Origin: Gracilinema caldarium
GTDB taxonomy: Bacteria; Spirochaetota; Spirochaetia; Treponematales; Breznakiellaceae
Reading direction: 5' to 3'
NCBI RefSeq assembly: GCF_029265695.1
Contig: NZ_JAJUHW010000029.1
Location: forward strand, 1 to 36,300
Length of the DNA stretch: 36,300 nucleotides
The notes under the pieces were generated by a model, which was not told the DNA's origin, made no database searches, and saw only the letters and a program-made list of their open reading frames with translations. Below, one piece after another: positions 1 through 36,300 of the stretch (position 1 is its first letter; the number at the start of each line of letters is the position of its first letter). A program made the translations under genes and the position numbers.

Positions 1-1
1 G

Positions 2-1432
2 GAAGAAACGAATCCCTTGCTGCTGAGCGCCATTGATTCAATTCCGGTAGAGGAAGAATCGGACAATCTCTTTATTGAAGATGTGGAAGAATCCTTTGAT
101 GAAAACGAGGATGAGGAAGAGGAGTTAGTGCTCGACGATGACACCTATTCAATTTTTGACGAAATGGCTGAACCCCAAGACAGTTTGGATAACCTCGTGG
201 CACCTGAGGACGGAAGGGTAACTCCCGATTATAATGAACCGGAAAATCCTGTTCCGGAAGAACCTCAACAAGATAGCAAAGCGGATGAACTGGAGAGTCC
301 GACCCAGGTGGATAAGCTGCCTCCGGCACGGCCTGAAGCTCCTCCGCCATACCCACAAATGCCGCCAATGCCTCAGATGCCTCAAATGCCGCCCATACAG
401 TTCGTCTCGATACCTCAACAGCCGGCCCCCCAGGTTGTTCCTCCCTACACACCTCCTCCTTATCAACCGGTAATGCCCCAAGCTCCGCAAGAACCCCTTC
501 CGCCGCCTCGACCAGAACCTCAAAGACAAGCAGCTCCTGAGAATAAGCGGAAACCGGAACCGGAGCCGGAGCCGGTAAAAACGCCCGAACCCTTGCCTGA
601 AATAGAGCCCGCTTTTGAGCCGGAGCCAGAATCAACGCCGCTGCCTGAGCCTGAATTGGATCGTGGTGTAGAGCCTGATCTCCCAGAGGAAGAAGTGCTT
701 CCAGAATTGCCAACCGCTGAACCGATGGACTCTGGAATTTCTGAAGACGAAATGGCTGAGCTTTTGGAATATCCTTCGGAGGCAGAACTTCCTGAACTGA
801 ACGAAGATGATGGGCTTTTGGAATATCCTGAAGAACTGCCTGAAGAAGAACTCTGGGATGACAGCATCATGCTCGAAGATGAAGAGTCTGAGCAGGAAAG
901 CCCCGTGGAAAACGAAGTGGTCCCTGAGCCTTCGCTTGAACCCTTATCGGATTTTGAAACCGGTCTTGAACCTGGCCCTGAGTCGGATGCCGAAGCGGAG
1001 TCGGCTGCCGTACCTGAGCCCGACAGGGCTTCAGCGCCGGTTCTCCAAAGTCAGGATACAAAAGGCCTCTCAGAAACAGCGATGCTCAACCTGTTCCAGT
1101 ATCTTAAAAACCTGACCGAAGAGCTTCCTGAGGATCAGAAACGGGCCTTTAAGGCAAGTGAAGTCCGGCTTAAAATGGAATATGTAATCGATAAACTGGA
1201 AGGTCATCAAGGTTTATTTAAAACGTTAATGGGCAAGACCGGCCTAGCGCAGGATCAAAAGGTTCTTGCACGTCAGGATAGTAAACCTGATCCAAAGTCG
1301 GTTGCACAAACACTTGCATATTTGAGTAATCTTGCCAAAACCCTGCCTGATAGAGATTTGACTCGGGTGATAGAAAAAAAAGTGGATACCGTAGTTAAAG
1401 GTCTGGTTCCAGATGGAGGACGACGTGAGTGA
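2..1432 (+). CDS. Pro/Glu-rich low-complexity protein, 5' partial
   Basis: The frame is open from base 2, so the gene begins upstream of the window; the TTG at 17 is only the first possible start inside it. Roughly the first 350 visible residues are low complexity: acidic runs, a Met-Pro-Gln stretch, then Pro-Glu repeats. The last 115 residues are ordinary helical sequence with a motif that occurs twice (about residues 357-373 and 433-447, counted from base 17; core YLxNLxxxLP). I see no membrane segment or signal peptide. The stop overlaps the start of the HDOD gene, so the two are probably co-translated. I do not recognise the family. The architecture, a long flexible acidic linker ending in a small helical module, suggests a scaffold or cell-surface-associated adaptor, but this is only inference. 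Confidence 0.75.
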   Translation, partial: EETNPLLLSAIDSIPVEEESDNLFIEDVEESFDENEDEEEELVLDDDTYSIFDEMAEPQDSLDNLVAPEDGRVTPDYNEPENPVPEEPQQDSKADELESPTQVDKLPPARPEAPPPYPQMPPMPQMPQMPPIQFVSIPQQPAPQVVPPYTPPPYQPVMPQAPQEPLPPPRPEPQRQAAPENKRKPEPEPEPVKTPEPLPEIEPAFEPEPESTPLPEPELDRGVEPDLPEEEVLPELPTAEPMDSGISEDEMAELLEYPSEAELPELNEDDGLLEYPEELPEEELWDDSIMLEDEESEQESPVENEVVPEPSLEPLSDFETGLEPGPESDAEAESAAVPEPDRASAPVLQSQDTKGLSETAMLNLFQYLKNLTEELPEDQKRAFKASEVRLKMEYVIDKLEGHQGLFKTLMGKTGLAQDQKVLARQDSKPDPKSVAQTLAYLSNLAKTLPDRDLTRVIEKKVDTVVKGLVPDGGRRE

Positions 1433-2288
1433 GGATGCGGAACGAAAAATAGCTAGCTATATTAAAAATATGCCGAGTTTGCCGACAACGGTCGCCAAGG
1501 TTCTGGAGGTATGTAATAATCCGAAGACAAGCCCTGCGGATTTAAACCAGGTTATTTCCCTCGACCCGGTCTTGGTTGGTCGGGTGCTGAAACTTATCAA
1601 CTCTGCCTATTATGGTTTAGGACAGCAGGTTACGAGTCTTGTCCGGGCAATTATTATGCTGGGAATTAACACGGTCAAAAATCTTGCCCTTTCCAGCGCA
1701 GTACTCCGTAATTTAACATCTAAAAAGGACTTCCAAGCCCTGGATATGGACGGATTCTGGCGGCATTCGCTTTGTGTGGGCGTAGCTGCTAAGGTAATTG
1801 CTAAAAAACGCGGGGTCGACCCGAAATTGGCAGAAGAATATTTTACAGCGGGGCTGCTTCATGATATCGGCAAAATTCCGATTAATGCGGTGCTTTCAAA
1901 AGAATATGTTATGGCAGTAAGTATTTCCGATCGGGAGCGTATTTCGCTGCATCGGGCCGAGGACCGGATCATCGGTTTAAACCATGCCGCTGCGGGCTTT
2001 TTGATTGCCAAGGCCTGGAGACTCGAGGGCGCCGTAGGAGACGCAATTGCCTATCATCATGCTTATATGGAATATACAGGACCCTACAAAGATGTTCTCT
2101 TTTCTGTGGTTCTGGCAAACCGTTTTGCAAGTATAATGGAAATAGGTTTTTCTGGTAACCGATACCCTGAAAAGATAGATCCTGCGGTATGGGAGTATTT
2201 GGGTCTTGAGCGGGATGTCTTTGATGAGATTGAAACTGTGGTGAACCAGGAAATCGAAAAAGCAAAGATATTCCTGAAAATCGAATAA
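1425..2288 (+). CDS. HDOD domain protein
   Basis: The protein is nearly all one HDOD domain (HD-related output domain, PF08668), a signalling module found in bacterial regulators and often lacking catalysis. Visible signs are the N-terminal MPSLPTTVAKVLE motif, the DPVLVGRVLKLINSAYYG stretch and an HDIGK motif near residue 146, so the His-Asp pair is kept. There is no receiver or GGDEF domain, so it stands alone. Start choice: a GTG at 1425 sits 5 bases after a GGAGG, and overlaps the upstream stop by 8 bases. The ATG at 1413, which is partly inside that same Shine-Dalgarno, would add four residues and has only a weak AAGG upstream. The MBL-fold gene follows after 12 bases. A role in stress or motility signalling is common for this family but is not shown here. 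Confidence 0.88.
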   Translation: MSEDAERKIASYIKNMPSLPTTVAKVLEVCNNPKTSPADLNQVISLDPVLVGRVLKLINSAYYGLGQQVTSLVRAIIMLGINTVKNLALSSAVLRNLTSKKDFQALDMDGFWRHSLCVGVAAKVIAKKRGVDPKLAEEYFTAGLLHDIGKIPINAVLSKEYVMAVSISDRERISLHRAEDRIIGLNHAAAGFLIAKAWRLEGAVGDAIAYHHAYMEYTGPYKDVLFSVVLANRFASIMEIGFSGNRYPEKIDPAVWEYLGLERDVFDEIETVVNQEIEKAKIFLKIE

Positions 2289-2300
2289 GGTGGAGGCCCC

Positions 2301-3218
2301 ATGTTTACGGTACGGATTTGGGGGGACCGGGGATCCATACCCTGTCCAGGACCGGCAACGGTTAAATTTGGCGGAAACACATCCTGTCTAGAAATACGGG
2401 CCGACGACCGGCTTGTGATAGTCGATCTCGGTACCGGTGTAAAACCCCTCGGCGACTGGCTCATGGCAAATGATTTTAAAAAAGGGCCTATAGACGCTGA
2501 CATTTTTATTACCCACACCCATTGGGATCACATTATGGGATTTCCCATGTTTACTCCCATATTTATACCTGGTACAAAACTCAGAATTCGAGGGCCCGTA
2601 TCATACGAAGATGAGACCCTTGAATCCATTATTGGTGCCCAGCTTTCATACCGGTATTGGCCTGTCCGGCAGAGTGAACTTGCGGCAGACATTACCTATG
2701 ATCAGCTTAAGGAAACTCATTTGGATCTCGGCGGAGGATTGACGGTTACCACCAAGTATCTTAATCATCCGATCCTTTGTTTAGGTTACCGTTTTGAATA
2801 TCAGGGGAAAAGTATCATTACCGCCTATGACAATGAGCCCTTCCGGAATGTGTTTCCCACGGACCCTTCGGATCCCTCCTACAACGAAGATGCGGCATGG
2901 GAAGGAGAACAGGCCGCCCGGGAAGAAAACGAAAAGATTCTTAGGTTTTTTAAGGGAGCCGATGTACTTATCCACGATACCCAGTATACAAAGAAAGAAT
3001 ATGAGACCGGTAAACTGGGATGGGGGCATTCTTCCTACGAACACGCGATTAATGCGGCCCACAAGGCGGATGTAAAGAAATTGATACTCTTTCATCATGA
3101 TCCAAATCGTACTGATCAACAGTTGGATGAGTTGGAAGCCCTATATAAGGGCCGTATTGCAGGAAAAACGAATATGCAGGTTATGATGGCTCGGGAAGGT
3201 CTTGTGATAGAAGCCTAG
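2301..3218 (+). CDS. MBL-fold metallo-hydrolase
   Basis: A 305-residue metallo-beta-lactamase-fold protein. The HTHWDH metal motif is at residues 72-77, and further His/Asp candidates lie in YLNHP, LIHDTQYT and LFHHDP. The opening VRIWGDRGSIPCPGP and the FGGNTSCLEI stretch are typical of the PhnP/RNase Z-like branch (TaR3-like subgroup), which act on phosphodiester-type substrates; the true substrate cannot be told from sequence. GGAGG at 2292-2296 precedes the ATG. It is the third gene of the run with the Pro/Glu-rich protein and the HDOD protein, and its last 38 bases overlap the convergent DUF4838-like gene. Confidence 0.9.
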   Translation: MFTVRIWGDRGSIPCPGPATVKFGGNTSCLEIRADDRLVIVDLGTGVKPLGDWLMANDFKKGPIDADIFITHTHWDHIMGFPMFTPIFIPGTKLRIRGPVSYEDETLESIIGAQLSYRYWPVRQSELAADITYDQLKETHLDLGGGLTVTTKYLNHPILCLGYRFEYQGKSIITAYDNEPFRNVFPTDPSDPSYNEDAAWEGEQAAREENEKILRFFKGADVLIHDTQYTKKEYETGKLGWGHSSYEHAINAAHKADVKKLILFHHDPNRTDQQLDELEALYKGRIAGKTNMQVMMAREGLVIEA

Positions 3219-3888
3219 GCCCCGCAATAGCCCAAGCATCCCGGTCCGGCAATGGACCTCCCGTTGGGTAGCTTAGGGGAAACAGGTTAGGACGGCACTG
3301 GAGGGTACTTTCAGCCCCATCGGGAACGAGGTATGAAAGACGGGCCTTGCTGCCCGTTTCGGCAAGCGCACCTGCTAAGGTATTGGCAGCTATGAGACTT
3401 TGTTCATAGGGGCTGAATGCACGGCAGCTTGGACAGGAGCACCAGCCCTCTTCTGGACCTTTGTCGGGCCAGATATGAAATACCTGGTGCCCGTTTCGTT
3501 GCTGGAAAAAGCGCCGGGCCTGAGCCGCGACAATCGAGAGGGTTTCCGGATTGGTAGGACAAAAATTGACATCTGCAACGCGGCGGCCTTCGGCCATACG
3601 GAAAAGATCTCGGTTTTGCATGAAAAGCCGCCGTGGAAGAAAGCGGGAAAGACAGAAGCCTCCTTCTTCGACGTGCAAGTGGTATTGCCGTGCGAGTTCA
3701 AGAAGTTTTCGTCTGCGTCCTGATACATGATCCCCCATACGTTCAAGGGTAAACAGTTCATCCACCGGATAGAGTATTATGGTAGTAAAGCCATGATCGG
3801 CAGCCCAGAGAATCCATCGTTCGCTGTCCCGTTCAAACTCTACCTCACCAATAAATAGGCGCTTTGATTCTTCTATGTTCATGTTCAT
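3181..3888 (-). CDS. DUF4838-like protein, small stand-alone version
   Basis: A 235-residue protein without signal peptide or membrane segment. The middle part carries FHIWPDKGPEEGWCSCPSC followed by SPYEQSLIAANTLA, which resembles the Cys-rich signature of DUF4838 proteins (large carbohydrate-active-type proteins, usually over 500 residues). The N-terminal half reads like a TIM-barrel segment. If the match is right, this is a short version keeping only the barrel. Start: GTG 3891, ATG 3888 and ATG 3882 are in frame and none has a Shine-Dalgarno; I chose ATG 3888. A TATAAG lies 5 bases upstream, so the mRNA may be leaderless. Its 3' end overlaps the MBL gene by 38 bases on the other strand. 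Assignment is from recalled motif similarity only. Confidence 0.6.
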   Translation of the reverse strand: MNMNIEESKRLFIGEVEFERDSERWILWAADHGFTTIILYPVDELFTLERMGDHVSGRRRKLLELARQYHLHVEEGGFCLSRFLPRRLFMQNRDLFRMAEGRRVADVNFCPTNPETLSIVAAQARRFFQQRNGHQVFHIWPDKGPEEGWCSCPSCRAFSPYEQSLIAANTLAGALAETGSKARLSYLVPDGAESTLQCRPNLFPLSYPTGGPLPDRDAWAIAGPRLLSQDLPEPS

Positions 3889-3893
3889 CACTA

Positions 3894-3920
3894 CTTATAT
3901 AACAAAAAAAATAGTATCAA
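3894..3920 (-). promoter_or_regulatory. Possible promoter of the DUF4838-like gene
   Basis: TTGATA (3920 to 3915) and TATAAG (3899 to 3894) on the minus strand are separated by 15 bases, shorter than the ideal 17. Transcription would begin at or next to the ATG at 3888. The 80-base gap it lies in is shared with the divergent glycerol-oxidase operon. Confidence 0.3.
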
Positions 3921-3971
3921 AATACCACCTGTCTCAGCATTTCCGGTGTATACTACTGGGCGAGGAAAATC

Positions 3972-5468
3972 ATGACAACTACCTTTACGCAGAACTTGAA
4001 TCCGGATATTACAAAGATATCCGGAAACAACGGGATACCTGACTATGATGTGGCCATTATCGGGTGCGGGGTGTCGGGGGCGAATATTGCCCGCAGGCTT
4101 TCAGCATACAAGGTGAAAGTAGCCGTTCTAGAAAAAGCGGCAGACGTTTCATTTGGGACTTCCAAAGCTAATTCGGGGATAGTTCACGGCGGTTTTCATC
4201 ATAACAAGAAATACCTGAAGGCTCGGCTCGAAATCCAGGGCAACCTCATGTTTGACCGGCTTATGAGGGAACTGGATTTTCCTTTTAAGCGCTGCGGTAT
4301 CATTGTGGCAGCTCTCCATGAAGATGAAATGAAGGCCGTTGAGCACCTCTACATGCAGGGTGTGGAAAACGGTGTTATTGGAATAGAACTTTGTTCCCGG
4401 GAGCGAATTTTGGAGCTCGAACCCAAGCTGTCGCCCGATGTGGTAGGCGGCCTCTACGCTCCCGGCGGCGGTATCGTAGAACCATACCGTTTTGTATTTG
4501 CCCTCGTTGAATCAGCTATGAAAAATGGGGTGCATGTCTTTACAAATTACAAAGTTGATAAGGCCGAACGGGATGTGGCTCATAATAAATGGCTTATCAG
4601 TGCCTCCGATGACAGGCGTATCAGCGCTCGCTATGTGGTCAATGCGGCGGGCCTTTTTGCCGACGAGGTCTCCCGCATCTTTGGCGGTGAATCTTTCAGT
4701 ATAAAGGCCCGAAAAGGGGAATATTACCTCCTTGACCGGCTCACCAAGGCTCGGCCTGAACGAGTTATTTTCCCCGTACCAACCTCGGTATCCAAGGGTA
4801 TGCTGGTGATTCCAACGGTCGAAGGAACTGTTTTAGTTGGCCCCACCGCTGACATTACGGAAAACAAAGAAGATTATTCTACCACAGCGGAACGGCTTGA
4901 ACAGATATTGGATTCGGGCCGGAAAATGGTTCCCTCCTTGAGCCGGAACGATGTCATTACCAATTTTGCGGGCCTCAGGCCTGTTTTGGAAGAAGATTTT
5001 TATATCGAACCCTCCAAGCTGGCTCCCGCCTTTGTCCAAGTTGCCGGTATCCAGTCTCCGGGGCTTACCGCCTCTCCCGCCATCGGTGAATATGTCAAGG
5101 ACCTGCTTAAAAACCTAGGGCTGGAACTAACCGAAAAGTCCGACTGGGATCCCTTTGTGGAGCGACGTCCCCGGGCTCGGGAACTTTCTCCTTATGAATT
5201 GGATGCCCTTATTGCCAAGGATCCAGCCTGGGGAAACATGGTATGCCGCTGCGAGCAAGTAACGGAAGCTGAAATTGTCGAGGCGATCCGGCAGGGCCAT
5301 ACGACGCTGGATGGCATTAAATATTTCACCCGGGCCCAAATGGGCCGCTGTCAGGGCGGGTTCTGCACCTTTAAGATAATTAAAATTATCATGCGGGAGA
5401 CTGGCTTATCTTACGAAGCAATAACAAAACATGGTGGTGCGAGCCGCGTGCTGGAGGGTGAACTATGA
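3972..5468 (+). CDS. GlpA-like FAD-dependent glycerol-3-phosphate dehydrogenase with BFD-type [2Fe-2S] domain
   Basis: A 498-residue flavoprotein of the anaerobic glycerol-3-phosphate dehydrogenase type. The Rossmann motif GCGVSG is at residues 31-36, followed by a DAO-fold body (SKANSGIVHGGFH, NAAGLFADEV, GLRPVL). The C-terminal 80 residues form a bacterioferritin-associated-ferredoxin-like domain with four cysteines, C425, C427, C460 and C465, expected to bind [2Fe-2S]. In Clostridia and spirochaetes this protein occurs with the next two genes beside glpK and glpF; those two are not in this window. GAGG at 3962-3965 serves the ATG, and a TATACT at 3949-3954 is a possible -10 without a good -35. 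The 3' end overlaps the next gene as ATGA. Proteins of this shape are sometimes named 2-hydroxyglutarate oxidase-like, so the exact substrate is inferred from the trio. Confidence 0.88.
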   Translation: MTTTFTQNLNPDITKISGNNGIPDYDVAIIGCGVSGANIARRLSAYKVKVAVLEKAADVSFGTSKANSGIVHGGFHHNKKYLKARLEIQGNLMFDRLMRELDFPFKRCGIIVAALHEDEMKAVEHLYMQGVENGVIGIELCSRERILELEPKLSPDVVGGLYAPGGGIVEPYRFVFALVESAMKNGVHVFTNYKVDKAERDVAHNKWLISASDDRRISARYVVNAAGLFADEVSRIFGGESFSIKARKGEYYLLDRLTKARPERVIFPVPTSVSKGMLVIPTVEGTVLVGPTADITENKEDYSTTAERLEQILDSGRKMVPSLSRNDVITNFAGLRPVLEEDFYIEPSKLAPAFVQVAGIQSPGLTASPAIGEYVKDLLKNLGLELTEKSDWDPFVERRPRARELSPYELDALIAKDPAWGNMVCRCEQVTEAEIVEAIRQGHTTLDGIKYFTRAQMGRCQGGFCTFKIIKIIMRETGLSYEAITKHGGASRVLEGEL

Positions 5469-6712
5469 AAGAACTGAAATATGATGCGGTTGTTATTGGC
5501 GGCGGTGCAGCCGGTATGGCTGCAGCCCTGGAAATTGACAAAGCTGGTTTCAGCTGTGCCATTGTAGAACGGGAAGATCACCTGGGTGGCATTCTCATGC
5601 AGTGTATCCACAATGGATTTGGTTTGCATGAGTTTAAGGAAGAGCTTTCAGGGCCTGAGTTTGCTGAACGATTTGCCGAACAGGTTGCCCAATCCAAGAT
5701 TGCGGTATATTTAGGGACCACCGTCACGGATATTAATACCCAAAATGACAAGGAACTGATCTGTGTTTCCCCGGATTATGGGATACTAAAAATGACCTGC
5801 AAAACCGTGGTGCTTGCCATGGGCTGCCGCGAACGGAACCGCGGCAATGTGCGTATTCCCGGTGCCCGGCCTGCAGGGGTGTATACTGCAGGCCTTGCTC
5901 AGCGGCTTGTTAACATAGAAGGTTATATCCCTGGCAAGGATGTGGTCATTATTGGTTCCGGCGATATAGGTCTTATTATGGCCCGTAGAATGAGCTGGGT
6001 TGGCTGCCATGTAAAGGCGGTGGTCGAAATCATGCCCTATCCATCAGGGCTGACCCGAAACATAGTTCAGTGTCTCCATGATTTTAATATTCCCCTCTAT
6101 CTGTCCTGTCAGACCACCAATATTTTCGGTAATGACCGGGTAGAAGGGATTGAAGTAACACCTATGGAGAATGGAGCATTAGTCCCTGAAAAGGCCTTCC
6201 GCATTGACTGCGATACGGTCCTGCTCTCAGTAGGCTTGGTCCCCGAAAACGAGCTTTCAAAGGATGCAGGGGTTGAACTGCATCCTACCACAAATGGCCC
6301 AATTGTGGATGCATCCCTTATGACTAATGTAGACGGGATCTTTGCCTGCGGAAACGTACTCCATGTGCATGACTTGGTAGACTGGGTCGCCGAGGAGGCT
6401 CGTTTTGCAGGGAAACAGGCAGCCGCATGGCTCCGGGGCGAACGGCCGCTGCACCAGGTGCGGGTTAAGGCTGGGCCCAATGTCCGGTATGCAAATCCGG
6501 GGAAACTGGATCCGGCCCGGGATAACAAGGTGTATTTGCGCTCCATGATAGTAAAAAATGACGCTGTACTCGAGCTTCGCCTTGATAACCGGGTTGTAAA
6601 AACGATTAAAAAAGGCCATATACAGCCTTCTGAAATGATTACCCTTACGGTTGGCCCAAAAGATCTGGAAGGCTATACCGCCGATTCTGCCCTCGAGCTG
6701 GCATTAGTGTAG
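5465..6712 (+). CDS. NAD(P)/FAD-dependent oxidoreductase of the GlpA-DUF1667 trio
   Basis: A 415-residue two-dinucleotide-binding flavoprotein. The FAD motif GGGAAG is at residues 12-17, the NAD motif VIIGSGDIG lies in the middle, and the second FAD motif is the GIFACGN stretch near the C-terminus. CIHNGFGLHEFKEELSGPE near residue 48 is typical of the partner oxidoreductase found with GlpA and DUF1667 in anaerobes. It presumably passes electrons from the GlpA-like flavin and iron-sulfur centre to NAD(P) or another carrier (inference from context). It starts in a 4-base ATGA overlap with the upstream gene, with GGAGGG just upstream, which indicates translational coupling. Confidence 0.9.
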   Translation: MKELKYDAVVIGGGAAGMAAALEIDKAGFSCAIVEREDHLGGILMQCIHNGFGLHEFKEELSGPEFAERFAEQVAQSKIAVYLGTTVTDINTQNDKELICVSPDYGILKMTCKTVVLAMGCRERNRGNVRIPGARPAGVYTAGLAQRLVNIEGYIPGKDVVIIGSGDIGLIMARRMSWVGCHVKAVVEIMPYPSGLTRNIVQCLHDFNIPLYLSCQTTNIFGNDRVEGIEVTPMENGALVPEKAFRIDCDTVLLSVGLVPENELSKDAGVELHPTTNGPIVDASLMTNVDGIFACGNVLHVHDLVDWVAEEARFAGKQAAAWLRGERPLHQVRVKAGPNVRYANPGKLDPARDNKVYLRSMIVKNDAVLELRLDNRVVKTIKKGHIQPSEMITLTVGPKDLEGYTADSALELALV

Positions 6713-6722
6713 GAGGTTCCCG

Positions 6723-7142
6723 ATGCGCGCATTAACCTGCATCGTTTGTCCCATTGGTTGTTCTCTTTCGGTGACCGAAACTGAAAAAGGTGAACTGGAA
6801 GTTACCGGAAATCGCTGCCCCCGAGGTGCTGCCTATGCGGTAGAAGAAATCACTGCCCCCAAACGGGTCGTTACCGCAACCTGCAGGCTCGGCCCTGCGG
6901 GCGCTTGTACTGAATCAGCTTCCACTGATCCAATCTATCAGCGGATGCGCCGCCATGGGCTCTGCGATCCCCGCAGGCTCCCCGTAAAGACAAGTGTTCC
7001 CTGCCCAAAGGAGTATATTAACGAGCTCCTTAAAGATATATATAAAATTCAGATGCAGCCACCGGTAAAACGGGGGGATGTAATTATAAAAAACTGGAAA
7101 AATCTGGGTCTAGACGTAATAGCGGTCCGCGCTCTAGACTAG
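6723..7142 (+). CDS. DUF1667 family Cys-rich protein
   Basis: A 139-residue protein with Cys6, Cys9, Cys13 and Cys32 in the pattern C-x2-C-x3-C-x18-C at the N-terminus (CIVCPIGC then NRCPRG), which predicts a metal or iron-sulfur site. This is the DUF1667 family, the usual third member of the anaerobic glycerol-oxidase cluster. AGGAGG ends a few bases before the ATG, and the gap from the previous stop is 10 bases, so it belongs to the same operon. Its biochemical role is not established; an electron-transfer subunit is the natural guess. Confidence 0.9.
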   Translation: MRALTCIVCPIGCSLSVTETEKGELEVTGNRCPRGAAYAVEEITAPKRVVTATCRLGPAGACTESASTDPIYQRMRRHGLCDPRRLPVKTSVPCPKEYINELLKDIYKIQMQPPVKRGDVIIKNWKNLGLDVIAVRALD

Positions 7143-7146
7143 GGCT

Positions 7147-7599
7147 ATGGAATTTGATGCAAAAGACCCCGCCAGTTTCTGGCGGGACTACGAGCTCCGA
7201 TATGGAGAAAAAGTTCTTGCCCATGCCCTGGGCTGTTATATGACCGGTTGGGATGAGTTCCAGGGACCCCTCTGGGGCCTCCTTATCGCCACCGACGGAG
7301 GTTTCCGCTTTCACCATTTCCCCCATGAAGGGTGGATACAGCTTTTAAGCCGTATGTCAGGCGGCGGCGGCTCGGCTCCCAGCGAAAAAACAATTTTTAT
7401 ACCCCAAAAACAAATTATTGATATACAGTTGTTGATAGAAAAATTCTGGCTGCGGAAGCTCCTCACCGCTTCGCCGCCGCAGCTAGCCCTGCGGTTCTTA
7501 AAAACCGACGGAACCGAAGGGCTCCTGCTCGCGGAAACCGACAAGACAGCCATGCCTGTTGTCCAAGCTCTGAAAGGACAGTTTACTCATCAATCCTGA
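7147..7599 (+). CDS. Hypothetical protein attached to the glycerol-oxidase operon
   Basis: A 150-residue soluble protein that I do not recognise. It has one aromatic-rich segment (GWDEFQGPLWGLLIATDGGFRFHHFPHEGWI) and a Gly-rich loop after LSRMSGGGG. It begins 4 bases after the DUF1667 stop, so it is probably the last gene of that operon. The Shine-Dalgarno is poor (AGGG only two bases from the ATG), so an internal start is possible. Its 3' end overlaps the convergent M24 peptidase gene by 17 bases. The sequence shows no catalytic motif. Confidence 0.7.
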   Translation: MEFDAKDPASFWRDYELRYGEKVLAHALGCYMTGWDEFQGPLWGLLIATDGGFRFHHFPHEGWIQLLSRMSGGGGSAPSEKTIFIPQKQIIDIQLLIEKFWLRKLLTASPPQLALRFLKTDGTEGLLLAETDKTAMPVVQALKGQFTHQS

Positions 7600-8725
7600 T
7601 GATCCGGGCATTGGTGAGCTGTTCAAGGTCGTCTTCAACTAATATAAAATCATTTTCGAGCCTGCAGCCACCGTGGACCGGGTCATACAGGCCCGGTTCC
7701 AGGGTAAAGACCATTCCATTCTTAAAGACCCAATCGTTGTCGGATCTGTTTCGTATGACCGGAGCTTCATGTGCTTCCAGTCCGATACCATGACCTAAGG
7801 CATGGGGCATTTTCTTTTTAGCCTTTTCAAAAAACTTGTCCACCGCTTCCGCCACATCCTTGGTGGCAGCTTTGTATTTCACCAGAGAAACCGCAAGATG
7901 ATAGGCCTTTTCAACCAGTGTAAGCATTCGCTCTTGGGTCCGGTTAAGGGGTCCGCGGGCAACGGTGATGGTGACATCGGTGGTATAGCCTTCATATTTC
8001 AGACCAAAATCGATGATCGAAAGTCCGGGGCCGGTGAAGGCTGCTCCGGTATAGGCTGGAAAGGCATGGATGCCGAAACTCCGTGTGGGACCAGCAACCA
8101 GGGTCTCAAAACCGGTGCCTTCACAGCCCCGGAGCCGAGCCTGACGTTCAATGAAGAGGGCCACATCGGCTTCGGTTTCAAATTTATTGTTCCGAATCTC
8201 CTGCTCTAGGGCGTCGATAACTTCATTGGTGATAGCCGCTGCCTTCCGATAAATAGTTACTTCACTATATAATTTTATTGCCCGTCTCTGTTGTAATATG
8301 GAAAAGCTGCCGTCTTCCCTGCAGAGTATGTCATAGTCCGGAAAAGCATCTACATACCGGAGAAAAGAGGGGTAGGATGTAGTTGGCGGGATTTCGATTC
8401 GGCTCCCCGGTTGAATATGGAGGATATCAATAGCTCCCTTAAGTGCCTTGTAAGGGTTTCTTTCAAAATCCGTGTAGGGCACGATTTTAATATTGATACC
8501 CTCATCATGCTTCACATATTGGTTTGCAACGTTAATATCCCAGGGAACGAGCAAAATTGATGGCTCAGGCCCGGTCGCAAAAAAGGCAAGGGCATCACCG
8601 GGATGATTGGTGAAGAATCGGACTGTTGGATCCCGCCGCCCCTCAAAGTCTTCGGCGACTAACAGGGCAACGCCGTTTTCTGTTAAATAAGAGGATATTT
8701 TGATAAAACTGTCGTAATCAATCAT
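7583..8725 (-). CDS. M24 family metallopeptidase (Xaa-Pro aminopeptidase type)
   Basis: A 380-residue creatinase/prolidase-fold protein: an N-terminal domain to about residue 150, then the pita-bread catalytic domain. All five metal ligands are visible: D239 and D250 (IDFGLKYEGYTTDVT), H312 (LGHGIGLEAHE), E343 (TLEPGLY) and E357 (RLENDF). It is expected to release N-terminal residues preceding proline, in the cytoplasm, since there is no signal peptide. It is the last gene of the minus-strand operon that begins at 12007. It starts 3 bases after the threonine aldolase stop and has no Shine-Dalgarno, so re-initiation after that stop is likely. Confidence 0.93.
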   Translation of the reverse strand: MIDYDSFIKISSYLTENGVALLVAEDFEGRRDPTVRFFTNHPGDALAFFATGPEPSILLVPWDINVANQYVKHDEGINIKIVPYTDFERNPYKALKGAIDILHIQPGSRIEIPPTTSYPSFLRYVDAFPDYDILCREDGSFSILQQRRAIKLYSEVTIYRKAAAITNEVIDALEQEIRNNKFETEADVALFIERQARLRGCEGTGFETLVAGPTRSFGIHAFPAYTGAAFTGPGLSIIDFGLKYEGYTTDVTITVARGPLNRTQERMLTLVEKAYHLAVSLVKYKAATKDVAEAVDKFFEKAKKKMPHALGHGIGLEAHEAPVIRNRSDNDWVFKNGMVFTLEPGLYDPVHGGCRLENDFILVEDDLEQLTNARIIRIDE

Positions 8726-8728
8726 AGC

Positions 8729-9763
8729 TTATTGTACAGTTGTCATAGCTTGCTTGCAAGCTCTTACTATGGTCTCAATGTCTTCGTCGCTGATCCAATA
8801 GTGGGTCACAAAACGGAAGTTTCCCTGTTCAGGTGGATTGGCGAGAATGTTGTAGCTTTTAAGTACTTCGATAAACTGACGGCCCTTTTCCTCTGAGGCC
8901 AGGGAGGGTACAGAAAAGAACACCATGTTGATGTCCAGCCGGTCGGTGGCGACCTGTACGCCCGGTATGGCGCCGAGCCCCTGGGCGAGGCGACGGGCCC
9001 GGCGGTGGTCCTCTTTGAGCCGGCCTGTCATGGTGGTAAGGGCCAGGATGCCCGCCGCGGCAAGTATGCCCGCCTGACGCATGCCCCCGCCCATGATTTT
9101 CCGGTTCCGCCGGGCCCGGTCAATAAATTCCTTTGGCCCCGAGAGCATAGAGCCGACTGGTGTGCAAAGTCCCTTGGATAGACAAAACATCACCGAGTCT
9201 GTATAGGCGGCAATTTTTTTTGCATCAACTTCAAGGGCCGCTGCGGCGTTAAAGAGGCGGGCTCCATCAAGATGTACCGGTATTTTGTGCTTCTGGGCAA
9301 TTGCATAGACCGCTTCCATGTGTGCCAAGGGTACCACGGTGCCGGCAGAATGGGCGTTTTCCATGCAGATCAGCGAGGTCGCTGGATAGTGAATGTCGGT
9401 GCCCCGTATACGTTTTTCTATATCCTCAGGGTCAAGCATCCCCGTGGGGGCCGGGAGCGGCCTCGTTTGAACGCCCGCAATAACTGAGGCTGCCCCTGCT
9501 TCGTGCTGGATAATGTGGCAGTCTTCGCCAAGTAGCACTTCACTTCCCCGTTTGCACCAGGTAAAAAGGGCAAGCTGGTTACCGAAGGTTCCAGAGGGGA
9601 CAAAGAGGGCTGCCTCTTTGCCGACCATGGAAGCAGCTAGGTCTTCGAGCTCATTCACTGTTGGGTCATCCCCATATACATCATCCCCAACTTCCGCATT
9701 CGCTATGGCCTGCCGCATTTCGGGTGTGGGTTTTGTTACCGTATCGCTCCGTACATCAATCAT
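8729..9763 (-). CDS. ltaE: Low-specificity L-threonine aldolase
   Basis: A 344-residue fold-type I PLP enzyme that splits L-threonine or L-allo-threonine into glycine and acetaldehyde. The opening IDVRSDTVTKPTPEMRQAI is the family hallmark. The PLP lysine is K197 (CLSKGL), D166 in HLDGAR contacts the pyridine nitrogen, and H83 (DCHI) matches the active-site histidine. Length is normal. Its start overlaps the stop of the glycosyltransferase gene as ATGA, and it is followed after 3 bases by the peptidase gene, so amino-acid and peptide turnover genes ride on an envelope-type operon. Confidence 0.94.
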   Translation of the reverse strand: MIDVRSDTVTKPTPEMRQAIANAEVGDDVYGDDPTVNELEDLAASMVGKEAALFVPSGTFGNQLALFTWCKRGSEVLLGEDCHIIQHEAGAASVIAGVQTRPLPAPTGMLDPEDIEKRIRGTDIHYPATSLICMENAHSAGTVVPLAHMEAVYAIAQKHKIPVHLDGARLFNAAAALEVDAKKIAAYTDSVMFCLSKGLCTPVGSMLSGPKEFIDRARRNRKIMGGGMRQAGILAAAGILALTTMTGRLKEDHRRARRLAQGLGAIPGVQVATDRLDINMVFFSVPSLASEEKGRQFIEVLKSYNILANPPEQGNFRFVTHYWISDEDIETIVRACKQAMTTVQ

Positions 9764-10923
9764 GGCCTACCGCCTTTTTGTTCAATCAATTCTAAATAGA
9801 GGTCTTCAAATTGGCTTGATATGGTGCTCCAATCGTACATTTTGAATACATTTTCTTGTCCCTGACGTGCCCGGGCGAGTCGTTCTTCTCTGTGTTGGAA
9901 TGCATACTGAATTTGGTTTGCAAGGGCTTCGGGATTTTTTGGCGGTACGAGCCAACCGCCTCCGGTATTTTGAATTACTTCGTTGACCCCTGGCATATCC
10001 GAGACAATCAAAGGAACGCCCATGGCAAGTGCTTCCAACTGTACAATACCAAAGGCTTCAAGTCGTACAAAGGAAGGCAGAATGAAAAGACTGGCTGAAC
10101 TGTAATATTCAAACAGTTCATCATCTTCCACTTGACCAGCAAAGGTAACCATTTCTTCTAGTTTATGATTAGAAACGAAAAGTTTGAGGCTGAGTAATTC
10201 TTCCCCTGAGCCGACGATGGTTAGATGGGCTTGTTGGCCCCGTGTTTTAAGAATATCCATAGCCTGGAGTAAAAACCAAAGGCCCTTGGTTGCCACTAAA
10301 CGTCCGACAAAAAGTATTTCGAACTCTTTTCGTACACAACCCCGAGCTTCGCATTGCTTTAATTTTTCTTTATATACAGATGTATGGATACCAATAGGAA
10401 TGACCTTGTAAGAGAATTCTTTAAGAGTTTCTGAAGTTTCTGCATAGGTTTTTGTTGTTGCAACTATTTTATCTATTTTTTTTAAATGCAGTCTTGTTGA
10501 TTTATAAAAATAGCGATCTAAAAGCTGTTTCGGCTCATTTGGAATCTCGATAGCCCCTAAACGATCTGGAATTTCAATATCACAGTGATAAGTAAGTACT
10601 TGAGGAATATGACGCATTTTTGCCGCATGATTTAAAAAATAAAAAGGCGGAGCATGTGAATGGATGATATCCATAGATCTGAGTAGTCCCCTCGGCTGTG
10701 GTGCAAGTAATGGTGAATAGGTAGGGCCCCATACTGCAGGGATACGAACTACTTGTACCATGCTGTCTGGATCTTGCTGAACCGGACCTGGAAAATGAGA
10801 AAAGATAGTAACCCGGTGGCCCCGTTCTGCAAGGGCATATGAAAGATCGTGAACATACCGTTCGGTCCCGCCTTTGTGGGGAAAATAAAAAGACGAAAGC
10901 ATTGCAATTTGGAGTTTTTTCAT
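9760..10923 (-). CDS. Glycosyltransferase family 4
   Basis: A 387-residue GT-B fold enzyme. The N-terminal domain has FPHKGGTERYVHDLSYAL, and the C-terminal Glycos_transf_1 domain carries the E-x7-E motif (E289 and E297 in EAFGIVQLE) followed by GVPLIVSDMPGVNEVI, the nucleotide-sugar site of retaining GT4 enzymes. It probably builds a glycolipid or surface glycan; donor and acceptor cannot be told. It lies 28 bases after the flippase-type gene, which supports a joint envelope role. The GGAG Shine-Dalgarno lies in a small near-perfect inverted repeat (10931-10947) and is 11 bases from the ATG. Confidence 0.92.
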   Translation of the reverse strand: MKKLQIAMLSSFYFPHKGGTERYVHDLSYALAERGHRVTIFSHFPGPVQQDPDSMVQVVRIPAVWGPTYSPLLAPQPRGLLRSMDIIHSHAPPFYFLNHAAKMRHIPQVLTYHCDIEIPDRLGAIEIPNEPKQLLDRYFYKSTRLHLKKIDKIVATTKTYAETSETLKEFSYKVIPIGIHTSVYKEKLKQCEARGCVRKEFEILFVGRLVATKGLWFLLQAMDILKTRGQQAHLTIVGSGEELLSLKLFVSNHKLEEMVTFAGQVEDDELFEYYSSASLFILPSFVRLEAFGIVQLEALAMGVPLIVSDMPGVNEVIQNTGGGWLVPPKNPEALANQIQYAFQHREERLARARQGQENVFKMYDWSTISSQFEDLYLELIEQKGGRP

Positions 10924-10951
10924 ATAGGGGGATCTCCTTTGGAGCTCATTT

Positions 10952-12007
10952 TTAGACGCTGATAATTAATTTTTTCTGGTTTCTGTCGTGAATGTATGAA
11001 TGTACAAAGAAAATGCCGAGGCCAAAGAGAATATGCAGGTAATAGGTGGCAAAACGCCAGAGGACAATGGCTACGGTGGTGGCTGCCGGGGCGTTATTCA
11101 TACCGGAAAATATCCAGATATAGGAGCCTTCGATGCTGCCGCTTCCCCCGGGGATCGGTATGTAATAGATAACCAAATTGATAATTACAAAGGTTGCCAT
11201 GACATGAAAAAACGTGGATTCAATCGGTGTAAGCCGCCAGAGAACATAATAAACAGAAAAGGCCTGTAAGGTGAGGTTGAATAGACCAAGAAGCAAATCT
11301 GCTATCATGATGATGGTTTTTTCTGCCCACAAAAAGCCGACTTCTTCTTTAAGTGAAGTTGCCCAGTTATGGAACACTTCTGCCCAGTCTTCCTTTTTGA
11401 GCTTTTTCCCCAGCCAATGGCCGATCCGTGTTTTCTGAAACTTGAGTACAAAGCGGCTGATGGTGTCTGGTTTTATCAGGGTGAAGAGAAAAAACAAGCT
11501 CATGGCTAGGGATACAATAAAACCAATATACATGGGCTCCCGGCCGATTTTCATGGAGTTTGCAAGACCAACAGCGGTTGGAATGCTGATCATAAAAATA
11601 AAAAAGGCGGTAAACATGAACTCTACATGGCGGGAAAGTACAATATTGGTAGCTTTTTTGCTGTCTATCCCAATGGATGTTAGGTGCAGGATTTGGAAGG
11701 GCTGTCCGCCAGACGAAAAGGGTGTGAGGTTGGAAAAGAGACTTACATTAACACTGTTGTAAAAGGCTTCCCAGAGGGGGATGCGAATGTTGAATTGCCA
11801 CAGCACCATAATCAATCTGATTGAATCAACTATATAAATAATAAAATAACAGGCAAAGGGGACGAGAACGATGCTGTAGTCTACTTTTTTTATTGCTCCG
11901 ACAATGTCATTAAAATCCATTAAAAAGGCAATACCTAAATTGGCAAGGAATCCAATCAGAACTGCCAAGAACATGGATCTGATTAGTTTTTTTCGTTCCG
12001 CATTCAT
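10952..12007 (-). CDS. LPG-synthase transmembrane-domain (flippase-like) membrane protein
   Basis: A 351-residue integral membrane protein with about eight hydrophobic segments, of the lysylphosphatidylglycerol synthase TM-region family (PF03706, UPF0104). The LFSNLTPFSSGGQPFQI and IYYIPIPGGSGSIEGSY motifs are diagnostic. Members without the soluble catalytic half, like this one, are thought to move lipids or to modify glycolipids. It is the first gene of the operon 12007 to 7583. No Shine-Dalgarno precedes the ATG, and the promoter at 12020-12048 would give a leader of only about 6 bases, so translation may be leaderless. Confidence 0.92.
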   Translation of the reverse strand: MNAERKKLIRSMFLAVLIGFLANLGIAFLMDFNDIVGAIKKVDYSIVLVPFACYFIIYIVDSIRLIMVLWQFNIRIPLWEAFYNSVNVSLFSNLTPFSSGGQPFQILHLTSIGIDSKKATNIVLSRHVEFMFTAFFIFMISIPTAVGLANSMKIGREPMYIGFIVSLAMSLFFLFTLIKPDTISRFVLKFQKTRIGHWLGKKLKKEDWAEVFHNWATSLKEEVGFLWAEKTIIMIADLLLGLFNLTLQAFSVYYVLWRLTPIESTFFHVMATFVIINLVIYYIPIPGGSGSIEGSYIWIFSGMNNAPAATTVAIVLWRFATYYLHILFGLGIFFVHSYIHDRNQKKLIISV

Positions 12008-12019
12008 GATATGATTGCT

Positions 12020-12048
12020 ATATTACACCATAGTACGGCGTATTTCAA
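12020..12048 (-). promoter_or_regulatory. Promoter of the flippase-GT4-ltaE-M24 operon
   Basis: TTGAAA (12048 to 12043), a 17-base spacer and TAATAT (12025 to 12020) on the minus strand. The expected start near 12013 lies about 6 bases from the ATG. The element sits in the gap shared with the divergent cupin gene. Confidence 0.6.
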
Positions 12049-12070
12049 TTCAACGAATAAGGAGGCCAAG

Positions 12071-12415
12071 ATGATTATTCATCGTCATGAAATGAAGGTA
12101 GAACTTAAGGAACGGATGCGTGACGGAGAAGGTACGACCACTCTTGTGCATCTTGTAGATGGCTCCACTATGAAAAACGCGCGCCTGCTTTCGGAGGTGA
12201 CCCTGCCCCCGGGTGCTTCAATTGGTGAGCACCGGCATGATTCGGAGACAGAATATTATATTATTTTGGAAGGAAATGGCATTGTGAAGGATAATGGGGT
12301 TGATAAGCCGGTGAAAGCAGGCGATGTGGTGGTTACCGGTGACGGTGCGAGCCACAGCATTAAAAATACCGGGGCGGAACCGCTGAAACTGGTTGCAGTG
12401 ATCATTACCTACTAA
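12071..12415 (+). CDS. Small cupin-domain protein
   Basis: A 114-residue single-domain cupin (cupin_2 fold). Both cupin motifs are visible: GEHRHDSETEYYIILEGNG and GDVVVTGDGASHSIKNTG, with the His and Glu residues that usually bind a divalent metal. The reaction is unknown; such proteins range from isomerases to sensors. AAGGAGG at 12059-12065 fixes the start at the ATG at 12071; the frame is open back to 12011 but that would run nearly into the divergent gene. A strong hairpin terminator follows. Confidence 0.9.
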   Translation: MIIHRHEMKVELKERMRDGEGTTTLVHLVDGSTMKNARLLSEVTLPPGASIGEHRHDSETEYYIILEGNGIVKDNGVDKPVKAGDVVVTGDGASHSIKNTGAEPLKLVAVIITY

Positions 12416-12447
12416 GTAATAGCTGCAGCCCGATCTATTGGCTAAAA

Positions 12448-12481
12448 AAAAGACCGGACAGCGGTCGCTGCCCGGTCTTTT
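12448..12481. terminator. Bidirectional hairpin terminator between the cupin gene and leuS
   Basis: Ten-base arms AAAAGACCGG (12448-12457) and CCGGTCTTTT (12472-12481) enclose a second 4-5 bp stem (CAGCG/CGCTG, 12459-12470). T-runs on both strands let it stop the cupin mRNA on the plus strand and the leuS mRNA on the minus strand. Confidence 0.9.
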
Positions 12482-12494
12482 CATCATTTAAGGC

Positions 12495-14954
12495 TTATTT
12501 TACGACAATATTTACCAGTTTATCCGGTACAGAAATAACCTTAGCAACAGTTACCCCTTCGAGCCATTTTTTGACCCCCGGTAAGGCCAGGGCCGTTTGT
12601 TCAAGCTCTGCCTTTGCAGTTCCAACAGGGGCGGTAAATTTGTCGCGGATTTTACCGTTTACCTGTACCACGATGGTTACTTCGTTATCCGCCGCAAGAC
12701 TTGCATCATAGCGGGGCCACTGGCTTTTGGACACTGATTCTTTATGCCCCAATTTTTCCCAAAGCTCCTCTGCCAGGTGCGGTGCATAGGGCCCCACAAG
12801 CTGAACCAGGGGTTCCCAGAAAGTTCGGGGGAGTTTTTCCAGTTTTGCAAGCTCCGATGAATAGACCATCATGGCGCTGATGGCGGTGTTAAAATTCAAG
12901 GTTGCCGTGTCATCGGTTACCTTCTTAATGGTCTTGTGCAGGAGCCGCATAATATCCTGGGTCTGCGTGTTATCCAGTCCTGCTTCGGCTGGAGTTTCGA
13001 CCAGGGGTCTTTCGCCCAGTGCCCAGAGCCGCTCGAGGAAACGGGAAACACCGACGAGACCTGCGGTAGCCCAGGGTTTGCTTACTTCCAGGGGGCCCAT
13101 AAACATTTCATAGACCCTCATGGAGTCCGCACCATACTCCTTGATAATATCATCGGGATTGATGACATTGCCCCGGCTCTTACTCATCTTTTGACCGTCT
13201 TCGCCGAGTATCATTCCCTGGTTCACCAGGCGCTGGAAGGGCTCTTTAGTGTTCACCAGGCCGAGGTCATAGAGCACCTTGTGCCAGAACCGGCTGTACA
13301 GGAGGTGTAATACCGCATGCTCCGTACCGCCCACATAGAGGTCTACGGGCATCCAGTATTCTATCGCCTTTTGGGAAGCAAATTCTTTATCATTGTGAGG
13401 GTCAAGGTAGCGGAGGTAATACCAGCAGGAGCCAGCCCATTGGGGCATGGTGTTGGTTTCTCGTTTTGCCTTGCCGCCGCATTTGGGGCATGTGGTGTTG
13501 ACCCATTCACTAATACCAGCAAGGGGTGATTCGCCCGTACCAGTCGGAGCATAGGACTGGACATCCGGCAGCTTAAGGGGGAGCTGGTCCTCCGGGAGCG
13601 GCACGATTCCGCAGGATTCGCAGTGAACAATAGGAATGGGCTCTCCCCAATAACGCTGGCGGCTGAAGATCCAGTCCCGCAGCTTATAGTTGACTGCCCG
13701 TTTGCCAATGCCCTTTTCTTCAAGCCAGGCTACGATCTTCTTTTTGAACTCCGAAGTTGGACTGCCGTCGAAGGGGCCCGAATTAACTGCCCAGCCATCG
13801 GCGGTGGTACAGGCTTCGGGTGCTTTGGAATAATCCTTTCCTGCCGATGGCACTTCAGAGGCCACTACCTGTATAATTGGCAGGTTAAAGGCCTTGGCAA
13901 AATCCCAGTCCCGTTCGTCATGGGCAGGAACAGCCATAATGGCTCCGGTTCCGTAGGAAATAAGAACATAGTCGGCGATCCAGATGGGAATTTTGCGTCC
14001 GTTTACCGGATTTATCGCATAGGCTCCGGAAAAGACGCCGGTTTTTTCCTTTGCAAGGTCGGTCCGTTCAAGGTCGCTTTTTTTGGCCGCCGCATCGATA
14101 TAGGCTGTCACCGCGCTTTTCTGCTCAGGGGTGGTTATTTTTTCAACCAGCGGATGTTCCGGGGCGAGCACCATATAGGTTGCTCCAAAAAGCGTGTCAG
14201 GACGGGTGGTATAAATCTCAAGTTCCGCATCGTGTCCATCAATTTTAAAAAGTACATTGGCCCCTTCTGACTTGCCGATCCAGTTGCGCTGCATGAGCTT
14301 AACTGGCTCGGGCCAGTCAAGCAGATCCAGGTCCTCTAGGAGCCGCTCCGCATAGGCGGTAATTTTCAGAATCCATTGGCGAATCCGTTTCCGCGTGACT
14401 TTGGTCCCGCAGCGGTCACAGGCGCCGTCCTTTACCTCTTCATTTGCAAGGCCGGTCTTACAGGAGGGGCACCAGTTGATGGGTGTTTCCGCTTCGTAGG
14501 CAAGTCCCTTTTCAAAGAGCTTGAGGAATATCCACTGGGTCCATTTGTAATAATCGGCTTCACAGGTGGAGACTTCTCGGTCCCAGTCATAAGAAAAACC
14601 CAGGGCTTTTATTTGGGTGCGGAATTTATCGATATTTGCCCTTGTGGTGGTGGCCGGGTGGGTGCCGGTCTTAATGGCGTAATTCTCTGCCGGGAGTCCG
14701 AAGGCGTCGAAGCCCATGGGATGGAGAACGTTGTATCCGTTCATCCTGAGATATCGGCAGTAAATGTCTGTTGCGGTATATCCCTCAGGATGGCCTACAT
14801 GAAGGCCCTGGGCTGAAGGGTAGGGAAACATATCGAGTACATATTGTCGTTTTTCTTTTGGAAAAGCGGGGTCTTCTACAGCCCTAAAGGTTTTGTGTTC
14901 TTCCCAATAGTGCTGCCATTTTGGTTCAATCTTATCAAAGGGGTATCTGGCCAT
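12495..14954 (-). CDS. leuS: Leucyl-tRNA synthetase
   Basis: An 819-residue class Ia synthetase that charges tRNA-Leu. The HIGH-type motif HVGH is at residues 52-55, inside [17 protein letters not shown]. The CP1 editing domain follows ([21 protein letters not shown]), and KMSKS is at 589-593, then the anticodon-binding domain and the C-terminal extension ending in VNGKIRDKF. Two CxxC-type clusters (CPSCKTG...CDRCG and CPKCGGK) may bind zinc. It is monocistronic, with a promoter at 15004-15032 and an AAGGAG Shine-Dalgarno upstream of ATG 14954. Length is normal for bacterial LeuS. Confidence 0.98.
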
Positions 14955-15003
14955 GGAACGGAGCTCCTTATTATTTCGCAGATTCGCTCATATCGCGTCT
15001 GCC

Positions 15004-15032
15004 ATAATAATAACTCATGATAAATTGGGCAA
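15004..15032 (-). promoter_or_regulatory. Probable leuS promoter
   Basis: TTGCCC (15032 to 15027), a 17-base spacer and TATTAT (15009 to 15004) on the minus strand, giving a leader of about 43 bases that contains the AAGGAG Shine-Dalgarno. No T-box-like element is visible in that leader. Confidence 0.5.
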
Positions 15033-15038
15033 GAGAAT

Positions 15039-15092
15039 GGGAGCTGTTTCAAAACTTGGATAGTTTACTTAGGGATATTTAAAATAGCTCCC
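15039..15092. repeat. Wide inverted repeat downstream of the MCP gene
   Basis: GGGAGCT (15039-15045) and AGCTCCC (15086-15092) flank a nested hairpin, AAACT/AGTTT (15052-15066). It lies just after the MCP stop and could fold in the 3' end of that mRNA, but no U-run follows on the minus strand, so I do not call it a terminator. Confidence 0.3.
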
Positions 15093-15107
15093 CTCAAATT
15101 GGTTCAA

Positions 15108-16736
15108 TTAGTTCAAAAGGCCCCGTTCCAAGGCTTGTACTTGTGCCAGATTTTGGTCCCCTACCGTTTTAATATGGGTGATGATTTCATCAAATTCTTT
15201 ATAAGCTTCTGTAATAGCCTTAAGCTTTGCGGTGATTTCGGTGAGCAGGGTAAAAACTTGTTCTATATGGCCCATGTTTTCTGATACTTCGCTGTTTATT
15301 TCATTTATATGGTCGTTTGAGGTGCTCACTACTTCGCTGATTTTACCGCTGGCGGTAAGCATTTCCTGGGCTCCCAGGGCCATTTCAGAAAGACCCTGGA
15401 GTATTTCTTCGATAGCTTTAAAAACGTCTTCTATTTCTTTGACAAGACCAGTGCGGTTGTTGAGGTAGTCTTTTATGTAGGCAGCCGTATCGGATACGAC
15501 TTTAGTATTTTCTTTAAGTACCCCGATCATCGTTTCAGTTTGGCTGCGAGCTTCCGCAGAGAGTTTTCTTATTTCTTGAGCGATGACCGAAAAACCCTTG
15601 CCCGCACTCCCCGCATGGGCTGCTTCTACTGATGCATTCATGGCTAAAAGGTTTGTCGTATCCGCAATGGTAGTAATACCCTGGGCTGTTTGTAAAGATT
15701 TGGTTGAACTTGTGACAACCGCATCAAAACTCTTAAAAAGCTGGGACAGTTCTACGCTCTGGGCCGCAATCTTATTGAGAATGGCATTCATACTTTCGTG
15801 TTTTGCCTGAGCCCTGCTTGAAATGGACTGGATGGTAGTCCCGATTTGGGTTATTGCGGAACTTGTTTCCTGCAGAAATACATTATGTTCATTGGTAGCA
15901 TCCCGGAGTCCCGCTATATGGTTGGCCATATCGCGGTTTGAAGCAAGACTTGAATTAGTTCGGTCCTGTAAAATACTTATTTCCCGGTTTGCCTGTTCAA
16001 GGGATTCTTTAACTTGTTTATTTAAGAATTGGGATCGGTTTGCAGTCTGAACCAGGTTCTGGCCTAGATTAAAGGTTTTCCGAGTGTTTTCCAGCAGCTT
16101 GTTGAGCCGTTCAAGCTGTTTTTTGCTCTCTTCCACGCTTTTATTGGATATGGATATGATTGAACGATAAAAACCTTCAATAAACAATATGAAAATATTA
16201 ACTGGCACTAAGGTGAGTGTCAGCAAAATAAAAAGTGAAAAGATTTGTTTTGAAAATCCCCCTGCCGCCGGGACGATGTATAAAAGGGTGACGAGTATAA
16301 AACTCGCGGTATTTCCAATCATGTACAATATGATCTGTCGTTTGGAGAGGGACATGATGAGATTTACTATCGTTGCTGCCAATGTATAAGCTACCATGCG
16401 GTAAATACTGATTCCACCTTCTGCGGGGAGCAGAAGACCAACCCAGGTCGGATTTAACCACAGCCCAATAGAAGAAAGATAAGCTGCTAGAGTATGTTTG
16501 CCCCTTCCAAGCATGATGATAGAAACAATGAATGTTAAAGAAGTAAAAATCACTGAAAGGAGGAATAATAAGCTGTTTTGGGGGTTTTCGGCAAATCGAA
16601 CAATGGCACCGGTATTGAAATATAAAAACAATACAATGTTTCCATAAAACAAAATCGGAAGCTGCTTCTGAAGTCCTATGGGGAGCGAATTGAGATAATT
16701 TTCTTTTAAGATCAAATTAACGAGCTTTTTTTTCAA
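15108..16736 (-). CDS. Methyl-accepting chemotaxis protein with six TM segments
   Basis: A 542-residue receptor. The first 190 residues hold six hydrophobic segments (about 27-44, 56-76, 84-104, 112-130, 135-155, 165-187) with short loops and no periplasmic sensor domain; the remainder is a long coiled coil with the MCP signalling tip TTNLLAMNASVEAAHAGSAG and IAQEIRKLSAEA. It should couple to CheA/CheW and sense a membrane-borne or energy-related cue (inference). There is no HAMP motif I can identify. The start is TTG at 16736, with GGAGG seven bases upstream; that Shine-Dalgarno lies in the 3' arm of a hairpin. It may be co-transcribed with the PH-like gene upstream. Confidence 0.92.
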   Translation of the reverse strand: MKKKLVNLILKENYLNSLPIGLQKQLPILFYGNIVLFLYFNTGAIVRFAENPQNSLLFLLSVIFTSLTFIVSIIMLGRGKHTLAAYLSSIGLWLNPTWVGLLLPAEGGISIYRMVAYTLAATIVNLIMSLSKRQIILYMIGNTASFILVTLLYIVPAAGGFSKQIFSLFILLTLTLVPVNIFILFIEGFYRSIISISNKSVEESKKQLERLNKLLENTRKTFNLGQNLVQTANRSQFLNKQVKESLEQANREISILQDRTNSSLASNRDMANHIAGLRDATNEHNVFLQETSSAITQIGTTIQSISSRAQAKHESMNAILNKIAAQSVELSQLFKSFDAVVTSSTKSLQTAQGITTIADTTNLLAMNASVEAAHAGSAGKGFSVIAQEIRKLSAEARSQTETMIGVLKENTKVVSDTAAYIKDYLNNRTGLVKEIEDVFKAIEEILQGLSEMALGAQEMLTASGKISEVVSTSNDHINEINSEVSENMGHIEQVFTLLTEITAKLKAITEAYKEFDEIITHIKTVGDQNLAQVQALERGLLN

Positions 16737-16761
16737 AATAAAGCCTCCGTATATGGAGGCT
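16734..16761 (-). terminator. Terminator-like hairpin that contains the MCP Shine-Dalgarno
   Basis: On the minus strand AGCCTCC (16761 to 16755), a six-base loop and GGAGGCT (16748 to 16742) form a perfect 7-bp stem followed by the U-rich TTATTTT. It can act as an intrinsic terminator for the gene ending at 16795. The 3' arm is also the GGAGG that serves the TTG start of the MCP gene, so the fold would hide that site. Confidence 0.5.
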
Positions 16762-16794
16762 AGTATATATTAAAATCTCCAAAATGTATAGTTT

Positions 16795-17334
16795 TTAGGC
16801 TCCTTGTTCCAATACATGCCGTATTTGATCTTTCAGTTTGATGAGCTGTTCTTCCTTTCGTAAACTTACCGATTCTATGACGAGCCGCTCGGAATCTCTA
16901 AGGTATAGGATTAAATTGTTGTATTGTTTAGGCCGGAACAGTTTGCCTATCCCGTGCTGCGGTATGCTTTCTTTGTCATCGCCCCGTGTTTGCTGCATTG
17001 AGCCCTTTGTTGCCCGTTCCACCGAAATTTCATCAACCTGATCAAAGGGAATTTCTAATATTTTTGCCAGGAATAGAAGCCCAAAACGAAAACTAATTGT
17101 TTTGCGTATTGGATTAAAGACCCATCGCTCTTCATAAAAGATTCCAAAGAAAAGCAAAATAATAATTACAAGTCCAGGGACTCCAAAACCTGCTGGGGAA
17201 CCTTCTTGTACCGGGAGCAGCAAGGCAAACAGAACCACGCTGCCAATACAGAATAATACGAGCCTAATCCATAGGGGTACATGGAGTATTAGAATGCCCT
17301 TTTCTTTGGTGGTGCTTTTCAGCAAAAACTCCAT
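16795..17334 (-). CDS. Small membrane protein with PH-like C-terminal domain
   Basis: A 179-residue protein with two hydrophobic segments (about 22-41 and 50-67) and a cytoplasmic remainder. The segment FNPIRKTISFRFGLLFLAKILEIPFDQVDEISVE resembles the bacterial PH-like domains found after TM pairs, and the NNLILYLRDSERLVIES part fits the following beta strands. Function is unknown. It starts 3 bases after the HAD stop with GGAGG eight bases upstream, so it is translationally coupled to that gene. The family is assigned by fold impression, not by a clear motif. Confidence 0.75.
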   Translation of the reverse strand: MEFLLKSTTKEKGILILHVPLWIRLVLFCIGSVVLFALLLPVQEGSPAGFGVPGLVIIILLFFGIFYEERWVFNPIRKTISFRFGLLFLAKILEIPFDQVDEISVERATKGSMQQTRGDDKESIPQHGIGKLFRPKQYNNLILYLRDSERLVIESVSLRKEEQLIKLKDQIRHVLEQGA

Positions 17335-17337
17335 AAT

Positions 17338-17970
17338 CTACGCCTCCAGATACTTTTTTAGTTCAAAAATGCTGTTGATCCGTTCATGAGGATAGTCCTG
17401 GTGCAGGTTTTCCTCATCCAACAGGATGCCCCGGCCGCCGATATCTAAATATCCTTGTACATAGGAGGGGTAATCATCGATAAAGAGAACCTCCTGGGGG
17501 CTTTTCCCAAGGGTTTTCAAAACCCGATAGAAGACTTCCTTTTGGGGTTTCCCTTGCAGGCCATTCCAGCGGATATCGAAAATATGGGTAAAAATGCCCT
17601 GCAGTTCTAGCTTGTTGATGATTCGTTCTGCATGTTCCATGGGCGAATTGGTAAGAATTGCCTTAGGTTGTTTTAGACTGAGTAAAAAGTCCCGTACTTT
17701 TGGATCCGGATGCAAACCCGCTTCTTCTCCTGCGGGGTGTATGGCCCGGTAATAAGTATCGACATCGGTAAGGCCCTCTTCTGCCATGAGCCATTCCAGG
17801 GTGGTGCCATAGAAAGCGATTCGAGCTTGTCGTCTCTGAACTGCTTCTTCTTCTGAAATCCCAAGATACTGGGCCGTGAACTTTCTGATCCGCTCGCCCA
17901 CCGCTTTTTCGAGGCCGAAGCTGCTGGAATAGAGGGTGTTGTCGAGGTCAAAGAGTAAATAAGAAACCAT
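17338..17970 (-). CDS. HAD-family phosphatase, pyrimidine 5'-nucleotidase type
   Basis: A 210-residue HAD hydrolase. Motif I is FDLDNTLY with nucleophile D8 and D10, motif II is ILTNSP, motif III is the Lys in LQGKPQKEV, and motif IV is FIDDYPSYVQG. A helical cap lies between motifs I and II. The DNTLY...ILTNSP layout is that of the Sdt1/PhoG-like pyrimidine 5'-nucleotidase subgroup; substrate is therefore probably a nucleotide or small phosphate ester. No Shine-Dalgarno precedes ATG 17970, and a TATAAC lies 3 bases upstream, so the mRNA may be leaderless; no convincing -35 was found. Confidence 0.9.
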   Translation of the reverse strand: MVSYLLFDLDNTLYSSSFGLEKAVGERIRKFTAQYLGISEEEAVQRRQARIAFYGTTLEWLMAEEGLTDVDTYYRAIHPAGEEAGLHPDPKVRDFLLSLKQPKAILTNSPMEHAERIINKLELQGIFTHIFDIRWNGLQGKPQKEVFYRVLKTLGKSPQEVLFIDDYPSYVQGYLDIGGRGILLDEENLHQDYPHERINSIFELKKYLEA

Positions 17971-18031
17971 AGTGTTATACTATCAAATTACAACAGCAAT
18001 GATAATGGTTATATCAGAGGAATTTGGTTCA

Positions 18032-18625
18032 TCAATCCAAATTTTGGCGGGCCCTGTTTCTATCGATTCCTGCGATTATGTCGTTTATTTGTTCCGCAAG
18101 TTTACGCATTTCAGCTACGACGATTTTAAAGGACCGGCCTTTGTCGCCCAACTTTGCTGCCTGAATAGAACCGTTCAGAGAAAGGACTTTCATACGCTCC
18201 GCAATATCGATGATCTGATTTTCCATGTCCCGAACAATTTGCCGTTCCCGTTCGGTATCGATTTCTCGCTGTATCTCCTCTTTGACGGCAATTTCAGCCA
18301 TTTTTTGCAGGGGTTTTACAATTTGGGGGTCTCCGGCGATTCCAATGACCGCGATTCGCTGCCCGTTGAGTCTAATGACACCATTGTAGCCTGGTCTTGT
18401 TCCCTGCATGGTGGCCGCCATTTCGGGGGTGATGGCAATTTCGTCTACCTCGCCGTTCATGATCCGTTTGCCCCCCTCATGGACGGTGCCGATTCGATTA
18501 GGGTCATAGGAAGCGATAATGATGCCATTCTGATCTATAACATTGGCATCCGCGCCTGAAACAGCCTTTATATCTGATACAATCTTGCGAGCCAGTTCTG
18601 TTTTGATTGTGTATGCGCTTTTCAA
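18032..18625 (-). CDS. Small soluble sensor: sugar-diacid-recognition domain joined to a degenerate MCP signalling tip
   Basis: A 197-residue protein with no membrane segment. Residues 1 to about 120 resemble the putative sugar diacid recognition domain known from CdaR (PF05651): ADANVIDQNGIIIASYDPNRIGTVHEGG and GVIRLNGQRIAVIGIAGDP. A charged helix follows, then residues 140-185 resemble the hairpin tip of chemotaxis receptors (MKVLSLNGSIQAAKLGDKG, AEMRKLAEQI); the usual Glu of the tip is Gln here. The long methylation helices are missing. It could be a cytoplasmic mini-receptor for organic acids or an adaptor into receptor arrays. Start is TTG 18625 with GGAG eight bases upstream. Confidence 0.8.
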   Translation of the reverse strand: MKSAYTIKTELARKIVSDIKAVSGADANVIDQNGIIIASYDPNRIGTVHEGGKRIMNGEVDEIAITPEMAATMQGTRPGYNGVIRLNGQRIAVIGIAGDPQIVKPLQKMAEIAVKEEIQREIDTERERQIVRDMENQIIDIAERMKVLSLNGSIQAAKLGDKGRSFKIVVAEMRKLAEQINDIIAGIDRNRARQNLD

Positions 18626-18647
18626 GGTCTATTCTCCAATAGAATAA

Positions 18648-18676
18648 AGTATGAAGGGTGTTCGGTATTTCGTCAA
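18648..18676 (-). promoter_or_regulatory. Promoter of the diacid-sensor gene
   Basis: TTGACG (18676 to 18671), 17 bases, CATACT (18653 to 18648) on the minus strand. The start would be near 18641, giving a 16-base leader that includes the GGAG Shine-Dalgarno. Confidence 0.5.
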
Positions 18677-18690
18677 TGTGAGCGGCCCGA

Positions 18691-18809
18691 GGGTAGACCG
18701 AAGTCCTATAGCCGTGACTGTGGGGTCCTGGTGTTGTGTACCCTTGCCGGAAGGCAAGGGGTACTCCACGCCACACCACAAGGTGCGATTCTAGTCTTTC
18801 GGTCTACCC
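18691..18809. repeat. 119-bp nested palindromic element with 12-bp terminal inverted repeats
   Basis: The ends are perfect inverted repeats: GGGTAGACCGAA (18691-18702) and TTCGGTCTACCC (18798-18809). The centre is a strong hairpin, CCCTTGCC-GGAA-GGCAAGGG (18741-18760), which extends outward with a bulge and a few mismatches to about 18729-18773. It has no room for a protein, no clear flanking duplication and no U-run. It lies between the outer-membrane-type gene and the diacid-sensor gene, both on the minus strand. It could be a MITE/REP-like repeat or a structured RNA that ends or protects the upstream mRNA. Confidence 0.7.
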
Positions 18810-18820
18810 CTGCGCCGCGA

Positions 18821-19891
18821 TTAGAACCGTATGCTGCCTTTAATCATGGGGCCGTAATGAACCAGGTAAACCGAAGGAGATGCATCTACATAACCGCTTT
18901 CTACTGGCCCTTTGGGTGTAATACAGGTGAGTGTTTGGCCCCCAATGTTGTAACCGATACCAATACCCACATGGAAGCGTTTTATATGCTGCACAAACTG
19001 AATCCCTAGGGTGAGGTTGTAATCTACCATCATGGCAATCTGGGTAGCGCTCCACAAGGTGCGGTTTCCGTTTGCTGCTTCTACAATAGCTTTTACCTGG
19101 TTGCTGATTTCCGATGTGCCTACCCCAAAACGATCCTGGGTCCATGCCCAGAAAGAAAAGCCCTGGAAGGAGCCGAAAATACCCTTTTGAAATAGAGCAT
19201 CATGAAGGGTATCGAAACCAAAAAGAAAGGAATAAATAGAAAATTTCATGTCCGGCTGGTAAAAGGAAACCACCGGAGCCCACCAAACCGATTCCAAATA
19301 ATCGTTCCACACAAGGCAGTTAATCTGTACGGGTAATGAATAGGAGCTATACCCGATTCCGTAATACAGTCCCTTAGGAGAGGCATACAACAGGTCAATG
19401 TTAAGTAACTGGTTATCAAAATCGACAGAGTCGGGTAGGCCTGGTATTGTCTCTCCAAGCCATTCGGCGGTTCCCTTAAGACGGGAATATTCCACCCGGG
19501 CTTCAAATACATCAATATTAAGGAACCCCATAAAATGGTTGATGTGACCGATGAGGTTGTTGTCGGTTTTAAGCGTAGCGCCCAGACCTAGGTTAAGTTT
19601 TTTGAAAAAGAGGCCTCCTTCATAAATACTGCTCAGTGTCTGTTCCATGCTGACTTTGAACTTGTTAACCCGGGGTGTGTCGTATCCAAAGAACTCGTCG
19701 GAGAGGGCATCCCAGTCGCCTGAGGCCCAGTTGTTCCAGGGGAGGATGGCAATACTGCCATAACTGGAAAAATAATCGACCAGTTTATTGGCAGCCTCCT
19801 GTTGGATGGTGTTTTGTGCAGATGCTGGAAGGATCGAAATGACAAATAATAGAAAAAAAAGACTGAGCCGGTTGCATCTTATAGTGTTCAT
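18821..19891 (-). CDS. Secreted outer-membrane-type beta-barrel protein
   Basis: A 356-residue protein with a signal peptide: basic start, hydrophobic core FFLLFVISIL and a likely cut after ASA at residue 25. The mature part is rich in Gly and aromatic residues in alternating patterns (GLGATLKTD, GLYYGIGYSSYSLPV, HVGIGIGYNIGG) and ends in ...KGSIRF with a terminal Phe, as in outer-membrane barrels. I do not recognise the family. Start: ATG 19891 has an AAGGGGG nine bases upstream; the TTG at 19900 would touch that site and is rejected. It follows the GH9 gene by 51 bases and has its own promoter candidate. Confidence 0.82.
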   Translation of the reverse strand: MNTIRCNRLSLFFLLFVISILPASAQNTIQQEAANKLVDYFSSYGSIAILPWNNWASGDWDALSDEFFGYDTPRVNKFKVSMEQTLSSIYEGGLFFKKLNLGLGATLKTDNNLIGHINHFMGFLNIDVFEARVEYSRLKGTAEWLGETIPGLPDSVDFDNQLLNIDLLYASPKGLYYGIGYSSYSLPVQINCLVWNDYLESVWWAPVVSFYQPDMKFSIYSFLFGFDTLHDALFQKGIFGSFQGFSFWAWTQDRFGVGTSEISNQVKAIVEAANGNRTLWSATQIAMMVDYNLTLGIQFVQHIKRFHVGIGIGYNIGGQTLTCITPKGPVESGYVDASPSVYLVHYGPMIKGSIRF

Positions 19892-19918
19892 TATGAGCAA
19901 CCCCCTTTTATGAAATAA

Positions 19919-19946
19919 AGTATAGTGCGGGAGAGGGGAACTTCAA
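19919..19946 (-). promoter_or_regulatory. Promoter candidate of the outer-membrane-type gene
   Basis: TTGAAG (19946 to 19941), 16 bases, TATACT (19924 to 19919) on the minus strand, with a leader of about 20 bases. The -35 touches the stop codon of the GH9 gene, so this gene could be made both alone and from a GH9 read-through mRNA. Confidence 0.5.
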
Positions 19947-21694
19947 GCTCGGTATGCCTGGTCCAGAAACGAAGCAACCCATGCAAGGGGGGCATTCCAG
20001 TTTATGGCAACCTCGTTTGTCGCATAGGACCCAATATCATCAATATAGCGATAGGGAATAGGCCGTTTTGCAAGTTCCCACTGTGCCGCTGCAGGGTCCT
20101 GTATTTGGGCGTTGGGTCCGCCGCAAAGAGCTCCGGGCGGTGGCGGCGGATAGCCCGCTGCCGGATCGTTCGCCCATACGCGATGGTGGGGATGGGTAAG
20201 CGAATCGGTGCCGTAGCCAGACACGAAACTTTTTCTGAGCCCATTATAGCCTAATATATAATCCATGGTTCTGCTGACCGCAGCGAGGTACCGTGGGTCG
20301 CCAGAAATATCGTAGGCCAGGGCCATAATGATAGCGTTATTCAAGGTCACCGAGTTGGATCCCCAAACAAAACCAGAGGCGTCCATGGGGATGCCAAAAC
20401 CGCTTGCAGCCTGGATTGCTTCGTAGCGGGCAGCTGTCTGTACGATCTGGTTCCGGATACGGTCCCGTTCGGTTTTGGAGAGGGATGTCTCCGCAATTGC
20501 GAGCGTAATGCTTCCCAGCGCCGCGGTGTCAGCCCAGCTCATAGAAGCAGCCCTGTTGTCATGAAGACCAGGGAAGGATGCAAAATAGGTTGATGAACGG
20601 ATGAACTGTTCGTATTCAGCCCTTCCTGTGGTTGCATAGAGTTCACAGGCGGCCCAGTACCATTCGTCCTGAATTTCGGTGTCGTCATAGTTGCCGCCCC
20701 CCTCTCCGGGAACATTTCCCGCGATCAGGACCGGATTTGCCCCTGCGGCCTTCCATGCCCGTTCTGCAGCGGTAAGACAGCGCTCCGCAAATGAACGGTC
20801 GTAGGGCGACCAGAGCCTGGCTGCCTGGGCTGCGCAGGCGGCCAGGTTAAGGGTTGCGGCTGTGGTGGGCTCGTAGACATAGCGGCCCCAGGCTGCGCCA
20901 TCCTGCATGTCATTGTTGTTATCGATATAAGTAGGAAGTGTTGCCGGCACTCCGGACCATTTCCGGTCATGGAGCTTATGGAAAACCATGCCGCTCAAGG
21001 CGTTTCCTTGAGGGATCTGCATGCGAAGCATGAATTCCAGTTCCCAGCGAGTTTCGTCCAGTATGTCGGGGATACCGTTCCCGTTTTCCGGGATCGGCAG
21101 GTCGCCGTCAGAAAAGGCCTGGGGAGAGCTTTCAAAGGCATTTTGGAGGGTCCATACCGAAATGCCTCCGTTGACCACATACTTACCAAAGTCCCCCGCA
21201 TCGTACCAGCCGCCAGAGCCATTAATCTTAAAGGGAAAGCTGTCCCATTTTTTGCCCTGCGCGTCCGTACCTGCAAAGGCGCGGATATCCGCGTCACTTA
21301 CATGACTCGCAGGCCGTGCCCAGGTTTTTCCTGCGTATGCTTCGGCCAGTTCTATGCCGCTCCGCATGAGGTAAAAGAAATGGAGCGCATCATGGGTGAG
21401 GGCTGCATAGAGGTCTTTACTTATTATAAAAGGATCACTCTCCTTCTCGCCGATACGAATCCGATATGTTCCCGGTCTTGTAAAGAAGCTGAAATCTGCC
21501 CGGTGCAGCCTGCTGCCGCTCAAGGAATCGATAAAGGCTGGGATCGTCTTCCCGCTTGCCTGTACGGTTCCGGTCATCGTATCTAAAAGTGTCCAAACGA
21601 AGGGACCCGGATCATCTGCTGTAAGAGATGCATATTTAGGGGCTCCGGTGGGGTAGCCGTACTGATTGTAACTGAGGCTTACGCTTGTATTCAT
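19943..21694 (-). CDS. Glycoside hydrolase family 9 with N-terminal Ig-like domain, no signal peptide
   Basis: A 583-residue GH9 enzyme. Residues 1-95 are the cellulase N-terminal Ig-like domain (CelD_N), and an (alpha/alpha)6 barrel follows. Catalytic features are D165/D168 in GGWYDAGDFGKY, HHR at 503-505 and the acid Glu E561 in TNEVAINWNAPL. The N-terminus MNTSVSLSYNQYGYP begins at once with the Ig domain, so there is no export signal; cytoplasmic GH9 enzymes of this shape are often exo-acting glucosidases or glucosaminidases on short oligosaccharides rather than endo-cellulases. AAGGA seven bases before the ATG. The promoter area contains palindromes. Confidence 0.93.
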   Translation of the reverse strand: MNTSVSLSYNQYGYPTGAPKYASLTADDPGPFVWTLLDTMTGTVQASGKTIPAFIDSLSGSRLHRADFSFFTRPGTYRIRIGEKESDPFIISKDLYAALTHDALHFFYLMRSGIELAEAYAGKTWARPASHVSDADIRAFAGTDAQGKKWDSFPFKINGSGGWYDAGDFGKYVVNGGISVWTLQNAFESSPQAFSDGDLPIPENGNGIPDILDETRWELEFMLRMQIPQGNALSGMVFHKLHDRKWSGVPATLPTYIDNNNDMQDGAAWGRYVYEPTTAATLNLAACAAQAARLWSPYDRSFAERCLTAAERAWKAAGANPVLIAGNVPGEGGGNYDDTEIQDEWYWAACELYATTGRAEYEQFIRSSTYFASFPGLHDNRAASMSWADTAALGSITLAIAETSLSKTERDRIRNQIVQTAARYEAIQAASGFGIPMDASGFVWGSNSVTLNNAIIMALAYDISGDPRYLAAVSRTMDYILGYNGLRKSFVSGYGTDSLTHPHHRVWANDPAAGYPPPPPGALCGGPNAQIQDPAAAQWELAKRPIPYRYIDDIGSYATNEVAINWNAPLAWVASFLDQAYRA

Positions 21695-21734
21695 AGTGAA
21701 ATCCTTTTTAAGGTTAATGCAAAAAGGGTCGCAT

Positions 21735-21778
21735 TGTTTCAGATGTTTCAGTGTATCATATGATTGAAAATTTTCAAT
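21735..21778. promoter_or_regulatory. GH9 promoter with overlapping palindromic operators
   Basis: Minus-strand TTGAAA (21777 to 21772), 16 bases, TACACT (21755 to 21750). A perfect 16-bp palindrome, ATTGAAAATTTTCAAT, covers the -35 (21763-21778); a perfect 10-bp palindrome, ATCATATGAT, lies in the spacer (21755-21764). TGTTTCAG occurs twice in tandem around the expected start (21735-21742, 21744-21751). This is the layout of a repressed promoter; the regulator is not in view. Confidence 0.5.
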
Positions 21779-21854
21779 TAAAAAATGAACTGGTCTTTTG
21801 TGCAGATCTTGTGAAAGCTGCTTCTCTGGGCTAAGCTTCTGGCAAGGAGCTGCT

Positions 21855-22904
21855 ATGGCGGTAGAACGACCAGATCTGGGTCTTCCTCCGGGAAGCCTTG
21901 TTTATGTGGGGGATCGGAAACCTACTGAAACCAGTCTTTCTGTCATTGGGTATGATCCTATTGGATCATGGATAAAAACAGCCGACACGGTGGAAGAACT
22001 TTTATCCTACCGAAACGAAGCAGGTATTACCTGGATTAACGTGAACGGCCTTGATGATATGGATTCTCTTTACAAACTGGCGAAAACCTATTGTCTCCAT
22101 AACCTTACCTTGGAAGATATTTTCAACACCGAACACCGGCCCAAGGTAGAAGAATTCGAAGATTATCTTTTTATCATCGCCAAGACCATTACCTGGAACG
22201 ACGAAAAGGGGCCTGAATACGAACAGATTTCCATCGTTCTCACTAAAAATACGGTGATTACTTTTCAGGAACACCCGGGGGACTGTTTTGATACTATCCG
22301 CAAACGAATAGAGGTTAACGCAGGGCGGATTCGCAAAATGGGGAGCGATTACCTGGCCTACACCCTCCTGGATTCTATGGTAGATGATTATTTTAAAACC
22401 CTGGATCAGCTGGGACAGCGGCTCGAGGACTTTGAGAACCAGGCGGTGGATGAAACGGGCAGGCATTTCTTAAAACAGCTCCAGCAGGTAAAGCAGCAGG
22501 TACTGGCCCTGCGACGGGTCATTTGGCCATTGCGGGAAAGCATTGCTACCTTGCAGCGGCTGGAAACGGAGCTGATTTCAGAGGAACTCCATCCTTTCCT
22601 TAAGGACCTGTATGATAACATCCTGCAAAGCGCCGAAACAATTGAAGGTTACCGGGAATTGATAGTGAGCATTATGGAAGTGAACCTCTCCTCGGTATCA
22701 AACAAGATGAACGAGGTTATGAAGGTCCTGACCATTATATCAACCATATTTATTCCGCTGACCTTCGTTGTGGGTGTTTACGGTATGAATTTTAAATTTA
22801 TGCCCGAATTGGAACACCCTCTGGGTTATCCGATTACCTGGTCTGTTATGGTCCTCATCGCCCTGGGGATGGTGGCCTTCTTTAAACGCCGGCACTGGTT
22901 GTGA
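21855..22904 (+). CDS. corA: CorA-type magnesium/cobalt transporter
   Basis: A 349-residue CorA. A large cytoplasmic domain with the long stalk helix (KTLDQLGQRLEDFENQAVD to KMNEVMKVLTIIST) precedes two C-terminal TM segments with the signature GMN at 310-312, in VVGVYGMNF, and a basic tail. It forms a pentameric inner-membrane channel for Mg2+ or other divalent ions. AAGGAG at 21844-21849 picks the ATG at 21855; the open frame begins at a TTG at 21798 but that Cys-rich extension has no support. The next gene is 13 bases downstream. Confidence 0.95.
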   Translation: MAVERPDLGLPPGSLVYVGDRKPTETSLSVIGYDPIGSWIKTADTVEELLSYRNEAGITWINVNGLDDMDSLYKLAKTYCLHNLTLEDIFNTEHRPKVEEFEDYLFIIAKTITWNDEKGPEYEQISIVLTKNTVITFQEHPGDCFDTIRKRIEVNAGRIRKMGSDYLAYTLLDSMVDDYFKTLDQLGQRLEDFENQAVDETGRHFLKQLQQVKQQVLALRRVIWPLRESIATLQRLETELISEELHPFLKDLYDNILQSAETIEGYRELIVSIMEVNLSSVSNKMNEVMKVLTIISTIFIPLTFVVGVYGMNFKFMPELEHPLGYPITWSVMVLIALGMVAFFKRRHWL

Positions 22905-22917
22905 TATATTCCTTTCC

Positions 22918-23571
22918 ATGAATACATGGATTGAATGGTTTGGTACTTTTGCCTCAGTAATGGTTGCCGTCAGCTTGACCTTAAAAAACATCAAGCGGCT
23001 TCGGATTGTAAACCTTATTGGTTCTTTGGCTTTTGCAATTTACGGCTTTCTTATTTCCGCATGGCCCGTGTTCGGCCTCAATGCGTTCATCGTGCTGGTG
23101 AACAGCTACTATTTATATGTCATGGCCCGGGATGCAAAACGGCCTGAGACCTTTGAAATTCTTTATGTAAACCTGGTACATGACGAATATGCCCAGCGTT
23201 TCTTGCAGTTCTATGGATCAGATATCAGGAAGTTTTTCCCCTCCTTCCCGCTCACCGGCCAGAACGATTACCTCGCAAGCCTGGAAGCCTGCTTTATTTT
23301 GCGGCAGACCGTACCGGTATCCCTCGTTGTGTATCGCCGGGATGCAAATGGCGATCTATCCATATTGATGGATTATGCGATCCCCGCATACCGGGACCTT
23401 AAGAATGCAAAATTCTTCCTGGAAACAGCTATCAGTAATATTGCCCGCACCGCCAAGGTGGTGCATGCCCAGGCGGAAGTCCAGGCCCATGAGGCCTATC
23501 TTAAAAAGCTTGGTTTTACCAAGGTTGGTACCTCCGGGGCGGTCCAACTGTATCAGAAAAACCTCGGTTAA
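22918..23571 (+). CDS. YgjV-like membrane protein with GNAT-like C-terminal part
   Basis: A 217-residue protein. The first 72 residues hold three hydrophobic segments and resemble YgjV-type inner-membrane proteins (FGTFASVMVAVSLTLKNIKRLRIVNLIGSLAFAIYG...NAFIVLVNSYYL). The rest is soluble: SLEACFILRQTVPVSLVVYRR, DYAIPAYRDLKNAKFFLE and AHEAYLKKLGFTKVG, the last being the typical C-terminal motif of GNAT acetyltransferases. The acetyl-CoA-binding P-loop motif is not evident, so catalysis is uncertain. No Shine-Dalgarno is seen; TATATT at 22905-22910 lies 7 bases before the ATG. It may be in an operon with corA and Sua5. Confidence 0.8.
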   Translation: MNTWIEWFGTFASVMVAVSLTLKNIKRLRIVNLIGSLAFAIYGFLISAWPVFGLNAFIVLVNSYYLYVMARDAKRPETFEILYVNLVHDEYAQRFLQFYGSDIRKFFPSFPLTGQNDYLASLEACFILRQTVPVSLVVYRRDANGDLSILMDYAIPAYRDLKNAKFFLETAISNIARTAKVVHAQAEVQAHEAYLKKLGFTKVGTSGAVQLYQKNLG

Positions 23572-23590
23572 TTAGTAAAAAGGCTGCGTT

Positions 23591-24637
23591 GTGGCGATAC
23601 TGCTTTCTACGGTTGCTGAGGACATTGAATGGGCTGCCAGAGCTATTCGGGAAGGTAAACTGGTAGCCTTTCCTACTGAGACGGTTTATGGTCTTGGAGG
23701 CCAGGCGACCAATACCGCTGCCCTGGCCCGGATTTTCGAGGCGAAGCGGCGGCCTACCTTTGACCCCCTTATCGTGCATATCGCTGCGAGGGAACAATTA
23801 TCAGATGTGGCGGACCTTGCCCTGCTCAGTGAGAAACGCCGCAATCTTGTACAGCGCCTGGCAGAAAACCTTTGGCCCGGGCCCCTGACCCTGATTCTGC
23901 CAAAACAAAACAGCATCCCCGATCTAGCTACGAGCGGTCTCGCTACCGTTGCGGTCCGTCTCCCGGCTCATCCGGTAGCCCGGGACCTGATCCGCCGTGC
24001 GGGGGTTCCGGTGGCTGCGCCGAGCGCCAATCCCTTCGGATACCTGAGCCCAACCAAGGCAGAGCATGTGCTCAAGCAGCTTGGGGACCGGGTCGATTTT
24101 ATTATCGATGGGGGTAAATGCGAAGTTGGTGTTGAGTCTACCGTGCTGGACCTGAGCGGCGATACCATCACCATCATGCGCCCCGGCGGTCTATCCCGTG
24201 AACGGATAGAATCACTTATCGGTCCGGTGACCCATATTGATAGAACCACGAGCCATCCTACAGCTCCGGGGCAGCTTCCGAGTCACTATGCTCCCCGGGC
24301 ATCTCTGAGCCTGTACCCGCTCGGGGCTATTCCAGTAGCTATTCCCGAATTGCCGCAGCAAAGGCTGGCCTGTCTCTTTTTTGACGAAACAAGCCGCAGC
24401 CGTTGGCTGGCTGACTTTATCCGGACTTTCCCCGGTAAGGATGCGCCGGTAACCCGTGTGCTTGCTCCTTCGTCATTGCTCCTCGAGGCTGCAGCTAATC
24501 TCTTTGATATACTGCACGAACTGGATGCCCTCGGTGTGGATAGAATCCTTGCAGAACGGGTTCCTGACCGGGACCTGGGGCCTGCTATTAACGATCGGCT
24601 CTACAAGGCCCGGGGCGAGGCAAAAGAAAGCCGCTAG
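23591..24637 (+). CDS. Threonylcarbamoyl-AMP synthase, Sua5 type
   Basis: A 348-residue enzyme making threonylcarbamoyl-AMP from threonine, bicarbonate and ATP for the t6A37 modification of tRNAs that read ANN codons. The YrdC domain fills the first 205 residues (FPTETVYGLGGQA, KRRPTFDPL, APSANPFG, VESTVLDL), followed by the C-terminal Sua5 domain with the linker SHYAPRASL, so this is the long Sua5 form rather than the short TsaC. The start is GTG 23591, with AAGG seven bases upstream. The stop codon TAG overlaps the convergent kinase stop in the palindrome CTAG. Confidence 0.94.
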   Translation: MAILLSTVAEDIEWAARAIREGKLVAFPTETVYGLGGQATNTAALARIFEAKRRPTFDPLIVHIAAREQLSDVADLALLSEKRRNLVQRLAENLWPGPLTLILPKQNSIPDLATSGLATVAVRLPAHPVARDLIRRAGVPVAAPSANPFGYLSPTKAEHVLKQLGDRVDFIIDGGKCEVGVESTVLDLSGDTITIMRPGGLSRERIESLIGPVTHIDRTTSHPTAPGQLPSHYAPRASLSLYPLGAIPVAIPELPQQRLACLFFDETSRSRWLADFIRTFPGKDAPVTRVLAPSSLLLEAAANLFDILHELDALGVDRILAERVPDRDLGPAINDRLYKARGEAKESR

Positions 24638-26586
24638 TCGGTGCTAATATAGTCAGAAAATTCATCATCCACCGATATTAAAAGATCTCCTGTCTCTTCG
24701 TCGCCCAGGCGGGCAACAGCTCCTAAAGTGCGGGGCCGGCCCGTATCAAGGTCCAGTTTTCCCCGCCGCCAGGTGGTTTCGTAAAAGAGGAGCTTCTTTG
24801 TTTCGGGAATTCCCATTTGGATAAGCCGTTCCGCCCCGGCTCGGATCAGGGTTGCTTTTTTTTGGCAGTCCTGAGAGTTACCCAATTCCCATACACCAAG
24901 TTGGATAGGATTCGCCGGATTCTGCACATCTCCGAAAAACTCGCCCCGAAGGCACCGGTCCCGGCTGCTCCCCAAATAGGGTACAAAGTCTGCGTGTTCC
25001 GCAAGCTTCCGGTCCGTGGCGCCGAAATGACCTGTGGCCGGGTCCAGGGTAAAAATGACGGTTCGCTCCACCGCCTGGCCGTAAGCCTTAAACATAATGC
25101 CCTGTAATTCGCCGTTTCGGTTCAAGGTTTGCGTAATGGTATCTTCCCGTTTTAAGATACGGACCGCTTCTAAAAGCCAAAGCCTGAGTTCTGCCGTATC
25201 GGTTTTGTAATTTTCCAGGTCTTCCCGGAATGCAGCGAGGGATATGGACTCATAGCGGCAGGACAGGAAGGACCGGTAGATATCCCGCACATTATTTTTA
25301 CGGGCGAATTGCAGGATCAGGTCCCAAATAAGGATTTCGAGCTTTTTGCACCGCCAAATATAGGCAGCGATTTCTGCCTTATCGGCGTTTACCTTCGGTG
25401 CATCAGCGGCGCTCATGGCCTTGAATTCGGCGAGCCTTGTTTCCAGGGCCCTTAGCTCACTTTCTTCCCGCTGTTCAGCCTTAGGGAGCCGGATAATCCA
25501 CCGGGTCCCCTTCCCCGGCTCGCTGTGGACCGAAATGTTTTCAGTGCCAAAGGCTGCGTATATTTGCCGTGTCCCCTGGCCTTCTCCCATGTTTGCCTTG
25601 GTGGTAATTCCCACAAACTGGGGCCGCCCGTCGGGGCCAACCTGCAGTTTGTTTTTATCAATACCAATTCCATTGTCTTCTACTGTAAGGAGTATCCAGG
25701 GGCTCACATCCTGCAGGGAAATAGAAAGGAGCCCCGGCCGGTCTGCGGCCTTTATGGCGTCCAGAGCGTTGGAGACCAGGTTCACGATAGCCCGGGCTGC
25801 TTCCAGGTAGTGGGCCCGTGCTTCCCCCACATTGGGCGCAAAGCGGAGCACCAGTTCACAGTTTACCGGCGAATGTTCTACCATGGGAATGATACGGTCA
25901 ATAATGAGTTCTTTAAGATTGATGGTCCTGAATCGCTGAACCGAATCGCGGAAAAGGTTGAGGGTGTTAACCAGGGCTGTTGTTTCTCGATTGATGTCCT
26001 CGATAATACGGGAACAGTTTTCTGCTGTAAGTGCCCCGGCCATATCGGCAATGAGCCTGATTGCCTTTTTTGCATCATGCCGGATTTTTCCCAGTTCATC
26101 CGCCGTGCCGGAACTGATGCCGATTTTAGGAATCGTTTCGCGAATGCTGCGGGCTTCCCCTTCCAGACGGATAAAGTTGAGGGCCCGCCAGTTTAAACGT
26201 TCCTTTTCGGCAAAACCGCGGCGCTTGTAAAACATCAATATTTCCGCCTGCCGTTCCCAGATATAAAGATCGATGACAGCCTCTTCCGGGGCTATCGATG
26301 CAAGGTGGGCCAGAAAGGCTGAACCAATTCCCTTGCTGCGGCCAAAGGGGCTGGTAACCTGCTTGTAAATATGGAGCCGTTTTTTCTCCGGGTCTGACCA
26401 GACTTCTATAAAACCAAGAATCTCCCGTTCCTCTTCCCATACGAAGGAATACTGGTAATCCTTCTCGAGCCGCTCATCCACCGCATAGGGGGTTGGGATG
26501 ATGAAACTATCGATGTTCAGGCTGGGGTTCCGGCGGATGCGGTCCTCCAGTTCTCGGTTAAAAGGTTTGATATACAGGCTCGTCAT
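24634..26586 (-). CDS. GNAT acetyltransferase-histidine kinase fusion with novel C-terminal domain
   Basis: A 650-residue soluble protein of unusual build. Residues 1-140 look like a GNAT domain (GRSKGIGSAFLAHL acetyl-CoA loop, MFYKRRGFAEKERLN). Residues 165-235 resemble a dimerisation/phosphoacceptor helix pair with H170 in GKIRHDAKKAI. Residues 250-365 are a HATPase_c domain: N box VNLVSNALDAI, G1 DNGIGID, G2 GEGQGTRQIYAAFG and a final GKGTRWIIRL. The last 250 residues, with FTLDPATGHFGATDR and LFYETTWRRGKLDLDTGRP, match nothing I recognise. There is no TM segment and no partner response regulator beside it. ATG 26586 is preferred to the TTG at 26613, which has no Shine-Dalgarno, though GAAAG before the ATG is also weak. 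Confidence 0.85.
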   Translation of the reverse strand: MTSLYIKPFNRELEDRIRRNPSLNIDSFIIPTPYAVDERLEKDYQYSFVWEEEREILGFIEVWSDPEKKRLHIYKQVTSPFGRSKGIGSAFLAHLASIAPEEAVIDLYIWERQAEILMFYKRRGFAEKERLNWRALNFIRLEGEARSIRETIPKIGISSGTADELGKIRHDAKKAIRLIADMAGALTAENCSRIIEDINRETTALVNTLNLFRDSVQRFRTINLKELIIDRIIPMVEHSPVNCELVLRFAPNVGEARAHYLEAARAIVNLVSNALDAIKAADRPGLLSISLQDVSPWILLTVEDNGIGIDKNKLQVGPDGRPQFVGITTKANMGEGQGTRQIYAAFGTENISVHSEPGKGTRWIIRLPKAEQREESELRALETRLAEFKAMSAADAPKVNADKAEIAAYIWRCKKLEILIWDLILQFARKNNVRDIYRSFLSCRYESISLAAFREDLENYKTDTAELRLWLLEAVRILKREDTITQTLNRNGELQGIMFKAYGQAVERTVIFTLDPATGHFGATDRKLAEHADFVPYLGSSRDRCLRGEFFGDVQNPANPIQLGVWELGNSQDCQKKATLIRAGAERLIQMGIPETKKLLFYETTWRRGKLDLDTGRPRTLGAVARLGDEETGDLLISVDDEFSDYISTD

Positions 26587-26640
26587 GGTTCTACTTTCTG
26601 CGCCTTGCTGCAAGCTGTCAAGGGAATTTTTTAGTTCCTA

Positions 26641-26670
26641 TTGATAGAAACCAGCTTTATTTGATATACC
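26641..26670 (+). promoter_or_regulatory. Possible promoter of the NiaP-like gene
   Basis: TTGATA (26641-26646), 18 bases, TATACC (26665-26670). The leader of about 100 bases holds a GC-rich stretch (26680-26720) with no fold I can define. Confidence 0.4.
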
Positions 26671-26776
26671 ATATCCGCGACGCCGTGCCTGCCCCGCCCG
26701 GCGCGACCGCAACGAGGCCACTGGTATGCTCAATGCGATTGCACTGGGGTGAAATGTTCTTTTAAAGAGGTAGGAT

Positions 26777-28105
26777 ATGCGTCACCTTTCTCTCGATCCC
26801 CTGGTGGAACAGGCCGGATACGGTCCGTTCCAGCGCCGGCTTCTGTGGGTATGCGGTCTTGGCTGGGCCGCCGATGCCATGGAAGTAATGCTCGTTTCCT
26901 TTGCTTTGCCTGCTATGGCGGCGGAATGGGCCCTGTCGGCGGCCCAAAAGGGCCTCCTTGCCACAGCCCTCTTTGTCGGCATGTTTGCCGGAGCCCTTAT
27001 CTGGGGCCGCCTTTCCGATGTAGTGGGCCGTAAGTTCGGTTTTATGGCCACCATCGGCATCGATTCGGTCTTTGGTTTACTGTCGGCCTTTTCCCCAAAT
27101 TTTGCAGTTTTCCTCGTCCTACGGATGCTCACCGGTTTTGGCGTGGGCGGAACCCTGCCAGTGGATTATGCGGTTTTTGCCGAATTCCTGCCCGCCAAAG
27201 ACCGGGGGAAACGGCTCGTGCTTCTTGAATCTTTCTGGGCTTTCGGTACCCTCGCCGCGGCCGGAGCCGCCTGGCTTATTGTGCCCCATCTGGGCTGGCG
27301 TGCCCTCTTTGCGGTTTCAGCCCTGCCTGGACTCCTCCTCTTCGCGGTCCGTTCATTTGTTCCCGAGTCTCCCCGGTATCTGGCGGTCTCCGGCCGCGGC
27401 GAGGAGGCCCTTCGGGTCATTGAAACCGTGGCCCGCCGCAACGGAAAAGAACTAAAATTGGAGGCTTCCAGCGTGGAACAGGCTACCGATGCGGGGCAGG
27501 AGACGAAATCCAGAGTGCTTGACCTCTTTTCCCGGGAGCTTTGGATAACGACCCTCCTTTTGTGGGCCATATGGTTTTTCATATCCATAGGCTATTACGG
27601 TATTTTTACCTGGATACCCTCCTGGCTCAGGACCAAGGGCTTTTCTCTTCCCGCAGTATACCCCTATTCGTTCTTTATGGCCCTGGCTCAGCTCCCTGGA
27701 TATTTCTCTGCTGCCTATCTGGTTGAAAAAATCGGCCGTCGCTTCACTCTGGGGATCTATCTTGCAGGAAGCGGCATTGGTGCCCTTGCCTTTTCCCTTG
27801 CCGTAAGCCCCGTGGGTATAGTGGTTTCTGCTCTTGTGCTGTCCTTTTTTGCCCTTGGCGCTTGGGGTGCCCTCTATGCATATACTCCCGAAGCCTATCC
27901 CACGATTATCAGAACCACCGGCATCGGCAGCGCGAGCGGCATGACCCGCATTGCCGGTATGATTGCCCCCTTTGTGGGAGCACTCCTGGCAGGGGCTTCA
28001 TTAACCGCAGCCCTGGTGCTCTTTGCTGCGGCCTATGGCTTAGCGGCCCTGGCGGCCTTCCTGCTTCCCCATGAAACCTGGGGGGCTGCACTGGAAGACG
28101 CCTAA
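26777..28105 (+). CDS. niaP: MFS transporter, NiaP-like (nicotinate family)
   Basis: A 442-residue major facilitator with twelve hydrophobic segments of the sugar/organic-acid branch. The inter-helix motif GRLSDVVGRKFG follows TM2. The segments FMALAQLPGYFSAAYLVEKIGRR and LSFFALGAWGALYAYTPEAYPTIIRTTG closely follow what I recall of Bacillus NiaP, the nicotinate importer, so uptake of niacin or a related aromatic acid is the best guess. AGAGG six bases before the ATG. It is monocistronic and convergent with ilvN. An aromatic-acid transporter role cannot be excluded from sequence. Confidence 0.85.
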   Translation: MRHLSLDPLVEQAGYGPFQRRLLWVCGLGWAADAMEVMLVSFALPAMAAEWALSAAQKGLLATALFVGMFAGALIWGRLSDVVGRKFGFMATIGIDSVFGLLSAFSPNFAVFLVLRMLTGFGVGGTLPVDYAVFAEFLPAKDRGKRLVLLESFWAFGTLAAAGAAWLIVPHLGWRALFAVSALPGLLLFAVRSFVPESPRYLAVSGRGEEALRVIETVARRNGKELKLEASSVEQATDAGQETKSRVLDLFSRELWITTLLLWAIWFFISIGYYGIFTWIPSWLRTKGFSLPAVYPYSFFMALAQLPGYFSAAYLVEKIGRRFTLGIYLAGSGIGALAFSLAVSPVGIVVSALVLSFFALGAWGALYAYTPEAYPTIIRTTGIGSASGMTRIAGMIAPFVGALLAGASLTAALVLFAAAYGLAALAAFLLPHETWGAALEDA

Positions 28106-28150
28106 AAACCGGAGGATACTTAAAAACGGTATAAGCCTTAATTAGTGAAG

Positions 28151-28189
28151 CGCTCGGGAGCGATACTCAAGTAATAGGCAGCCGGCTGC
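28151..28189. repeat. Two short palindromes between niaP and ilvN
   Basis: CGCTCGGGAGCG (28151-28162, 5-bp arms) and the perfect 12-bp GCAGCCGGCTGC (28178-28189) lie in the convergent gap. Neither is followed by a T-run on either strand, so they are noted as possible mRNA 3'-end folds only. Confidence 0.35.
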
Positions 28190-28204
28190 AAAATAGTCTC
28201 TGGT

Positions 28205-28705
28205 CTAGGTTGCCCTTCTGCCCCGGGCGATAATGAGTTTTCCCGAACGAACGCTTTCCAGGATGCCGTACTGTTCAAGCATGACCTGGAAGGCGTTTAG
28301 TTTGTCGGATTTTCCAGTTGCTTCGAAGGTAATAGAATCATCGGTCAGGTCCACACTTCGGGCTTTAAAATGGTCTGCAATTTGCAGCAGCTCAGTCCGC
28401 TGTTCCTTGCTGCAGGCTACCTTGATGAAAAGCAATTCTCCCTCCACCACATCCTCTCCCGTATGATCCGCCACATGGATTACATCTACCAGTTTACCGA
28501 GCTGTTTGATAATCTGGGCAAGAGTTTCCTTGTTTCCCCGGGCAACCAAATTCATGCGAGAAAAAGCGTTGTCGTGGGTTGGAGACACCACGACGCTGTC
28601 CAGGTTATAACCCCGGCGGGAAAAGACCAGGGCTATGCGTATGAGAACCCCTGGTTTATTCGATACCAGGAGACTTATACTGTGCTGTTCCATTGTAGAA
28701 TTCAT
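28205..28705 (-). CDS. ilvN: Acetolactate synthase small (regulatory) subunit
   Basis: A 166-residue ACT-domain protein that binds the catalytic subunit IlvB and gives it valine feedback control. The ACT domain opens with HSISLLVSNKPGVLIRIALVFSRRGYNLDSVVVSPT and is followed by the C-terminal ALS_ss domain (ELLFIKVAC...IARGRR). Length is normal for the IlvN/IlvH family. It is the last gene of the ilv-leu operon: its ATG shares one base with the ilvB stop (TGATG), and GGGGAG lies six bases upstream. Confidence 0.96.
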   Translation of the reverse strand: MNSTMEQHSISLLVSNKPGVLIRIALVFSRRGYNLDSVVVSPTHDNAFSRMNLVARGNKETLAQIIKQLGKLVDVIHVADHTGEDVVEGELLFIKVACSKEQRTELLQIADHFKARSVDLTDDSITFEATGKSDKLNAFQVMLEQYGILESVRSGKLIIARGRRAT

Positions 28706-30414
28706 CAGGTACTCCCCTTTGGTTTTTCAATTGGTCCTACGGGCCTGCCGAGCAGCATGGCGCTGTAGTCGGAGCCTGCGGGTATCATGGGAAACACGTT
28801 CTCTTCCTGGGCTACTTCTGCATGGACAATGCAGGGGCCCTCATGGGCAAGGGCGGCGCTCAGGACCGACGTTACCTCATCAACCTGGCTGATTCTGTAT
28901 CCCTTCATACCATAGGCTTCTGCAAGCTTTACAAAATCGGGGTTGTGTTCCAGGGCAACACCGGATAGTCGGTTGTTAAAGAAAATATCCTGCCACTGCC
29001 GGACCATGCCGAGATATTTGTTATCAATTATGATGATTTTTACCGGTGTTTTCTGGATCATGGCGGTGGACAGCTCAAACTCGGTCATCTGGAATCCCCC
29101 ATCGCCCACAATAGCTAAAACCTGGGCGTCCGGCCGGGCAAGCTGGGCTCCGATTGCGGCGGGAAAACCAAATCCCATGGTCCCCGCTCCCCCTGAGCTG
29201 ATCCAGTTACGGCCCCCATCAGTTTTGTAGTATTGGGCTGCCCACATTTGATGCTGACCTACGTCGGTGCTTACGATGGCCTTCCCCTTTGTCAGCCGAT
29301 ACAGGGTATCGATGACGAGCCGGGCTGAAAGTTCCTGTGGATTGTAGGTAAGGGCAAAATCCCTTTTCCAGCTTTGTATTTGGGTAAGCCACGCGGCTGT
29401 GTCCCCTGGTCTTGCCAGGGCCATGAGGGCGGAGACTGCCTCTTTTGCGTCGGCATTGATAAAACAGTCAACCGGAACCTGGCGGTTTTCTTCTGCAGGA
29501 TCGATATCTATATGGATTTTTGTTGCCCCGCTGCAGAAGGTTTTCGGATTTCCTGTAATACGGTCATCGAATCGGGAACCCACTGATAGTATCAGGTCGC
29601 AGTCCCGGACGGCAAAATTGGCGTAGGCTGTGCCGTGCATTCCGAGCATACCCAATGAAAGCTCATGGGTTTCTGGAAAGACGCCTTTGCCGAGGAGTGT
29701 GGAGACCACGGGGATCTTTAATTTTTCTGCCAGGTGCCGCACCTCGGTTTCAGCTCCGGATATGACAGCCCCGTGCCCTACAAGAAGTATCGGCCGTTTG
29801 GCCTCCGAAAGGGCCGATGCAGCGCACTCAATTTGGTGTTCATCGAAACCTTGGACGGTTTTATAACCCGGCAGGTCCATACCAACCGTAAAATCCGGTC
29901 TGCAGCGGGCGGATGATACATCCTTGGGCACATCGATAAGCACCGGTCCAGGTCTGCCGCTGGATGCAAGATAAAATGCTTCCTTCATAATGCGGGGCAG
30001 TTGGGCGGCATCCTTTACTAGGTATGAGTGTTTGACCACAGGATAACTGATACCGGAAACGTCGGCTTCCTGAAAAGCATCGAGACCCAGGTTCGCCGTG
30101 ATCGTCTGGCCGCATATAACGATGAGGGGTACCGAATCCATGTGGGCCGTCAGTAGTCCGGTGATGGCATTGGTTGCCCCGGGGCCGCTTGTTACCAGCG
30201 CGACCCCGACCTTGCCGCTTGCCCGGGCATAGCCGTCTGCCATATGGACTGCGCCCTGTTCGTGGCGGCTCAAAACTAGTTGGATTGGTGAATCCAAGAG
30301 GGCATCGAATAGGGGAATGTTTGCTCCCCCGGGATAGCCGAATATATGGGTAAGCTCATGCTGTTCGCAGGACGCGATAATCGCCTGAGCCCCGGTCATG
30401 ATTTCATCGTTCAT
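28705..30414 (-). CDS. ilvB: Acetolactate synthase large (catalytic) subunit
   Basis: A 569-residue ThDP enzyme that joins two pyruvates to acetolactate, or pyruvate and 2-oxobutyrate to acetohydroxybutyrate. Catalytic Glu E52 is in [13 protein letters not shown], the FAD-type middle domain follows, and the ThDP/Mg motif is [31 protein letters not shown] at the N-terminus is typical for anabolic IlvB. Its ATG overlaps the leuD stop in an ATGA, so the subunit genes of two pathways are translationally coupled. ilvC is not in this window. Confidence 0.97.
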
Positions 30415-31079
30415 GGCGCAAATCCTTTCAGGTAGGGGATGGAATCCGTAACAGCAGCGATGCGGTTACGGTTGTTTGCCAGGGTTGCTAGGGTATCCCA
30501 GGTCCCGGCTAAAAATTTCTGTCTGTGGCTTTCGTTCATTACAATTGGAAATACAAAGACCAGTTCAGGTTGATGAAAGCCTCCTCGATGATGGTCTTCA
30601 GTGCCGGTCCGTGGCCGTTCTGCCCGTACCTGGAGCATTTTAATATCCAATGTTACCAGAAGTTCCGGTTCCGCCTCAGCAAAGCCCTGGATCTGCTGGA
30701 TCATATCCCCTGGGGCTGTGGCCGTCGGGAGGCCGATAGCAGCGCAGTTCCCTGCAAAAATGTCAGCAAAACTTTCTCCCAGAATTGCCTTAATGCCCCA
30801 GCGAGCCAGAGCCTGGGGCGCGTGTTCCCGGGAAGAGCCGCATCCGAAATTTCGGTTTACCACAAGGATTTCGGCTCCTGTGAAACGGACATCGTTAAAA
30901 GGATGGGCCTTTTCCCGGCCCTGTTCATCATAACGCTCATCTCTGAAAGCCTGTTCTCCCAGCCCCTCAAAGGTAACACAGCGGAGGAAACGGGCGGGAA
31001 TGATGCGGTCTGTGTCGATATCGTCTCCTTTAAGGGGAACCGGCCGGCCCTGTATAGTCTGAATTCGCGGATCTGTCAT
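30411..31079 (-). CDS. leuD: 3-isopropylmalate dehydratase small subunit
   Basis: A 222-residue Leu[17 protein letters not shown] near the N-terminus and [35 protein letters not shown] are the substrate-recognition signatures of the aconitase swivel domain. With LeuC it isomerises 2- to 3-isopropylmalate in leucine synthesis. The start is ATG 31079, overlapping the leuC stop as ATGA, with GGGAG eight bases upstream; the frame is open 45 codons further but that part is antisense-like readthrough of leuC. The C-terminus is a little longer than in E. coli. Confidence 0.96.
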
Positions 31080-32476
31080 GGCAAAAACTCCCGTACATCG
31101 GTAATGGAACCCCTGATTGCTGCAGCTGCAACCATGGCGGGGCTCATAAGCATGGTCCGCCCCCGGGCCGAGCCCTGACGGCCAATAAAATTCCGGTTTG
31201 ATGAGGATGCGCAAAGTTCATTCCCCTGAAGCCGGTCTGGATTCATGGCAAGACACATGGAGCAGCCCGCCTGGCGCCACTGGAACCCCGCCTCAGTAAA
31301 GATCCGGTCCAGTCCTTCTGCCTCGGCGGCGGCTTTAACCTGTTCAGAGCCGGGAACCACGAGGGCCCGCACTCCCGGAGCTACTCTTCTTCCCCGCAGT
31401 ACCGCCGCCGCCTCCCTGAGGTCACTGAGTCTTCCGTTGGTACAGCTTCCGATAAATGCAACCTGAATCGGAGTACCCAGCACCGATTCTCCTGCCTTTA
31501 ATCCCATATGGTCATAGGCTGATCGGGCAAGTTCCGCATCTTCACCAAGACTTTCCGGTTTGGGGAGTCTTTCTGTTACGGCAATACCCTGTCCTGGCGT
31601 AATTCCCCAGGTAACCATGGGCTCGAGTCGTGACACATCAATGGAAACTTCGTCATCGTATTCCGCATCCGGATCGGATGCCATGGAAAGCCAGTAAGCT
31701 TTTGCGGCTTCAAAGGCTGCTCCCTGGGGAGCATAGGGTTTTCCCCGCAGGTATTCTACAGTGATCTTGTCGGGATTAATGTAGCCGCAGCGGGCTCCGC
31801 CTTCTATACTCATATTGCAGAGGGTGAGCCGGCCTTCCATACCAAGCCGCTCTATGGCTTCCCCTGCATATTCATAGGCATAACCGATACCGCCTTTAAC
31901 ACCGAGCCGGGCGATGAGGGCCAGAATAAAGTCCTTTGCGTAGATTCCCCGTCCTGGTGAACCTATAAAATTGATGCGCCTCACCCTGGGTTTCGAGATT
32001 GCCAAGGTCTGGGTTGCAAGTACATCTCGAATCTGACTCGTTCCAATTCCGAATGCCACAGCCCCCAAGGCGCCGTGGGTAGAGGTGTGGGAATCGCCGC
32101 AGACAATGGTCATACCTGGCTGAGTAAGGCCCAGTTCTGGACCGATTACATGGACAATGCCCTGTTTGCCGCTTCCCCAGGAAAAAAATTGTATACCCTG
32201 ATCTCCGGTGTTTTGTTCCAGTGCGGTGAGCATCTCCTCTGCAAGGCTATCCTTGAGCGGTCGTTCTGTATCGTCCGTAGGTACAATGTGGTCTACGGTG
32301 GCTACGGTCCGTTCCGGGTAGGCTACCTTAAAACCCCGTTCGCGGATCATGGCGAAGGCCTGGGGTGAGGTAACCTCATGGATCAGGTGAAGGCCTATGA
32401 AGAGCTGGTCTTCGCCTGAGGGGAGGGTTCCAATTTTATGGAGTTCCCATACCTTGTCGAGCAATGTTTTACCCAT
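31076..32476 (-). CDS. leuC: 3-isopropylmalate dehydratase large subunit
   Basis: A 466-residue aconitase-superfamily enzyme. The [4Fe-4S] cysteines are visible in [11 protein letters not shown] and [32 protein letters not shown] and [11 protein letters not shown] are further active-site motifs. Normal length for bacterial LeuC. AAAGGAG seven bases before ATG 32476 fixes the start; the TTG three bases earlier is less likely. It lies 40 bases after ilvD, the widest gap in the operon, and overlaps leuD by 4 bases. Confidence 0.97.
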
Positions 32477-32516
32477 CAATCTGCTCCTTTAAGCCCCAGG
32501 GGGCTTCTCTGTGCTT

Positions 32517-34406
32517 TCAATTATCATCAGGCAGTTTTCTTGTGGCCCCCACATCGGCACTCTGAACAAAATGGGCGTATACCCTAAGGGATTCGCTCAC
32601 CTGTCGGTCCCGGTTGCGAGGTGTAAAAGCCTCTTTGTCCCGATTCTTTTCTGCCCTCCTCCTAGCTTCCAGTTCTTCATCCTTCACTATCAGATTGATT
32701 GACCGGTCTCGGATGGAAATGTCGATGCGGTCTCCATCCTGAACGAGGGCTAGTTCTCCGCCGGCGGCTGCCTCGGGACTGATATGGCCGATGGAGAGCC
32801 CGCTTGTGCCGCCGGAAAATCGGCCGTCTGTAATGAGAGCGCAGGCTTGACCGAGACCCCGGCTTTTGAGGTAGCTTGTGGGATAGAGCATTTCCTGCAT
32901 ACCCGGGCCGCCCTTAGGTCCTTCGTAACGGATGACAACCACCATGCCGGGTTCTACCCGGCCTGAAAGGATGCCCTCTACCGCTTCTTCCTGGCTTTCA
33001 AAAACAATAGCAGGGCCGCTAAAGTTGAACAGGCTTTCATCGACTCCGGCGGTTTTAACGATGGCGCCCCGACGTGCGATATTACCGTAAAGAACGGCAA
33101 GGCCTCCGTCCTGGTAATAGGGGTGATCTGTATCTCGGATGCAGCCGCTCGTCCGGTCCAGATCGAGTTCCCGGTAGCGGTTGTCCTGGCTGCCCAAAAC
33201 GAGGTTTGGTTTTCTGCTATAGAATAAGCCCCCCGGAGCGGCCCGGTAAAAGGTTTCCGGATCACCCAGACGGCGGTCTCCCCGTTCTGCAGTGCCGGTA
33301 TCTGAATGGTTGGTCCGAGGCCGCAGCCTGAAACGGCTGAGAGCTTCTTTAAGACTGGGATAATCGACCCGGGAAACATCGGTATTGATGAGTCCCCCCC
33401 GGTCAAGTTCATCAAGAATACCCATGATACCTCCGGCTCGATGGACATCCTCGATATGGTAGGAAGAGCTTGGAGCTACTTTACAGATACAGGGAACCCG
33501 GCGGGAAAGGCTGTCTATATCGCGTAAGGTAAAATCAACATCTGCCTCATGGGCTATGGCAAGTATATGAAGAATTGTATTGGTGCTGCCTCCCATGGCA
33601 ATGTCCAGGGCCATGGCATTGGAAAAAGCCTCTTTCGTGGCGATACCCCGGGGGAGAAGCCGAGTGTCGCCTGTCCGATAGAACGTATCTGTCAGGTCGC
33701 AGATCCGATCTGCTGCGAGGGTAAAAAGTTTTTTTCTATCCCCATGGGTTGCCAGGAGGGTTCCGTTGCCGACCAGGGCAAGGCCCAGGGCTTCGGTCAG
33801 ACAGTTCATTGAGTTTGCGGTAAACATACCGGAACAGCTTCCGCAGCTTGGGCAGGCTGCAGCTTCAACCTGGGCCAAGGTACTGTCGGAAACCGATTCG
33901 TCGGCAGCCATGACCATGGCATCTACCAGATCCAGTGCCTTTCCATCAACACGGCCTGCTTCCATAGGGCCGCCGGATACAAAGACCGTAGGGATGTTGA
34001 GCCTCATGGCCGCCATGAGCATCCCCGGGGTAATCTTGTCGCAGTTAGAAATACAGATTAAGGCATCCGCCCGATGGGCATTCACCATATATTCTACACT
34101 GTCTGCAATGAGATCCCGGGAGGGAAGGCTGTAGAGCATTCCTCCATGTCCCATGGCGATTCCATCATCAATGGCAATGGTGTTAAATTCGGCGGCGAAA
34201 AAGCCCCGGCTTTCGATGAGAGCCTTTACTTCCTGACCTATGTTGTGCAGATGCGCATGGCCGGGGACGAACTGAGTAAAACTGTTGGCAATGGCGATTA
34301 TCGGTTTCCCGAACTGTTCTGGCTTCATCCCGTTGGCCCGCCAGAGCGCGCGGGCTCCCGCCATCTTTCTGCCCTGGGTACTCGTCTGGGATCGTAATAC
34401 CGGCAT
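32517..34406 (-). CDS. ilvD: Dihydroxy-acid dehydratase
   Basis: A 629-residue IlvD that makes the 2-keto acids of valine and isoleucine. Iron-sulfur and active-site motifs: [49 protein letters not shown], and SDGRFSGG-type [29 protein letters not shown] five bases before ATG 34406 marks the start; the frame is open 24 codons further into AT-rich promoter DNA. First gene of the ilvD-leuC-leuD-ilvB-ilvN operon. The length is slightly above that of E. coli IlvD. Confidence 0.97.
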
Positions 34407-34456
34407 AGGACCTCCTTTGCGGTTACATAGCCTGATGCTTCCGCTGGTATGAATAT

Positions 34457-34486
34457 ATATTATTAAAATTGTAATCATAAAAACAA
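34457..34486 (-). promoter_or_regulatory. Candidate promoter of the ilv-leu operon
   Basis: TTGTTT (34486 to 34481), 18 bases, TAATAT (34462 to 34457) on the minus strand, giving a leader of about 44 bases. No T-box or attenuator hairpin is visible in that leader. The surrounding 130 bases are very AT-rich, so other -10 matches are possible. Confidence 0.4.
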
Positions 34487-34559
34487 GAGTAATTATTAAA
34501 ATTATGCAATAAAATTTAAGCGGCTGAAGTATAGGTAAATAATATAAATATTATTAAAT
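34459..34559. repeat. Repeated ATTATTAAAATT motif upstream of ilvD
   Basis: ATTATTAAAATT occurs exactly at 34459-34470 and 34492-34503 (33 bases apart, about three helix turns), and a partial copy, ATTATTAAAT, at 34550-34559. Between them lies the 7-bp inverted repeat AATAATA-TAAA-TATTATT (34538-34555). They could be operator sites, or chance in AT-rich DNA. Confidence 0.35.
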
Positions 34560-34594
34560 GAGTAAGCTGAATTATTATCAAGTGTATTCCCGGA

Positions 34595-35401
34595 TTACTT
34601 TTCCATCACCCACACCACATTTTCTCCCCAGGTTTCTGCGGAAATGGTGTGAAAGGGTCGAGACTCAGTCAGGGCCAGAACTCCCAGATCCCGGACGGCG
34701 GGGATCCCCTGGCCAATAAAGCGGGGGCTCAGGTCAAGAATGACCCGGTCTGCCAAATTGTTTTTTATAAATGAGGTAATGATCGCCGATCCGCCTTCCA
34801 CAAAGAGGCTCCGTATACCCCTATGGGAGAGGAGGTCCAATACAGCGGGGAGGGAAAGCTTAAGCCTGCTCGGTACCGAATCTTGCTCTATCACAGTACG
34901 GGCAATGCTGACACCAGCCGCCATAAGGTTCCTGACGCGTTCCTCTTCATCCTGTTGTGCTGCCTTATCGTCGGGGCTTAGGTCATTTTGTTTTTCAGCG
35001 CCGATAATTAGAACCGGACCTTCATCGCTTGTTTTACAGAGGCTTGAGTTGGCCGGAGTCTGAAAACGGGCATCAAGCACGACCCTGAGGGGCTGCCGGT
35101 TTTCAGGATTTTCGGCCGGTGAGAGCCTGCATAAAAGCCGCGGGTCGTCGGCCAGCACGGTGCCTACACCGACAAGGACCGCATCGCAGTCTCGTCTCAA
35201 GATCTGCTGCACCTGGAGCGATTCGGGGGAGGAAAGGTACTTAGAGTCGCCGGTCCGTGTGGCAATTTGCCCGTCTGCGCTCTGGGCCCAGCTCAGGACC
35301 ACATAAGGCCGATTAAGAGCGGGAAGGGGGGAGGGAAGCAAATTGCTTTTAGGTTGGCGTCTTTCAAGATCTTTGTAATCGTGAACCGTGTTGGAAGGCA
35401 T
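34595..35401 (-). CDS. RibD C-terminal-type reductase, stand-alone
   Basis: A 268-residue protein of the RibD C-terminal/dihydrofolate-reductase-like fold (PF01872): PYVVLSWAQSADGQIATRTGDSKYLSSPES, DAVLVGVGTVLADDPRLLCR, LRVVLDARF and LFVEGGSAIITSF. The deaminase half of RibD is absent, as in archaeal and fungal pyrimidine reductases. It may serve riboflavin synthesis or be another NADPH reductase. ATG 35401 has no Shine-Dalgarno, and the promoter at 35407-35436 places transcription start at the ATG; the TTG at 35419 lies inside that promoter and is rejected. Confidence 0.88.
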   Translation of the reverse strand: MPSNTVHDYKDLERRQPKSNLLPSPLPALNRPYVVLSWAQSADGQIATRTGDSKYLSSPESLQVQQILRRDCDAVLVGVGTVLADDPRLLCRLSPAENPENRQPLRVVLDARFQTPANSSLCKTSDEGPVLIIGAEKQNDLSPDDKAAQQDEEERVRNLMAAGVSIARTVIEQDSVPSRLKLSLPAVLDLLSHRGIRSLFVEGGSAIITSFIKNNLADRVILDLSPRFIGQGIPAVRDLGVLALTESRPFHTISAETWGENVVWVMEK

Positions 35402-35406
35402 AGCTA

Positions 35407-35436
35407 AGTGTAGGAACAAGGGCTCTGGGGTGTCAA
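35407..35436 (-). promoter_or_regulatory. Promoter of the RibD-like reductase gene
   Basis: A perfect TTGACA (35436 to 35431), 18 bases, TACACT (35412 to 35407) on the minus strand. The start would fall on the ATG at 35401, so this is the best leaderless candidate in the window. Confidence 0.6.
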
Positions 35437-35537
35437 GGAGCAGGAGGGGAGGTTAATCTCAAAAAGAGTTTTCCATCGTTGTATAAAGTAATTTTAAAAA
35501 ATTTAACGTGAAATCTGATATTGAAAAATCAAAAAAG

Positions 35538-35566
35538 TTGCCCAAACAAAGATTTAATTATATAGA
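35538..35566 (+). promoter_or_regulatory. Promoter of the AT-rich gene
   Basis: TTGCCC (35538-35543), 17 bases, TATAGA (35561-35566), with a leader of about 27 bases that contains AGGAG (35589-35593). Confidence 0.45.
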
Positions 35567-35599
35567 TATATAAGTTTGTAATAGAAACAGGAGATTAAT

Positions 35600-36001
35600 A
35601 TGCTAGATATCGATTTTGCTATCGACATTGCAACAAGTATTTCAGTGATTGGAGCTGCTATAACTTATTTGATACAAGCAAAAAATGATAGAAAAGTGAG
35701 TAAGAAAAAAGCTGTATTAGAAACACTTCAGCCAATAACGATAAATAATATAATTAAGTTACAAGATATATATGAAGAACTGGAAGAATTTGAAACGACA
35801 CAATTGATAAGTCATAACAAAGTTAGCGGTAACAATCTTAATGTTCTTGACGTTATGGGATTCTATCATACCAAAATATCAAAAGCTTTAAGATTACTTT
35901 ATGGGGCAACGACTCCACTAGAAGTAATTGATCCGGAATTAAAAGACACTTTTAAAGACTTAACTGAGTTAAAAGATAAAAATCGAATTGCATTTAAATG
36001 A
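35600..36001 (+). CDS. AT-rich single-TM hypothetical protein, cut short by a frameshift
   Basis: A 133-residue frame that I do not recognise. A hydrophobic segment (about residues 7-25) anchors a charged, helical cytoplasmic part (NDRKVSKKKAVLETLQPI, LQDIYEELEEFE). AGGAG six bases before the ATG supports it as a real gene. It is much richer in A and T than its neighbours, a sign of transfer. The TGA at 35999 ends the frame early: one base shift later the reading continues as coding-like sequence to 36122 (see the next entry). Whether this is a mutation, a sequencing error or a programmed shift cannot be told. Confidence 0.6.
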   Translation: MLDIDFAIDIATSISVIGAAITYLIQAKNDRKVSKKKAVLETLQPITINNIIKLQDIYEELEEFETTQLISHNKVSGNNLNVLDVMGFYHTKISKALRLLYGATTPLEVIDPELKDTFKDLTELKDKNRIAFK

Positions 36002-36122
36002 AGCTGCAAAATATCTTAATGAACGTAATTTGGAAATGTGGGCTATAGAATTAAAGGCTTTGAGAAATTGTCTCAAAGATGTTCCATTAATAATATCTAA
36101 AATATATATAAATCTAATATAG
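35997..36122 (+). pseudogene. Displaced 3' part of the AT-rich gene (+1 frame)
   Basis: From codon AAT at 35997 the +1 frame reads NEAAKYLNERNLEMWAIELK and on for 41 residues to a TAG at 36120-36122, with codon and residue use like the upstream frame. Removing one A from the AAA at 35996-35998 would join the two parts into a protein of about 174 residues. The part has no start signal of its own except an internal ATG, so it is best seen as the lost C-terminus. Confidence 0.55.
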
Positions 36123-36161
36123 GTTATATTTCTAAGTTTGTTTCTAAAAAACCGGGTATAT

Positions 36162-36187
36162 GAGCCTGTAACAATTTTTGTGTAAAC
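36162..36187 (+). repeat. Left inverted repeat of the IS256-family element
   Basis: The 26 bases begin GAGCCTGTAAC and end TTTGTGTAAAC, the TGTAA/TGTGTAAA pattern of IS256-family ends. A TATACT at 36191-36196 just inside may be the transposase -10. Confidence 0.6.
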
Positions 36188-36212
36188 GGCTATACTACAA
36201 GAAGGAGTAGGT

Positions 36213-36300
36213 ATGGCCATAACGAAAGAAGTACTAGATGAACTCTTAAAAGAGTATCGGGGACCAGAGGATATTACCGGTCCAGAGGGTCTGCTCAAAC
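36213..36300 (+). CDS. IS256-family transposase, 3' partial
   Basis: The visible 29 residues (MAITKEVLDELLKEYRGPED, then ITGPEGLLK) match the N-terminus of IS256-family mutator-type transposases, which have a DDE catalytic domain further on. GAAGGAG eight bases before the ATG. The window ends inside the gene, so its integrity cannot be judged. Confidence 0.85.
   Translation, partial: MAITKEVLDELLKEYRGPEDITGPEGLLK

Follow-up and report, generated by a model that had tools for sequence, protein, structure and literature searches.

The window, a stretch of 36,300 nucleotides from Gracilinema caldarium, carries on its reverse strand a short gene, here called the mini-receptor gene, whose product consists of a sensor domain followed by the tip of a chemotaxis receptor (MCP) (Table 1). 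An initial annotation had proposed a CdaR-like diacid-recognition domain joined to a bare receptor tip, devoid of methylation helices and of a membrane anchor, and this description was borne out. The Diacid_rec domain (PF05651) scored 104.5 bits against a curated cut-off of 23.6. The MCPsignal domain (PF00015) scored 36.8 bits (4.6e-9) against a cut-off of 34.6, and the match was confined to positions 31-86 of the 172 positions of the profile, corresponding to the receptor tip only. Both domains were also above their curated cut-offs in all six of the other family members tested. No complete MCP signalling domain with methylation helices was detected in the mini-receptor by Pfam or by a methylation consensus check, its sequence contains no methylation-site consensus, and no membrane span is apparent, the highest hydropathy over 19 residues being 0.72. 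Pfam gave no match to HTH_30, the C-terminal helix-turn-helix of CdaR; the C-terminus is instead occupied by the MCP tip. In the AlphaFold2 model the globular part of the sensor spans residues 9-97, mostly with pLDDT >90. A GGAG ribosome-binding site lies a few bases 5' of the TTG codon, and the orthologues in three congeners share both the start position and the GGAG motif. Judged from its sequence, the mini-receptor is thus a small soluble spirochaete protein in which a Diacid_rec sensor is combined with no more of a chemotaxis receptor than its contact end.

Table 1. Position of the mini-receptor gene, its domains and its neighbours in the window.
Feature	Position	Strand	Remarks
Mini-receptor gene	18032..18625	(-)	197 aa, TTG start; assigned from the ORF and from orthologues of about the same length in further spirochaetes
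Diacid_rec (Cache/GAF-like) sensor domain	18218..18604	(-)	Residues 8-136; PF05651, 4.6e-30
MCP tip segment	18083..18214	(-)	Residues 138-181; PF00015, family alignment, shuffle test, substitution rates
HAD-family hydrolase	17338..17970	(-)	Directly downstream of the mini-receptor gene; nearest to pyrimidine 5'-nucleotidase
Membrane-associated protein, unknown family	16795..17334	(-)	179 aa; gene after the HAD hydrolase
Full MCP	15108..16736	(-)	542 aa; Pfam; missing from the syntenic place in G001

The order mini-receptor, HAD hydrolase, 179-aa protein is kept in the congeners G001 and G003. The full MCP gene to which the initial annotation had drawn attention is indeed present nearby on the same strand, but its proximity is not conserved: in G001 the syntenic stretch passes directly into leuS. 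The nearby MCP was therefore rejected as a fixed partner of the mini-receptor. Two further genes of the window deserve mention in their own right. The one at 18821-19900 (-) encodes a protein of 359 aa that starts in the manner of a signal peptide and has no match in Pfam, and adjoins a gene (19943-21694) whose G001 homologue matches Glyco_hydro_9. The one at 24634-26613 (-) encodes a 659-aa protein in which an N-terminal GNAT acetyltransferase precedes a histidine-kinase-type ATPase, an unusual combination.

The receptor tip and its conservation

Is the C-terminal tail of the mini-receptor a true receptor tip, or a coiled coil that resembles one by chance? The tail was scored against a profile (A2) made from 12 canonical receptor tips of the window's own genome. 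It reached 47.8 bits, compared to maxima of 18.8 bits for heptad-preserving shuffles of the tail (n = 20,000), 13.7 bits for plain shuffles (n = 20,000) and 12.4 bits for natural coiled-coil segments taken from the MCPs of the genome (n = 112). The possibility, raised in the initial annotation, that the tail scores no better than a random coiled coil was rejected on the basis of these values. No single receptor of the genome stood out as a match to the tip. The scores were nearly level, with the ODP-coupled receptor (L004) and a dCache-like protein (L003) slightly ahead, and an assignment of the tip to one CheA cluster via a special receptor match was therefore rejected as well. In the L003 protein (L003:1144-2418, 424 aa) the usual order is inverted, the MCP signalling domain preceding a Cache-like sensor, and the tip is a variant one that contains KFGDKGRAF; a LuxR-type response regulator is encoded upstream of its gene. 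Another receptor-like protein (L016:763-2172) is very divergent, with a SLNLSIEASKV tip and an MCPsignal match below the cut-off, and two ORFs of the contig that holds it (C71), of 774 aa and 167 aa, match the CheW domain.

The tip departs from the consensus in a characteristic way. Gln155 aligns with the Glu (Tsr E385 position) that is invariant in 12/12 canonical tips of the genome, a replacement already pointed out in the initial annotation, and the same position is occupied by Gln, Ile or Leu in all members of the family. The canonical QTN is lost as well. The partner Arg/Lys and the hydrophobic residues are kept. Gly160 and Gly163, which fall at the positions of the hairpin turn, are invariant in a ten-member alignment, together with Asn151, Gly152, Lys167, Glu172 and Met173. 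The best-conserved stretch coincides with the receptor tip and includes the Asn, the two turn glycines, a Phe and an EMR-L motif.

A search of whole Spirochaetota genomes for orthologues of similar length, as suggested in the initial annotation, revealed 16 loci in 15 genomes, spread over six genera of the window's order and two more families of the class, and nearly all of them encode proteins of ~178-214 aa. A scan of genome contigs with short exact patterns gave matches in spirochaetes only, and among the inspected matches on sequenced plasmids there was no close relative, only CdaR-type regulators and one full-length MCP. Substitution rates (Nei-Gojobori) were lowest in the tip, with pN of 0.01-0.04 and pS near saturation in most pairs; in the same pairs pN rose to 0.22 in the sensor (in the most distant pair) and 0.33 in the linker. 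By these rates, no part of the mini-receptor is better conserved than the tip, and it is here that purifying selection on the protein is strongest. They also bear on the reading of the gene as a decaying or truncated MCP gene, to which its very short length and the missing consensus residues might seem to point. Length and layout are alike across several families, the ribosome-binding site is conserved and the tip is under strong purifying selection. Decay of a full receptor was rejected given the conserved length and the substitution rates, and we regard it as extremely improbable. The word "degenerate", by which the tip had been described, is thus apt for its departure from the consensus, but not as a sign of decay, since the replacement of Glu is family-wide and selection is strongest precisely here; on this sequence evidence the tip is specialised.

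AlphaFold2, run on the family alignment, predicted residues 100-196 as a single unbroken helix with no hairpin, of which ~63 residues precede Gly163 and 34 follow it. As a control, a canonical tip that was given identical boundaries and an alignment about as shallow was predicted as a hairpin, ~1 A from solved receptors. The canonical receptor hairpin is richly represented in the AlphaFold training data, and the mini-receptor has invariant glycines at both turn positions, so the straight-helix model is not decisive, yet it lowers our confidence that the tip adopts the standard hairpin. For the sensor part, Foldseek and VIA-align matched CodY GAF, SpoVT, CitA, IclR and others, matches that show no more than a shared GAF/PAS/Cache-like fold, and a sequence search found no solved Diacid_rec structure. 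For the model of the mini-receptor, the Foldseek and VIA-align lists contained no MCP hairpin except a model of YfmS, with an uninformative rmsd of 32.9 A. In receptor trimers, E385 and R388' form an inter-dimer ionic lock (PMC8144572). The Glu lost from the mini-receptor is the one that forms this lock, and the protein may therefore fail to build ordinary trimers of dimers.

Neighbouring genes and the candidate ligand

At five loci, which belong to two other families (G041, G050, G427, G443 and G459), the mini-receptor gene directly adjoins that of a putative glycerate 2-kinase. This kinase is composed of DUF4147 and MOFRL, and its best NCBIfam match is glycerate 2-kinase, below the equivalog cut-off. 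In G041, G427 and G459 the genes for a CdaR-type regulator, a GntP permease, a TPR protein, the kinase and the mini-receptor follow on one strand, an operon-like arrangement with glycerate genes that is found in three lineages; in G459 the ORFs of the kinase and the mini-receptor overlap by four bases. The TPR repeats and the glycerate 2-kinase, separate neighbours in G427 and G459, are fused in the G041 form (L061:6206-8296). No MOFRL kinase was found in the window genome. The sole other Diacid_rec protein found there is a CdaR-type regulator, whose gene immediately precedes that of a glycerate kinase of the Gly_kinase family (PF02595). A glycerate kinase match, from either of the two families, was present in 13/13 genomes with the mini-receptor at the level of the order (including G435, with a partial match below the cut-off), compared to 136/281 of the others. 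The Fisher test for this co-occurrence (p 1.9e-4) ignores shared ancestry and the association is much weaker by genus, and gene adjacency is for this reason the stronger evidence.

The initial annotation had suggested dicarboxylates and sugar acids as ligands. With the conserved gene neighbours taken into account, the candidates narrow to glycerate or a similar 2-hydroxy acid. The regulator CdaR itself responds in E. coli to glucarate, galactarate and glycerate (PMC4551912). The sensor of the mini-receptor departs from CdaR at several positions that are fixed among the four regulators compared, so its ligand may be different from that of CdaR. That the gene does not adjoin glycerate genes in the window's own genus also weighs against the glycerate link.

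A possible role in chemotaxis and relation to known systems

We put at roughly 0.5 the probability that the mini-receptor is a conserved soluble chemoreceptor-like protein, which senses glycerate or a near hydroxy acid in the cytosol and feeds into CheA/CheW arrays through its tip. The ligand of the Diacid_rec domain would be intracellular glycerate or a small hydroxy acid closely related to it, and of an MCP only the kinase-contact tip would follow, connected to this sensor by a helix. At the base of the array, a dimer of the mini-receptor could then offer its tips to CheW/CheA or to trimers of receptors; ligand binding would alter kinase activity there, and the nutrient state of the cell interior would join the signals that come from the membrane receptors. 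In a protein devoid of methylation helices, this input would be unadapted and tonic. We infer the ligand, the dimerisation, the binding of CheA/CheW and the direction of the effect. In the window genome the CheW domain was matched eight times, three times in ORFs of CheA size. The suggestion that the protein may be a soluble input into arrays fits its sequence, its lack of an anchor, these homologues, and what has been published on soluble receptors in Treponema denticola and Bacillus subtilis. A further-reaching proposal is that of a distinct plug-in chemosensory class, with a stalkless tip whose trimer-lock Glu was lost by selection, encoded among glycerate genes, by which an intracellular catabolic metabolite sets CheA activity directly rather than by acting as a full receptor. 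This proposal is tentative, and we consider it somewhat doubtful.

Two other readings have to be weighed against the preferred one. The tail may be a helix for dimerisation or for binding a partner such as glycerate kinase or CdaR, in which case the protein would tune glycerate metabolism and have no part in chemotaxis. The clustering of the gene with those for glycerate kinase, GntP and CdaR is in line with this, as are the straight helix in the model and the loss of the canonical QTN and Glu. However, the best-conserved stretch corresponds exactly to the receptor tip, and in the window genus the gene lies away from glycerate genes and is equally conserved, and we find this reading unlikely. 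The mini-receptor could also be a decoy or brake, whose tip binds CheW/CheA or receptor dimers without forming a signalling core unit, and which caps or dilutes the arrays depending on the acid ligand. The exchange of Glu in every member, with the hydrophobic and turn residues kept, is what one might expect of such a protein, all the more so as this Glu takes part in the lock described above; retention of the partner Arg/Lys and of the turn glycines speaks against it, and sequence alone cannot separate a brake from an activator. We judge a brake to be rather unlikely too. Should the preferred reading, a soluble input into the arrays, be true, few natural parts that can address chemoreceptor arrays would be smaller than the mini-receptor, and swimming behaviour would be coupled to one metabolic operon. 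In this protein nature has set up a test of how little of a receptor suffices for contact with CheA/CheW, and of the purpose of the nearly universal Glu of the tip.

Soluble receptors have been described before. In T. denticola, CheA is modulated by TDE2496, a receptor that has neither transmembrane nor sensing modules (PMC7666581). This ODP-coupled protein resembles the mini-receptor in being a soluble spirochaete MCP with no membrane anchor, but has no sensor domain of its own, and its homologue in the window genome (287 aa) has retained more of the signalling domain and ends in a tip of the canonical kind (IEAAR). That genome's counterpart of the oxygen-sensing ODP-TDE2496 pair is a gene for an ODP-family protein with one for a soluble MCP behind it (L004:356-2007). 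YfmS of B. subtilis is another short soluble chemoreceptor (PMC7542364), for which the Foldseek match is an integrative model with CheW (9a72). With 286 aa it is larger than the mini-receptor, to which it gave no match in sequence searches; against the canonical hairpin control it superimposed at 0.3 A over 76 columns, with 45% identity. The CdaR-family transcription factors share the Diacid_rec domain, including a core motif common to both, but their output is the DNA-binding HTH_30 and not an MCP tip. Diacid_rec chemoreceptors were found by us in only one literature source, a survey of Cache domains that lists 30 Diacid_rec-MCP proteins and describes Diacid_rec as principally intracellular (PMC4822843). 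One protein of this architecture, WP_014250035.1 of Azospirillum lipoferum, likewise has an intracellular Diacid_rec domain before an MCP signalling domain, but it is 408 aa long, with a long MCP domain and a canonical IEAARAGEAGRGF tip, whereas the spirochaete mini-receptors keep only ~45-60 residues of the tip and lack the Glu. Fusions of Diacid_rec to MCP domains are thus already known, and it is the conserved tip-only form that is new.
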